Shown: one piece after another, positions 1-54,417 of the stretch
How positions within the stretch are numbered: the first letter of the stretch is position 1
Layout of the letters: each line of letters starts with the position of its first letter
Origin: Elusimicrobiaceae bacterium
GTDB lineage: Bacteria > Elusimicrobiota > Elusimicrobia > Elusimicrobiales > Elusimicrobiaceae
Length of the DNA: 54,417 nucleotides
Reading direction: 5' to 3'
NCBI GenBank assembly: GCA_028700325.1
Contig: JAQVSV010000007.1
Coordinates: 1 to 54,417, forward strand
The notes under the pieces: model-generated
The model's database searches: none
Told to the model about the DNA's origin: nothing
The model's input: the letters and a program-made list of their open reading frames with translations, nothing else
Made by a program: the position numbers and the translations under genes

Positions 1-303
1 GATTGCGAGTCGGGCGTGGATTTCCCCGATCTGGAAAAAATTTCCGCCGCGTACGGACTGCCGTTTTTCAGGATCCGCGAAAACTCGGAGCTGGCCCGGC
101 AGATTTCCGCCGCGCTAGCCTACAAAAGCCCGTGCGTGTGCGAGATTATGGCCGATCCGCAGCAGGATTTCGAGCCGAAACTGTCGTCCAGAGCGCTGCC
201 TGACGGGCGGATGGTATCCGCTCCGCTTGAGGATATGGCGCCGTTTCTGGAGCGCGCCGAGTTTCTTTCCAATATGATAATTCCGCCGTTGAAAGAGAGC
301 TGA
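1..303 (+). CDS. TPP-dependent acetolactate synthase-like enzyme, C-terminal end (partial)
   Basis: The window opens inside this gene; the reading frame starts at base 1 and ends with TGA at 301-303. The visible 100 residues match the tail of thiamine-pyrophosphate enzymes of the acetolactate synthase type. They include a 'SPCVCEIMADP' strand followed by 'KLSSRALPDGRMVSAPLED' and a final 'FLSNMIIPP'. This tail is typical of the subgroup found in surface-polysaccharide clusters rather than of true IlvB. The catalytic and cofactor domains lie outside the window, so the substrate cannot be judged. It is followed after 3 bases by a sugar-kinase-like gene and then by an HpcH/HpaI aldolase, which suggests one operon making or handling an unusual sugar or 2-keto acid. 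Family assignment is fairly secure; exact function is not. Confidence 0.75.
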   Translation, partial: DCESGVDFPDLEKISAAYGLPFFRIRENSELARQISAALAYKSPCVCEIMADPQQDFEPKLSSRALPDGRMVSAPLEDMAPFLERAEFLSNMIIPPLKES

Positions 304-306
304 AGT

Positions 307-1527
307 TTGCCAAAATATATCGTAATTGACTGCGGCGCCAGGCGCCTGGCACGCGGGATTTATGAGCCCGGCGGGCCGGGCCTTACGGGTTTGGAAGTCT
401 ATCCGGTAAAAAACGCGGATCCGCTCGGGCTGGCGGCCCAGTTCAGGGCGGTGTGCGGCGCGGCGGCGGACGCGGCGGGCCGGACGGACGGCATTTTGCT
501 CGCCGGTTCGCCCGAGGAATTTGTTCTGACGGATGCTGTCGGCGCGCCCGTGAGCGGTGTTTTTACCGGTGAAAATACGGTTCTGAAGCTGATAGCCGGC
601 CCGGAAACCGCGCTTGACAGAATGCGCGCGGAGCTCGGCGGGAAATTTTCCGCCGCGGCAGGATTTAAGCTAAAGCCCGCCACGCCGTTTGCGGCTGCGG
701 CCGGTTACGCCGCTTTTAAGCGGCTGTCGGGCAAACTGCGCGTTTTCACGCTGCCGCAGTGGTTTGCGTTTCACTGCGGAAGGTTCAACGGCAAGGTGCA
801 TGAAACGCTTGCGGCAGGACTGGGATTTTATGATATTTTCGAGCGGGAGCCGGCTGCCGGACTGATCGGTTTTGCGGAGAAATTTTCCGGCTGCGCCCTT
901 GAATCCGGCCAGCCGGTTACTGATATCTCCGCCTGCGCGGAGTTTGACGGAGTGCCTGTTTATTCCGGCGTAGGCGCGGCTCAGTGCGCGGTGCTGGGAG
1001 CGGGGTGCAGGCCGGCGGAGTCGGTTTATATCGGTGTCGGTGCGGAAGCCGCGGCATTCGCCGTCGCGGTGCGCGCTCCCGATGCGGATATCCTGCCGTA
1101 TTTTGACTGTATGCGGCTGTCGGCGGTTTACGGTCTGCCGGGGAGCAACGCGGCAAGGTGTCTGCTGGCGGAATTCGAGCCGGAACAGGATGCAGGTGTT
1201 TTGCTGTCGTCGGTTACGGCCCGTCAGGTCGAGGCAACGGGCGGGCGGCAGGTATCAAGCGGCGAAACCGCCGGTTTGTCCGGCGGGGGGATTGCCGCGG
1301 ACCGGGCGGCGGAAGCGCTGAATGGTCTTGCCGTCAGTTACGCCGTCGCCGCGCGCGGCATTGCGCCCGGCGGCGGGCTGGAACGGTGCCTGCTGGGCGG
1401 CGAGCCGGCGCGCAGCTGGCGCGCGCTGGGAGAAATGCTGGAGCGCGAACTCAGGGTTGAAACGCAGATCGTGCCGGCCCGCAATGAAGTCCTTTCAGGG
1501 CTTTGCCGCCTGGCGGACGGTTTTTAA
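307..1527 (+). CDS. FGGY-like carbohydrate kinase
   Basis: A 406-residue protein of the ASKHA fold. The N-terminus 'YIVIDCGARRLARGIYE' resembles the phosphate-1 loop of sugar kinases (usually DxGTxxxR). A second glycine-rich stretch, 'YIGVGAEAAAFAV' (around residues 240-255), resembles the phosphate-2 region, and the C-terminus has a Gly-rich 'APGGGLERCLLGGEPARSW' segment typical of the adenosine loop. At 406 residues it is shorter than most FGGY kinases (about 480-520) and the motifs are diverged, so activity and substrate are uncertain. I start it at TTG 307, because the family N-terminus begins there and a purine-rich GAAAGAGAG lies just upstream. It sits 3 bases after the TPP enzyme and 31 bases before the aldolase, so it is probably co-transcribed with them. 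Confidence 0.6.
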   Translation: MPKYIVIDCGARRLARGIYEPGGPGLTGLEVYPVKNADPLGLAAQFRAVCGAAADAAGRTDGILLAGSPEEFVLTDAVGAPVSGVFTGENTVLKLIAGPETALDRMRAELGGKFSAAAGFKLKPATPFAAAAGYAAFKRLSGKLRVFTLPQWFAFHCGRFNGKVHETLAAGLGFYDIFEREPAAGLIGFAEKFSGCALESGQPVTDISACAEFDGVPVYSGVGAAQCAVLGAGCRPAESVYIGVGAEAAAFAVAVRAPDADILPYFDCMRLSAVYGLPGSNAARCLLAEFEPEQDAGVLLSSVTARQVEATGGRQVSSGETAGLSGGGIAADRAAEALNGLAVSYAVAARGIAPGGGLERCLLGGEPARSWRALGEMLERELRVETQIVPARNEVLSGLCRLADGF

Positions 1528-1558
1528 CAAGGATTTTGACAAATATCAGGGAGGCATT

Positions 1559-2374
1559 ATGAACTCGTTGGAAATCAAGATGGTGGACGCGCTCAGGGAT
1601 TTGCGCGAAAAGCATGGCGTGGTGGGCATCAAGGCGGAATTTGAGGCCGAGGGCACCCGCATGGAGGAAGCGCTGCGGCTTAAAGAGGTTATTACCCGCG
1701 CGGGGCTGGAGCTGAGCCTTAAAATAGGCGGCTGCGAAGCGATAAAGGATATGTATGACGCCCGGTCTATAGGAACGGCGCGGATAATCGCGCCGATGAT
1801 TGAATCGGCTTACGCGCTGAAGAAATTCATGCAGTCGGGCAAGCTGGCTTTTCCCGTTGAAGAGTACGAGAATATGGAGCTTGGCATCAACGTCGAAACC
1901 ATGCAGACGGTGAACAATCTCGACGATATTCTGGCTTCGCCCGCCGCAAAGGAACTGGATTTTGTGGTGATAGGCCGGGTGGATCTGTCCGGTTCCATGG
2001 GACTGGACCGCGACTCGATAAATTCCGAAGCGGTGTTCAAGCCCGTTTATGAAATCTGCGACAAATGCCAGCGCGCGGGCCTGAGGGTGGGGATCGGGGG
2101 CGGGGTGTCGGCGGATTCGCTGGATTTTTTCCGCAATCTGCCCAAAGGCTCTCTTTCCTATTATGAAACCCGCAAGGTGATTTTCGCCGTGCCGCAGGGG
2201 CTCGGACAAAACGCTCCGGACGGCATTTTAAAGGCGGTCGGTTTTGAACTGATGTGGCTCAAGAACAAGCGGAACTATTACGGCGCGATTTATGAAGAGG
2301 ACGCGCACCGGATAGTCATGCTGGAAGACCGCTACAAGAACATGATCGTTTCGGCAGGCGGAAAATACGAGTAG
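1559..2374 (+). CDS. HpcH/HpaI aldolase / citrate lyase-like family protein
   Basis: A 271-residue TIM-barrel of the HpcH/HpaI aldolase-citrate lyase superfamily, which makes or breaks C-C bonds between pyruvate-like enolates and aldehydes or acyl-CoA. Supporting strings are 'VVGIKAEFEAEGTRMEEALRL' near the start, 'ARIIAPMIES', 'LGINVETMQT' (equivalent to the metal-ligand Glu strand) and 'DFVVIGRVDLSGSMGLDR' (the family's G-R-x-D-L region). I start it at ATG 1559, preceded by GGGAGG at a good distance; the frame is open further upstream but that part overlaps the kinase gene. Homologues of this exact type occur next to acetolactate-synthase-like TPP enzymes in polysaccharide clusters, matching the order here. 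Its substrate is not readable from sequence. Confidence 0.8.
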   Translation: MNSLEIKMVDALRDLREKHGVVGIKAEFEAEGTRMEEALRLKEVITRAGLELSLKIGGCEAIKDMYDARSIGTARIIAPMIESAYALKKFMQSGKLAFPVEEYENMELGINVETMQTVNNLDDILASPAAKELDFVVIGRVDLSGSMGLDRDSINSEAVFKPVYEICDKCQRAGLRVGIGGGVSADSLDFFRNLPKGSLSYYETRKVIFAVPQGLGQNAPDGILKAVGFELMWLKNKRNYYGAIYEEDAHRIVMLEDRYKNMIVSAGGKYE

Positions 2375-2387
2375 CCGGGCGTTCCCG

Positions 2388-2426
2388 CGTCCTGCCCCGC
2401 GCGCGGGCTGACTCGGGGGCAGGACG
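2388..2426. terminator. Inverted repeat after the aldolase gene
   Basis: An 11-bp perfect inverted repeat (arms 2388-2398 and 2416-2426, CGTCCTGCCCC and its complement) lies 14 bases after the aldolase stop. Its 17-base loop is itself GC-rich. No T-run follows, so it is a weak candidate for a terminator or mRNA-stabilising structure. Confidence 0.35.
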
Positions 2427-2543
2427 GCCAGGTCTTGCAGCCCTCCGGACTCAGGGTCCAATGGGTGATGCGGAGAGGCCGGTCCATATGGGATAATAAA
2501 CACAAGCCCAGACGTCAAAGACATATTGCCGCGCGGGGGACGC

Positions 2544-3167
2544 ATGAAGAAAATCTTATTGATGTTGTTTGCGGCGTTGTTTTCAGGCGGCGCCGCGGCG
2601 GTTGTCGGGCTGATGTCAAATGGCGCGTTCGCCACCGATGTGCTGAAAGTCACAAGAGTCAGTTTTCCTAAAAGTTTTAAAAACGCGCTGCCGCAAAATG
2701 CGGATCCGTCAAAAATGACGGCTTTTGACATTCTTGAACACGCCTACGCGAAAAGCAAATTTGTGCAGCCGCCCTATCTGCATACTTATGTGGGCGGGTG
2801 GGCGTTTTCGGCGGACCGGCCCGACGATAAAATGAAATTCTATCTGCTGGGCCAGAACCGGCCCGCGCAGTCGCCGGGCTATGATGATGTTTTCAATGGC
2901 GACGGGTTCCGGGTTGCGGCGGTATATTCCAAATCCGGCAGGGAAACAGGGCCGGAGGCGCTGCGCAGAATTTTCCTCAATATCCACAATGACATACTGC
3001 CCTGCACTACGGAGGGCAATGCGCTCAATCTTTCCAGCAGGGCCAGCCCGGACGACAGATTTTCCGTGCGGATTTTTTATCACCCGGACGGCTGGTGTTT
3101 TATCGTCCGGCACAGCAAGGCCGGGCAGGTCGTGGCGTACGCCTGTCTGGACGAGTATATAAAATAG
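2544..3167 (+). CDS. Exported protein of unknown function, tandem paralogue 1
   Basis: A 207-residue protein I do not recognise. ATG 2544 is chosen because GGGGGA precedes it and it starts directly with a signal peptide: 'MKKILLML', a hydrophobic stretch, then probable cleavage after 'GAFA'. The mature part has the pattern F-x-x-ALP, then TAFDILEHAY, then a 'GGWAFS' turn and 'MKFYLLG', and ends with 'WCFIVRHSKAGQVVAYACL'. The next gene (3181-3837) has the same order of motifs: FANALP, TAFSILERVY, GGHAFPS, VNFYLVG and YLVVKHTRNGKTAAYAYL. The two are clearly tandem duplicates, only 13 bases apart. Probably periplasmic. No catalytic motif is apparent. Confidence 0.8.
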   Translation: MKKILLMLFAALFSGGAAAVVGLMSNGAFATDVLKVTRVSFPKSFKNALPQNADPSKMTAFDILEHAYAKSKFVQPPYLHTYVGGWAFSADRPDDKMKFYLLGQNRPAQSPGYDDVFNGDGFRVAAVYSKSGRETGPEALRRIFLNIHNDILPCTTEGNALNLSSRASPDDRFSVRIFYHPDGWCFIVRHSKAGQVVAYACLDEYIK

Positions 3168-3180
3168 CGCGGGAGAATTT

Positions 3181-3837
3181 ATGCGTAAATCATTGCTGCT
3201 TGCCGGGGTGTTTCTTGTGTCGGGTTGCGCATTCGCCGGAGATACCCATGCCGTAGTCAAACTCGGGTTGCCGCCGGAATTTGCGAACGCATTGCCGGCC
3301 AGTGAAGCAGGTATGCGGGAACGGACCGCTTTTTCTATTCTAGAACGGGTTTATAAAGAGGGCTCGCTTCCACGGAAAAACGAGCTGAACGCCGTCTGGG
3401 GCGGACATGCGTTTCCTTCCGGCAGGCAGAATTCCGCCGTGAATTTTTATCTGGTCGGACGCCAGATTTATTTCAGCATGATCATAACCGACAAATTCGG
3501 GTTTGGCCGGTACGGCCCGCCCAGAAACCCGCAGTTTTCGGTGATGGCGGTGTATAAAAGATTCGGAACCGCGACTTGCGTAAAACTCAAGGAACGGTTC
3601 AAGAAAAACGAAAATGTGCTGATGCCATTGGCGGCGGAAGGCGCCGATTCCATGTATGCCGCCAGCAAAGACAATTTGCAGGATCGGTTTTACCTGCGCA
3701 GGTACGGTAGCTATCTGGTCGTCAAACATACCCGCAACGGCAAAACCGCGGCCTACGCTTACCTTTTCTACCGGCTTGACCACGAGGGCCTGAGCGAAGA
3801 GGATTTTACGCAGGAACCGTTCAATGAAGCCGAATAA
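3181..3837 (+). CDS. Exported protein or lipoprotein, tandem paralogue 2
   Basis: A 218-residue unrecognised protein, the second copy of the duplicated pair. It starts 13 bases after paralogue 1, with GGGAG ahead of the ATG. Its N-terminus 'MRKSLLLAGVFLVSGC' contains a plausible lipobox (V-S-G-C16), so it may be a lipoprotein, although cleavage after 'AFA' by ordinary signal peptidase is also possible. The core shares FANALP, TAFSILERVY, GGHAFPSG, NFYLVGR and VVKHTRNGKTAAYAYL with its neighbour, and it adds an acidic C-terminal tail (EGLSEEDFTQEPFNEAE). If one copy is a lipoprotein and the other soluble, they may act at different places. Function unknown. Confidence 0.8.
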   Translation: MRKSLLLAGVFLVSGCAFAGDTHAVVKLGLPPEFANALPASEAGMRERTAFSILERVYKEGSLPRKNELNAVWGGHAFPSGRQNSAVNFYLVGRQIYFSMIITDKFGFGRYGPPRNPQFSVMAVYKRFGTATCVKLKERFKKNENVLMPLAAEGADSMYAASKDNLQDRFYLRRYGSYLVVKHTRNGKTAAYAYLFYRLDHEGLSEEDFTQEPFNEAE

Positions 3838-4074
3838 CCTGAAAAGTCTACCGGGCAGTATGATGTTTTGATGGTGTTCGCCGCCTCCCGTATGCAATAT
3901 GGTTTTTGCGTCCCGGCCTGACCTAATAATTCACAGTAGCAGCTTTGTCGCGCCGTGTTTTTTTGCCGGTTGATATTCGCATGCGGTTCCGGTGCAAGCT
4001 GTGTTCTGCGGCATACGCGCGTCTGCGGGTGAAAAAATCCGGGAAATCATAATGCCGCAGGGAGGTTCTGAAAC

Positions 4075-4100
4075 GCCATGGGCCTAAAGGCCTATGTGGC
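4075..4100. promoter_or_regulatory. Imperfect inverted repeat upstream of promoter
   Basis: GCCA...GGCCT-AA-AGGCC...TGGC forms a 26-base imperfect hairpin or protein-binding palindrome that ends 19 bases before the -35 box at 4119. It has no T-tail, so it is more likely an operator or upstream site for the following gene than a terminator. Confidence 0.35.
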
Positions 4101-4118
4101 ATTAGGACTTGCGGGCAC

Positions 4119-4147
4119 TTGACATTCACGCCGATTAACCCGATACT
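4119..4147 (+). promoter_or_regulatory. Sigma70-type promoter for the pseudokinase gene
   Basis: TTGACA (4119-4124), a 17-base spacer, then GATACT (4142-4147). The -35 is perfect and the -10 matches at 4 of 6 positions. Predicted start is near 4154. Confidence 0.55.
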
Positions 4148-4281
4148 ATACATTAGGGATTTCCCTGTTCGGCTTTGCCGGGTTTCACCGGGGCAGGCGC
4201 GGATATAAGCGTTTGCCCGGGGTTCGGATGGAAAGCGCGGACGGGAAAGAAGATTTTTTTGTATAGAGGACGGCAGATTTT

Positions 4282-7200
4282 ATGAGGACATACAAACATT
4301 GGCTGTCAATTCTTGCATGTATAGCGCTGAGTCTGGCGTTCGCGTGCGAGAGCTTGCTTGCCGCGCAGACTTCCGGCGGCGCGCTTCTGGGGTTTGAATA
4401 TGAGGCGTATACCCCGTTCACCGGCGAATATTCAAATGCTACGCAGCGTGAAGCCTGGCGCAACACCATGGTTCAGATGCTGAAAAGCGCGGGGCAGGGT
4501 GAGAGCGCGACGGATATTGGGCGGTGTGCCGCATTCAAAACCGGCAAAAAGGCTTTTTCCAGCTGTATTCTGGAATTCGCGCCGTATCTGACGGCCGATG
4601 ACATGTCGAACATTTACCGGGGTGTGACCAACACCGCTTTTGAAAGCGGCAGTTTTGCCGCTCCGTCTGATAAAACAGTTCTTACGCCGGCGGCGGCTTT
4701 GTTCATGTACGCTGACACCCTCAAGCCTTCCGGCCGCGCCTATGCCGATGCCGAACCCCCTTTTGTGGCGCGCCAGTACAGCGCCGACGGCGGCACGAGC
4801 GATTACACGAAGGAAGAATTGCTTTCGCTGCTTACCCGGGTTCGCAAAGATATTGCGCCCTGCTCTGACATATCCGCAAAAAACTGTGATCCCGTGTATG
4901 CCGATGTGGCGTGGTTTGTTGACAAGCGCGGGCTTGCTGCCGACAGTACCGCAAAAAACATGCTGCTTAACGCCGACAGGCTTAAAGCTGATCTGGCCAT
5001 GAACGCCCATGTGGCGAAAGCTGTTGCAAAAGATGGCGATTACCAATCAATATTAAGCGGCGCGTTTTCCGATCCGGTTTTGTCCGGCTACTTCAAGTTT
5101 GACGCCAACAAATACGCCCAGGCCAATAAAACCGATTATAGCCGGTTTGTTTCGAGACTGGGCAAGTATTACAACGCAAATTCCTTGTCACCTGATAAGG
5201 TGTCAAGCGTGGTCGGCAATTCCGCGTCGGCTCAGAAAGCTGTGAAAGGCGCGGCACCTGTGGTGCAGACCCCTTCAGATTCGAAGCAGTCCGCCGCATC
5301 AGCTTCCCGTGCCAAGGGAAAAACCGGAAAGAGCAAGAATGCCGGCGAGAGAATTGCCGATGCCGCAGGCAGCGAGAGTGACGGTGACAGTGAATCGGTT
5401 TCCGAGAAAGGGCAGGAAAAATATGCGGCGGGTTATTCCTCTGTATATGGTCCGTCAGGTGTTTCCGGAAGCACCCAGAATACCACCAATCCTTATGGTT
5501 CCAGCAGCATGTTTGGCAACATGTCCGGCAATAAAAATGGTATGAGTGGCATGTCTGGCGGTATGTCGTCCGGCATGGGTGGTGGCGGAGGCGGTATGTC
5601 GTCCGGCATGGGCGGCGGCGGAGGTGGCGGAGGAGGAGGCATGTCGTCCGGCATGGGCGGTGGTGGCGGTTCTCCCCAATCTGTTGCTGCGCCTGGTGTG
5701 GGCGGAAGTCGTGCAATGGCCGCAAATTTAAATGCTTTCATGGGCGGAGGTCCGCATAGCGGCGGTTCTTCCGGCCCGGCTTCAAGCCGTGAAGCGAAAA
5801 AGCCGAAAATTTCGCAAGATTATTCACTGGGAAATTCAGGTCAGGCCATTGCGCCAGGCGCGAGTGTTGCCGGTCCGGCAGATGATGCTGAGAAATCAGC
5901 ACGGCATAAAATGCCCGCTTTGCCTTCACCGTTCGAAACGCTGAAGGCGGTTATGGCTAAAAGAGCTGAAAGCACGCCGGCGGTTTCACCGGCGCCGGAA
6001 GATAAAAACGGGTTTGATGATTTTGCGGCTTTTGATTTCGGTGATTTCGGCGGCGGAGGCGGTGGTTTTTCCGGCGGTGATTTCGGAGGGTTCGGAGAAG
6101 CGGATTTTTCGGGATTTGGCAATACCGGGTCTTTTGGCGCGGTGGCCGCCGCGGGTGACCCCTGGAGCGAAAGCCCCGACGGTTTTAACAAGTTGTCCGG
6201 CGAATTTCCAATGCTGAACGATCAAACCGATCCTTTTGCCGATTTTGAAAGCGCGGGTAATTATCAGGCAGCGGCTGTTGCCGCCAGGGATCCGTGGGAG
6301 TCGGTATGGGATTCGGAGGCTGATTCCCCGGCTGCGGCCATGCCGGGCGGTTCGGTTAAACCCGAGGCCTATGCGATGAATTTTTCCGGCGATAAGCAGG
6401 GCGCTGTCGAACTTCCTGTAAATCTTGCCGTGCATTTAAACAAAGCGATGTCCAATCTGGAACTGAAACGGTATCCCGCAGTGTTGAAAGAATGCAACGC
6501 GGTGCTTGAGCGGGTTCCTGATAATGTGCAGGCTCTTACTCTTACCGCTTCGGCTTATATGGGTATGGACGAGTACGGAAGAGCTTACAATTCGGCTTAT
6601 CGGGCTGTCGCGGCGGATGCCAATTCCGAGCAGGCGCTTGCCGCGCGCAGCATGGCGGCCGAGAAACTGGATAAATATAAGGAAATGCTGGGTGATTTGA
6701 AAGTGCTGGCTGAATTAAACCCTGACAGGTATAACGAAAAATTTCAGAAAGCAATTCTGATTTATGCCGCGGAGCAGGCGCCGGAATTTCTGGTATATTC
6801 CGATGGCAGGCATGCCAGGCCGGCGGTTGCGGCTGTTGGCGGCGGGGCTAAAATGTCACACGCGCTTAAATGGGTGCTTTCGATTATCCTGTTGGGTGGC
6901 GCGGCGATGCTGCTGTCGTTCGTGCTGCCCAAAATGCTGCCGCAGGACAAGGAATTTGCCATGGCGGGGCCTGACATGGCGGCTGCGGGCGTGACCGCGG
7001 TGCTTAATCAGGGCTCGTCCGCCGTGCGCAACAAGGATGACGAGGACGAGTTCTCCGGTACTATTGTCGGCGGCAAATACCGGATCAAAAACATGATGTC
7101 GGAAGGCCTTTACGGCAAAGTGTTCCACGCGGTTTCGCTTAGTTACGGTTTGCCGGTGGTGATACGCGAAATAGAGGGTTTGTCCGCTCGTTCGGCGGAG

Positions 7201-8106
7201 CGCGTGGAGTCCATGTTCGCCAAATTCACGCCGCTGCGGCATTTGAATATTGCCGAGACGCTGGGTGTGATAAAAGAGGATTCTTCGCTGTATATCGTGT
7301 CCGAGCTTATTGAAGGCACTTCGCTGCACGCGTTGCTCGAAAAACAGGACAGGTTGCCGCTAAGAACCGCTCTGCCGATATTTAGGAATATCAGCAAAGG
7401 GCTTGATTTTCTGCATTCGCGCAATAACGCGAACGGCGGGCTGCATCTGTCGGATGTGATTCTGGACGGCGATGAGGGGTTTTGCCGGATTGTCAATGTG
7501 GGCCTGGGCACCATTATCAGGCGCGACGGCGGCATTTACAAGGCTTACATGGCGCCTGAGGGGGTTGCGAAGGGATTCTCAGTCCAGTTCGATATCTATT
7601 CGATGGGTGTCTGCCTGTACAAAACGCTGACCGGAGTATTGCCTGTCGGCAATTACCGGCTTCCCAGCGAAATGGTGCCCGCGCTGCCGAAAACCGTTGA
7701 TACTCTGATTGCTCAGGCGTTGGCGGCTGATCCTCAGGAACGGCTTGATTCTGTCAGCGAGTTTTATAACCTGCTTTCCCAGGCCGCGGACGAAGCGGGT
7801 GCGGCAGGAGCGGATAACGCCGGTTTGTCTGCGCTGCCGGCGGGCGCCGCCGGGGTTGAGGTGCCCGCGCCCAAAGAGGCTGGTATGCCTGAATCGGCGG
7901 CGGAAGCCATGCTTTCGCCCGCGCAGGATGCCGCTCCCAAAGCTCGTGGGCCGCGGCCGGCGCTCAAGCCCAGACTTAAAGTAAAAACGCTCGATATCCG
8001 CAAGCTGCTGCATGTGTTTTCGAGCGCAAAAGAAGACGGCCCGATTGAAAATGGGCGGGTTACCGGATTGAAAGAAACCGCCGCCGATACTGAAAAAAAA
8101 GTCTGA
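4282..8106 (+). CDS. Gly-rich/TPR membrane protein with C-terminal pseudokinase domain
   Basis: A 1274-residue protein. It has a signal-like N-terminus (1-28), an extracytoplasmic region, and a Gly/Met/Ser tract of repeated GGMSSGMGGGGG units at about 419-463. A second Phe/Gly/Asp-rich tract is at about 578-618, TPR-like helices at about 716-828 and one membrane span at about 861-884. A Ser/Thr-kinase fold occupies about 930-1167, followed by an Ala/Pro-rich tail. The kinase fold keeps 'EGLYGKVF', 'MAPE' (1090-1093) and the alphaF Asp1104 in 'FDIYSMGVCLY'. However, the VAIK lysine is Arg962, the HRD aspartate is Leu1054, the metal Asn is Val1059 and DFG reads N1072-V-G. It should therefore be a catalytically dead pseudokinase, acting as a scaffold or ligand sensor. 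The topology places TPRs outside and the kinase fold inside. GAGGAC precedes the ATG. Confidence 0.85.
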   Translation: MRTYKHWLSILACIALSLAFACESLLAAQTSGGALLGFEYEAYTPFTGEYSNATQREAWRNTMVQMLKSAGQGESATDIGRCAAFKTGKKAFSSCILEFAPYLTADDMSNIYRGVTNTAFESGSFAAPSDKTVLTPAAALFMYADTLKPSGRAYADAEPPFVARQYSADGGTSDYTKEELLSLLTRVRKDIAPCSDISAKNCDPVYADVAWFVDKRGLAADSTAKNMLLNADRLKADLAMNAHVAKAVAKDGDYQSILSGAFSDPVLSGYFKFDANKYAQANKTDYSRFVSRLGKYYNANSLSPDKVSSVVGNSASAQKAVKGAAPVVQTPSDSKQSAASASRAKGKTGKSKNAGERIADAAGSESDGDSESVSEKGQEKYAAGYSSVYGPSGVSGSTQNTTNPYGSSSMFGNMSGNKNGMSGMSGGMSSGMGGGGGGMSSGMGGGGGGGGGGMSSGMGGGGGSPQSVAAPGVGGSRAMAANLNAFMGGGPHSGGSSGPASSREAKKPKISQDYSLGNSGQAIAPGASVAGPADDAEKSARHKMPALPSPFETLKAVMAKRAESTPAVSPAPEDKNGFDDFAAFDFGDFGGGGGGFSGGDFGGFGEADFSGFGNTGSFGAVAAAGDPWSESPDGFNKLSGEFPMLNDQTDPFADFESAGNYQAAAVAARDPWESVWDSEADSPAAAMPGGSVKPEAYAMNFSGDKQGAVELPVNLAVHLNKAMSNLELKRYPAVLKECNAVLERVPDNVQALTLTASAYMGMDEYGRAYNSAYRAVAADANSEQALAARSMAAEKLDKYKEMLGDLKVLAELNPDRYNEKFQKAILIYAAEQAPEFLVYSDGRHARPAVAAVGGGAKMSHALKWVLSIILLGGAAMLLSFVLPKMLPQDKEFAMAGPDMAAAGVTAVLNQGSSAVRNKDDEDEFSGTIVGGKYRIKNMMSEGLYGKVFHAVSLSYGLPVVIREIEGLSARSAERVESMFAKFTPLRHLNIAETLGVIKEDSSLYIVSELIEGTSLHALLEKQDRLPLRTALPIFRNISKGLDFLHSRNNANGGLHLSDVILDGDEGFCRIVNVGLGTIIRRDGGIYKAYMAPEGVAKGFSVQFDIYSMGVCLYKTLTGVLPVGNYRLPSEMVPALPKTVDTLIAQALAADPQERLDSVSEFYNLLSQAADEAGAAGADNAGLSALPAGAAGVEVPAPKEAGMPESAAEAMLSPAQDAAPKARGPRPALKPRLKVKTLDIRKLLHVFSSAKEDGPIENGRVTGLKETAADTEKKV

Positions 8107-8131
8107 CCGCAGTTGCACCTGTAAAATGAAT

Positions 8132-8160
8132 AACCCCCGGCGCAAGCCGGGGGTTTCGTT
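8132..8160 (+). terminator. Rho-independent terminator
   Basis: An 8-bp perfect stem CCCCCGGC/GCCGGGGG (8134-8141 and 8146-8153) with a GCAA tetraloop, flanked by AA and TTTCGTTTT. It lies 25 bases after the pseudokinase stop. A very similar hairpin recurs at 34714-34734. Confidence 0.8.
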
Positions 8161-8239
8161 TTATGCAGACTGGCGTTTGACTCGCCGGGCGCTCGCCTCC
8201 TGCTGGGCGCCTGCCGGGCTTTCCGTTGACAAAACGCCG

Positions 8240-8713
8240 TCAGAGTTTCAGGGCCGAGGTGTCGGGCAGGGTGCGGTAGAGCGCGTGAAAAAGCGCGATT
8301 GCCGCGGAGGCGGACAGATTGAGCGAACGCACGTCGCCGGAAACGGGGATTTTGAACAGCCGGTCGCTGTAATCAAGGTAGATGTCCGGCGGCAGGCCGG
8401 CCGATTCGCAGCCGAAAACGAGGCAGCTGTCGGGGTGGTACTCGGCGGTCCAGAAACTGCGTGCGCCTTTCGTCGAGAAAAAAATCAGCCGGTCGCGCGG
8501 GAATTTCCGGAGCGTCATAAACTCTCCGAAATCGGCATATCGGAAATATTGCAGTTTAGGCCAGTAATCCAGTCCGGAGCGGCGGATGGCCTTGTCGTTA
8601 ATGTCGAAGCCGAGCTTGCCGATCAGGTGCAGGGTGCTTGCGGTCGCCACGCAGGAACGGCCGATGTTGCCGGTGTTAAAAGGTATTTCGGGATTGACAA
8701 GCGCGATATGCAT
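8240..8713 (-). CDS. trmL: tRNA (cytidine/uridine-34 2'-O)-methyltransferase TrmL
   Basis: A 157-residue SPOUT (SpoU-family) methyltransferase that methylates the 2'-O of the wobble base in leucine tRNAs using SAM. All three SPOUT motifs are visible: 'NPEIPFNTGNIGRSC' at the N-terminus with the catalytic Arg, 'CLVFGCESAGLP', and 'IPVSGDVRSLNLSASAAIALF' in the trefoil knot. The length equals that of the family (about 155). No Shine-Dalgarno precedes ATG 8713. The upstream sequence is AT-rich, with TAAAAT six bases ahead of the ATG, so translation may be leaderless. It converges with the pseudokinase gene and follows the phosphorylase gene, from which it is separated by a strong terminator. Confidence 0.92.
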   Translation of the reverse strand: MHIALVNPEIPFNTGNIGRSCVATASTLHLIGKLGFDINDKAIRRSGLDYWPKLQYFRYADFGEFMTLRKFPRDRLIFFSTKGARSFWTAEYHPDSCLVFGCESAGLPPDIYLDYSDRLFKIPVSGDVRSLNLSASAAIALFHALYRTLPDTSALKL

Positions 8714-8731
8714 GGTTATATTTTATAAATT

Positions 8732-8762
8732 AAAAACCCGGAGCGGTATGCTCCGGGTTTTT
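8732..8762 (-). terminator. Terminator of the phosphorylase gene
   Basis: A perfect 13-bp stem (8732-8744 with 8750-8762) with a 5-base loop, A-rich on one side and T-rich on the other, so it can act in both directions. It lies just past the phosphorylase stop and overlaps the trmL promoter region. Confidence 0.8.
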
Positions 8763-8783
8763 CGGGTTTTTAGCCGGATACGG

Positions 8784-11339
8784 TCATTCTTCCCATTTGA
8801 TAAACATAGGCGTGAACGGGTGCGGAATATTTTCATGCCGAGGAATAACCCGTAACGCGTAGTCGTGCCGGCCGCTGTGCTCGGCGGGCAGGGTCAGTTC
8901 GTAGAGCTGGGCGTCGCCGTCGGTTCCGGCGTGGCGCATTTCGAACGGTTTGCCCTGTATCTCGCCGTGGTAGTCTATCTGGCCCAGATACAGCTGTACC
9001 GACACGTCCTGCGGGGCCAGTTCGCCCAGCCAGACTTTCGCGGTGCAGTGTATTGCGTCGCCGGCCAGTATTTCAACCTTCTGCCGGGTGGAGGCGGAAT
9101 TGTTCACGATATGCACTTTTGACCAGTTTTCCGCGATTTTATTGCGCCAGGCGGCTGTTTCGCGCGCGTTGTTCTGGGCCAGCATGGTTTTGCCGTAGCG
9201 GTGTGCCGGAATGTACATGGTGTTGTAATATTCCCTCACCATGCGGTGCGTATTGAACACCGGCGCGATTTTCCGCACCGAGCGTTTCATCATCCTGATC
9301 CAGCGGACCGGAATGCCGCTTGCGTCAATATCGTAATAAAGCGGTGCGATCTCTTTTTCAATCAGGTTGCAGATGGCTTCGGATTCCACGTTGTCGCGTT
9401 CGTCATCGTCATTGTAATGCTCGGAGCCGCCCACCGACCAGCCCACGTCGGGCGTGTTCGCTTCGCCCCACCAGCCGTCCACTATCGAAAGATTGAGCAC
9501 TCCGTTGATGGAGGATTTCATGCCGCTCGTGCCCGACGCTTCCATAGGCCGCACGGGGTTGTTAAGCCACACGTCAACGCCCTGTGTGAGATAGCGCGCC
9601 ACGTTCATGTTATAGTCTTCGACAAACAGCAGTTTGCCCTTAAACCGTTCGTCCTCCATCAGCCGCGCGATGAATTTGACCAGTTCCTTGCCCAGCGTGT
9701 CGGCCTGATGCGCTTTGCCCGCGAAAACGAGCTGGATAGGCCGCTGCGGGTTGTTCACTATCCGCGCCAGGCGGTCGAGATCCCGGAAGATCAGGTTGGC
9801 CCGTTTATAAGTGGCGAACCGGCGCGCAAACCCGATTGTAAGGGTTTTGGGGTCGAGCATGCGGTCTACGGCTTCAAGCACCGTAACGTCCGCGCCGAGG
9901 CGCTGCATCTGCCGTTTATAGCGCAGGCGCGCCATTGCGATGAGTTTTTCCTTGCGGATTTTGTGGGCGGCCCAGAATTCTTCGTCCGGGATGGAGTCAA
10001 TCGCGTCCCATTTAATGACGTCGGCGGGATTATGGATTGATTCGGCCGACCCGTCGCCCATATACTTGCTGTAAAGCGAAATATGCTCGTGCGAGATCCA
10101 TGACGCGGTGTGCACGCCGTTGGTTATGCTGCCGATCGGGATTTCCGTGAACGGCAGTCCCGGCCAGACCCGCCGCCACATGTCGCGCGAAACATCGCCG
10201 TGCAGTTTGGAGACGCCGTTGGCGTAAGCGCACATCCTGAGCGCGAGCACCGTCATGCAGAAGGTGGCCGAATCGGCGCTTTCTTTGCCCATGTCAAGAA
10301 ACTTGTCCCAGTTGATGCCCATTTGCCGGGTGTAGATCTCCATGTAGCGGCGCACCAGCTCCGGGTCGAAATGCTCGTTTCCCGCGATAACGGGGGTGTG
10401 GGTGGTGAATACGGAGCTGGCCCAGACCGTTTCACGCGCTTGGTCAAATGAAAGCTGTTTTTCCGCCATGATCTGGGCCGCACGTTCCAGCAGCAGAAAC
10501 GCGGAATGGCCTTCGTTGATGTGATACACCGTGGGGGTTATGCCCATAGCCCTGAGCGCGCGAACTCCGCCGATCCCCAGCACTATTTCCTGCCGGATGC
10601 GGGTATTGCGGTCACCGCCGTAGAGCTGTTCGGTGATAGTGCGGTGGTAGGGCGGATTTTCAGGAAGATTGGTGTCGAGCAGATAAAGCGACGTGCGCCC
10701 GACCGGTACCCGCCATATGCGCGCGCGAATATTTTCCGATCCGAGCGGCACCTCCACCGTCAGCGGAACACCGTCCCGGGTGTGGATGAGCTCTACCGGC
10801 ATGTTGGCCCAGTCGTTCTCCGGGTGGCGTTCCACCTGCCAGCCGTCGCGGTTGAGTACCTGCTGGATATAGCCTTTCTGATAAAACAGCCCCACTCCGA
10901 TCAGCGGCAGGCCGAGGTCGCTGGAACTTTTAAGATGGTCGCCGGCGAGCATGCCCAATCCGCCGGAATACATCGGCAGGCCTTCCCCTATGCCGAACTC
11001 CATGGAAAAATATGCGACAAGCGCGTCATTTTCCTGCGGAGCATGGTTGTCGGTGAACCAGGTTTTCCGGTTCTTGTAGTCGTCAAACACCCGTTTGATG
11101 TTTTGCAGTTTGGCTAAAAATTCGTTATCCCGGCTGAGTTCCGCGATGCGTTCCTCGCCCAGACTGCCCAGCACCCATTTCGGATTGCGGTGCGAGCGTT
11201 TCCATAGCGGATCGTTCATGCTTACGAACATGAGTATCGCGTCCCAGTTCCAGGTGAACCACATATTCTGGGTCAGTTCGCCCAGCGCCTGCAGATTGTC
11301 CGGCAGTTTGGGCGTGACATTGAAGGAATGAATTTTCAT
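8784..11339 (-). CDS. glgP: Alpha-glucan (glycogen/maltodextrin) phosphorylase
   Basis: An 851-residue cytoplasmic enzyme of glycosyltransferase family 35, the GlgP subgroup with the N-terminal DUF3417-type extension. It releases glucose-1-phosphate from alpha-1,4-glucans using PLP. Visible signatures are 'MYSGGLGMLAGDHLKSSSD', 'YHINEGHSAF', 'RFATYKRANL' and the PLP region 'EASGTSGMKSSINGV', whose Lys608 should bind the cofactor, followed by 'VDGWWGE'. ATG 11339 is chosen because GGAGAGGAA precedes it and the family begins with this short 'FNVTPKLP' strand; further upstream the frame is open but has no start signal. The gene stands alone between a terminator and a long intergenic region. The same window holds a ROK sugar kinase, but not close enough to be linked. 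Confidence 0.95.
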   Translation of the reverse strand: MKIHSFNVTPKLPDNLQALGELTQNMWFTWNWDAILMFVSMNDPLWKRSHRNPKWVLGSLGEERIAELSRDNEFLAKLQNIKRVFDDYKNRKTWFTDNHAPQENDALVAYFSMEFGIGEGLPMYSGGLGMLAGDHLKSSSDLGLPLIGVGLFYQKGYIQQVLNRDGWQVERHPENDWANMPVELIHTRDGVPLTVEVPLGSENIRARIWRVPVGRTSLYLLDTNLPENPPYHRTITEQLYGGDRNTRIRQEIVLGIGGVRALRAMGITPTVYHINEGHSAFLLLERAAQIMAEKQLSFDQARETVWASSVFTTHTPVIAGNEHFDPELVRRYMEIYTRQMGINWDKFLDMGKESADSATFCMTVLALRMCAYANGVSKLHGDVSRDMWRRVWPGLPFTEIPIGSITNGVHTASWISHEHISLYSKYMGDGSAESIHNPADVIKWDAIDSIPDEEFWAAHKIRKEKLIAMARLRYKRQMQRLGADVTVLEAVDRMLDPKTLTIGFARRFATYKRANLIFRDLDRLARIVNNPQRPIQLVFAGKAHQADTLGKELVKFIARLMEDERFKGKLLFVEDYNMNVARYLTQGVDVWLNNPVRPMEASGTSGMKSSINGVLNLSIVDGWWGEANTPDVGWSVGGSEHYNDDDERDNVESEAICNLIEKEIAPLYYDIDASGIPVRWIRMMKRSVRKIAPVFNTHRMVREYYNTMYIPAHRYGKTMLAQNNARETAAWRNKIAENWSKVHIVNNSASTRQKVEILAGDAIHCTAKVWLGELAPQDVSVQLYLGQIDYHGEIQGKPFEMRHAGTDGDAQLYELTLPAEHSGRHDYALRVIPRHENIPHPFTPMFIKWEE

Positions 11340-11852
11340 TGGTTCCTCTCCGCGTGTAATTTCCCGGATAAAGCGCGCTCGGTTGTGTGCTGCGGTATTA
11401 TCTCGGCTGTGAAAAGTATACAAAAATATGAAAACGCCTTCCTTGATGCGATCCGGGCGTCAAATATGCCATGTGGCGGGATTTCAGCCTGCACAATGCG
11501 CAGTGCGGCTAATGGCTGTCGAAATAGGTATAATCTCTATGTGTTGTGGAATGGGGGAAGGAAATGAAACCAGCATTTGGATTTATTGTCGCGACAAGCA
11601 TAGGTTTGTTTGCGGGAGTTTCCGCCTTCGCTTATTCGCCTGCCGGGTACCCCGGCGCGGTGTGATGCCGGGGTCAAGTTTGCCTGGCCGTATTATACCG
11701 AGCTGTATGAATATTCACCGCGCCACAAAATAAACGCAAACAGCCATTGCCGTGGCTAAAAACAGAATTCTTGTTTTATGAAGCCCGGCGGTATTGAGTC
11801 CGGCCATAGCTATATGCTCCCCCCGATTGCTGGTGACGGTTCGTTCCCGCGG
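11340..11852. other. Long intergenic region with a gene remnant
   Basis: There are 513 bases between two minus-strand genes. The only structured content I can support is a TATAAT at 11529-11534 (no clear -35) and a broken plus-strand signal-peptide gene at 11564-11759. Other open frames here lack start signals. No terminator was found for the OB-like gene that ends at 11853. Confidence 0.5.
11564..11759 (+). pseudogene. Remnant of a small exported-protein gene
   Basis: GGAAGG precedes ATG 11564. The first 33 codons read like a signal peptide ('MKPAFGFIVATSIGLFAGVSAFA', shown in part) and then stop at TGA 11663-11665. Shifting frame at about 11650-11661 restores a protein-like stretch ('GVKFAWPYYTELYEYSPRHK') that runs to TAA 11757-11759. 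A TATAAT (11529-11534) lies upstream. This looks like a truncated or frameshifted exported protein, not a working gene. The alternative is a genuine 33-residue peptide. Confidence 0.35.
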
Positions 11853-12266
11853 TTATTTGGCGGTTGTCGTGGTGCTGGCCTTGACAGCGGCGGTTTCCGC
11901 CGCGCCGGTCATGGTTATGCTTGAGGCGCGCAGAACGTTCGTGAACGGAGTTTCATTCAGTGTCAGTTTTTCCTTGAATATTCCGCAGGCGATCACTTCC
12001 CGGCTTGTGTCCGCCGCAAGTTTGCGGAAATAAACAATATTGATCGAGGCTCCGTTATTGTCGAGCGTGGTTGTGTAGCCCGGCGCTTTGCCCGCGAGCG
12101 TTGTTATGCCGCCGCCCAGCCGGCCGCTTGCGCAGACCTGTTTGCCGTGATAGGCGGCGGGCGTTTTGGCGATAACGTCGGCTCCTGTGACACCGCTCAC
12201 TTTTTCGACCGCCTGGCAGGGGGCGGCGAAAAACGCGGCGGCGGTCAGTACAAGTGCTTTTTTCAT
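11853..12266 (-). CDS. Small exported protein, possible OB fold
   Basis: A 137-residue protein. ATG 12266 has AAGGAG upstream and opens a clear signal peptide: 'MKKALVLTAAAFFAAPCQA'. The mature part, with 'SGVTGADVIAKTPAAYHGKQVCASGRL' in two pieces, then 'GYTTTLDNNGASINIVYF' and 'VIACGIFKEKLTL', has the spacing of strands seen in periplasmic OB-fold (tRNA_anti-like) proteins. That fold call is inference from pattern only. The tail is Thr/Lys-rich. It is the last gene of a minus-strand run (permease, DUF2148, TPR protein, this gene), 25 bases after the TPR gene. Function unknown. Confidence 0.65.
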   Translation of the reverse strand: MKKALVLTAAAFFAAPCQAVEKVSGVTGADVIAKTPAAYHGKQVCASGRLGGGITTLAGKAPGYTTTLDNNGASINIVYFRKLAADTSREVIACGIFKEKLTLNETPFTNVLRASSITMTGAAETAAVKASTTTTAK

Positions 12267-12291
12267 GGGTTTTTCTCCTTGAAGATTTAAT

Positions 12292-13551
12292 TTAGATAGG
12301 GGTTTTGACGAGCTTCCGTTTTTCACAGGCTGCGCGGTTGCCCATATCGCAGGCGTCGTCGTAATCCTGCAGGGCCGCTGCGGCGTCATCAAGCAGTTCA
12401 TAAAGCATAGCGCGGTAAAAATAGCAGTCGGACGGGTCAAAAAGATTTTCATTGGACGGACGGTTTATGTCCGGCTTTGCCTGCCTGATTGATATGCATT
12501 TATTGAAATCCGCCAGCGCGGCGTCGGTTTGCCCGTTATTTAATTCGATCTGCCCGCGCCGGCCGTACACTTCGGCGGTGATATTGGTGGCGGGCGGGGT
12601 GTGGGAGGCGTCTTCGGGATCAAGATAGCCGGCGTAGTCCGCCAGCGCGGCCGTAAACGCTTTCTGCATAAACTGGCACGAGCCCTGCGCCGCCATATAA
12701 TCCCGGTTATCCGCGCCGCCCATGATTTTAGCCTCGTCAATGTCGGCCAGCCCCTCGGCGGAATTGCCGCGCAGGCAGTAAAGCACGCCCCGGTTTAGAA
12801 AACTCTTTCGCATGATGGAGGCGTGCCGCGCGGGGTAGGCGGTTTTTATGGCCTGATCAAAATCGGCGAACGCTTTGTCGTTATTATGAAAACATAATCC
12901 GTACAGAAGCGCGCGCTGGTAGTACAGTTCCGCGCGTTCGCTTTTGCCGCAAAGTTTGAGCGCGCGGGAAATTTCGTGCTCTGACTTGGCGCATTTCCCC
13001 TGCAGCTGATAAATGCGGGAAAGCAGTTTTGCCGCATCAAGCGCTTTGGGGTTTGCGGCGATGGCCCAGCGCAGGTCCGACGCGGCTCTGTTCCAGTCTT
13101 TCATGTGCGCATAAACCGCTCCGCGTTTTTCAAAAAGCTGGCCTTTGAGCTTTTTGCCGTATCCGGGCCGCCATCTGCCCAGTGCCTGGGTGTAGAACGG
13201 CAGTTTCCCTTCTTCAGAAGGTTCCAGATCGCCCTGCAGAAGCAGTTTTTCGTAACTGGTTCTCTCCCGGTCTTCCCGGAATTCCGCTTCCTGCTCCGCC
13301 CGTATTTTTCGCAGAGCCCGTGCCGACGGCCCCGCCGGCGCGGCGCTGGCGGGCGCGGTGCTGACGGCGTTAATGCCCGACACAGTCTGCATTGCGGCGG
13401 CCGGAGCGCCTGCGGAGGCGTCCGTTCCCGCAGGCGGCACGGAACTGACGGTTACCGCCGCGGTTGACTGCACGGCGTCCTGCACCGGCTGGGCGCATAC
13501 CGCGCCGGGCAGAGCAGCCAGCGTTATGAAAAACAATCTGATTCTCACCAC
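12292..13551 (-). CDS. Exported TPR-repeat protein
   Basis: A 419-residue protein with a signal peptide ('MVRIRLFFITLAALPGAVCA'), a low-complexity Ala/Pro/Val linker to about residue 85, then tandem TPR-like helices. Examples are 'RGAVYAHMKDWNRAASDLRWAI', given here in pieces ('AVYAHMKDWNRAASDLR'), 'AELYYQRALLYG', 'FADFDQAIKTAYP', 'GLADIDEAKIMGG', 'AALADFNKCISI' and 'AALQDYDDACDMGN'. TPRs bind partner proteins, and the signal peptide puts them in the periplasm. The start is GTG 13551 (a second GTG follows immediately), preceded by AGGAAG, which itself overlaps the end of the DUF2148 gene; the stop of that gene is one base away. This indicates translational coupling. The partner is unknown. 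Confidence 0.8.
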   Translation of the reverse strand: MVRIRLFFITLAALPGAVCAQPVQDAVQSTAAVTVSSVPPAGTDASAGAPAAAMQTVSGINAVSTAPASAAPAGPSARALRKIRAEQEAEFREDRERTSYEKLLLQGDLEPSEEGKLPFYTQALGRWRPGYGKKLKGQLFEKRGAVYAHMKDWNRAASDLRWAIAANPKALDAAKLLSRIYQLQGKCAKSEHEISRALKLCGKSERAELYYQRALLYGLCFHNNDKAFADFDQAIKTAYPARHASIMRKSFLNRGVLYCLRGNSAEGLADIDEAKIMGGADNRDYMAAQGSCQFMQKAFTAALADYAGYLDPEDASHTPPATNITAEVYGRRGQIELNNGQTDAALADFNKCISIRQAKPDINRPSNENLFDPSDCYFYRAMLYELLDDAAAALQDYDDACDMGNRAACEKRKLVKTPI

Positions 13552-13552
13552 G

Positions 13553-14080
13553 TCACTTCCTGTCGAAAAACGGGTTTTTCCCGGTAGCCGAAAGCGGAAA
13601 TCCGAACACGATTTTGGCGTCCGGCCCCAATAACCCCAGTTCCATCGCAGCCTGCCCTATAGTATACATTACTCTGGTGTCAACGCGCTCGTCCGCGGCG
13701 GCCGCCGCGGCTGACCCGAGCGCTATGCCGAGGTTGACGACGCCGAACACGCACGGCGCTGCCTGCGGTTTCTCGGCGCACGAGGCAAACCCGCACATCC
13801 CGCATTTTTTAAGGCCGCGCGGCCCGGTTGACGCACCGACAAGCACCACGCAGGAACTGGCGGCCACGTTATCTGCGTCGCGGCTGAAAAAAGGAATTCC
13901 ATGCCGCGCGGCCAGTTCGCGCATTTTCGCGGCCAGAGCGGCGAGATCGTCGCCGTCAAGTTTCGCGATCAGCAGATTGTCTATGCCGTGCGCTTTTGGA
14001 GCGGTGCGGGCAGCCGTCATAAGTTTATCCGCGACAGAGAGCAGATGCGCCGTCCGATTGTTTTCTTCGGTTATCATCAT
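13553..14080 (-). CDS. DUF2148 ferredoxin-like domain protein
   Basis: A 175-residue cytoplasmic protein of the DUF2148 family. The hallmark is a compact cysteine cluster 'CGMCGFASC' at about residue 95, followed by 'CVFGVVNLGIALGSAAAAAADE' (in pieces) and 'GLLGPDAKIVFGFPLS'. Family members are often called ferredoxin-domain proteins and may bind an Fe-S cluster; their reaction is not known. I start it at the first of two adjacent ATGs (14080). The GAGGGG that serves as ribosome site lies within the last codons of the upstream permease gene, so the two are coupled. The neighbours give no firm clue to function. Confidence 0.8.
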   Translation of the reverse strand: MMITEENNRTAHLLSVADKLMTAARTAPKAHGIDNLLIAKLDGDDLAALAAKMRELAARHGIPFFSRDADNVAASSCVVLVGASTGPRGLKKCGMCGFASCAEKPQAAPCVFGVVNLGIALGSAAAAAADERVDTRVMYTIGQAAMELGLLGPDAKIVFGFPLSATGKNPFFDRK

Positions 14081-14085
14081 TGCCG

Positions 14086-15426
14086 TTACCCCTCGGTAAA
14101 GAATATGTACCGCACAACAAAAACCAGCGCCAGCGCCCACGCTTCCCAGGACACTTCTTTGCGGCCGCCGGTCAGCAGTTTTAAAACCGGATAGCTGATA
14201 AAGCCGATTGCAATGCCGTCGGCGATATTATAGGTGAGCGGGATCAGCGCGATGATAAGAAAGGCCGGCACGAATTCGGAAAATTCAGCCCAGTTGATAT
14301 GCCGAACTCCGCTCATCATAAGCGCGCCCACCATAACCAGAGCCGGCGCGGTTACCGGCTGGATGACGAGCTTGCCCGGCAAGGTTACCGTGCCGCCGAA
14401 CATTGTCAGCAGCGGCGAGATGAACAGCGCCAGCAGGAAGCAGAGTCCCGCCGTTACCGCGGTCAGGCCGGTTCGTCCGCCCTGCGCGATGCCGGTGGAG
14501 CTTTCGATATAGCTGGAAACGGTTGAATTGCCGAGCATAGCGCCCGCCGTGGTTGCCAGCGCGTCGGTCATCAGCGCGCGCGGAATGTTTTTGAGAGTGC
14601 CTTCCCTGTCCACCAGCCCGGCCTGCACGCCCAGGCCGATAAGCGTGCCCATAGTGTCGAAAATCATCATAAACAGCAGGATCAGCACCACTGACAGCGT
14701 CTGCCAGCGCCATAAACCGGAAAAATCAAACTGAAACAGCGTCGGCGTTATGGAAGGCGGCATGCTTATTATCCCGCCGAACTCGATCGTGCCCATAATC
14801 CAAAGCGCGGCGGCGGTAGCGGTCATGCCCCATAAAATCGCGCCCGGGACTTTCCGCCCGAACAATCCCGCCGTAAGGAAAAATCCGCAGATTCCGGCGA
14901 GCACTTCCGGCTGATGTATGGGGCCAAGCTGCACGAGCGTAGCCTGATTCGCCGTCACCAGCCCCATTTCTTTCAGCCCGATAAAGGTTATGAACAGCCC
15001 GATTCCGGCGGAGATGCCGAATTTCAGCGAAGCGGGAATCACCGCAATGAGGCGCTGCCGTATTTTCGTCAGGTTAAGCGCGAAAAACAGTATGCCCGAC
15101 ACCAGCACCATTGACAGGCCCTGCCGCCAGCTGTACCCCATGCCCAGCACCACTGTATATGCGAAAAAGAAATTCTCGCCCATCAGCGGGGCCTGCGCGA
15201 TGGGCAGTCTGGCGACCAGCCCCATCATCAGGCAGGCCAGCGCGCTTGCAATGCAGGTGGAGGTGAACACTGCGCCTTTGTCAAGTCCGGCCGCGCCCAG
15301 TACCTGCGGCTGGACGAACAGGATGTACGACATCGCCAGAAAAATGGTTATCCCCGCGGAAATTTCGGTTCTGAAAGACGAGCCGTGTTTTTCCAGTTCA
15401 AAAAACTTTCCAGCCTGTTCAAACAT
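14086..15426 (-). CDS. NCS2-family purine (adenine/guanine/hypoxanthine) permease
   Basis: A 446-residue inner-membrane transporter of the AzgA-like NCS2 branch, expected to import purine bases with protons. Family features are 'SAGITIFLAMSYILFVQP' near the N-terminus, 'ACLMMGLVARLPIAQAPLMG', 'KFGISAGIGLFITFIGLK', the substrate-site helix 'DTMGTLIGLGVQAGLVD', and 'NSTVSSYIESSTGIAQGGRTG'. About 12-14 hydrophobic segments are present. ATG 15426 gives the family N-terminus (MFEQAGKFFEL). No Shine-Dalgarno is present. Instead an extended -10 promoter ends six bases before the ATG, so the message is probably leaderless. It heads a four-gene run. Confidence 0.9.
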   Translation of the reverse strand: MFEQAGKFFELEKHGSSFRTEISAGITIFLAMSYILFVQPQVLGAAGLDKGAVFTSTCIASALACLMMGLVARLPIAQAPLMGENFFFAYTVVLGMGYSWRQGLSMVLVSGILFFALNLTKIRQRLIAVIPASLKFGISAGIGLFITFIGLKEMGLVTANQATLVQLGPIHQPEVLAGICGFFLTAGLFGRKVPGAILWGMTATAAALWIMGTIEFGGIISMPPSITPTLFQFDFSGLWRWQTLSVVLILLFMMIFDTMGTLIGLGVQAGLVDREGTLKNIPRALMTDALATTAGAMLGNSTVSSYIESSTGIAQGGRTGLTAVTAGLCFLLALFISPLLTMFGGTVTLPGKLVIQPVTAPALVMVGALMMSGVRHINWAEFSEFVPAFLIIALIPLTYNIADGIAIGFISYPVLKLLTGGRKEVSWEAWALALVFVVRYIFFTEG

Positions 15427-15432
15427 AATGGT

Positions 15433-15461
15433 ACTATAGCAAGTTCTGACCGGCACGGCAA
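15433..15461 (-). promoter_or_regulatory. Extended -10 promoter giving a leaderless permease mRNA
   Basis: On the minus strand: TTGCCG (15456-15461), a 17-base spacer, then TATAGT (15433-15438) preceded by TGC, an extended -10. The -10 is followed by exactly six bases and then ATG 15426, so transcription should start at the A of the start codon. Confidence 0.6.
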
Positions 15462-15493
15462 TACAAAGGCTGGTCTAGCCCGGGATTTTCCCG

Positions 15494-15527
15494 GCGCGGC
15501 GGGCTGATCCGCCGGGCTTCGTTTTTT
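15494..15527 (+). terminator. Orphan terminator-like hairpin
   Basis: Stem GC-G-CGGCGG/CCGCCG-G-GC with a 6-base loop and a T6 run at 15522-15527. It is oriented for plus-strand transcripts, yet no plus-strand gene precedes it. It might stop antisense readthrough towards the kor region. Confidence 0.4.
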
Positions 15528-15568
15528 AAGGCAGGTTGTAACAACCCTGTACGCCGCCGCGGCATTTA

Positions 15569-15681
15569 TAAATTCCGCTCACAAAAATACGCGCTGGCCG
15601 GCACGGCATAATGATTGCCGGCATGGCACAGCTCAAGCAGGGGGATGGAGCGTGTAACCCTGCGCAAGCCGGGTAAACGAA
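15569..15681. repeat. Dispersed intergenic repeat, copy A
   Basis: Shares blocks with 34628-34696. They are TAAATTCCGCTCACAAAA at the left end, GAGCGTGTAACCC in the middle and GGGTAAACGAA at the right end. Copy A carries about 40 extra bases between the left and middle blocks. Neither copy codes convincingly. Surrounding sequence (15462-15781) holds no gene that I can support. Confidence 0.5.
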
Positions 15682-15781
15682 TTTTGGATCAAAAGAAACC
15701 CACGGCTTGCCGGTAAAGCGTAATAACAACCGGCAGGCCAATGGCACAGCCGGGGGGAGGTTCCGGTGTTGCCGGGGCAGT

Positions 15782-15812
15782 AAAAACCCCGCCTTGCGGG
15801 CGGGGTTTTTTT
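15782..15812 (-). terminator. Terminator of the korDABC operon
   Basis: Perfect stem AAAAACCCCGCC/GGCGGGGTTTTT (15782-15793 and 15799-15810) with a 5-base loop. It lies 16 bases beyond the korC stop and ends in T's on the minus strand. Confidence 0.85.
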
Positions 15813-15828
15813 GAGCAGGACAAATGCT

Positions 15829-16373
15829 TCAGTTTTGCGATTTTACGAACGAGAACCCTTTTTCCAGCGCTTTTTTATTAAGTTCCAGCGCTTCCGGTTT
15901 GGCCCGCTTGAATACTTTCGGCATGGCTTTGGCGATGGCGTCGGTTGAAACCGCGCCCGTCGCCGCGGCGAACACGCCCAGCATCAGCAGGTTGCCCACT
16001 TTGGGCGAGCCCGCTTCTTCGGCCAGCTCGTTGAACGGCACCGAAATGATCTTTATGTCCGTGCGCTTGGGCGCGGTGCGCACGAGCGAGCTGTTGATGA
16101 TAAGAATACCGCCTTCCCGCACGAGCGGCTCGAATTTGGAAAGCGACGGCTCGTTCATCACGATCGCCACCGTCGGGTTCGAAACGACCGGGGATGACAC
16201 TTCCTTGTCGGAAATCACCACCGAGCAGTTTGCCGTGCCGCCGCGCATCTCCGCGCCGTAGGCCGGGAACCAGCTGACGTTCCTGCCTTCGATCATGCCC
16301 GCGTAGGCCAGCAATACTCCGGCCGAAACCACGCCCTGCCCGCCGAAACCTGAAATTCTTATTCCGTGATACA

Positions 16374-16374
<1 letters not shown>
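15829..16374 (-). CDS. korC: 2-oxoacid:ferredoxin oxidoreductase, gamma subunit
   Basis: A 181-residue subunit of a four-part 2-oxoglutarate-type ferredoxin oxidoreductase, which interconverts a 2-oxoacid plus CoA with acyl-CoA, CO2 and reduced ferredoxin. It begins with the family motif 'RISGFGGQGVVSAGVLLA' and contains 'YGAEMRGGTANCSVVIS' and 'NLLMLGVFAAATGAV', all typical gamma-domain signatures. Its ATG shares one base with the korB stop (TAATG), giving tight coupling. Gene order D-A-B-C equals that of the oor/kor operons for 2-oxoglutarate. Branched-chain (Vor) complexes have similar subunits, so the substrate is inferred mainly from the order and from the ATP-citrate lyase set elsewhere in the window. 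Confidence 0.9.
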
Positions 16375-17119
<745 letters not shown>

Positions 17120-17123
<4 letters not shown>

Positions 17124-18220
17124 TTGTCGCCTCCGCAGCCGCAGCCGCAATCGCATTGCTTGCCCGCGAGGATTTTCCCGGCCTGCTCGATGATTTCCGC
17201 ACCGGTCGGCACGCCGCCGCCCGGCCGGGCGTGCAGATGCACGGGCACCGCGCCGTTGACGGCGAGGCGCACATCTTCCACCATCTGTCCCAGGCTCATT
17301 TCCACCGTCAGCACGGCTTTCGCCTTTTTGGCGGCCCTGGCCAGCTGGCCCGACGGGAACGGCCACAGCGTGATCGGGCGGAACAGCCCCACTTTCAGCC
17401 GCTTTTCGCGCGCGCAGTGCAGCGCTTCGAGGCAGGCGCGCGATGAAGTGCCGTAAGCCACTAAAATAATATCCGCGTCGCCGGTGTCGCGCTCTTCCCA
17501 GCGCGCTTCGTTCTTTTCTATTTCCGCGTAGCGTCTGGCCCGAGCGTTGATCAGTTTTTCCAGTTCCCCTTCGCGCAGATCGTAGGAGTTGACCAGTCGT
17601 TTCGCGCGGCCTGCGCAATTGCCGAGCGCCCAGTCCGGCACGGGCAGTTTGGCCGCGTCCACCGGTTCTTTTTCAAAAGACACCGGTTCCATCATCTGCC
17701 CCAGAATGCCGTCGGCCAGAATCATCGCGGGCACCCGGTATTTCTCCGCCAGTTCATAGGCCAGCATCGGGAAATTTCCCATTTCCTGCACCGTGTTCGG
17801 AGCAAGCGTGATCACGCGGTAGTCACCGTGCCCGCCGCCCTTCACCGCCTGAAAGTAATCGCCCTGCGCGCCCGCGATGTTGCCCAGGCCCGGGCCTCCC
17901 CGCACGATATTGGCGAAGAAGATCGGCAGATCCGCGCCGGCGCAGTAGGAGATGCCTTCCGCCTTGAGGCTGATGCCGGGGCTGGAGGAGGAGGTCATCG
18001 TCCGCACTCCTGTCGCCGCCGCGCCGTAGAGCATGTTTATGGCGGCGGTTTCGCTTTCGGCCTGCACGAACACTCCGTTAACTTCGGGCTGCCGCCAGGC
18101 AAAATATTCGGGTATTTCGTTTTGCGGGGTAATGGGATAGCCCGCGAAGAACCGGCAGCCCGCGCGTATCGCGCCTTCCGCGAGCGCTTCGTTGCCTTTC
18201 ATCAGTGTCTTTTCACCCAT
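17120..18220 (-). CDS. korA: 2-oxoacid:ferredoxin oxidoreductase, alpha subunit with Cys-rich tail
   Basis: A 366-residue alpha subunit. Visible are 'KGNEALAEGAIRAGCRFF', 'GYPITPQNEIPEY', 'QAESETAAINMLYGAAATG', 'TSSSSPGISLKAEGISY' and the C-terminal 'LFRPITLWPFPSGQL'. These fit both KorA and VorB proteins; I prefer Kor from the D-A-B-C gene order. ATG 18220 has AGGAGG at good spacing. Unusual is the extreme C-terminus, residues about 354-366, which reads QCDCGCGCGGDK. It contains four cysteines in a CxCxCxC run and looks like an added metal or Fe-S binding tail. It is 44 bases after korD and overlaps korB by four bases. Confidence 0.9.
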
Positions 18221-18264
18221 GGGGTATTTCCTCCTGGAAATTTAAGTGGAACGATGCCGCCGGA

Positions 18265-18468
18265 TCAGCGATAAACCGTAATCGCCATGTCGGGGCATAT
18301 CTGGGCGCACATTCCGCAGCCGATGCAGCAGTCTTTTTTAGCCAGCGTCGCGGGGTGGTAGCCGGTCACACAGAAAGTGTCGGAAATTTCTATGCACTTT
18401 TTCGGGCATGTTTCCACGCAAAGTCTGCATTCCTTACAGCGGGTTTCGTCAACCCTTATTTCAGGCAT
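18265..18468 (-). CDS. korD: Two-[4Fe-4S] ferredoxin subunit
   Basis: A 67-residue ferredoxin. Two clusters are seen: 'CKECRLCVETCPKKC' and 'CIGCGMCAQICP'. ATG 18468 follows GGAGG. It is the first gene of the operon and supplies the electron-transfer subunit for the alpha-beta-gamma core. The spacing between the two cysteine sets, and a size of under 70 residues, match KorD/OorD/VorD subunits. Confidence 0.92.
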   Translation of the reverse strand: MPEIRVDETRCKECRLCVETCPKKCIEISDTFCVTGYHPATLAKKDCCIGCGMCAQICPDMAITVYR

Positions 18469-18568
18469 ATGGTCCTCCGGATGGTGTTGGTTAAAAGCCA
18501 TTTTGTAAATCGCGGCGCGGCTGAAACCGTGCCCGGCCATTTATAAGACAGCTTCTATCTAATTAGAA

Positions 18569-18597
18569 ATCTTAAACTAGCCGGGCGGTTCTGTCAA
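18569..18597 (-). promoter_or_regulatory. Promoter of the korDABC operon
   Basis: On the minus strand: TTGACA (18592-18597), a 17-base spacer, then TAAGAT (18569-18574). The -35 is perfect. Predicted start is near 18562, leaving a leader of about 94 nt before korD. Confidence 0.65.
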
Positions 18598-18618
18598 GGA
18601 GGTTGATTAACTGACGCG

Positions 18619-20256
18619 TTAGGCCCGCTCCCGTGTTTCGATTCGTCCGTCTGCTCCGATGTTTTCAAGGAATTTTTCATCATGCGAAACCGCCAGCAGC
18701 GCGCCTTTGAAATTGGAAAGCGCGCTCTCAAGGCGTTGCATGCTGTCGAGATCGAGATTGTTCGCCGGTTCATCCAGTATCAGCAGCTGCGGCGGCTCGG
18801 CCGCGGAAAACGCGCAGGCCAGCGCCGCCCTGATGCGCTCGCCTCCGCTTAAAGTTTCCGCTTTGCGCGCAATCTCGCGTTTCTGAAACAGAAACCGGGC
18901 AAGCCTCAGCCGGCGGTCGCATTCCTTCAGCCCGGGCGCGAACCGGGTTATGTTTTCAAGCAGCGTGAGATCATTCCTTAATAATCCGGTTTTCTGGTCC
19001 AGGCAGGCGATCCGGCTGGTATATACAGTCAGCGCGCCCGTTACGGCGCCCGGGAACGCCCGTCCGGCCGCCGCCGCAACTATCAGGTCAAGCAGGGTGC
19101 TTTTGCCCGATCCGTTGGGCCCGGCAAGCGCGATCCGCGCCGGGCCGGAGATTTCAAAGGTCAAGCCCTTTTCGAATACGAACCGGCCGCTTTGCGGGTA
19201 ACGGAAATTCAGGTTTTCCGCGCGGACGAGCGGTTTTCCGTTCGGCACTTCGGTAAGCGGCAGGTCAACGCTGATCGCATTACGCGCGCGCGTCTGCGCG
19301 CGAACCGCGCTTAACTCCGCTTCGGCGCGGGCCAGAATTTCGCTGTCCCGCCCGGTATTGCGGCCGAGAGTTTCCTGCGCGCGGCGTTTGCGTTTGCCGG
19401 CGAGTATTTTAGGCAGGCCGCCCCGGTCGGCTTTTTTGCGTCCGTTTGCCATGCGGTGAACCTGTCTTTCCCTGTTTTCGCGCAGTTCCCGTTTTTCGCG
19501 CCGTGCGGTTTCCCGTGCGGCGGCGATGCGGCGGTCCAATGCTTCGTCTTCGGTGCGGCGGGCCGCGGCGTAAAACTCGTAGTTCCCGCCGTAAACGGCA
19601 AGCCCGCGGCTGGAGAGTTCCAGAATCCTGTCCGCCGCTCCAAGCAGTTGCCGGTCATGGCTTGCAACCACCGCGCATTTGTTCAGGCCGCGCAGAAAAG
19701 CGGTTACGGCTTGCCTGCCGCTGAGGTCGAGATTGTTGGTGGGTTCGTCGAGCAGCAGAATATCGGCGTTGGAAAGCAGCAGCCCGGCGAGCCGTATTTT
19801 CATGGCTTCGCCTCCGCTTAGAGTGCCGAATTTCCGGTCAAGCGCGATATGCGCGGCGCCGGTTGCCGCAAGGGCTGACGAAACGGCGTTTTCTATATCC
19901 CACGCGCCGGCGAGCCTGTCAAGCAGTTCGGGCGAGCTGTCGCCGGTTTTCATGCGGGCATATGCGGCGAGCTGTTGCGCCACGCCAAGCGCTTCTCCTA
20001 CGGGTTCCGCTCCCGAAAAGGGTGCCGTCTGCCGCAGAAACGCCGTTCCGCCTTTTATCTCCATTTTCCCGGCAGACGGTTTGAGTTCGCCACTGATTAG
20101 CCTTAGCAGCGTGCTTTTCCCAGCTCCGTTCGGCCCGACCAGGCCGGTTATGCCGCCGGGTATCGAGAAACGCAGCCGGTTGAACAGGGAATTGCCATCC
20201 TCGAAAGAATAGGAAACATCACAGGCTCTGATAAATGAAACTGGTTTTGAAGACAT
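18619..20256 (-). CDS. ABC-F family ATPase (two ABC domains)
   Basis: A 545-residue soluble protein with two nucleotide-binding domains and no membrane spans. Domain 1 has 'GLVGPNGAGKSTLLRLI', 'LSGGEAMKIRLAGLLL' and 'ILLLDEPTNNLDLSGRQ'. Domain 2 has 'LAGPNGSGKSTLLDLI', 'LSGGERIRAALACAF' and 'LLILDEPANNLDLDSM'. The linker between them is long, helical and very Arg-rich ('RKKADRGGLPKILAGKRKRR'), which suits contact with rRNA in the ribosomal E site. The subgroup is common but not functionally defined; it is not obviously a known resistance protein. ATG 20256 has GGGAG upstream. The leader of about 104 nt contains a three-codon ATG-AAC-GGC-TGA that might be an upstream ORF. It is divergent from tetR. 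Confidence 0.9.
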   Translation of the reverse strand: MSSKPVSFIRACDVSYSFEDGNSLFNRLRFSIPGGITGLVGPNGAGKSTLLRLISGELKPSAGKMEIKGGTAFLRQTAPFSGAEPVGEALGVAQQLAAYARMKTGDSSPELLDRLAGAWDIENAVSSALAATGAAHIALDRKFGTLSGGEAMKIRLAGLLLSNADILLLDEPTNNLDLSGRQAVTAFLRGLNKCAVVASHDRQLLGAADRILELSSRGLAVYGGNYEFYAAARRTEDEALDRRIAAARETARREKRELRENRERQVHRMANGRKKADRGGLPKILAGKRKRRAQETLGRNTGRDSEILARAEAELSAVRAQTRARNAISVDLPLTEVPNGKPLVRAENLNFRYPQSGRFVFEKGLTFEISGPARIALAGPNGSGKSTLLDLIVAAAAGRAFPGAVTGALTVYTSRIACLDQKTGLLRNDLTLLENITRFAPGLKECDRRLRLARFLFQKREIARKAETLSGGERIRAALACAFSAAEPPQLLILDEPANNLDLDSMQRLESALSNFKGALLAVSHDEKFLENIGADGRIETRERA

Positions 20257-20366
20257 ATTTTTCTCCCGCAAACAAACATGTTCTGCCGCAGTCTGAGCCG
20301 CGGAGGAGCGAATGGGAAAATATGTCAGCCGTTCATAGTCAGCACGCCGGGCGGCGCGTTGATTAT

Positions 20367-20375
20367 ATTATAGCA
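20367..20375 (-). promoter_or_regulatory. Extended -10 promoter of the ABC-F gene
   Basis: TGC-TATAAT on the minus strand (TATAAT at 20367-20372). The -35 region (TCATTA at 20390-20395) is poor, as is usual for extended -10 promoters. Predicted start is near 20360. Confidence 0.5.
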
Positions 20376-20418
20376 TGGCTCGCCCATTTTAATGATTGGA
20401 ATAGTGCAAAATAAGGTC

Positions 20419-20447
20419 TTGCAAAAAATTTGTTAACGGGCTATAAT
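20419..20447 (+). promoter_or_regulatory. Strong promoter of the tetR gene
   Basis: TTGCAA (20419-20424), a 17-base spacer, then a perfect TATAAT (20442-20447). It is divergent from the ABC-F promoter. The predicted start lies inside the palindrome that follows. Confidence 0.75.
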
Positions 20448-20479
20448 AGACTAACAAACCAAATTGGTCGAGCAGTCTA
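20447..20479. promoter_or_regulatory. Operator-like nested palindrome at the tetR start site
   Basis: Perfectly centred on A20463: outer arms TAGACT/AGTCTA, inner arms ACCAA/TTGGT. Within it, GACTAA-N9-TTGGTC (20449-20469) matches 17 of 21 bases with 21187-21207, upstream of the efflux genes. It covers the transcription start, as expected for an autorepressor site. Confidence 0.6.
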
Positions 20480-20557
20480 GAAACGGATTTGACTTGCTGT
20501 TGCACAGGGAAATCCGGTGATTTGGCAGAAATGCGAAAATTTCAACCAGGCTAAATT

Positions 20558-21157
20558 ATGAGAATGCCAGATATAAAAAAGGAAGAACAAACGCGCGCGG
20601 ACATAATAGCCGCCGCGCAGAAATTGTTCAAAACCTATGGGCTGGACAAGACCACAATGGATGATATCGCCACAGCGGCAGGCAAGGGTAAAAGCTCGCT
20701 GTATTACTATTTCAAGAGCAAGGAAGATGTTTTTTATGCGGTGGCCAAAATCGAAATGGACAAAATAGCCGAAACAGTCCGTCTGGCACTGGCGGGTTGC
20801 AAAGCGCCAACGGAACGGCTGAAGTCGCTGCTTATCACACGGTATCACGCGACAAAATCAAAAATCGTTCTGTATTCGGCATTGTTGCAGGACAGTTCGA
20901 AGCATATCAATCTGTATCAGCGGATCCAGCGTGAAACGAACAACGAACAGGTTGACATTTTAAAGCAGATCCTGCTTGACGGCATAAAGTGCGGTGAATT
21001 TAAAAGCATAAAAGAGGATGAGTGCGCTTCTCTGGCGGTGGTGGCAATGATGGTGTCGCGCGGCCTGGATGCCAATATCCTTATAAGCGGGGAGCTGCCG
21101 CCAGAATCTATCCGGCTGGAGGCGGCCGTGGAAGTTTTTGTACGGGGGCTGGCGTAA
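20558..21157 (+). CDS. TetR-family transcriptional regulator
   Basis: A 199-residue regulator. The N-terminal DNA-binding domain is clear: 'RADIIAAAQKLFKTYGLDKT', 'TMDDIATAAGKGKSSLYYYF' and 'KSKEDVFYAVA'. The C-terminal two-thirds is a diverged all-helical ligand domain of the usual size. It sits directly upstream of the membrane-fusion lipoprotein and RND pump, so it most likely controls efflux in response to a toxic ligand. A matching dyad lies at its own start site and in the gap before the pump genes, arguing for autoregulation plus control of the operon. The predicted leader is about 104 nt, and the ribosome site before the ATG is weak. Confidence 0.92.
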   Translation: MRMPDIKKEEQTRADIIAAAQKLFKTYGLDKTTMDDIATAAGKGKSSLYYYFKSKEDVFYAVAKIEMDKIAETVRLALAGCKAPTERLKSLLITRYHATKSKIVLYSALLQDSSKHINLYQRIQRETNNEQVDILKQILLDGIKCGEFKSIKEDECASLAVVAMMVSRGLDANILISGELPPESIRLEAAVEVFVRGLA

Positions 21158-21186
21158 CGGAGGGTCCCTTTTTTTTAACTTTTTTG

Positions 21187-21207
21187 GACTAAAAAACTAT
21201 TTTGGTC
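21187..21207. promoter_or_regulatory. Second TetR operator candidate before the efflux genes
   Basis: GACTAA-N9-TTGGTC, with 17 of 21 positions identical to the site at 20449-20469. It lies in the 79-base gap between tetR and the membrane-fusion gene, 30 bases before the ATG. The half-sites GACyAA and TTGGTC are complementary apart from one base. Confidence 0.55.
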
Positions 21208-21236
21208 AAATATACGGGAAATTTGAGAGGAAAGTT

Positions 21237-22277
21237 ATGAAACCGATCGTTATTTTTGGAAACTTTAGTCTGTCAATGGTGGTGGTGGCGGCGCTGTGCG
21301 GCTGCCACCAGCGCCCTCCTACACCGGAACCGCCGGTTAAAGTCAAAGCCGTGAAAGTTGCGGCTGGCGGCGGTTCCGGCAGTTTTTATTACAGCGGGAC
21401 GATTGAGGCGTCCCAGAACATCGGCCTGAGTTTTCTGGGCATGGGAACGGTTGAAACCGTGTCCGTGCGCGAGGGCGACCGGATTGAAAAAGGGCGGCTG
21501 CTGGCGAAACTGGACTGCCAGTCCAGCGAGAACTCGCTGCGGATAGCCCAGGCCAAGGCCCAGCAGGCCGAAGACGCATTCCGCCGTTTCGAACCGATGT
21601 ACAAAAACGGCAATCTGCCGGAAATAAAGATGGTGGAAATCCGCACGGGCAGGACTCAGGCGGAACTGGCGGTAAAACTGGCGGAAAAAAGCGTAGCGGA
21701 CTGTTCGATAATCGCGCCTGAAGCCGGGATCGTAAGCCAGAGGGATGTTGAACCCGGCGATAACGCCGTGCCCGGCAAAACCGTGATTCGCATGGTTTCC
21801 GTGGATAAGGTCTACGCCACCGTATCTGTTCCGGAACAGGAGATTTCGTACATACACAGGGGCGCGGGCGCGGTGGTGGAGCTAAGCGCGAATAAACGTC
21901 ATCTGCGCGGGAAAATTGCCGATGTGGGGGTTACCGCCAATCCGCTGGCGCGCACTTATACGGCAAGGGTGCTGATTGACAATGCGTCCAACGCGGTGCT
22001 GCCGGGGATGCTGTGCAATGTTTATCTGTCCGGCGCAGGTTCCGCCGCGGCGGGACATTCCGGAATTGTAATACCCGCCGCCGCGCTCAGGCTCGACGCC
22101 AACGGCAACCAGATAGTTTATGTTGTTGACCCGGACCGTCGTGTTCATGCACGGGTGGTCGCGTCATCGGGCTTCCGCAAGGGCGGAGTGCTTATCGGCA
22201 GCGGACTGACCGCGGGCGAAACCATCGTCGTGGAAGGGGTGCAGAAACTCGACGAAAATATGCGGGTGGAACTGTAG
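21237..22277 (+). CDS. RND efflux periplasmic adaptor (membrane-fusion lipoprotein)
   Basis: A 346-residue HlyD/AcrA-type adaptor linking an inner-membrane RND pump to an outer-membrane channel. The signal ends in a lipobox (A-L-C-G-Cys23), so it is probably lipid-anchored. It shows the biotinyl-lipoyl-like half 'VREGDRIEKGRLLAKLDCQ', a short alpha-hairpin (about 90-150), the returning half 'IIAPEAGIVSQRDVEPGD' and a beta-barrel region ending 'GLTAGETIVVEGVQKL'. ATG 21237 follows AGAGGAAAG. It is followed after 16 bases by the RND gene and preceded by tetR, forming a complete efflux operon. The drug range cannot be predicted. Confidence 0.93.
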   Translation: MKPIVIFGNFSLSMVVVAALCGCHQRPPTPEPPVKVKAVKVAAGGGSGSFYYSGTIEASQNIGLSFLGMGTVETVSVREGDRIEKGRLLAKLDCQSSENSLRIAQAKAQQAEDAFRRFEPMYKNGNLPEIKMVEIRTGRTQAELAVKLAEKSVADCSIIAPEAGIVSQRDVEPGDNAVPGKTVIRMVSVDKVYATVSVPEQEISYIHRGAGAVVELSANKRHLRGKIADVGVTANPLARTYTARVLIDNASNAVLPGMLCNVYLSGAGSAAAGHSGIVIPAAALRLDANGNQIVYVVDPDRRVHARVVASSGFRKGGVLIGSGLTAGETIVVEGVQKLDENMRVEL

Positions 22278-22293
22278 AATCGGGTAAACGTTT

Positions 22294-25200
22294 ATGGAAA
22301 AACTACGCAGGAGTTTTATAGAAGTGGCGCTAAAACACCAGACCGTGGTGGTGACGGTTTGCGCCATTTTATGTGTGCTGGGCATTTATTCGCTTATGAC
22401 AATGCCCCGGCAGGAATTCCCGGAATTCAAGGTGCGGCAGGGGCTGGTGATAGCGGCGTTCCCGGGTGCGTCTTCCAACCAGGTTGACGAACAGCTTGCC
22501 AAGCCTTTGCAGAATTATCTGTTCCGGTACAAAGAAATTGACCGGGAAAAGACTTATTCCGTTTCCAAGGAAAACCAGACCATAGTTTTTGTTGAAGTGA
22601 AAGAGAATGTCAAAGAGCCGGAAATATTCTGGGCTAAACTGCGGCTGGGGCTGCAGGAGTTCAAATCGGAACTCCCGTCGCAGGTGGTGATGCTGGTCGG
22701 GAACAATGAATTCGGCGACGCTTCCGCCATTCTGCTTACCGTCACATCCAAACAGCGCACTTACCGGGAGCTGGAGGATTACCTCGCAAAACTTGAAGAT
22801 AAGATCCGTCAGCACCCGGCGGTTTCGAATGTAAAAAAATTCGGGCTTCAGAAAGAGAAGATAATTGTCTACGCCGATCCCAACCGGCTGGCTCATTATG
22901 GTGTCAAACCCGCGCTTTTAATGGGCGCTCTGCAGATGGAAGGAATGCTGGGTTACGGCGGCTATATCAAGGACAGTGATCTGGAACTGCCGATCCACCT
23001 GCCTCCCCGTTATAATTCCGAAGCCGATGTGGCCGAACAGATCGTTTTCTCCTCGCCCGACGGCGCTATCGTGCGCGTGCGCGATGTGGCCCGCGTTGTG
23101 CGAGAATATGACGTGGAAGACTCCTATGTGGAATGCGAAGGCCGGCGCGCGCTGGTGCTTTCGATGGAAATGCGATTTGGCAATAACATAGTTTCGTTCG
23201 GCAAGGATATAGACAGGATCATAGCCGATTTCAAGGCTGACAGTCCGGCCGATCTGGAAATAGCCAAAGTAGCCGACATGCCTAAAGTGGTGAGCGCTTC
23301 GCTGCATCACTTCTTCAGGGATTTCGGTATGGCGATTCTCGCGGTCATTCTGGTGGTTATTCTGCTGCTGCCGCGCAGAATAGCCATGGTGGCGGCGGTC
23401 ACTATTCCCATTTGCATTTTGCAGTCGCTGGGCATCATGCAGGGGCTGGGGGTTGAACTTAACACCATTTCGCTGGCCGCGCTGGTTGTCGTCCTGGGCA
23501 TGGTGGTGGATAATGCCATAGTCGTCATTGACAACCATGTGGAAAAGCTGGATCACGGTATTGACGTGCGAACCGCCGCCTGGTCCAGCGCGCGCGAACT
23601 GCTGATTCCGGTGTTTACGGCTACTCTCGCCATTGTGGCGGTGTTTGCCATGCAGCCGATCTTCATGACCGGCATGGCGCGCGATTTCATCGGGCCGATG
23701 CCGGTCACCATAGCGGTAACGCTTTTCGTTTCCATGTTTATCGCCATGCTGCTGGTGCCGGCGCTGAGCTGTAACTTCATAAAAACCGGTCTGCATGAAC
23801 ATGGCAAGGGGCCGGAGAAAAAGGGAAAGCCTTCCCTGCTGGACAGATTGCAGGAGTTCTATAACCGCCATCTGGAAATATCAATGGCGCATCCCGTCCG
23901 GACAGTATGGATAGGAATTGCCGCCATTGTGCTGGGGATCTTGATGTTCACTTTGCTGCCCCAGCAGCTGATGCCGGCGCTGGAGCGTGACCAGTTCGCC
24001 GTGGAAATGTATTTCCCTGAAGGGACCAGCCTGGCAAGAAACGCGCAGATTACCGGGCAGATGGTGAAGATTCTCAAGGCGGATAAACGAATAAAAACAG
24101 TAGTTTCCTTTATCGGCACCAGTTCGCCCCGGTTCCATACCCTGTACGCGCCGCAGATGCCGGCCAAAAACTATTCCCAGCTGATCGTGATGACCGAGTC
24201 CGTAAAGGCCACCGAAGACGTTGTGCGGGAGTATGACCGGAAATATCGCGACGCATTTCCCGGTGCTCATGCGCGTTTCAAACAGATAAGTTTTCTGTCA
24301 GCCGAGGCGCCTGTTGAAGTGCGCATTTCCGGAGACAGCATCCCGGAAATCAGGGCTTTTGCCGACAAGGTGCGCGCTGTCATGGCGCAGGACGGGGATA
24401 TAACCTGGCTGCGTGACGATTACCGCAACCCCCGCATCGCGGTGGATCTTGACGTGAACCGCGAGCTCGCCAACCGGCTTGGCGTAAACCGTGCCATTCT
24501 GGGCCTGTCTTGTGCGCTCAACCGTAACGGTATTCCCATAACCAAAGTGTGGGAGGGGGATTACGCCAAAGACGTGGTGCTAAAATACGACGAGTCAAAA
24601 ACCTCTTCGCCGGAAGAACTGGAAAACCAGTATGTAACTGTGCCGTTGTCGCCCAAAGCCCTGCCGCTGCGCCAGCTGGCGGGTCTGAAACCGTCGTTTA
24701 GCGAGGGCCAGATAGTCCGGCGCAACGGCCGGCTTACCATGACACTGCGCGCCGATGTCGCGGCGGGCAAGCTGTTCACTCCGGTTCAGAACCGCATAAG
24801 CGAAAAGCTTGCGGCGCTTGACAAGCCTGAATCCATAGCCGTTAGCTATGGCGGGGAACACCAGCTGTCGGGTGAAACGTATGTGCCCATGGTCGAGTCG
24901 CTGATTGTCAGCATTATCGTGATATTCGTTGTGCTGTTGTTCCAGTTTCAGAGCATACGACTTGCCCTGCTTGTGATGATTACCATGCCGCTTAGCATTA
25001 TCGGCGGCATGGCGGGTCTGAGTCTGGTCGGCATGCCTTTCAGCATGACGGCGCTGCTGGGCCTCACCGCGCTGTTCGGCACGGTAGTGCGCAACGGTGT
25101 TATTTTAATAAGCTACGCCCGCGAACTGGAACACGGCGGCATGCCGCTGAAAGAAGCGGCGTTTGCCGCCGGCAAGCGCAGGATGCGGCCGATTTTTCTT

Positions 25201-26697
25201 ACCGCCGCGGCGGCGGCTGTGGGCGTAATACCGCTGATGACCTCCGGTTCCAGCCTGTGGGGGCCGATGGGCGCGGTGATCTGTTTCGGGCTTATCGGTT
25301 CCACAATACTTACTCTTTATGTGCTGCCGGTTGCGTACTGGAAGTACAGCGGCGATGAGGAAGAAACGGCGCGGGGGGGGGCGGTTATGAGAACAAATAA
25401 ATCCCTATTCATGCTGGCGCTGCTGGCGTGTCCGGTTTTTTGTGCGCAGGCATCCGCGGGCATGACTCTCGCTGATTATAAAAAACAGGCTCTGGCGCAT
25501 AATAACGAACTCAAGCAGTCGGCGCTGGAAGACGAGGCGGCGCAGCAGGCCGTGCGGTCCGCTTTCACCAGCTATTTCCCGAAAGTGTCGGCTGTGGGCG
25601 CGATGGGGACGGCCAATATCATTCCGGGGCTGGCGGTGATGTCGGGGATGCCGTCTGTTTTGTCGCCGTTGAGCAGGGCGGACGGCTACGCCTTGTCCAT
25701 GCTGGTGGCCCAGCAGCCGGTTTTTGTCGGCGGACGGATAGTCAACGGCAACCGGCTCGCGCGGGTCGGCGCGGCGGCGGCGCACGAGCAGTTTCAGCTC
25801 AAGCGTGACGAGGTGCTGCTGGAGTCGGAAAAAAAATACCGGCGCCTTCTGGTGCTGGAGGAAAAACGCAAAACCCTGCTTGCTTACGCCGAAATGCTCG
25901 AATCGTTATACAAGCAGGTGAACCAGGCGGCGGGGCTGGGTCTTGTCACGCGCACGGATGTGCTGCGGGTGGGGCTGAAGAGAGCGGAGCTCGGCGCGTC
26001 CAGAACCGAACTGGAAAAGGGGATTGCGCTGGCCCAGCGCGATTTAAGGCTTTACGCCGGACTGCCGGAAGGCGATCCGATAATCCCCTCCGCCGGGCCG
26101 GACGTGATAACCGAGCCGGTTTATAACCGGCAGTATCTGGCGTCGCGCCTGAGCCTGCGCCCGGAATACCGGCTTTTGCAGGCGAACGCGGATGCCGCGA
26201 AACTGCAGCGCAAAATGAAAACCGGCGCGAATCTTCCGCTTGTGAGCGTGGGCGCGGCGATTAACCGGCTGGACGCGCTGTCAAGCGGCGGAACGTTTCA
26301 GAACAGTCTTGGCTTTGCCGTGGTCAGCGTTCCTTTGAGCGACTGGTGGGGCGGCTCGCATGACGTGAAGGAAAAACGGCTTAAGGAAAATGCCGCGCAG
26401 GTCAGGCTGGAATCCGTGGCTGACTATCTGGTGCTTGACATGGAAAGCCGGCTGAAAGATTATGAGCAGGCTTATCAGCGTGTTGCCGTCGCCCGGCTGG
26501 GTGTGGAAGAGGCTGACGCAAATAAATCCGAAATCGAGGACGGCTATAAGAACGGCACTGAAAAGCTGTCCGATCTGCTGGAGGCGATGGCTTTGCAGCA
26601 GCAAAGCCGGGATAGACTGAGCGAGGAAACCGCCGGGTATTTCGCGGCCAGAACCGCGTTTGAGATAGCGATTTCGGCTGTATCCGCTGATAACTGA
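22294..26697 (+). CDS. RND efflux permease read in frame into a TolC-like outer-membrane factor
   Basis: One open frame of 1467 codons. Residues 1-1031 form a full HAE1-type RND permease. It has TM1 'TVVVTVCAILCVLGIYSL', two large periplasmic loops, TM4 with 'VVDNAIVV' (Asp406 followed by Asn407 where AcrB has two Asp), and a C-terminal half ending 'LYVLPVAYWKYSGDEEE'. Codon 1032 is ATG 25387, which starts a typical signal peptide and a TolC-type protein. The join is a run of nine G's (25373-25381). With eight G's the RND frame would stop at TGA overlapping that ATG (ATGA), the normal layout for such operons. So this is either a sequence error, a slippage or phase-variation site, or a true polyprotein. 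The RND identity is certain; the fusion is not. Confidence 0.9.
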   Translation: MEKLRRSFIEVALKHQTVVVTVCAILCVLGIYSLMTMPRQEFPEFKVRQGLVIAAFPGASSNQVDEQLAKPLQNYLFRYKEIDREKTYSVSKENQTIVFVEVKENVKEPEIFWAKLRLGLQEFKSELPSQVVMLVGNNEFGDASAILLTVTSKQRTYRELEDYLAKLEDKIRQHPAVSNVKKFGLQKEKIIVYADPNRLAHYGVKPALLMGALQMEGMLGYGGYIKDSDLELPIHLPPRYNSEADVAEQIVFSSPDGAIVRVRDVARVVREYDVEDSYVECEGRRALVLSMEMRFGNNIVSFGKDIDRIIADFKADSPADLEIAKVADMPKVVSASLHHFFRDFGMAILAVILVVILLLPRRIAMVAAVTIPICILQSLGIMQGLGVELNTISLAALVVVLGMVVDNAIVVIDNHVEKLDHGIDVRTAAWSSARELLIPVFTATLAIVAVFAMQPIFMTGMARDFIGPMPVTIAVTLFVSMFIAMLLVPALSCNFIKTGLHEHGKGPEKKGKPSLLDRLQEFYNRHLEISMAHPVRTVWIGIAAIVLGILMFTLLPQQLMPALERDQFAVEMYFPEGTSLARNAQITGQMVKILKADKRIKTVVSFIGTSSPRFHTLYAPQMPAKNYSQLIVMTESVKATEDVVREYDRKYRDAFPGAHARFKQISFLSAEAPVEVRISGDSIPEIRAFADKVRAVMAQDGDITWLRDDYRNPRIAVDLDVNRELANRLGVNRAILGLSCALNRNGIPITKVWEGDYAKDVVLKYDESKTSSPEELENQYVTVPLSPKALPLRQLAGLKPSFSEGQIVRRNGRLTMTLRADVAAGKLFTPVQNRISEKLAALDKPESIAVSYGGEHQLSGETYVPMVESLIVSIIVIFVVLLFQFQSIRLALLVMITMPLSIIGGMAGLSLVGMPFSMTALLGLTALFGTVVRNGVILISYARELEHGGMPLKEAAFAAGKRRMRPIFLTAAAAAVGVIPLMTSGSSLWGPMGAVICFGLIGSTILTLYVLPVAYWKYSGDEEETARGGAVMRTNKSLFMLALLACPVFCAQASAGMTLADYKKQALAHNNELKQSALEDEAAQQAVRSAFTSYFPKVSAVGAMGTANIIPGLAVMSGMPSVLSPLSRADGYALSMLVAQQPVFVGGRIVNGNRLARVGAAAAHEQFQLKRDEVLLESEKKYRRLLVLEEKRKTLLAYAEMLESLYKQVNQAAGLGLVTRTDVLRVGLKRAELGASRTELEKGIALAQRDLRLYAGLPEGDPIIPSAGPDVITEPVYNRQYLASRLSLRPEYRLLQANADAAKLQRKMKTGANLPLVSVGAAINRLDALSSGGTFQNSLGFAVVSVPLSDWWGGSHDVKEKRLKENAAQVRLESVADYLVLDMESRLKDYEQAYQRVAVARLGVEEADANKSEIEDGYKNGTEKLSDLLEAMALQQQSRDRLSEETAGYFAARTAFEIAISAVSADN
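25387..26697 (+). CDS. TolC-like outer-membrane efflux factor (internal start of the fused frame)
   Basis: The 436 residues from ATG 25387 form a self-contained outer-membrane factor. A signal peptide ('MRTNKSLFMLALLACPVFCA') is followed by 'MTLADYKKQALAHNNELKQS', the standard beginning of TolC-family proteins. Two repeats of long coiled-coil helices with small barrel strands come next ('YFPKVSAVGAMG', 'QQPVFVGGRIVNG', 'GTEKLSDLLEAMALQQQS'). It would be cleaved and exported as the outer-membrane channel for the pump. G-rich sequence just upstream could act as its ribosome site. I list it apart because it probably acts as a separate protein whichever way it is made. Confidence 0.75.
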   Translation: MRTNKSLFMLALLACPVFCAQASAGMTLADYKKQALAHNNELKQSALEDEAAQQAVRSAFTSYFPKVSAVGAMGTANIIPGLAVMSGMPSVLSPLSRADGYALSMLVAQQPVFVGGRIVNGNRLARVGAAAAHEQFQLKRDEVLLESEKKYRRLLVLEEKRKTLLAYAEMLESLYKQVNQAAGLGLVTRTDVLRVGLKRAELGASRTELEKGIALAQRDLRLYAGLPEGDPIIPSAGPDVITEPVYNRQYLASRLSLRPEYRLLQANADAAKLQRKMKTGANLPLVSVGAAINRLDALSSGGTFQNSLGFAVVSVPLSDWWGGSHDVKEKRLKENAAQVRLESVADYLVLDMESRLKDYEQAYQRVAVARLGVEEADANKSEIEDGYKNGTEKLSDLLEAMALQQQSRDRLSEETAGYFAARTAFEIAISAVSADN

Positions 26698-26743
26698 GCC
26701 TTGGTCTAAGGGCAACCATCGGTGTGATTTCACGGAGGCAGGT

Positions 26744-27301
26744 ATGCGGACCAACTTTCGCGTGGTTTTACTGGGTGCCGTTATTCTGTCAGGTTATGGC
26801 GGACCGGTGCGGGCGGCTATCCCGGTTGAAATGGCCATTATCTCGGGCCCGGGCGTGCCGGTCGGCGGGTATTGGAGCGGGCATTACGGAACAAGTTATT
26901 ATCTCGGGTCAGAGATCGAAACCTACTGGACAGAGCGGTTCGCCACAGGCGGCGCGCTCGGTTATTTCTTCAATCACAGTGACGGACAGGCTCTAAAACG
27001 CGAATTCAAGAACCTGCACATAACGCCCTATCTGAAGCGTATCTGGAAACCTGACGCAAAACACAATGTTTACGCGTTGCTTGGCGGCGGTATTTATTTT
27101 GTGAATTATGACGATGACGCCGCCACTCCCGATATAGACGATTCCACAAAGCGGTATTTCGGACTTATGGGCGGAATCGGCGCGTCCCGGCATTTCGGCG
27201 TGTGGTCGGTGGGGCTGGATATCCGCGTGCACCGCATATTCCGCCAGCAGTACAATATCACTACTTTGACTCCCGCGGCGCATATCGCACTTGACCTTTA
27301 G
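26744..27301 (+). CDS. Small outer-membrane beta-barrel protein
   Basis: A 185-residue exported protein with GGAGG before the ATG and a signal peptide ending 'GPVRAA'. The mature sequence alternates short amphipathic strands rich in Gly and aromatic residues with turns: 'GYWSGHYGTSYYLGSEIETY', 'GGALGYFFNH', 'NVYALLGGGIYFVNY' and 'GLMGGIGASRHFGVWSVGLD'. It ends in an aliphatic strand (AAHIALDL), as in OmpX/OmpW-like barrels of eight strands. It follows the efflux operon by 46 bases and ends at a terminator, so it is probably its last gene. A role in efflux or outer-membrane homeostasis is a guess. Confidence 0.75.
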   Translation: MRTNFRVVLLGAVILSGYGGPVRAAIPVEMAIISGPGVPVGGYWSGHYGTSYYLGSEIETYWTERFATGGALGYFFNHSDGQALKREFKNLHITPYLKRIWKPDAKHNVYALLGGGIYFVNYDDDAATPDIDDSTKRYFGLMGGIGASRHFGVWSVGLDIRVHRIFRQQYNITTLTPAAHIALDL

Positions 27302-27320
27302 CTCCGAGTTTGCGTTCCGT

Positions 27321-27351
27321 ACGGGCGGGCCGTTATGAACGGCCCGCCCGT
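27321..27351 (+). terminator. Terminator of the efflux operon
   Basis: A perfect 14-bp GC-rich stem (27321-27334 with 27338-27351) around a 3-base loop, 19 bases after the barrel gene. The T-tail is short (GTTTG), so it may be partly leaky. Confidence 0.65.
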
Positions 27352-27393
27352 GTTTGAGGTGAAGCGGAGTCGAATGGAGGCAGGCCGGCCTGA

Positions 27394-27415
27394 AGCATTG
27401 ATTTAGATCAATGCT
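27394..27415. promoter_or_regulatory. FNR/CRP-type operator upstream of the acn-icd-acl operon
   Basis: A perfect inverted repeat AGCATTGAT-TTAG-ATCAATGCT, whose core TTGAT-N4-ATCAA (27398-27411) equals the FNR consensus exactly. AT-rich -10 candidates follow at 27434-27439 (TTAAAT) and 27442-27447 (TATATA). The centre of the site would therefore be about 41 to 50 bases upstream of the start, the activating position for FNR/CRP proteins. Confidence 0.7.
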
Positions 27416-27514
27416 ATGCCCGCGGATTATTCATTAAATTTTATATAGCCGGACCGGAACGTGGCAGTTTTCATGGCAAGAACCGTTAATCGGCCGGACG
27501 ATTTATAAAATAAA

Positions 27515-27568
27515 AAGGAGTTGCCCGGTCAGCATTGCAGCAAACTGCTGATCGGGCAAAAGCACAAA
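27515..27568 (+). promoter_or_regulatory. Hairpin bridging the Shine-Dalgarno and the aconitase start codon
   Basis: AAGGAG (27515-27520) is followed at once by a 14-bp stem (27521-27534 with 27546-27559, 13 Watson-Crick pairs and one G-U) around an 11-base loop, then nine bases and ATG 27569. Unfolded, the Shine-Dalgarno is 48 bases from the ATG. Folded, it is 9 bases away, which is optimal. Confidence 0.55.
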
Positions 27569-29503
27569 ATGGGACAAAACATAGTTGAGAAGGTTCTTTC
27601 AGCGCATCTGCGTGAAGGCGAATATATAAAAGGAAATGAAATCGGCATCAGAATAGACCAGACGCTTACCCAGGACGCCACAGGCACGATGGCGTATCTG
27701 CAGTTCGAGGCGCTGGGCCTTTCTGAAATCAAGACGGATCTGTCGGTTTCCTATGTGGACCATAACACCGTACAGGTAGGATTTGAAAACGCGGATGATC
27801 ACCGCTATCTTCAGTCCGTGGCGGAGAAATACGGGATCGTCTATTCCCGCGCGGGCAACGGCATCTGCCATCAGGTGCATCTGGAACGGTTCGGCAAGCC
27901 CGGCACCACGTTGCTGGGCAGCGACAGCCATACTCCCACCGGCGGCGGGATCGGGCAGATCGCGATCGGCGCGGGCGGGCTCGATGTGGCGGTCGCCATG
28001 GGCGGCGGCTCGTTCTACCTCACCGCCCCGAAAGTGTATAAGGTAAACCTTACGGGCAGACTTCAGCCGTGGGTGTCCGCCAAAGATGTTGTGCTTAAAA
28101 TGCTTTCCATTCTCACCACGAAGGGCAACGTGGGCGTGATGCTCGAATATGGCGGGCCGGGCGTGAAAACGCTGACCGTACCCGAGCGCGCCACGATTAC
28201 CAATATGGGCGCCGAAATGGGAGTGACAACCTCTATTTTTCCATCCGACAGCGTGACAAGGAAATTCCTCGCCGGGCAGGGCCGCGCGCAGGACTGGGTT
28301 GAACTGAAAGCCGACCGGGGCGCGCGGTATGACCGCGTCATCGAGCTCAATCTTGCCGAAGTGGAACCGTTGGTCGCCGCGCCGCACAGCCCCGGCAACG
28401 TAAAAACAGTGCGCGAGCTCGAAGGCATGAAGGTGGATCAGGTGTGCATCGGCTCGTGCACGAACTCGTCGTACCGCGATATGATGACAGTGGCTTCGGT
28501 TTTCAAGGGCCGCAAGATCGCGCGGGATGTCAGCGTCGGCATTGCCCCCGGTTCCCGGCAGGTGATTCTGATGCTTAACGAAAAGGGCGCGTTCAAAAAC
28601 CTCGTCGCCGCCGGCGCGCGGATCATGGAAAGCGCGTGCGGGTTCTGCATCGGCAACCATTATTCGCCTAACAGCAAGGGCGTTTCGATCCGCACCTCCA
28701 ACCGCAATTTCGAGGGCAGAAGCGGCACCAGGGACGGGCAGGTTTATCTCGCCAGCCCGGAAGTGGCGGTTATCGCCGCGCTGACCGGAAAACTGACCGA
28801 CCCCCGCAATTTCGGCATTGACTATCCGTCAATCAAAGAGCCCCGGGCGTTCAGCATTGACGATTCGATGTTTATTTTCCCGTCCAAAGACGGCAAAAAC
28901 GCCGAAATCCTGCGCGGCCCCAACGTAGGCGCGCCGCCCAAAAACACCCGGCTGCCGGTTGAGCTGAAGGGCGAGGTGATGCTGAAAGTGGGCGACAAAA
29001 TCACCACCGACCATATCATGCCCGCCGGTTCGCGGCTTAAATACCGCTCCAACGTGCCGAAGTACGCGGAATATGTGTTCGAGGCGATAGATCCCGAGTT
29101 CCACAAACGCTGTATCGCCAACCGCGACAGGGGCGTGCACAACATCATAGTGGCGGGCGAGTCCTACGGGCAGGGTTCCAGCCGCGAGCACGCAGCCATG
29201 TGCCCGATGTATCTGGGCGTGAAAACCGTTATCGCCAAGAACTTCGAGCGGATCCATTCGGCCAACCTGGTCAACTTCGGCATTCTGCCGCTGACTTTCG
29301 CCGATCTGGCTGATTACGACGGCATCGAGCAGGGCGACAGGTTTACCGCCGCCGGCTGGTGCGACGCGGTGAAAGCGGGCAGACCCGTGACTGTCAAGAA
29401 CGAACGCACCGGAAAGACTTTCGAGTGCAATTACAAGCTGTCCGAGCGGGAAAAAGCGATCGTGACCGCCGGCGGCACACTCAATTACACGACTTCCAAA
29501 TAA
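27569..29503 (+). CDS. acn: Aconitate hydratase
   Basis: A 644-residue aconitase interconverting citrate and isocitrate. Fe-S ligands are Cys297 in '[10 protein letters not shown]' and Cys357/Cys360 in 'CGFCIGNH'. Other active-site strings are '[14 protein letters not shown]', '[12 protein letters not shown]' and '[14 protein letters not shown]' (substrate-binding Arg and Ser near the C-terminal swivel domain). The size fits the single-chain bacterial group of about 640 residues, which is smaller than AcnA or AcnB of E. coli. ATG 27569 is chosen because the family begins with '[11 protein letters not shown]'. TTG 27521 lies directly against the AAGGAG and would add 16 residues unlike the family. 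First gene of a four-gene operon with icd and aclBA. Confidence 0.95.
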
Positions 29504-29519
29504 CCCAGGAGAGAATATA

Positions 29520-30752
29520 ATGGAAAAAATCAAGGTGCATACCCCCATAGTCGAGATGGACGGAGATGAAATGACCCGTATCATATGGGCCATGATCAAG
29601 GAAAAGCTTGTTCTGCCGTATCTTGACGTTGATTTGAAATATTACGATCTTGGCGTCAAGCATCGCGACGATACCGACGATCAGATTACCGTTGACGCGG
29701 CCAACGCCATCAAGGAATACGGCGTGGGCGTGAAATGCGCCACCATCACGCCCGACGCCGACCGCGTGAAAGAATACAAGCTCAAGCAGGCGTGGAAATC
29801 CCCCAACGGCACCATCAGAAGCATTCTTGACGGCACGGTATTCCGAAAGCCGATCATGGTAAAAAACATCACACCCGCGGTGCGCAGCTGGAAGAAACCT
29901 ATTACCGTAGGCCGCCACGCTTACGGCGATCTGTACCGGTCGGCTGAAATTGTGGCGGCCGAAGCCGGCAGGGCCGAGATGATTTTCACGCCCGCCAGCG
30001 GCAAGCCCGAATCCCGCGTGCTGGTGCATGAATTCAAGGGGCCCGGAATCCTGATGGGCATTCATAACACCGACAAATCCATAGCGTCCTTTGCCCGCGC
30101 CTGCATCAACTACGCGCTGAGCGAAAAAGTGGATGTGTGGTTCGCCGCGAAAGACACCATCAGCAAAAAATACCATGCCCGGTTCAAATCCATTTTCACA
30201 GAGGAAGTGGAAAAACGGAAAGCCGACTTTGCGGCGGCCGGCATCAATTACCGGTACCTGCTTATAGACGACGCTGTAGCCCAGGTCATGAAACATGAAG
30301 GCGGCATTCTGTGGGCGATGAAGAACTATGACGGCGACGTATTTTCCGACATGGTGGCCGCGGGGTTCGGCTCGCTGGGCATGATGACGTCGGTGCTTGT
30401 TTCGCCCGACGGCAAGTTCGAGTTTGAGGCTGCCCACGGCACCGTCAAACGCCATTACTACAAGCATCTGGCCGGCGAAACCACGAGCACCAACTCGGTC
30501 GCTTCGATTTTCGCGTGGACGGGCGCGATCGCCAAGCGCGGCGAGCTTGATAACACGCCGGAAGTGGTTGCTTTCGCGCACAAACTTGAGGAATCCGTGA
30601 TCGAGTGCATCGAAAAAGGCATCGTGACGAAAGACCTCATTCCTTTAATGAAGAAAGCCCCCAAAACTTTCCAGAACACAGGCGAGTTTATTGACAGTGT
30701 GGCACAGCGGCTTTCCAGGAAGCTAAAGACCAAAAAATGCAAAGCAGCGTAA
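29520..30752 (+). CDS. icd: NADP-type isocitrate dehydrogenase
   Basis: A 410-residue homodimeric (type II, eukaryote-like) isocitrate dehydrogenase, catalysing isocitrate to 2-oxoglutarate or the reverse reductive carboxylation. Signatures are '[15 protein letters not shown]', '[16 protein letters not shown]', '[17 protein letters not shown]', '[20 protein letters not shown]' and '[15 protein letters not shown]' (the KR following HGT suggests NADP rather than NAD). AGGAGA precedes the ATG, 16 bases after acn. Placed between aconitase and ATP-citrate lyase, it fits a reductive or reversible TCA branch where it would fix CO2 onto 2-oxoglutarate. Confidence 0.95.
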
Positions 30753-30770
30753 TTAACGGAGATTATAAAA

Positions 30771-32039
30771 ATGGCACAACGCGGAATTCGCGAATATGAC
30801 GGCAAGAGGGTGTTGTTTCAGTGGCTGTCGAAGGATTTTCCACAGCTCAAGGGCCGGGACGGGAAGCTGGTTCTGATTACCCCGGAAAGCAGGGAAAAAG
30901 ATGTTCTGAAACAAAATCCGTGGCTCAAAAAGGAAAAGCTGGTCGCCAAGCCCGACCAGTTGTTCGGCAAGCGCGGCAAGCATGGCCTGCTGTGCATCAA
31001 CGCCGACTGGAAGAAGGCGTGGGGCTGGGTTTCCGACCGGATGAACAAGTCCGCGAAAGTGGGCGAAACCACCGGCGAACTGACCCATTTCCTTGTCGAG
31101 CCGTTCACGCCGCACGCAGAGGATGACGAGTTTTATATAGCGATGCGCACTTTCCGGGACGAGGACGTGATCTATTTCTCGACCAAAGGCGGCATCTATG
31201 TAGAGGAGAACTGGGATAAGGTGATCGAGATCAAGGTTCCCACGCTTGCCGCTGTCGAAGACGTGAAGCTCAACCTTCCCGCGCTGGGCAAACGGCAGGA
31301 GCAGGTCGAGAAATTCATCCGCAGCCTGTTCGGGTTCTACCGGGCGGCCGGGTTCACCTATCTGGAAATCAACCCGTTCGCGTTCAACGGCGACGATATC
31401 ATTCCGCTTGACTTTGTGGCCCGGGTGGACGATACGTCCATGTTCGAAACCGGCAAGCTCTGGGGCGAGCTGGAATTTCCGCCGGCGTTCGGCATGCGCA
31501 AGACTCCTGAAGAGCAGTTTATTTCCGAGCTTGACGAAAAGAGCGGCTCGTCGCTAAAGCTCACCGTGCTCAATTCCGAAGGCCGGATCTGGGCGATGGT
31601 GGCCGGAGGCGGCGCGTCCGTGATCTATGCCGACACCGTGGGCGACCTCGGTTTTGCCAAAGAGCTCGCCAACTACGGCGAGTATTCCGGCGCGCCCACC
31701 GAGGAGGAAACCTACCAGTACGCCAAAACAGTGCTTGACCTCATGACGCGCGGCAAAAAACGCGCCGACGGCAAGGTGCTGCTCATTGGCGGCGGCATCG
31801 CAAACTTTACCGACGTGGCCAAAACTTTTACCGGCATCATCCGCGCTCTTGAGGAGTTCAAGCCCAGGCTGATCGCGCACAAGGCGGAGATTTATGTCCG
31901 CCGCGGCGGCCCGAACTATCAGGAAGGGCTGGCGCGGATGCGCAAGGTGGGGGAAACGCTCGGCGTGCCGATCCACGTTTACGGGCCCGAAACCCATATG
32001 ACGAAAATCGTGTCTATGGCGCTTAAGGGAGGCAAATAA
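30771..32039 (+). CDS. aclB: ATP-citrate lyase, small subunit
   Basis: A 422-residue subunit equal to the N-terminal half of animal ATP-citrate lyase. It has an ATP-grasp succinyl-CoA-synthetase-beta-like part ('FTYLEINPFAF' and 'PLDFVARVDDTS', with the Mg-binding residues) and the citrate-binding part ('GRIWAMVAGGGASVIYADT', 'GELANYGEYSGAP' in near form, 'RRGGPNYQEGLARMR'). The symbol follows the Chlorobium convention (small AclB, large AclA); plant naming is reversed. The lyase cleaves citrate with ATP and CoA into acetyl-CoA and oxaloacetate, and in prokaryotes it is the marker enzyme of the reductive TCA cycle. ACGGAGA precedes the ATG. The stop shares one base with the next ATG. Confidence 0.95.
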   Translation: MAQRGIREYDGKRVLFQWLSKDFPQLKGRDGKLVLITPESREKDVLKQNPWLKKEKLVAKPDQLFGKRGKHGLLCINADWKKAWGWVSDRMNKSAKVGETTGELTHFLVEPFTPHAEDDEFYIAMRTFRDEDVIYFSTKGGIYVEENWDKVIEIKVPTLAAVEDVKLNLPALGKRQEQVEKFIRSLFGFYRAAGFTYLEINPFAFNGDDIIPLDFVARVDDTSMFETGKLWGELEFPPAFGMRKTPEEQFISELDEKSGSSLKLTVLNSEGRIWAMVAGGGASVIYADTVGDLGFAKELANYGEYSGAPTEEETYQYAKTVLDLMTRGKKRADGKVLLIGGGIANFTDVAKTFTGIIRALEEFKPRLIAHKAEIYVRRGGPNYQEGLARMRKVGETLGVPIHVYGPETHMTKIVSMALKGGK

Positions 32040-33868
32040 TGAAGCCTGAAATTTTCAGCAGAGACACTACAGCCATTGTTTACGGCAACCAGCAGAAAGC
32101 CATTCAGCGCATGCTGGATTTCGATTATGTGTGCCGGCGGGAAACCCCGTCGGTCGCCGCTATAGTCAACCCCGGCAAGAAAGGTTTTTCGAAGCTGTTT
32201 TTCGGGAAAAAGGAAATCATCATTCCCAATTACCCGGACACCCGGTCGGCGGCGGAAGCGCATCCCGGGGCTGACGCGTTCATCAACTTCGCGTCGTTCC
32301 GCAGCTCGTATGAAACGACGATTGAGGCTCTCAATATCAAGACGATCAGGTCGGTGACGGTAATCGCCGAGGGTGTGCCGGAGCGGCGCGCCCGCGAAAT
32401 CGCCGCGCTGGCACAGAAGCTCGACAAGATGGTTATCGGGCCCGCTACGGTGGGCGGTATCAAGGCCGGCTGCTTTAAAATCGCCAACACCGCCGGCACG
32501 CTCGATAACATCATCGAATCGAAGCTGCACCGGCCCGGTTCGGTCGGGTTTGTTTCCAAATCGGGCGGCCTGTCAAATGAATGCTATAACATCATCGCCC
32601 GCAACACCGACGGTCTGTACGAGGGCATTGCGATCGGCGGGGACGCCTATCCCGGCTCGACCCTGCTGACCCACATTATGCGCTACGAGGCGATCCCGGA
32701 AGTCAAGATGATCGCCGCGCTGGGCGAAATCGGCGGCACGGAAGAACTCAAGATCGTGGAAGCGTTAAAGGCCGGCAAGATCAAAAAGCCGCTCGTGATC
32801 TGGGTTTCCGGCACCTGCGCCAAACTGTTTCCCGCCGGGGTGCAGTTCGGGCACGCGGGCGCGAAAGCGAACTCGTCGCTTGAAACGGCCGACGCCAAGA
32901 ACGAGGCCCTGCGCAAAGCGGGCGCGGTGGTGCCGGACTCGTTCGATGATTACGGTGAAAAAATCAACGCCACCTATAAAAAGCTTGTCAGAAAAGGCGT
33001 AATCAAGCCGGCGGAAGAGATTATTCCCCCGGTCGTTCCGATGGATTTCGCCGACGCGCTTAAAGAAGGCAAGATCCGCAAGCCGACGGCGTTTATCAGC
33101 ACCATTTCCAACGACAAGAAGAGCGAACTTGAGTATAACAATATGCCCATTTCCAAGGTTATCGGCGAGGATATGGGCGTGGGCGGCGTTATCGGGCTTT
33201 TGTGGTTCAAGCGCAAGCTGCCGGCGTACGCGCGCAAATACCTTGATATCGTGTTAATGCTTACCGCGGACCATGGCCCGGCGGTTTCCGGCGCGCATAA
33301 CGCGATTGTGGCGTCGCGCGCGGGCAAAGACATTATTTCGTCGCTGGCGTCGGGCCTGCTCACGATCGGTCCCCGCTTCGGCGGCGCGATTGACGGTGCG
33401 GCCCAGAACTTCAAGCGCGCCCGCGAAGCCGGGCTCACGCCCGAGCAGTTTGTGCGCGACATGAAAAAGAAAAACATTGCCATTCCCGGAATCGGCCACA
33501 AGGTGAAAAGCGTGACCAACCCCGATATGCGCGTGACGATGCTCAAGGCGTATGTGAAGAAAAACTTCAAAACCACGCCGCTGCTCGACTATGCGCTGGA
33601 AGTCGAGAAGCTGACCACCGCCAAGAAAGGCAACCTCATACTTAACGTTGACGGCTGCATAGGCATCACGTTTGTGGATTTTCTGACCAGCAGCGGTCTG
33701 TTCAAGAAAGAAGAGATTGACGAAATGATCGGGCTCGGCTGTCTTAACGCGCTGTTCGTGGTGGGCCGGTCCATAGGTCTTTTCGGCCATATCTTCGACC
33801 AGAAGCGGCTGAAGCAGGGCCTCTATCGCACGCCGTACGAAGATATCGCTTACATGACCGACATGTAA
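32039..33868 (+). CDS. aclA: ATP-citrate lyase, large subunit
   Basis: A 609-residue subunit equal to the C-terminal half of animal ATP-citrate lyase. It has a CoA-binding/ligase part with 'GPATVGGIKAGCFKIANT', 'SVGFVSKSGGLSNE' and the phosphohistidine loop 'QFGHAGAKANS' (His272). A citrate-synthase-like part follows, with 'LTADHGPAVSGAHNAIVASR', 'GLLTIGPRFGGAIDGAA' and 'NVDGCIGITFVDF'. Length equals the family (about 608). It overlaps the small subunit by one base (TAATG), so the two are made in equal amounts. A strong terminator follows 18 bases later, closing the operon. Confidence 0.96.
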   Translation: MKPEIFSRDTTAIVYGNQQKAIQRMLDFDYVCRRETPSVAAIVNPGKKGFSKLFFGKKEIIIPNYPDTRSAAEAHPGADAFINFASFRSSYETTIEALNIKTIRSVTVIAEGVPERRAREIAALAQKLDKMVIGPATVGGIKAGCFKIANTAGTLDNIIESKLHRPGSVGFVSKSGGLSNECYNIIARNTDGLYEGIAIGGDAYPGSTLLTHIMRYEAIPEVKMIAALGEIGGTEELKIVEALKAGKIKKPLVIWVSGTCAKLFPAGVQFGHAGAKANSSLETADAKNEALRKAGAVVPDSFDDYGEKINATYKKLVRKGVIKPAEEIIPPVVPMDFADALKEGKIRKPTAFISTISNDKKSELEYNNMPISKVIGEDMGVGGVIGLLWFKRKLPAYARKYLDIVLMLTADHGPAVSGAHNAIVASRAGKDIISSLASGLLTIGPRFGGAIDGAAQNFKRAREAGLTPEQFVRDMKKKNIAIPGIGHKVKSVTNPDMRVTMLKAYVKKNFKTTPLLDYALEVEKLTTAKKGNLILNVDGCIGITFVDFLTSSGLFKKEEIDEMIGLGCLNALFVVGRSIGLFGHIFDQKRLKQGLYRTPYEDIAYMTDM

Positions 33869-33886
33869 TCGCTGCGGTACAGTTCT

Positions 33887-33926
33887 CGCGCCGGAACGGA
33901 GTTTCCCGTTCCGGCGCGTTTTTTTT
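33887..33926 (+). terminator. Strong terminator of the acn-icd-aclBA operon
   Basis: A perfect 13-bp stem CGCGCCGGAACGG with its complement (33887-33899 and 33906-33918), a 6-base loop and T8 at 33919-33926. Confidence 0.92.
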
Positions 33927-33967
33927 GTAGAATGAGTGGAGTAAATCTTTTGAGTCGGGCGGTTGTT

Positions 33968-34567
33968 ATGAAGAAGCTGGGCATGATTTTGTTTCTGGGC
34001 GCTTTTTGCCTGTGCGGCGGCGCGGCCCGCGCGGCGGTATTTGTCATTTCGAGCGATCCGGAAACCGAGGCCGACAACCGGCGCGCGGAAAAAAAGTATT
34101 TGCTGGAACAGGGCAGACTGGCTCAGGAACAGAAAATCCAGGACAGCAAGAATACCTGTTCCAATCAGTTTGACACCGATAAATGCCGGGAGGCGCTGGT
34201 TAAAATCGCCGAAGCAAAAGAAAAGGAAAACACGGCCGAACAGTATCTGGCGCAGGCGCTGGAATATGAAAGGAAGTCTTTTATAAGCAGGCGGCGCGGC
34301 CGGGTGGATCTGTTCCGGGTGTTTACCCGCAACGCTTCCGACGCCGTTGATTCCGCCAGGCGGCTGAAGGCTGAAGCGGCGGAAGAGCTTGAAACGGCCC
34401 AAAAAATGCACGAGGAGTCTACGGCGTTTGACGTGCGGGCCGATGAGGCGAAACGCGCGAAAACAGAAGCCGAGAAAGAAGTCCGGGCTGCAAAAGAAAA
34501 AACTCTGCGCGAGAAAGAACTGAAGGATATGGACTCATCTCAAATGATTCAGATCGGTCAGCATTAG
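33968..34567 (+). CDS. Exported coiled-coil protein
   Basis: A 199-residue protein I do not recognise. I start at ATG 33968 because it opens a signal peptide ('MKKLGMILFLGAFCLCGG' then AARAA). The rest is almost entirely charged helix rich in Ala, Glu, Lys and Arg with heptad character ('AEKKYLLEQGRLAQEQK', 'AVDSARRLKAEAAEELETAQ', 'RAKTEAEKEVRAAKEKT'). A short Cys pair occurs in 'NTCSNQFDTDKCREAL'. It is probably a periplasmic elongated protein. It is transcribed alone, between the ATP-citrate lyase terminator and its own hairpin. Confidence 0.7.
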   Translation: MKKLGMILFLGAFCLCGGAARAAVFVISSDPETEADNRRAEKKYLLEQGRLAQEQKIQDSKNTCSNQFDTDKCREALVKIAEAKEKENTAEQYLAQALEYERKSFISRRRGRVDLFRVFTRNASDAVDSARRLKAEAAEELETAQKMHEESTAFDVRADEAKRAKTEAEKEVRAAKEKTLREKELKDMDSSQMIQIGQH

Positions 34568-34598
34568 CGTCGTTTTTTGCGAATTCAAGGCAAGAGAG

Positions 34599-34625
34599 AA
34601 CCCCCCGGTTTCTATCCGGGGGGTT
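34599..34625 (+). terminator. Terminator of the coiled-coil protein gene
   Basis: A 10-bp stem AACCCCCCGG/CCGGGGGGTT (34599-34608 and 34616-34625) with a 7-base loop, followed by ATTAAATT rather than a long T-run. Confidence 0.65.
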
Positions 34626-34627
34626 AT

Positions 34628-34696
34628 TAAATTCCGCTTACAAAACACGGTGCGTTGACAGGGTGAGTGTGTAACTCCGCTGGCTGGGTAAACGAA
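34628..34696. repeat. Dispersed intergenic repeat, copy B
   Basis: Second copy of the element at 15569-15681: TAAATTCCGCTTACAAAA, then GAGTGTGTAACTC, then GGGTAAACGAA, in the same order and on the same strand but with a shorter middle. It lies in the 307-base gene-free stretch 34568-34874, which otherwise holds two terminators and nothing else I can support. Confidence 0.5.
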
Positions 34697-34713
34697 GGTT
34701 GCGGAAGAAGAAA

Positions 34714-34734
34714 ACCCCCGGCGCAAGACGGGGG
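34714..34734 (-). terminator. Terminator of the metallophosphoesterase gene
   Basis: Stem CCCCCG/CGGGGG (34715-34720 and 34729-34734), with the T-rich tail TTTTCTTCTT on the minus strand. It closely resembles the hairpin at 8132-8160. It lies about 140 bases beyond the gene's stop. Confidence 0.55.
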
Positions 34735-34874
34735 CGGTTCATCTGTTCGTATTAGGTCGCGGACGCGGTTTGCATGGCAAGGAAGTCTGAGCGGCATTGC
34801 GGCCGCAATACCGGGCGCACGGTTTTGGGAAAGGCCGCCGGTGGTAAAACGGGCCATGAAACCGTGAAGTCGCG

Positions 34875-36032
34875 CTAGCGCTTGAAATCCGTCTGGTCTA
34901 TTATCTCGCCTTCTTTGTTGTAAACGGTGAGGCTGAAATCCCGGCCGTTCACAATAATATGCCCGAAACTGAACTGGGGAATATATTTTTCACTCAGCGC
35001 ATTTTCTTCCAGCTGTTCGCTTAGCGGCGGTATGCCGCCCGCGCCGAACGTAAAATACCGCACTCCGTCAGTGATGACCTTGCGGTCGGTGCGGATGGGA
35101 GCGGTTCGCTCATACGCATGGTCAAAGCCCTGGAAAACGGCCTGCACGCGGTATTTTTCAAAAATCGGGACGAGAACCCGCCGCAGTGCGGCATTGTTGT
35201 CGCCGCCCGGGCCGCTGGAATAAACCGGATGGTTCAAGACCACGAATTTCCAGGGCACCCGCGTTTTTGAAAGCACTTTGTTAAGCCATTCGATCTGCGT
35301 GCTGCCTGCTGAAATTGCCGGGGCGTTTTTTGCTTTGTCTATGCCGGAGGTGTCGAGAAAAATGAACCGCGCGCTGGCGGTATCAATGAAATAATAGCGC
35401 GGTCTGGGGGTTTCGAAAACCTGGAAATAGTTGCTGAGCGCATTTCTGACACTGTCTTGCTGCGCGCCGTAATCATTGGGGCCCAGCGCGGCGTAGAGCG
35501 GCATGTGCAGGAGCATGCGTTTGTAGGGGGTGAAAAATTCATCATCCGCCTCGCGCAGGTTGCCGGTGGCGGTCAGGTTGCCGGTATGGATCAGAAAATC
35601 CGGCGTGAAAGTTTCCATTTGCGAAGCCAGTTCGAACTGTTCGCCGGAACCGGAGCCGGAATTTCCGAACACTATGAAATCCATCCTGTTTTTGGTCGGT
35701 TCGGACAGGGTTTTGAAAGACCCCTCCGCGGCCTTGTACGTGTTGGTGCTGTCGGGAACGGTCAGATAAACGTTGTAGCAGTAGTCTTTGTCGGCGGGCA
35801 GTCCGTAGATCTTCACGTTATGGCGCAGCCCTTCGGACAGTGTCATGTAGACTTCACAGTTAGGCGCGGGCCCGTAGTTTATCCAGGCCACGGTGGAAAC
35901 GTCGGAAGTGAACCTTATGGCTGCCGCGTCTGACCTGACGGAATCCATATACGGTCCACGCACGATTTCCGCGCCGTAAAGCGGGACGCACGCAAATAGC
36001 ATAGCCAGTAGAGCCGTTTTGTGCAGTTTCAT
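34875..36032 (-). CDS. Exported purple-acid-phosphatase-like protein lacking most metal ligands
   Basis: A 385-residue exported protein with signal peptide 'MKLHKTALLAMLFACVPLYG', an N-terminal fibronectin-like domain ('VRGPYMDSVRSDAAAIRF'), then a calcineurin-type phosphoesterase fold. The expected ligands are altered. GDxG is G-Asn124-SG, GDL is G-Asn152-L, GNH(D/E) is G-Pro185-Asn186-Asp187, and GHxH is G-Phe303-D-His305. Only His268 ('LNHPVYSSG') and His305 ('GFDHAYER') remain. It therefore should not hold the usual two-metal centre and is probably a binding protein, or it uses another chemistry. AGGAG precedes ATG 36032. Transcribed alone. Confidence 0.85.
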   Translation of the reverse strand: MKLHKTALLAMLFACVPLYGAEIVRGPYMDSVRSDAAAIRFTSDVSTVAWINYGPAPNCEVYMTLSEGLRHNVKIYGLPADKDYCYNVYLTVPDSTNTYKAAEGSFKTLSEPTKNRMDFIVFGNSGSGSGEQFELASQMETFTPDFLIHTGNLTATGNLREADDEFFTPYKRMLLHMPLYAALGPNDYGAQQDSVRNALSNYFQVFETPRPRYYFIDTASARFIFLDTSGIDKAKNAPAISAGSTQIEWLNKVLSKTRVPWKFVVLNHPVYSSGPGGDNNAALRRVLVPIFEKYRVQAVFQGFDHAYERTAPIRTDRKVITDGVRYFTFGAGGIPPLSEQLEENALSEKYIPQFSFGHIIVNGRDFSLTVYNKEGEIIDQTDFKR

Positions 36033-36198
36033 AAACTCCTGCGAATATGACGCTGTATCGCGCCAGCTGACTGTCGGGTTACTGTAGAAATTCTAGCGAA
36101 AATGGCCGAGTCTTACAAGGCGCAATGTCGGATGAGCCTTTTCAGTGGAAAAGAATCTTTGATTTAGGTATATTAATTGATATCAAGGCGGTGCCAGT

Positions 36199-36597
36199 GT
36201 GAAAAAAAAGGAAAAGAGACAGTTTAAACGTGTTGAATCGCGGTATATACTTAATTGCCGCAAAATTGAAGAAAACACCTGCGGTGTCGACGCTATCACG
36301 AAGGATATCAGCGCGGCGGGCATATTGTTTGAGGCGCCTTCTGCGTACGAGCCGGGCGATATTCTGCATATAGAGATGACGCTTCCCGGCTGGGAGTTGT
36401 TCCGCGGCGGCAAAGCCGCAGAGGACGAAGGCTTGCCGGAAGACGTGCATTCGGTGCTTGCAACCGTAGTGCGCGCGCTTAAACATTCCGACGGGTTTTA
36501 TGAAGTGGCTGTCTGTTTCAACGAGCTGGACGACACCGATAAGCGCCTGCTCGCCGATTACTTTAGCGACCGGTATGCAAAATTCGACGAGCTGTAA
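36199..36597 (+). CDS. PilZ domain protein (probable c-di-GMP receptor)
   Basis: A 132-residue protein. The N-terminal 'KRQFKRVESRYILNC' supplies the RxxxR c-di-GMP motif and 'TKDISAAGILFEA' the second motif (D/N-x-S-x-x-G). Later strands ('LATVVRALKHSDGFYEVAVCF') complete the PilZ barrel. PilZ domains bind cyclic di-GMP and switch motility, pili or polysaccharide output. The start is GTG 36199 with AAGGCGG upstream. Its 3' end overlaps the CYTH gene by 23 bases. A perfect palindrome TTGATATCAA (36177-36186) sits just before the ribosome site. Confidence 0.85.
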   Translation: MKKKEKRQFKRVESRYILNCRKIEENTCGVDAITKDISAAGILFEAPSAYEPGDILHIEMTLPGWELFRGGKAAEDEGLPEDVHSVLATVVRALKHSDGFYEVAVCFNELDDTDKRLLADYFSDRYAKFDEL

Positions 36598-37213
36598 GCG
36601 CCGGGCCGAGCTGGAATTCAAGTGGTCGGTTCCGGTTGAAGCAGGCATGCGCCAGTTTGCGGCGCGCGCGCTTGCCTGCGCAGGCCATGCCGGACCCGCC
36701 GGGCATATCGCAAATCTTGATTACTATTTCGACACTCCCGCCCAAAAGATAGCCGGCATGGGCATGGCGATGCGCCTGCGCCGGTCGTCCGGCAGATACG
36801 AATTGACCGTAAAATCCGCCACCAGACTTGAAAACGGACTGGCGCGCCGAACGGAAACCAGCGTTCCGTTAGCCGCCCGTTCCGATGCCGCCGCCTTGCG
36901 CGAAGCCGCGGCCCGGAATATTTTGCGGATTGCTCCTTCCGAGCTGGCTGTTCTGTTTAAAATTCACAACCGCCGCACCGATTACCGGATTAAGTATAAA
37001 ACCTGTTCGGCTGTGTTGAGCCTGGATGATGTAACCATTTATCTGGCGCAGAAAGCCGTGCGCATGAAAGAAATCGAACTGGAATTTAGCGGGGGTAAAC
37101 TGGCTGATTTCAAACGGCTTGCGGCTGTGATAACGGGCTCGGCGGGGCTGTTGCCGTGCCGGATGTCAAAAGTGGCCACTGCCCGGGCCGCGCTCTCGGT
37201 TTTCGGCGGTTGA
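36575..37213 (+). CDS. CYTH domain protein (triphosphate tunnel metalloenzyme family)
   Basis: A 212-residue protein beginning within the PilZ gene at ATG 36575. The CYTH signature ExExK is present as 'RAELEFKW', followed by 'LDYYFDTPAQKI', 'MAMRLRRSSGRYELTVKS', 'RRTETSVPL' and 'VRMKEIELEFSGG'. The repeated basic and acidic strands form the triphosphate tunnel. Family members hydrolyse inorganic triphosphate or thiamine triphosphate, or make cAMP; which applies here cannot be told. The overlap with PilZ suggests a link to nucleotide signalling, though that is inference. Confidence 0.85.
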   Translation: MQNSTSCKRRAELEFKWSVPVEAGMRQFAARALACAGHAGPAGHIANLDYYFDTPAQKIAGMGMAMRLRRSSGRYELTVKSATRLENGLARRTETSVPLAARSDAAALREAAARNILRIAPSELAVLFKIHNRRTDYRIKYKTCSAVLSLDDVTIYLAQKAVRMKEIELEFSGGKLADFKRLAAVITGSAGLLPCRMSKVATARAALSVFGG

Positions 37214-37222
37214 GTTCCGCTG

Positions 37223-37272
37223 GCTCTAAAAACGGATCCCGGCGCATGCGCGCCGGGATCCGTTTTTAGAGC
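37223..37272. terminator. Long perfect bidirectional terminator
   Basis: A 23-bp uninterrupted stem (37223-37245 with 37250-37272) around ATGC, with A5 and T5 on the two sides, serving the two convergent genes. It is the longest perfect hairpin seen in the window. Confidence 0.9.
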
Positions 37273-38779
37273 GTTGACTCAAACCAGTGGTTCGCCGGTT
37301 CGGAGTTCTTTCGTTTTGTGCAGCGCGTTCAGGCGGCTGTGATGCCGGCCGTACACGGTGTAAATTATCAGCCCGGCCCCGATCCACGCACAGCCACGTC
37401 ATCGTGTCCAGCCCGGCCATCAGATAGATACAGAACGCGATCCCCAGCACCGGTATAATGTGCCCGCCCGGTACACGGAACGGACGGGGCCGGTCGGGAT
37501 CTTTCACCCTCAGTATCATAATGCCGACGCAGACAAGCACAAACGCGAACAGCGTGCCGATGTTGCAGAGGTTGGCCATTTCCGAAAGAGTGGTCACGCT
37601 GGAACCCACCGCGACAACCACGCCAGTCCAGATTGTGGTTACATGGGGGGTCATGTATTTCGGGTGCACCTTGGACAGCCCGCCCGGCAGCAGGCCGTCT
37701 CGGCTCATCGCGAACAGTATGCGCGGCTGCCCGATCTGAAACACCAGCAGCACGGCTGAAGTTGCCACCACCGCCCCTATGCTTATTAATGAAATCAGCC
37801 AGCGGCTGGCGTGGTTATATTCCAGCGCGGTCGCAAGCGGTTCGGCAACACCGTTTCTGAGCGCGTCAAGCGGCATCATGCCGGTAAGCGCGGCGGTAAC
37901 CAGCACATAAATCACGGTGCAGGCCAGCAAGGAGCCGATTATGCCGATCGGCATATCGCGTTTCGGATTTTTTGTTTCCTCTGCTACCGTTGAAACCGCG
38001 TCGAACCCGATATAGGCGAAGAAAATCGTGGCTGCGCCGATCTGTATGCCTTTGAGTCCGCCCGGCGCGAAAGGGGTCCAGTTTTTTACGTCGAAATAAT
38101 AAAAACCCGCGCCTACGAAAATCGCCAGAATCGCCAGCTTGAAAATCACCACCGCATGGTTAAAGCGGGCGCTTTCCTTTATGCCGATAACCAGCAGCCA
38201 GGTGATCGCGAGCACTATCAGCATCGCCAGCAGGTTAAACACTATGGGTATGCCGAAAAGGTGCGGAACCGCCGTAAGATCGCTGCCGGCTTTTACAAAC
38301 GACATGTAGTCGCACCGCAGCCACAGCGGCACCGACATCCCGATCGTGCTTTCCAGCAGGCTGTTGAAATAACCGGCCCAGCTGATCGCCACGGCCACGT
38401 TGCCGATCGCGTATTCCAAAATCAGGTCCCAGCCGATCAGCCAGGCCACCAGCTCGCCCATTGTAGCGTAGGAATAGGTGTAGGCGCTGCCGGAGATAGG
38501 CACCATAGCTGCGAATTCCGCGTAACACAGCGCGGTGAACCCGCAGGCTACAGAGGTGATGAGGAACGAGATCATCAGGGCCGGCCCGGCCGGATAGCCG
38601 CGTGACGCGCCTAGCGCAGCTTCCCCTATCATCGCGAAAATGCCCGCGCCTATAATAGCGCCGATCCCCATCATCGTAACGTCAAACGCGCCCAGCACTT
38701 TTTTAAGTTCATGGCCGCGTTCGTGCGAGTCTGCCAGAATGCTGTCTACGGATTTTGTGCGGAACAGTTGTTTGAGCAT
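37226..38779 (-). CDS. APC-family amino-acid permease (C-terminus frameshifted)
   Basis: A 12-helix inner-membrane amino-acid transporter, YfnA/CAT-like. Signatures are 'MMGIGAIIGAGIFAMIG' in TM1, 'YAEFAAMVPISGSAYTYSYA', 'GWDLILEYAIGNVAVA', 'FFAYIGFDAVSTVAEETKNP' and 'FAMSRDGLLPGGLSKVHPKY'. After 'GLDTMTWLC' (codon 464) the frame changes. The open frame runs on with unlikely Arg-rich sequence to 37226, inside the terminator stem. A shift near base 37387 (one extra or two missing bases) restores a last helix 'WIGAGLIIYTVYGRHHSRLN' and a stop at 37279-37281, giving about 499 residues. The corrected end fits the family and clears the terminator. Confidence 0.85.
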   Translation of the reverse strand: MLKQLFRTKSVDSILADSHERGHELKKVLGAFDVTMMGIGAIIGAGIFAMIGEAALGASRGYPAGPALMISFLITSVACGFTALCYAEFAAMVPISGSAYTYSYATMGELVAWLIGWDLILEYAIGNVAVAISWAGYFNSLLESTIGMSVPLWLRCDYMSFVKAGSDLTAVPHLFGIPIVFNLLAMLIVLAITWLLVIGIKESARFNHAVVIFKLAILAIFVGAGFYYFDVKNWTPFAPGGLKGIQIGAATIFFAYIGFDAVSTVAEETKNPKRDMPIGIIGSLLACTVIYVLVTAALTGMMPLDALRNGVAEPLATALEYNHASRWLISLISIGAVVATSAVLLVFQIGQPRILFAMSRDGLLPGGLSKVHPKYMTPHVTTIWTGVVVAVGSSVTTLSEMANLCNIGTLFAFVLVCVGIMILRVKDPDRPRPFRVPGGHIIPVLGIAFCIYLMAGLDTMTWLCVDRGRADNLHRVRPASQPPERAAQNERTPNRRTTGLSQRSKNGSRRACAGIRF

Positions 38780-38865
38780 GTGATCCCTTGATTTGAAAAT
38801 GCAATATTTTAATTTAACATTTTAGGAATCGTCAGGCAACAAAACGGATCCTGCAATGAACGTTG

Positions 38866-38909
38866 AAAACCGCGCGCCGGCTCCAACCTGTGGGCCGGGC
38901 GGCGGTTTT
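38866..38909 (-). terminator. Terminator of the ROK kinase gene
   Basis: AAAACCGC...CCGGC pairs with GCCGG...GCGGTTTT (38866-38881 and 38894-38909), with a 3-base internal mismatch. Between it and the gene is a run of ten G's (38920-38929). Confidence 0.5.
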
Positions 38910-38930
38910 ATTCGCGAGCGGGGGGGGGGC

Positions 38931-39914
38931 TTATCGGAACTTTTCTTCGGACATTTTTGCCGCGCCCAGCATCGTCGCGCTGGTGCCCAGGCTTGCTTTT
39001 AGCAGTTTCACTTTCCGTTTGAAAGTGGCGCAGTAGGTGAATCTGTTAATGCTGGCGGTGATGGGTTCAAGCACCAGCTCCGGCATGACTTCAACCATCT
39101 TGCCGCCGACAATAACCGCCTGCGGATCAATAATGTTTATGACGCTGCCGAGCGCGATTCCGATCAGGTCGGTTTTACGGCGGATAAGCGCGGCTATAGC
39201 CGCGTCACCCTGGTCAATCGCCAGTTTGAGCACCTTGCTGGTTATGCGGCGCACGTCGCCGCCTGAAAGGTTTAAGAGCGCGGGAGCTTCGCCGCGCGCA
39301 GCCAGAGTGGCGGCTTCGGCGGAAATAGCGGTGCGGCTGGCCAGAGCCTCCAGGCACCCGTAATTTCCGCAGCCGCATCTGGGGCTCATGTCGTTCATGA
39401 AAATATGACCGAATTCGCCCGCCGCGCCGAACGCGCCGCAATAAAGTTTTCCGTCCAGAATAAGCGCGCCGCCGATCCCTGTTTCAAGAAAAATTCCGAC
39501 CGCGTGGCGCAGGCCTCTCGCCGCGCCGAACTGGTGTTCCCCGTACAGGCCCATGTTCACGTCGTTGGCGACAATGGTGGGCACGCCGGTCCGTTTTCCA
39601 ATCTGCGAGGCGAGCGCGTAGCCGGAAAGAAACGGCAGCGTGGGCGAGCCGATCACGGTAGTCAGATCTTCGTTCACCACACCCGGACAGGCGATGCCTG
39701 TCGAAGCCAGATCTTTAGTTTCAAGCCCGCATTCGGCGAGCGCGCGGTCGAGCAGGCCGGTGGTTGTTTCCAGCAGATAGGCACGGCCTTCCTCTGACAC
39801 ATTGCGGGCCTGCGCCGTCGCCAGAGGTTTGTAGTTGCGATCAAGAACTGAAACCGTGATTTTGGTGCCGCCGAGATCTATCCCGGCCCGGAAAACCTGC
39901 TTACGCGAGTTCAT
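38931..39914 (-). CDS. ROK-family sugar kinase (glucokinase-like)
   Basis: A 327-residue cytoplasmic kinase. It has the ATP site 'RAGIDLGGTKITVSVLD', the sugar site 'FLETGIGGALILDGKLYCG' with 'GAAGEFGH', and the zinc-binding cluster 'CGCGNYGCLEA' that defines ROK proteins. No DNA-binding domain is present at the N-terminus, so it is a kinase and not a repressor. Glucose is the commonest substrate; others are possible. ATG 39914 has GGGGAGGAG upstream. It follows the PilB-type ATPase by 43 bases on the same strand, perhaps only by chance of operon layout. Confidence 0.92.
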   Translation of the reverse strand: MNSRKQVFRAGIDLGGTKITVSVLDRNYKPLATAQARNVSEEGRAYLLETTTGLLDRALAECGLETKDLASTGIACPGVVNEDLTTVIGSPTLPFLSGYALASQIGKRTGVPTIVANDVNMGLYGEHQFGAARGLRHAVGIFLETGIGGALILDGKLYCGAFGAAGEFGHIFMNDMSPRCGCGNYGCLEALASRTAISAEAATLAARGEAPALLNLSGGDVRRITSKVLKLAIDQGDAAIAALIRRKTDLIGIALGSVINIIDPQAVIVGGKMVEVMPELVLEPITASINRFTYCATFKRKVKLLKASLGTSATMLGAAKMSEEKFR

Positions 39915-39957
39915 AACACTCCTCCCCAGAGGTGCATTATCCTGCTGCGCAGACAAC

Positions 39958-41256
39958 TTACATTTTGCCGCTTAAGGTTCGGGCTATTTCTTCCTGCGTG
40001 GTTACGCCCATCCAGAGTTTTTCAATGGCGTCAATGATCATCGGTTTCATGCCGGACGCCAGCGCATTGGCGTGTATTTCCGCGAAATTGGTTTTTCCGC
40101 CGGTCATTATCAATTCACGGGTTTTCGCAGTTACCGGCAGCAGTTCGAAAATGCCTATCCGGCCGCGGTAGCCCGTGAACGCGCATTCGGGGCAGCCTTT
40201 GGCTTTGAGAAACCGTCCGCCCGTGCTTTTTATCAGTTCGGAAACGGCGTTTGTCTGAGCCGGGCCAAGTTCTTTGATCAGTTCGGCGAAAAAGTTGGCG
40301 TCCGGCGCGGTCGGCTCGGCGCATTTTGAGCATACTCTGCGAACCAGCCGCTGTGCCAGTACGCCGGTAAGAGTGGAGCCGACCATATAAGGTTCAATAT
40401 CCATGCTCAGAAACCGGTGCACCACTCCTATTGTGGTGGCGGCGTGCACGGTGCTGAAAATCATGTGGCCGCTGGTCGCCGCGCGCAGCGCGATTTCGGC
40501 GGTTTCCTTGTCGCGGATTTCGCCCAGCATGATTATGTTCGGATCCTGCCGGAGAATACAGCGCAGCGCTTCCGCAAAGCTGAAGCCGGCTTTCCCGTTG
40601 ATCTGGGAATGGGTGACCCGTTCTATTTCATACTCCACGGGGTCTTCAACTGTCATGATATTGAGTTCCGGCGAGCTTAATTCCTGCAAAATACTGCATA
40701 AAGTGGTGGTTTTGCCCGACCCGGTCAGACCCGCCACAATGAACATTCCGCTGGGCGTCTTGATCATGCTGCGCAGTTTTTTCAGCGTCTGCACGGTAAA
40801 ACCCAGAGATTCCAGACTTACCTTGCCTTTCCCGATATCGAGTACGCGCACAACGAGTTTCTCGCCGTGCATGGTGGGAAACGACGACACGCGGAACTGA
40901 ACCGCCCGCCCGTCAACCATAGCCTGAAAGCGGCCGTCTTCCGGCGAATAGGCTGTCGCCGCCTGCGGGGGAAAACCGGATAATACCCTTATTCTGGCTG
41001 TGATCGGCAGATTGGTTTTCGGGTATTTGATAAGATCGCGCAGCATGCCGTCAACCCGCATTCTGATCGTCACGTCGTTGGCCAGCGGCTCGATATGGAT
41101 ATCGCTGGCGCCTTCTTTAACGCAGTAAGACAGGATCAGCCCTGACACCCTTGTCGCTAATTCGTTGGGATTGGCGCCTTTTGACTGGGCCATAACGGAA
41201 TTTACCAAAGAAAAAAGGTTCTGGTCCATTTTAAAATTGATATCGGTATTCGCCAT
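39958..41256 (-). CDS. PilB/GspE-type secretion or pilus assembly ATPase
   Basis: A 432-residue ATPase powering a type IV pilus or type II secretion system at the inner-membrane face. It has the Walker A 'GLTGSGKTTTLCSIL', Asp box 'NIMTVEDPVEYEIE', Walker B 'IIMLGEIRDKETAEIALRAA', His box 'STVHAATT' and the zinc tetracysteine 'CSKC...CPEC' of extension motors. It lacks the N-terminal MshEN-type domain (usual length about 560), starting almost directly at the N2 domain ('YCVKEGASDIHIEP'). GGAGAGG precedes ATG 41256. No pilin, platform or secretin gene lies nearby, so its partners are elsewhere. Confidence 0.92.
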   Translation of the reverse strand: MANTDINFKMDQNLFSLVNSVMAQSKGANPNELATRVSGLILSYCVKEGASDIHIEPLANDVTIRMRVDGMLRDLIKYPKTNLPITARIRVLSGFPPQAATAYSPEDGRFQAMVDGRAVQFRVSSFPTMHGEKLVVRVLDIGKGKVSLESLGFTVQTLKKLRSMIKTPSGMFIVAGLTGSGKTTTLCSILQELSSPELNIMTVEDPVEYEIERVTHSQINGKAGFSFAEALRCILRQDPNIIMLGEIRDKETAEIALRAATSGHMIFSTVHAATTIGVVHRFLSMDIEPYMVGSTLTGVLAQRLVRRVCSKCAEPTAPDANFFAELIKELGPAQTNAVSELIKSTGGRFLKAKGCPECAFTGYRGRIGIFELLPVTAKTRELIMTGGKTNFAEIHANALASGMKPMIIDAIEKLWMGVTTQEEIARTLSGKM

Positions 41257-41361
41257 TTAAAAGCCTCTCCTGTTACAAATTACGGTATGCGCAAACGAAT
41301 ATGCATAAATGATATCATAAAAAAAGCTGTCGGATTAGCGATTTGCGTGTCTGGAGTGTGC

Positions 41362-41793
41362 ATGGGACTTGTGATTGTTGTGCTGCTTGCGCTTTGTGCG
41401 CCCGGCGCCGGGCAGATCTATAACGGCGATTACGGCAAGGCCGTTTTTTTCGGCGGCGTGTTTCTGGCTTTACAGCCGGTTGCGGCGCCTCTGGCCGTGC
41501 GGTTTTTTAAAATACGGCTGCTGAAAAATGTTATTGTGGCGGCGCAATGGATAAACAGTCTGTTTATTGCGCTGGTGATTCTTTCCGTATTTGACGCGTT
41601 TTTCTCGGCTTACCGGTTGTATTCGTCGTTTTCGGCAATTTCCTGGGCCGGGCTGGCCTACGGCGCTGTTTATGCAATGGGCGCCGTTTTTTGCTACAAA
41701 AGACTGATGGCTTCGCCTTATCCGGACATGCTGGCCGGGCTTGACGGTTTTGTTTCAATTATCCGGCCTGAAAGCAAAAAAGGGGGAATATGA
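41362..41793 (+). CDS. Small multi-span membrane protein
   Basis: A 143-residue protein with about four hydrophobic segments. The N-terminal 'PGAGQIYNGDYGKAVFFGG' resembles the helix-turn motif of TM2/DUF5683-like proteins, which have G-x-GQ-x-YNG before a membrane span. I choose ATG 41362 because GGAG lies five bases upstream and it begins at the first hydrophobic segment. An earlier in-frame ATG at 41287 has no ribosome site and leaves only 30 bases to the divergent pilB-type gene. Its end overlaps the GNAT gene by four bases (ATGA). Function unknown. Confidence 0.65.
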   Translation: MGLVIVVLLALCAPGAGQIYNGDYGKAVFFGGVFLALQPVAAPLAVRFFKIRLLKNVIVAAQWINSLFIALVILSVFDAFFSAYRLYSSFSAISWAGLAYGAVYAMGAVFCYKRLMASPYPDMLAGLDGFVSIIRPESKKGGI

Positions 41794-42209
41794 AGCTGCG
41801 GTATGATTTCATTGCCGGGCCGGACGATAAAACACTGCATGAAATAATGTCGCTTTTCGAAGAAAGCGGCTGGGCCGAGGGTGAGCCGGCTGAATTTTAC
41901 CGCCGCATGATCGGCGGGTCGGTATGTTTTCTGATCGCGCGGTATGGCGGGGAAACCGTCGGTATGGCGCGCGCCATAGGCGACGGCGTTAACGACGCCT
42001 ATATTCAGGATGTGTTTGTGGCGCCGGCCTGCCGCCGCAGGGGAATTGCCGCCGAACTGGTGAGAAGGCTGGTGGCTGAACTGAAGACGCGCGGGCTGAG
42101 CTGGATCGCGCTTGTGGCGTCCGGCGGCACGGACTCGCTGTACCGCCGCTGCGGGTTTGAAAAAATGAGGGACTGCACTCCCATGATTCACGGCAGCGCC
42201 GTTTACTGA
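41790..42209 (+). CDS. GNAT-family N-acetyltransferase
   Basis: A 139-residue acetyl-CoA-dependent transferase. The acetyl-CoA loop is 'VAPACRRRGIAAELVRRLVA' (R/Q-x-x-G-x-G/A), preceded by 'AYIQDVFV' and followed by 'WIALVAS' and 'LYRRCGFEKM', as in the small YitI/PhnO-like class. GGGGGA precedes the ATG, which overlaps the upstream stop. The acceptor substrate is unknown. The next gene also has a GNAT-like fold. Confidence 0.85.
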   Translation: MKLRYDFIAGPDDKTLHEIMSLFEESGWAEGEPAEFYRRMIGGSVCFLIARYGGETVGMARAIGDGVNDAYIQDVFVAPACRRRGIAAELVRRLVAELKTRGLSWIALVASGGTDSLYRRCGFEKMRDCTPMIHGSAVY

Positions 42210-42215
42210 ACGCTT

Positions 42216-43133
42216 ATGTCATTTTCCTTCGTGCCGCTTTCTCCTTCTGACGGAACGCTTCTTTCCGGGTATTTCGCCGGGCAGAAATACAGGCTCAGTT
42301 CGTATTCGCCGGGCGTGGTTTCCGTATGGAACAACTGCGCTTACAGCAATTTTTTCGCGGAAACCCCGCACGGCCTGCTGATTTCGGAGCAAAGCGTCAC
42401 GGAACCGGACGCGCGGTGGCTGTTATTGCCGGTCGGCGGAGCGGAACCCGCTCCGCCGGCACTCGCCGCGCTGGCCCGTTCCGCGGGGATCGGCAGGTAC
42501 CGCTTCGTGCCGGGCGGATATCTGGAACGGGTCCCGGCGGCCGAGCTGGAAAAATTTTTCATTGCAACCCGCGAGCGCAACTGCGACGATTATATCTACC
42601 GCCGCGCCGATCTCGCCGATCTCTCCGGTCACCGTTATTCAAAAAAACGCAATCTGATCAGGCAGTTTGAGCGGGAATATCTTGCCGCCGGGCGTGTGTC
42701 TGTCGAGCCGATCACCGAACCCGCGCTGGGCGACTGCCGGGAATTCGCCGGGGAATGGTATCGCGCCAAGTCGGAAAAATTTTCGCTCTGGCCGCAGGAT
42801 ATGGGGTGTGAGCGGAAAGCGTTTTTCCAGACGCTGGCCAATTTTTCGGTTATAGGCGTGCGGGGCATTGCGGTGCGGATTGACGGCAGGGTTCGCGCCT
42901 TGGCGATCGGGACAGGGCTGACCGCCGATACCGGCGTTCTTAATTTCGAGAAGGCCGCCGGCGATTTCAAGGGACTCTATCAGTTCCTCGACCGCGAGGC
43001 GGCGCGCCGTATTTTCGAGGGTTATGACTATATCAGCAAGGAAAACGATATGGGCGACGAGGGCCTGCGGCAGGCCAAACTTTCCTATCATCCCGCGCAT
43101 ATCGAGCAAAGCTGGGCGCTTGACCTGCGCTGA
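42216..43133 (+). CDS. DUF2156 protein (aminoacyl-lipid transferase-like GNAT fold)
   Basis: A 305-residue cytoplasmic protein of the DUF2156 family, which shares the double-GNAT fold of the phosphatidylglycerol lysyltransferase catalytic domain. Supporting strings are 'YIYRRADLADLSGHRYSKKR' followed by NLIRQFE, 'VRALAIGTGLTADTGVLNFE' and the near-invariant 'KENDMGDEGLRQAKLSYHP'. There is no membrane domain, so it is the stand-alone form whose substrate is unknown. It follows the GNAT gene by 6 bases and ends at a terminator, making it the last of three genes. Confidence 0.88.
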   Translation: MSFSFVPLSPSDGTLLSGYFAGQKYRLSSYSPGVVSVWNNCAYSNFFAETPHGLLISEQSVTEPDARWLLLPVGGAEPAPPALAALARSAGIGRYRFVPGGYLERVPAAELEKFFIATRERNCDDYIYRRADLADLSGHRYSKKRNLIRQFEREYLAAGRVSVEPITEPALGDCREFAGEWYRAKSEKFSLWPQDMGCERKAFFQTLANFSVIGVRGIAVRIDGRVRALAIGTGLTADTGVLNFEKAAGDFKGLYQFLDREAARRIFEGYDYISKENDMGDEGLRQAKLSYHPAHIEQSWALDLR

Positions 43134-43147
43134 ATCGTTTGTCATGC

Positions 43148-43182
43148 AAAAAAAGCCGGGGCCAAAAGCCCCGGCTTTTTTT
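43148..43182. terminator. Bidirectional terminator
   Basis: A7-GCCGGGGC, loop CAAAA, GCCCCGGC-T7: a perfect 15-bp stem between two convergent genes. Confidence 0.93.
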
Positions 43183-43196
43183 ATATCGGGTTTCTG

Positions 43197-44513
43197 CTAC
43201 TGGTCCGAGTACGGGTCACCCGCTTTCTGCAATACATAGTAGGAGGCTTCGTTGTTGTATTTGGAAGCGGTGTCCACTATCGCTGAACCGGGATAGAAAC
43301 CGCCGTAGCCGGAGCGGCCGGGATCGGCTTCGATCGTGAAGGAAAGCACTTTATGCGCGCCGTACGACCAGTCGCAGGAGTCGCCTGTCGCGGGATAAAG
43401 TTCGCTGGACTGCATCGCCCTGTAGCCGGTTATCGCGGCTATTTTCCTGGCGATGGTGATGTGCGCCTGAAGATCTTTTTTATCCTCCAGCTGATCATAC
43501 ACGTCGCCCCACGGATAGAGCACCATCTGGCCGTAGGTGTGGTATGAAATCATGATTTTCATGTTGGTGTAGGTGTCAAAAAAATTCTTGACGGCGGAGC
43601 TTTCCGGTTCGGAAAACGCTTCCGGCCCCTGATAGGTTTCCGAGCCGGGGTTGGTGGAATCGCCGCCCCAGTGCCAGCCGTAATTGCGGTTAAGATCAAC
43701 CCCGATGCTGGAAGAATTCGGCAGTTTCGCTCTGTTCTTGCGCCACCAGGCGTACTGGCCTTTGGCAATGTCGTACTCCGCGCCGTCGGCGTTTACCATG
43801 GGAATGATGAACACGTCGCGTTCTTGCATGAGTTTTTTAACTTCCGGCTTTGCGCTGTTGTCGGCGAGCCACTGCGCGAAAGCCAGCGGCAGTTCCACGC
43901 TCAGATGTTCGCGCGCGTGATGCGCACCCAGATAGGCGACGCCGGGTTTTTTGCTGACTCCCGTTTTCTCGGTGCTGTTAAACCGCAGCGCCCAGATCTC
44001 GCGGCCTTCGAATGTCTTGCCGATGGACATCAAAGTAGTCAGATCCGGCAGCTTTTCGTTGATTTCCTTGAGCACGCCGTACATTTCGCTGTAGTTGTGA
44101 TAGCGGGCGTCCTGAGGCGGGAAATCTTTAATGAAATTCAGATTGAAATCCGCCAGTGTGGCCTGATAAGTGATTTTGAACCCCAGTTTCCTGATCTGCG
44201 CCAGGCTTTCCGAATCTATGGTTCCGCTGACGTATTTGCCGTTGAACGATTCAAATGCCAGACCGTTTTTTTCCAGCATTCCGCGGTCTTCCCGCGTCGG
44301 CGCCTCCACGGTTACCCAGAACCGGCCGTTAAGAGGACTGTCGGTCTTGTCCGGTCCGGCAAGCGCTGGCCTAGCGTGCGGAAGCCCGATCTTGTCAATT
44401 TTTACGGAAGCGGCAGCATTAAGCTGCGAAAGGGACGACAGTGAATCCGCCGCTTTTTGTCCGCAATAAGCCTGCGGCGCGAAAAAAGCGAGCGCCAGAA
44501 AAAGTCTGATCAT
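43197..44513 (-). CDS. Exported zinc carboxypeptidase (M14 family)
   Basis: A 438-residue secreted peptidase with signal peptide 'MIRLFLALAFFAPQAYC', a propeptide-like region to about residue 135, and an M14 catalytic domain. Zinc ligands are His199 and Glu202 in 'GAHHAREHLSVE' and His325 in 'ISYHTYGQ'. The catalytic Glu is Glu395 in 'SFTIEADP', and the substrate Arg/Asn pair lies in 'GVDLNRNYGWHWGG'. All key residues are present, so it should be active on C-terminal residues of peptides. ATG 44513 has AAGGAG upstream; a TATAAT on the minus strand (44547-44552) may be its -10. Confidence 0.94.
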   Translation of the reverse strand: MIRLFLALAFFAPQAYCGQKAADSLSSLSQLNAAASVKIDKIGLPHARPALAGPDKTDSPLNGRFWVTVEAPTREDRGMLEKNGLAFESFNGKYVSGTIDSESLAQIRKLGFKITYQATLADFNLNFIKDFPPQDARYHNYSEMYGVLKEINEKLPDLTTLMSIGKTFEGREIWALRFNSTEKTGVSKKPGVAYLGAHHAREHLSVELPLAFAQWLADNSAKPEVKKLMQERDVFIIPMVNADGAEYDIAKGQYAWWRKNRAKLPNSSSIGVDLNRNYGWHWGGDSTNPGSETYQGPEAFSEPESSAVKNFFDTYTNMKIMISYHTYGQMVLYPWGDVYDQLEDKKDLQAHITIARKIAAITGYRAMQSSELYPATGDSCDWSYGAHKVLSFTIEADPGRSGYGGFYPGSAIVDTASKYNNEASYYVLQKAGDPYSDQ

Positions 44514-44523
44514 CGGTTTCTCC

Positions 44524-44626
44524 TTGTTTTGCAACACTATATCTGTATTATAGGGTATTTTGAGCGGTTTTGGAGGTGCTTTGTGCCTGTGTCCGGCCTG
44601 GGCCTATAGGCCCAGGCCGGGTTTTT
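44524..44626 (+). ncRNA. Candidate short transcript with leader peptide and terminator
   Basis: On the plus strand: TTGTTT (44524-44529), a 16-base spacer, TATTAT (44546-44551), then GGAGG (44572-44576) and an eight-codon frame GTG to TAG (44583-44609). A 12-bp perfect stem (44593-44604 with 44609-44620) around TATA follows, then GTTTTT. The layout resembles an attenuator, but no plus-strand gene follows. The -10 overlaps a TATAAT of the divergent peptidase gene, so the promoter could serve only that gene. Confidence 0.3.
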
Positions 44627-44671
44627 GTGATCCATCAGCGCCGGCCACAGGCAAACAAAAATAAATTCAGG

Positions 44672-45751
44672 CTACTGCAATATCGGCAGGAAATACCGGC
44701 GCACCGAGTCGAGATGATATTCTTCGTTGAGCGATTTCAGCTTTATTGCCACTCCGGTGAAATAGGAGCCGTGCCAGATTACGGTCGAATTGAGCTTTCG
44801 CAAATCCGCATAGGCCTGTTTTGAATCCGCCGGTATCTTCTTAACGGTTTTTTCCGGATCGCTCAAATCGTTGCTGTAGTCAACCGCTTTGGCGCCGGAT
44901 CGGGCCGCTTTGCCGTGCAGATACGCAGACAGAGCCAGGCGGTACGGTTCCGCGGACTGGTCTACCTGTATGTTTACATCGGCCGCTTCAATGGCGTTTG
45001 AAAAGAGATCCTTTTGTGCCCACAGGTTGATCCAGTATCCGACGTTGCCCGGTTTTGCGACTTTCGCTTCAATGCCATACATCGCCAGGTCTATGCCGAT
45101 AGCGGTTTTCAGCACGGGCGCGCTTGGCGAAAGCGGGGAACCGAGTGTGATGAATTTATCAATCCGCACGGGCGATTTGCTGTTTTCCAGCAGGTGCAGC
45201 GCGGCGTGTGATAAAACCGTGCCCCAGCTGTGCGCCACAAGATGAACCGGTTTCCCGGTTTTTGCGGCTTCTGCGCAGGCCTGTTCTATCCAGAACGCCA
45301 CTTGTTTGAAATGCCGGGCGCTTTGTCCGGCGTCGCCGTTCCAGTCGAGCGATACCACGGCATATTTTTTCCCGGTTTCCGGCAGCCTTTTAACAAGGAA
45401 GTCATTTAAATAGGTTCTGGGGATATATAGCGGGTCGCCATAGTAATGGCTGTCTGTTTCCAGCATTTGCGCATACTGGCGGGCTACTTTTGCCTTGAGC
45501 TCTTTGCGTGTGTGGCCCGACAGGAAATTGTAGATGCCCAGAATGTTTTTTAATTCCACGCCCCGGCCGAATTCGGTAAAGTCCAGCCCGCGCACGGACA
45601 GTACGACCGCGTCGCAGTTGGCTATGTCGGTAGTGTCAAGGACAAGCGGAACAGGCTGGTAAGCTGGCGCCGCGCCGTATCCGCTGATTGTGAAAATTCC
45701 CGGGGTGCACAGCCCCAGAAGCAGACTTGAAAGTATTTTCTTGCCGAGCAT
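44672..45751 (-). CDS. Exported alpha/beta-hydrolase (lipase-like)
   Basis: A 359-residue exported hydrolase. The signal peptide ends near 'ISGYGAA'. The nucleophile elbow is 'LVAHSWGTVLSHAALHLL' with Ser175 in H-S-W-G. A preceding strand 'YAVVSLDWNGDAGQ' and a following strand 'DKFITLGSPLSPSAP' match lipase and esterase topology, and a C-terminal 'WHGSYF' may supply the catalytic His. The substrate is unknown; a lipid or ester is likely. AAGGAAAC precedes ATG 45751. It is 158 bases upstream of the M14 peptidase gene on the same strand. Confidence 0.82.
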   Translation of the reverse strand: MLGKKILSSLLLGLCTPGIFTISGYGAAPAYQPVPLVLDTTDIANCDAVVLSVRGLDFTEFGRGVELKNILGIYNFLSGHTRKELKAKVARQYAQMLETDSHYYGDPLYIPRTYLNDFLVKRLPETGKKYAVVSLDWNGDAGQSARHFKQVAFWIEQACAEAAKTGKPVHLVAHSWGTVLSHAALHLLENSKSPVRIDKFITLGSPLSPSAPVLKTAIGIDLAMYGIEAKVAKPGNVGYWINLWAQKDLFSNAIEAADVNIQVDQSAEPYRLALSAYLHGKAARSGAKAVDYSNDLSDPEKTVKKIPADSKQAYADLRKLNSTVIWHGSYFTGVAIKLKSLNEEYHLDSVRRYFLPILQ

Positions 45752-45890
45752 GGTGAGTTTCCTTTGAGCGAAGTTGCAAAGCCGGTCTGGTTGCCGGAAT
45801 CCTACCCGTATAAATTATATTATTATGGAAGGCAAATGTCTAAAAGTCTTTGGCCTCGGTTGTTCGCGGGGCCGTTCGGGCAGGGCGCCG

Positions 45891-46982
45891 CTATGGCAGA
45901 AAGGCAAGACCGGCTACGCCAAGCCCAAGCAGGGCGGTCAGCCGGAAAAGATTCTGCGCGGTGATGTCATAGCCCGCGACAGTCATTATGAGGCGCGCCC
46001 CCTTGACGGTGGTTGTTATTGCGCCTGCCGGGCAGATCTCCGCGCATTTGCCGCAATGCACGCAGAACGGGGAGATTTCAAAGTGTCCGTCTTTCGTCCT
46101 GTCTATGGCCAGCACCGGGCAAACCGCCGCGCATTTGCCGCAATCCGTGCAGGCGGAACCGATGGTCAGCCGGTATGGGTTAAGCCGTCCGGCAAAAGAC
46201 TGCCAGGCCGCAAACGGGCAAATGCAGCCGCAAAAAATCCGCCTGCCGCTCAACAGCGGCAGTATAAACAGGAACAGCAGGCCCGCAGCGGTCATAAGCA
46301 TGGCCGCCGTGATGCCCGCGCCCGTGTCCAGCTTTAAAAAACTCCAGTTCATTTTCAACGGGCACAGCCACACGCAGAACGCGGGCGTAAATGTAAGGAA
46401 ACTCAATAAAAGGAAAATCAACAGTATCACTGCCGATACATATCGCGTTTTTGCGGGTATCCGCCGCGCCAGGATACGCCAGCTGGCGGGCAGCAGTCCT
46501 GAGGAGGCTTCATCCAGCCCGCCGTAAAGGCACATCCAGCCGCACCAGCTCCGGCCCAGGAAAGCCGCGAGCGCAAGCAGAATCATTCCGCCGCTGAGCG
46601 TCAGCCATGCGGTTCCGTGCCCGTTTACAAGGGCCGTGATGTTTGTCCTCAGCATAAACAGCAGATCGCAGGATTGCGCGATATGGCAGGGGATCCGCTC
46701 CGCGTTATGGCCCGCAAGCCACGCGGGCGGAAAACCGCCGCCCGCCGCTTTCAGTTTCACAAACGCGCCGGCCGCCAGCGTTATGAACAGCGCGCTGCGC
46801 CAGAAAGCCATTTTTCCGGTTTTGAAAATATAATATGCCGCGCAGGCTACAAGCGCGCACCAGACCGGCCAGAAAAATTCCGCGCCGCCGCGCGGAGCAG
46901 TATACCAGCCCAGCGGAACCAGTATGGAAAATACGAGCAGCGCGGGATACGCCGGATGCGGAGGGCGGGTGAAAGTGATCAT
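45891..46982 (-). CDS. NapH/NosR-like membrane polyferredoxin
   Basis: A 363-residue inner-membrane electron-transfer protein with about six spans. It has two membrane-border cysteine motifs, 'GRSWCGWMCLYGG' and 'RRIFCGCICPFAAWQ', and two C-terminal [4Fe-4S] sites, 'CTDCGKCAAVCPV' and 'CVHCGKCAEICPAG'. This layout is shared by NapH, NosR-C and CcoG proteins, which move electrons across or along the membrane. I take ATG 46982; TTG 46991, overlapping the stop of the upstream gene, is the alternative. It lies 5 bases after the exported Memo-AMMECR1 fusion, suggesting that it feeds electrons to a periplasmic redox process. Confidence 0.88.
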   Translation of the reverse strand: MITFTRPPHPAYPALLVFSILVPLGWYTAPRGGAEFFWPVWCALVACAAYYIFKTGKMAFWRSALFITLAAGAFVKLKAAGGGFPPAWLAGHNAERIPCHIAQSCDLLFMLRTNITALVNGHGTAWLTLSGGMILLALAAFLGRSWCGWMCLYGGLDEASSGLLPASWRILARRIPAKTRYVSAVILLIFLLLSFLTFTPAFCVWLCPLKMNWSFLKLDTGAGITAAMLMTAAGLLFLFILPLLSGRRIFCGCICPFAAWQSFAGRLNPYRLTIGSACTDCGKCAAVCPVLAIDRTKDGHFEISPFCVHCGKCAEICPAGAITTTVKGARLIMTVAGYDITAQNLFRLTALLGLGVAGLAFLP

Positions 46983-46987
46983 TGCGT

Positions 46988-48505
46988 TCAATCCGGGTGC
47001 AGGAACCGGCCTTCGGAATTAAAAGAATCATTTTCGCTGAAATGCGAGGCGGTGAATGTCAGCAGGGTTGTGTCTTTGGCGGTATAGCAGTTCGCCGCAA
47101 GCCCCGCTTTCTGGGTGCAGAGCTCGCTTAAAAATTCCTCCCTGGTTTTTAACTTCTCCCATACCTGCGGCAGAAACACTCCGCTTTTCCCGCCGGATAC
47201 GACAATCACGCCGTGTACTGCCGGTTTGATGGCGCGCCAGCCGGCGGCAACCGCCGGCTTTGACAGGATTGAAATCTCGATCGTGACGTCGTTTTCCTCT
47301 TTCGGCGCAAGCGGCGCGAACCGGTAGTCCGACGTTGCCGCCGCGCGCGCGTAATAAGCCACCGCGTCGTTAAGCGCGCCGTGCAGTTCCACCGTGCCCA
47401 GGCAGCCGCGCAGCGTGCCTTTTTTTGTAAGAGTTACAAATACCGCCGCCGGCAGGTTGAGGACGGGGTCGCTCGTGTGCGGAATCTGGAACCGGGCGCC
47501 GGTTATCCCGGAATGCAGCGCCTCGCGCGCGAGTTTCAGAAGATGCCGTTTTTGCTGTTTTGTGAGGCTGATTGCGGCGGCGGGCGCATTCGGGGTTTTT
47601 AAAAAAAGCATTCCGCCGTAACCCACAACGCTCGAAGCCGAACCGTATTGCGACTGTGCGGAATTGGCGTATGCCACTTGCTGAGCCCGGTTCGCGCCGG
47701 CGGCTGCCGCATATGCCAGCCCCGCTTCAAGCGCGGCTTTGCCGCAGGTTGTGCAGGAAAGGCCTTTAAGCTCTTTCGCCATGATGATCCGGTCGGTCAG
47801 CGCGAAATAATGGGGATCCATGAATTCCAGCGCTTTCAGGATCGTCAGGTCCGACAGTTCCGCCGTATTCTTGTCGGGGTAATGCGACAGATCCGCCGAT
47901 ATTACGCACAGCGTTGTTTCTGTGTCCACCGCTTCCGCCAGCGCGCGGCCCGTTTTTACGGCGGCATCCGTGTCGAGATCGCCCAGCGCTACCGGGATGA
48001 TCCTGAAATCTTTCAGTATTGTCTGCAGAAAAGGCAGCTGCACTTCTATTGAATGTTCCTTTTCGTGCGCCCTGGGCAGGTTCTTAAACAGCCGGTTCTT
48101 TAGCAGTCCGGCTATTGTTTCGGTGTCCGCTGCAACCGTGCCGAGCGGAGTTTCGAAATCTTCCGAGGTCAAAAGCGCACCCTGCCCGGCCGACGCATGC
48201 GCCGTGCCCAGTATGATAACCGTTTTATAGCTGTCAGCCAGGCGGCGGTAAACTTTCCCGGCCGCTTCGCCGGAAAAGGTATAGCCGGCGTGCGGAACCA
48301 GCGCCGCCTCGGCGTGCACTGCGGGTTCGCCTTTTTCCGGCGCAAGAAACCGATTCATCAGGTCCCGCAGTTCCTGCCTGTCCGCCGGATAGAATTGCCC
48401 GCAGGCATAACATGCGCGCGCTTCGGCGCGCGCCGGAACCTGCCATGCAGGCAGTGCCAGAGCGGCGGTCAGCACGGCGATTTTTAAAGCCGGTTTTAAA
48501 GGCAT
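46988..48505 (-). CDS. Exported Memo-AMMECR1 fusion (AmmeMemoRadiSam B+A)
   Basis: A 505-residue fusion. Residues 1-27 are a signal peptide ('ALALPAWQVPARA'). Residues about 33-305 are a Memo-like domain: 'FYPADRQELRDLM', 'PHAGYTFSGEAAGKVYRRL', 'EHSIEVQLPFLQ' and 'SADLSHY'. The probable metal ligands are His72, His103 ('GTAHAS') and Cys254 ('CGKAAL'). Residues about 313-500 are AMMECR1-like, with Cys368 in 'RGCLGT' and 'FAPLAPKEENDVTIEISIL'. In other genomes A and B parts sit beside a radical-SAM enzyme, which is absent here. Export is unusual, since the best-known family members are cytoplasmic. It is followed at once by the membrane polyferredoxin. Confidence 0.92.
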   Translation of the reverse strand: MPLKPALKIAVLTAALALPAWQVPARAEARACYACGQFYPADRQELRDLMNRFLAPEKGEPAVHAEAALVPHAGYTFSGEAAGKVYRRLADSYKTVIILGTAHASAGQGALLTSEDFETPLGTVAADTETIAGLLKNRLFKNLPRAHEKEHSIEVQLPFLQTILKDFRIIPVALGDLDTDAAVKTGRALAEAVDTETTLCVISADLSHYPDKNTAELSDLTILKALEFMDPHYFALTDRIIMAKELKGLSCTTCGKAALEAGLAYAAAAGANRAQQVAYANSAQSQYGSASSVVGYGGMLFLKTPNAPAAAISLTKQQKRHLLKLAREALHSGITGARFQIPHTSDPVLNLPAAVFVTLTKKGTLRGCLGTVELHGALNDAVAYYARAAATSDYRFAPLAPKEENDVTIEISILSKPAVAAGWRAIKPAVHGVIVVSGGKSGVFLPQVWEKLKTREEFLSELCTQKAGLAANCYTAKDTTLLTFTASHFSENDSFNSEGRFLHPD

Positions 48506-48511
48506 CGTTTT

Positions 48512-48829
48512 TTACCGGGGGGCTGTTGCGGCCGGACTGTCCAGCCGTCCGCCGGCGGCGCGCCGCACGCTGCCGCCGTTATTGATGCGCTGGCGGCAAA
48601 CACCCGCCGCTGCTTCCGGCAGGAAGCAGCGGCAGCGGCAGCGCAGGCATTGCGCGCCAAGGCAGGTTTTTCGCTGCGCGGTTTCCGTGACGGCGATCCT
48701 GCTCGCCGGGCGCAGCAGCCCCGCGCGCGAAAAAGCGAACAGCGCGGCCAGCATGATGATCGCCGTTAGCGGTACGAACGCCGCCAGCCGGGCCGCGCCG
48801 CCAGCCCCGCGCGCGGGAGCGGAAGTCAC
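48512..48829 (-). CDS. Small Cys-rich membrane protein (tentative)
   Basis: A 105-residue frame filling exactly the gap between the LOG gene and the Memo-AMMECR1 gene. Its GTG overlaps the upstream stop by four bases (GTGA), and its TAA lies 6 bases before the next ATG. It has one hydrophobic segment (about 16-36) and then a cluster of cysteines at 56, 61, 64, 66, 68 and 78. Tight packing and the neighbouring redox genes favour a real gene. Against it, there is no ribosome site, and the CRCRC part comes from a GCAGCG-type repeat and an 11-bp hairpin (48607-48632). I do not recognise a family. Confidence 0.4.
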   Translation of the reverse strand: MTSAPARGAGGAARLAAFVPLTAIIMLAALFAFSRAGLLRPASRIAVTETAQRKTCLGAQCLRCRCRCFLPEAAAGVCRQRINNGGSVRRAAGGRLDSPAATAPR

Positions 48830-49707
48830 AGATCGTGATGTTCGGCGATTATGTTCCACGCTTCCTTGCCCGTTTCCGCAAACCGGAACAGATTGACGTC
48901 TTCGGCGTTGATAACGCCGTAGTCAACCAGTTTCTTGAAATTGATCACATCGGTCCAGTATTTCTTTCCGACCAGAATGATCGGGAACCGGCGTTTCTTT
49001 TCGGTCTGTACCAGTGTCATCGCCTCGAACAGTTCGTCAAACGTGCCGAACCCGCCGGGGAATACCACCAGCGCTTTTGACCGCATCATGAAATGCATCT
49101 TGCGGATCGCGAAATAATGGAACCGGAACGCGAAATCCGGCGACACATAAGGGTTCGGGCCCTGCTCGTGCGGCAGTGTTATGTTAAGCCCGATGCTCTT
49201 GACGCCCGCTTCGTAGGATCCGCGGTTGGCGGCTTCCATTATGCCGGGCCCGCCGCCGGTAACTATCATGAATTTGCCTTTGGTGTTCTGAGCCACCAGA
49301 TGACCGAACTCGCGCGCAACCTCATAATATTTCGCCATCTTCAGCAGGTTTTTCGCGCCCAGCAGCTTGTTGCAGAGAATTTTATTGTCCGGCTGAAGCT
49401 GGCAGGCTTTTGTCAGTTCGCGAATCCGGGCAAGAGCGGTTTCCTTCGAGCAGATGCGCGCGCTGCCGAACACTACGATGGTGGAATCCACTCCGTATTC
49501 CGAAAGCGTCATTTCGGGCTTGAGCAGTTCCAGCTGAAAACGCATGGGGCGCAGTTCTTCCATGCTCATGAAGTCCTGGTCGTGGTACGCTTTGCGGTAT
49601 GACGGAGCGGCATGCAGCGCGGCCACCATTTTCTCCTTGTCTATATGTTTTTCCGGCTGAAACACCCGGCTTTTCCTGAGCTGGTTTTTCACTTTTTTTG
49701 AAAGCAT
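48826..49707 (-). CDS. LOG-family Rossmann-fold protein (TIGR00730-like)
   Basis: A 293-residue protein of the lysine-decarboxylase-like/LOG family. The defining motifs are 'VTGGGPGIMEAANRGSYEAG' and 'VFPGGFGTFDELFEAMTL' (PGGxGTxxE), with Arg/Lys contacts in 'FAIRKMHFMMRS'. Many members are nucleoside 5'-monophosphate phosphoribohydrolases; this longer form (family minimum about 180) has an extra N-terminal helical region of about 70 residues. Its start overlaps the end of dxs by 19 bases. Role in this operon unknown. Confidence 0.88.
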   Translation of the reverse strand: MLSKKVKNQLRKSRVFQPEKHIDKEKMVAALHAAPSYRKAYHDQDFMSMEELRPMRFQLELLKPEMTLSEYGVDSTIVVFGSARICSKETALARIRELTKACQLQPDNKILCNKLLGAKNLLKMAKYYEVAREFGHLVAQNTKGKFMIVTGGGPGIMEAANRGSYEAGVKSIGLNITLPHEQGPNPYVSPDFAFRFHYFAIRKMHFMMRSKALVVFPGGFGTFDELFEAMTLVQTEKKRRFPIILVGKKYWTDVINFKKLVDYGVINAEDVNLFRFAETGKEAWNIIAEHHDL

Positions 49708-51614
49708 TTCGATTTCTCCTTTGCTGAAGTGCGTGTATGGGCGGTGTGCCCGTTTTTCAAAAACTTTTCCGTGGCGGCGGCTATCCCCTGGTCATCCAGC
49801 CCGAGCAGGCTGTATAACTGGGCGGGTTTGCCCTGTGTCACATACTCATCGCCGATACCAAGCATTTTGAGCCGGAAGTCCCTGCCCGCCGCCGTCAGAT
49901 ATTCGGCGACGGAGGAGCCGAACCCGCCGGCCAGCACGTTATCCTCCACGGTGACCACAAAGCTGCTGTCCGTCAGGGCTTCCTCTATTATCGCGGTGTC
50001 GAGCGGTTTGATGAAGCGGATGTTTATGACTCCGCAGTCCAGCCCTTTGCCGGCCAGGCTTTCCGCCGCGCGCAGTGCCGGACAGACCCTGTTCCCGGCG
50101 GCGATTATCGTGCAGTCCCTGCCCCGGCGCAGCCATTCGCCTTTCCCGAACGGCAGATCTTTCAGGTCGGAATCGAGCGCGACGCCCTCGCCTGCGCCGC
50201 GCGGATAGCGGACCGTTACCGGTTTGCCGCAGTCCACGGCGGTTTTCAGCGCATGCTGAAGCTCGTTCTCGTCTTTCGGCGCGATGATGCTCATGCCGGG
50301 AATGTTCCGGAGAAAACTGTAGTCGAATACGCCGTGATGCGTCGGCCCGTCCTCGCCCACAACGCCCGCCCGGTCGAGCGCAAGCACCACCGGCAGATCC
50401 TGCAGGCAGACATCGTGCATCGCCTGATCGTAAGCGCGCTGCATGAACGACGAGTATAACGCCACCACCGGTTTCGCCCCGTCGGCTGCCAGGCCGGCCG
50501 CGAACGTCACCGCGTGTTCCTCGGCTATTCCCACGTCGTAGTAACGGCCGGGATATCTGTCGCGGAACGCATCGAGCCCGGTGCCTTCGGGCATGGCGGC
50601 GGTTATCGCGGTCAGTTTTTCATCGGCGGCGGCAAGTTTTAGCATGGTGTTTGAAAATACCTTGGTGTAGGAGGGCGCGCTCCTGGCTTCGCTTTTATTC
50701 TGCACCCCGGCCTCCTTGTCGAAAATGCCGACTCCGTGATAGGCGATCGGTTTTTCCTCGGCCGGTTGGTAGCCTTTGCCTTTCTGCGTGACCACATGCA
50801 GAATTACCGGCCCTTTTATGTTTTTCACCGTTCTCAGGGTTTCGATAAGCTGGTTTACGTTATGGCCGTCCACCGGGCCGTAATAGGTGAAGCCCATTTC
50901 TTCAAACAGCATGCCCGGAAACAGCATGACGCGCGCGCGCCGCGCCACTTTCACGAGCCCGTCGCCGAAAGTTTCAAATTTCCGTTTGAGAAAATCCTCC
51001 ATCCGCTGCTCGACTTTCTGCACGCTTTCCTTGGTCAGCAGTTTGGTGAGAAAAGTGCCCAGCGAGCCCACGCGGTTGGAAATGAACATCTGGTTATCGT
51101 TTACCAGAACCAGGATGTCCTTGCCGAGCTGGCCGGCGTTCTGCAGGGCCTCGTAAGCCATGCCGCCCGTCATGCACCCGTCCGACACGATCGCCACCAC
51201 CTTGTTCGTTCCGCCGCGCTGGTCGCGCGCGGCCGCCATGCCCAGTGCCGCCGACAGCGCGGTGGAGGCGTGGCCCGCGCCGAAAGAGTCGCATTCGCTC
51301 TCGTGGCGTTTTAAAAAGCCCGACAGCCCGCCCAGCTGGCGTATGGTGCCGAATTTTTCGTACCGCCCGGTCAGCAGTTTGTGCGTGTAGGCCTGATGGC
51401 CGGTGTCAAACACCAGTTTGTCGGCCGGAGTGTCGAATACATAATGGAGAGCCGTGATGATTTCCACGGTGCCCAGGCTGGAACCGAGGTGCCCGCCAGT
51501 GTGGCTTATGGTGGAAACAATCGTTTCACGGATCTCACCGCACAGCTCCGGCAATAACTCCTGCCGAAGGTGGCGGACGTCCTGCGGTGTGCTTATTCGC
51601 GGTAATATTTTCAT
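49689..51614 (-). CDS. dxs: 1-deoxy-D-xylulose-5-phosphate synthase
   Basis: A 641-residue TPP enzyme condensing pyruvate and glyceraldehyde-3-phosphate, the entry step of the MEP isoprenoid pathway. It has 'ISHTGGHLGSSLGTVE', the TPP/Mg region 'VSDGCMTGGMAYEALQNAGQ', 'LVNDNQMFISNRVG', 'YYGPVDGHNV', the catalytic Glu strand 'YDVGIAEEHAVTFAAGLA' and 'DRAGVVGEDGPTHHGVFD'. Length equals the family. The Gly of the usual GDG cofactor motif is Ser144 here (SDG); Asp145, the metal ligand, is kept. AAGGAAAA precedes the ATG. It directly follows ispA, so two steps of the same pathway are co-transcribed. Confidence 0.95.
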   Translation of the reverse strand: MKILPRISTPQDVRHLRQELLPELCGEIRETIVSTISHTGGHLGSSLGTVEIITALHYVFDTPADKLVFDTGHQAYTHKLLTGRYEKFGTIRQLGGLSGFLKRHESECDSFGAGHASTALSAALGMAAARDQRGGTNKVVAIVSDGCMTGGMAYEALQNAGQLGKDILVLVNDNQMFISNRVGSLGTFLTKLLTKESVQKVEQRMEDFLKRKFETFGDGLVKVARRARVMLFPGMLFEEMGFTYYGPVDGHNVNQLIETLRTVKNIKGPVILHVVTQKGKGYQPAEEKPIAYHGVGIFDKEAGVQNKSEARSAPSYTKVFSNTMLKLAAADEKLTAITAAMPEGTGLDAFRDRYPGRYYDVGIAEEHAVTFAAGLAADGAKPVVALYSSFMQRAYDQAMHDVCLQDLPVVLALDRAGVVGEDGPTHHGVFDYSFLRNIPGMSIIAPKDENELQHALKTAVDCGKPVTVRYPRGAGEGVALDSDLKDLPFGKGEWLRRGRDCTIIAAGNRVCPALRAAESLAGKGLDCGVINIRFIKPLDTAIIEEALTDSSFVVTVEDNVLAGGFGSSVAEYLTAAGRDFRLKMLGIGDEYVTQGKPAQLYSLLGLDDQGIAAATEKFLKNGHTAHTRTSAKEKSKCFQKK

Positions 51615-51634
51615 CTGGTCGTTTTCCTTTCCGC

Positions 51635-52639
51635 CTAATGCGTTCGGCCGAGCATGAACTCGGCCAGCGCGTAAAGCGGAGCCAGTTTCCTGCGGTCAGC
51701 TCCGCGTATGCCGTTAAGCGCGGCGGCGGCTTTGCTGGTTTGGCGGCGCGCGTGTGAGCGTGCCGCGTCAAGGCCGTAAAGGGTTACATAGGTCAGCTTG
51801 CCGTTGGCGGCGTCGCTGCCGAGTTTGCCGAGTTTCTTCTTGTCGGCGGTTACGTCTAAAATATCGTCGGTTATCTGGAAGGCAAGGCCCGCGCTGTCGC
51901 CATAAGCGCGCATCCGGGCCAGATCGCCCGCGCCCGCGCCGCCGAGCGTGGCGCCCATTTCAACGGCGCAGCGCAGCAGCGCGCCGGTTTTATGCAGGTG
52001 AATGTAGCGGAGAATATCCGCCTTGCCGGGAGTTTTCCGTCCGGGCGGAAGCGTGAAATAGGAAATGCCTTTCTTCACGCCCGTTTTCACCGCGCAACTG
52101 CGGCGCGTGTCGCCGTTAAGCAGGCCCTCGGCGAAAATATCCGACGATTGTCCGCCCACCATGCCGCTCGCGCCCGCCGCTCGCGCCAGAAGCGCCAGCG
52201 CTTTGAGAGTGCGCGCCGGCCCGACGGAGGACTTCCCGGCGCAGGCCGCGCAGGTTTCAAAAGCGAGCGTGAGCAGCGCGTCGCCCGCCAGAATGGCGGT
52301 CGCTTCTCCGAAAACGGTATGGCTGGTCGGTTTGCCCCGGCGGAGCGTGTCGTTGTCGAGAGCGGGCAGATCGTCGTGTATGAGCGAATAGGTATGCACC
52401 ATTTCGATGGCGCAGGCGGCCGGCTCGGCGTCGGACGCCTTGAGCCCGAACGCTTCCGCAGCGGCCAGCACCAGCGCGGGGCGCAGCCGTTTGCCGCCGG
52501 CGGATAATGAATAGTTCATGGCGTCAAGCAGCGCTGCCGGGGTGTCCGGCACGGAAAGGATGCGCCGCGCCAGCCGTTTCTCGATATAGGAGGCTTTGCC
52601 GGACAGGTATTTCTCAAGATTGCAGGTTTGCGTCATCAT
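51635..52639 (-). CDS. ispA: Polyprenyl (geranyl/farnesyl) diphosphate synthase
   Basis: A 334-residue all-helical prenyltransferase of the IspA type. The first Asp-rich motif is 'HDDLPALDNDTLRRGKP' (Asp89, Asp90) and the second 'QITDDILD' (Asp258, Asp259). 'GGKRLRPAL' binds diphosphate. It is about 30 residues longer than usual. The extra part lies at about 171-206, between 'GGQSSDIF' and 'LHKTGALLR', and is basic and Pro-rich. Two ATGs stand side by side at the start. The gene is 12 bases after the PorV-like gene and 20 before dxs. Confidence 0.93.
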   Translation of the reverse strand: MMTQTCNLEKYLSGKASYIEKRLARRILSVPDTPAALLDAMNYSLSAGGKRLRPALVLAAAEAFGLKASDAEPAACAIEMVHTYSLIHDDLPALDNDTLRRGKPTSHTVFGEATAILAGDALLTLAFETCAACAGKSSVGPARTLKALALLARAAGASGMVGGQSSDIFAEGLLNGDTRRSCAVKTGVKKGISYFTLPPGRKTPGKADILRYIHLHKTGALLRCAVEMGATLGGAGAGDLARMRAYGDSAGLAFQITDDILDVTADKKKLGKLGSDAANGKLTYVTLYGLDAARSHARRQTSKAAAALNGIRGADRRKLAPLYALAEFMLGRTH

Positions 52640-52651
52640 TTTTCGCCGCCG

Positions 52652-53716
52652 TTAAGGAAACAGTATCTGGAACCCCAGTCTGTGCGAGGCTCCGAACGCG
52701 CCCTGATGGATATAGGCGTAGTCAAGCCTTATGCCGCGGAAGAAATAACCTTCCTCGGTGAAGCGGTCAAGGCAGAGGCCCGCGCCGAACGTCAGCCCGT
52801 TGCCTGTATCCTGGCCGGTGCGGTAGCCGGCCCGGAGCTGGAACATCTGCCGGATATTGCTTTCAAGCCCGAAATTGAAATACAGATCGCGGTCACTTTC
52901 TTTTACCGCGTCGCCCAGCGCCTTGAGGATCAGGACACGTTTGCGTGCCAGAAAATCCGTCGCGATTCCGAACCGGTAAGTGAGCGGAAGACTGTATGTT
53001 TCAGTGTCGAAATTCTGTTTGCCGCCGATATTCTGGAGAGCCGCACCCAGCTGGACATGCGAAGCCGGCACGAAAATCACGCCCAGATCTGCGGCCATGG
53101 AGGAGGAGGACGCGTCGTCGAGCCGTTCTTTTATGTATCTGATCGTGGCGCCGTAAGCTATCCTGAAAGTCTGGGGCCGGTAACGCTCGATATCCGGCAG
53201 TTTGCTCCAGTCAGGCACCAGCAGCATCCGGTCATGGGTATTCTTGTCCTCGTGAAAATAAGGATAGGAGTTGGCGTAATTGAGCGCGAACAGCATGTGC
53301 GACGAACTGGTCTGGCCTATGCGCGAGCCGTGTTCGTCATACGCGTCAAAATCGTCGCTCGAAAGCGTGCTGAAAGCCGCTCCGATCCTGCCCCATTCGA
53401 AAGGCATCGCGCCGGCGAAATATTCCTGTTTGAGGCCCTCGATATATTCATTGTGCGAAAAAGATATGGAATTGTAATTGACCAGCCCGATGCCTGCGGG
53501 GTTGTACAGAATGCTGTCCACCGTGCCCGCGCCCGTATATGCGCTGCCGAGCGCGGCGGGAATGGCCGCCGTGGGGATTTTTAAAAAGTTGCCGGCTGTA
53601 GTGCCTGCTCCGCCTGCCACCGCGGGGCCGGCAAACAGGTTTGCCGCCATGAATATGGCGGCTGAGCGGGCCAATCTGGCGCGGACATTCTTTCGCATAT
53701 TATACAATGATAGCAT
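52652..53716 (-). CDS. PorV/UPF0164-family outer-membrane protein
   Basis: About 354 residues with a signal peptide ('AAIFMAANLFAGPAVAGG') and then the family opening 'GTTAGNFLKIPTAAIPAALG' and 'AGTVDSILYNPAGIGLVNY', which marks PorV/PorQ/UPF0164 proteins. Many amphipathic strands follow ('RIAYGATIRYIKERL', 'FNFGLESNIRQMFQLRAGYR'), and the C-terminus ends in Phe-Pro ('LGFQILFP'), as in outer-membrane barrels. I start at ATG 53716, which has AGGG five bases upstream; ATG 53698 has no ribosome site but is also possible. It is the first of seven closely spaced genes, and it is divergent from a FlgD-like exported protein. Confidence 0.8.
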   Translation of the reverse strand: MLSLYNMRKNVRARLARSAAIFMAANLFAGPAVAGGAGTTAGNFLKIPTAAIPAALGSAYTGAGTVDSILYNPAGIGLVNYNSISFSHNEYIEGLKQEYFAGAMPFEWGRIGAAFSTLSSDDFDAYDEHGSRIGQTSSSHMLFALNYANSYPYFHEDKNTHDRMLLVPDWSKLPDIERYRPQTFRIAYGATIRYIKERLDDASSSSMAADLGVIFVPASHVQLGAALQNIGGKQNFDTETYSLPLTYRFGIATDFLARKRVLILKALGDAVKESDRDLYFNFGLESNIRQMFQLRAGYRTGQDTGNGLTFGAGLCLDRFTEEGYFFRGIRLDYAYIHQGAFGASHRLGFQILFP

Positions 53717-53754
53717 AATATCCCTAATCAAATATATCCACGCGCGCAATGCAG

Positions 53755-53784
53755 TTGACTTTCCATATTCTATCTATATATAAT
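53755..53784 (+). promoter_or_regulatory. Near-consensus promoter giving a leaderless mRNA
   Basis: TTGACT (53755-53760), an 18-base spacer, then a perfect TATAAT (53779-53784), followed by six bases and ATG 53791. There is no Shine-Dalgarno. Transcription should begin at the A of the ATG. Confidence 0.7.
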
Positions 53785-53790
53785 GCAATT

Positions 53791-54300
53791 ATGTCTAAGT
53801 ATGCCTTCACTCTGGCATGGCTGTGCGCGGGGCTGTTGTGCGCGGAGCCGGTTTATGCCGATATGGCGGGTACCAAATACTCCGTGAGCATGTTGAATTC
53901 CAATGCCGGCGGGGGCGGCGTGCTGTATACCGACTCAAGCGGCCGGCTGACTCTTTTGCTGAGCGTGGGGCAACTGGGCGTGCAGTCCGCCGGTGGTGCA
54001 AAATATTCGGTTAATTCCGGCATTATCAATTCGCTGCGCCCGGCTACGGCCACGCTTGATTTCTCATACGCGTATCCCAATCCCTTTAAAAAGCGGCTGG
54101 GGCATACGGTCGTAACCTTCACCAAACTGACCTATGACGCGGTGATAAAAATTTATACGGTTTCCGGCGAGCTGGTGAAAACGATCAGGAAATCAAGCAG
54201 CGTTGACAATATCGCCTGGGATGTCCGCAACGACGACGGGCAGAATGTGGCGAGCGGGCTGTATATTTATCTGATCGAGTCGGGCGGCCTCTTTTCGTGA
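53791..54300 (+). CDS. Exported protein with FlgD-like C-terminal domain
   Basis: A 169-residue protein with a signal peptide ('MSKYAFTLAWLCAGLLC' then AEPVYA), a short Gly/Ser-rich middle part ('YSVSMLNSNAGGGGVLY', 'GGAKYSVNSGIINSLRP') and a FlgD Ig-like domain. That domain reads 'FSYAYPNPFKKRLGHTVVTF', 'YDAVIKIYTVSGELVKTI' and 'DVRNDDGQNVASGLYIYLIE'. Such C-termini are common on exported proteins of Elusimicrobiota and related phyla and may act as sorting or surface-display domains. It stops just after the last complete strand (GGLFS), lacking the usual final 'K-x-G-K-x-x-I-x-R'-like strand, so it may be clipped. The last 117 bases of the window after it hold no gene I can support. Confidence 0.75.
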   Translation: MSKYAFTLAWLCAGLLCAEPVYADMAGTKYSVSMLNSNAGGGGVLYTDSSGRLTLLLSVGQLGVQSAGGAKYSVNSGIINSLRPATATLDFSYAYPNPFKKRLGHTVVTFTKLTYDAVIKIYTVSGELVKTIRKSSSVDNIAWDVRNDDGQNVASGLYIYLIESGGLFS

Positions 54301-54417
54301 ACTTGCACGGCATAAACGGTCTGACGGGTACGATTTTTCCCCTCTTGCACAATTATTTCCTCATTTTCTCAGAACCAGAGATCTGTATGACCAGATACGT
54401 GTTATGGATGCAGACGG

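Follow-up and report, generated by a model that had tools for sequence, protein, structure and literature searches.

A putative type-I transmembrane pseudokinase with TPR-like repeats and its syntenic ortholog in the Elusimicrobiaceae

We analysed a 54,417-nucleotide stretch of DNA (the window), which is contig 7 of an Elusimicrobiaceae genome of 2.21 Mb in 128 contigs, 99% complete. An ORF of 1274 codons within it encodes a kinase domain (PF00069, aa 934-1125, E 2.8e-21) that is the weakest match among the five Pkinase loci of this genome (Table 1). The neighbours that could be identified are trmL, glgP, and oxidoreductase and aconitase/isocitrate dehydrogenase-like genes. The pseudokinase gene is flanked by a promoter-like site and a bidirectional hairpin, sites of a kind no commoner here than in shuffled sequence, and no co-directional gene follows it; it is therefore probably transcribed singly. 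Upstream, on the plus strand, 2526-3167 and 3181-3837 encode tandem paralogous, secreted-looking proteins (34% identity) with no Pfam match. Having no match in the second genome described below (G003), they are not counted among its candidate partners.

Table 1. Features of the pseudokinase gene and its downstream flank, in window coordinates.
Feature	Position	Strand	Basis or remark
Type-I membrane pseudokinase ORF, 1274 aa	4282..8106	+	RBS-like AGAGGACGG 5' of ATG
N-terminal signal peptide or signal anchor, aa 1-29	4282..4368	+	hydropathy
Orphan N-terminal domain, aa 29-320	4366..5241	+	no homologue in 59 relatives
Gly/Met/Ser-rich tract 1, aa 412-463	5515..5670	+	
Gly/Phe/Asp-rich tract 2, aa 576-619	6007..6138	+	
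TPR-like repeats, 3.5, aa 714-836	6421..6789	+	AF2 pLDDT mostly >90; homologues with strong TPRs here
Transmembrane helix, aa 861-886	6862..6939	+	hydropathy, AF2
Pseudokinase domain, aa 931-1167	7072..7782	+	Pfam, AF2, PDB matches, key residues
VAIK motif, here VVIR, aa 959-962	7156..7167	+	
HRDLKLSN motif, here NGGLHLSD, aa 1051-1058	7432..7455	+	
Shortened activation segment NVG...APE, 22 residues, aa 1072-1093	7495..7560	+	
Bidirectional terminator-like hairpin between pseudokinase and trmL	8132..8155	.	such sites in region not above shuffles
SpoU/TrmL-type methyltransferase (trmL), convergent, synteny anchor	8240..8713	-	
Glycogen/starch phosphorylase (glgP), synteny anchor	8784..11423	-	

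Hydropathy gives only two strong hydrophobic segments, at about aa 7-28 and at aa 861-886, and the C-terminal kinase is therefore predicted to be cytoplasmic, with or without cleavage of the first; by the same reasoning the TPRs would be extracytoplasmic. These repeats fall below the Pfam cut-off (best E 0.009, on a fragment) and were recognised through homologues and an AF2 model. The initial annotation had proposed predicting the structure of the kinase region and searching for proteins of the same domain order together with their neighbours. The prediction (aa 705-1175, 42-sequence alignment, mean pLDDT 81) returned 3.5 TPR-like helix pairs, the transmembrane helix and a kinase fold with both lobes complete, for which Foldseek placed S. 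aureus Stk1/PknB closest in the PDB and mycobacterial PknA and PknE high in the list. The search led to an ortholog beside trmL and glgP, although no related locus was found with the full-length protein as query. The proposed combination of a single membrane span, TPRs and a pseudokinase is thus borne out by hydropathy, the model and homologues. The two Gly-rich tracts noticed at the outset could also be located; both lie in a low-complexity linker between the N-terminal signal and the TPRs, and a 33-bp tandem repeat makes up part of the first. Ahead of them, the N-terminal domain had no homologue among the 59 relatives searched, and its single-sequence AF2 model was uninformative (pLDDT 42).

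Key residues were compared with those of 29 active homologues, in which the VAIK Lys, the HRD Asp, the catalytic-loop Asn and the DFG Asp are invariant; further active homologues that we extracted also keep the Lys and both Asp residues. In the window kinase, Arg962 and Val960 replace the Lys and Ala of VAIK, the first Gly of the P-loop GxGxxG is Ser940, HRD reads Asn1051-Gly1052-Gly1053, the HRDxK Lys is His1055, and DFG reads Asn1072-Val1073-Gly1074. The loss of three catalytic anchors had been claimed from the start, correctly for Arg962 and Asn1072; the HRD Asp, however, had been assigned to Leu1054, one residue away from the Gly1053 that fills its column. The APE Glu1093 and the alphaF Asp1104 are retained, as had been noted, and so is Arg1154. 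What had been overlooked is the catalytic-loop Asn, the partner of the DFG Asp, which is now Asp1058. In active kinases these two residues together hold the metal; here they have been exchanged, the Asn for Asp1058 and the Asp for Asn1072. The domain agrees with the general definition of a bacterial Ser/Thr pseudokinase, a kinase fold (from AF2 and Foldseek) with at least one of the VAIK Lys, HRD Asp and DFG Asp lost (R962, G1053 and N1072). With all three gone, the P-loop damaged and the activation segment shortened, canonical phosphotransfer appears very unlikely.

Could the swapped pair still bind a divalent cation and nucleotide, and so permit nucleotide-dependent switching or some unorthodox activity, in the way that SelO and SidJ use other residues? 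In favour of such a site, the exchange is present in the window protein and its ortholog and in none of the 29 active homologues. However, the P-loop is degraded, the Lys is gone in both proteins (R and N), Val has replaced the VAIK Ala in both, and the activation segment is short, and we consider a working site of this kind quite unlikely. The window's genome encodes a second degenerate kinase (L004:1-1731, G000:C94), with ALR for VAIK, HSDLTPAN and DFR; its kinase domain is N-terminal and a transmembrane segment follows later.

Relatives were sought among 60 relatives and then 149 genomes of the order. Most genomes of a sister family within the Elusimicrobiales encode an active kinase with the same order of signal, TPRs, transmembrane helix and kinase (e.g. 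Elusimicrobia bacterium GWB2_63_22, L134), and the catalytic residues are intact in every one that we extracted. A TPR-transmembrane-kinase profile matched these proteins with E values down to 1e-76, over positions 12-503 of 507, and in these parts the window protein can be aligned end to end with the Elusimicrobiales family. It differs in its catalytic residues, in its length (1274 aa versus mostly 820-940 aa), in its Gly-rich tracts, to which those inspected have no counterpart, and in its locus. Its neighbour genes are absent from those shared by the active sister-family genes. Within the window's own family, the genera with small genomes have shorter active kinases instead. As to origin, the tree does not tell descent of the two pseudokinases from the sister-family type apart from descent from the own-family type (AU p 0.58). 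The initial annotation had looked to homologues with intact catalytic residues at shifted positions as evidence against a pseudokinase; distant homologues do have intact residues, at unshifted columns, and the syntenic ortholog is degenerate as well.

This ortholog (L028/L065) comes from G003, a genome of another genus of the same family, and has VIN, YGVLRPTD and NVG. We regard it as an ortholog because gene order is conserved between its contig and the window, from the pseudokinase through trmL and glgP to further genes. The gene is truncated on its 5' side by the end of the contig, up to which the reading frame is open, and the Gly-rich tracts can therefore be described for the window protein only. 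No kinase was found at the trmL locus in four other genera of the family, where glgP adjoins trmL or lies near it, and no third pseudokinase above the level of the active relatives was found in 341 genomes of the phylum.

The two pseudokinases share more than their place. Their DFG-APE segments are both 22 residues long, compared with 26-30 in active homologues (one has 47, with an insert). Both differ from the active homologues at 28 columns that do not vary among the latter; at eight of these the two have the same replacement, including V960, D1058, N1072 and V1073. They also group as a clade (support 95/87 and 97/98), but on very long branches of 3 to 4 changes per column, so that the tree alone is weak support for a shared dead state and it is the locus and the shared states that carry the argument. 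Catalysis might instead have been lost twice, if the ancestral gene at this locus encoded an active kinase. The Lys and HRD Asp were replaced differently (R/N and G/V), and the window kinase is 34% identical to active kinases and only 27.5% to its ortholog. Nevertheless, higher identity to slow-evolving relatives is what would be expected of two long branches, and with V960, D1058, N1072, V1073 and the 22-residue segment in common we find independent loss highly improbable.

That a related genus carries the same dead version at the matching locus suggests that this version is probably kept for a non-enzymatic signalling role, and the long open frame and well-predicted fold point likewise to a kept function. 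A decaying gene, open merely by chance, would account for the very long branches, the missing kinase in the four other genera and a GC3 of 0.59 against 0.73-0.75 in the neighbours. Such decay is very doubtful, in our view, given 1274 open codons, a fold predicted with high confidence, and an ortholog that is open to its contig end and has derived states in common. It must nevertheless be counted against our preferred explanation that the kinase domains of the pair are 27.5% identical, versus 57% for the two active paralogs that these genomes encode, so that constraint would seem to be weak or the function shifted, as far as two sequences can indicate.

Transmembrane bacterial pseudokinases are already known, and the initial statement that no system of this architecture had been described was too strong. 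The closest solved folds, those of PknB/Stk1-type receptor kinases, belong to active proteins with an N-terminal kinase and a PASTA outer domain. The mycobacterial MviN pseudokinase (ActPs3) is membrane-bound, has lost all motifs and has an activation-loop deletion, like the window protein; however, it is actinobacterial, has VALT/Y-- motifs and is joined to a peptidoglycan-synthesis membrane protein, whereas the window protein's chain matches nothing beyond kinase and, weakly, TPR models, and no MviN/MurJ membrane protein was found in it. EssB/YukC of type VIIb secretion and TraF of plasmid pIP501 are transmembrane pseudokinases with degraded motifs and a TPR-like outer domain (PMC12599244, PMC13037476). 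The activation loop of YukC is reduced, as here, and the outer domain of TraF is helical and TPR-like. In these proteins, which belong to another family and have secretion partners, the kinase is N-terminal and the outer domain C-terminal, the mirror image of the order in the window protein.

By this likeness of parts, the window protein might serve an envelope or secretion complex as its structural hub, in which the pseudokinase would recruit cytoplasmic components and the TPRs outer ones, with no link to kinase signalling. We think this unlikely. The Pfam YukC/EssB family gave no match even at E values of up to 10 (a weak one may be lost to the HMMER filters), no T7SSb locus or secretion gene was found among the neighbours identified, FHA domains were found in neither genome, and the kinase is close kin to signalling kinases. 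An FHA partner is unsupported for the same lack of domains. Matches in PADLOC and NCBIfam (PD-T4-6, MAD6, PknB) were also set aside; they lie far below the NCBIfam cut-offs, and reflect generic kinase-domain similarity, and no defence context was seen. A review that defines ActPs1, ActPs2, GLW, CP1, DYD and DLHK mentions neither TPRs nor Elusimicrobia, and in the open-access papers that we searched we found neither a type-I TPR-transmembrane-pseudokinase of Elusimicrobiota, nor its active counterparts, nor the metal-ligand swap. Therefore, the protein appears to be of a known kind, while its type-I form in Elusimicrobiota and the swap appear, within those papers, to be new.

We suggest, with a probability of roughly one half, that the window protein is a receptor-shaped, non-catalytic pseudokinase derived from active type-I membrane Ser/Thr kinases of the Elusimicrobiales, acting as a scaffold or allosteric partner. 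The evidence for this lies in the degenerate active site, the predicted kinase fold, the architecture of the active relatives and the syntenic ortholog with the same losses. The ancestor would have had a signal peptide, outside TPRs, one membrane span and an active cytoplasmic kinase. The outside TPRs and their Gly-rich tether may bind an envelope ligand or partner, and the inside domain would transfer no phosphate and would instead provide a platform for binding or act allosterically on a partner. Both pseudokinase genomes also encode an active TPR-transmembrane-kinase, adjoining an OMP-like gene, recN and nadK; in the window's genome it has 870 aa (G000:C5) and weak TPRs. It would be the most plausible partner, although its locus is unlinked to that of the pseudokinase. 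The signalling scaffold first proposed thus stands as the best reading, but not as an isolated architecture, since active kinases share the order.

Kinase/pseudokinase receptor pairs are familiar from eukaryotes, for example ERBB3 and the plant receptor pseudokinases. By analogy with EssB/YukC, TraF and MviN, and with eukaryotic receptor pseudokinases (PMC8141879, PMC11259431), a scaffold or allosteric role seems most likely. A bolder version, in which the type-I TPR receptor pseudokinase allosterically controls its active paralog and the charge-swapped metal site still senses cation or nucleotide, would make this a bacterial counterpart of such pairs, but we hold it to be a long shot.

Bacterial pseudokinases have barely been studied outside a few families, and those with a receptor-type, eukaryote-like topology, in which the sensor comes first and outside and the kinase last and inside, even less. 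Active and dead versions of the same receptor architecture coexist here, at identifiable loci, in two genera, and how catalysis gave way to non-catalytic signalling can therefore be tested.

Elsewhere in the window, a single plus-strand ORF (22294-26697), preceded by TetR and HlyD-type adaptor genes, fuses an AcrB/CusA-type RND pump (PF00873) to a TolC-type outer membrane efflux domain (PF02321); fusions of RND pumps with TolC are known elsewhere. On the minus strand, 46988-48505 encodes Memo and AMMECR1 domains in a single protein.
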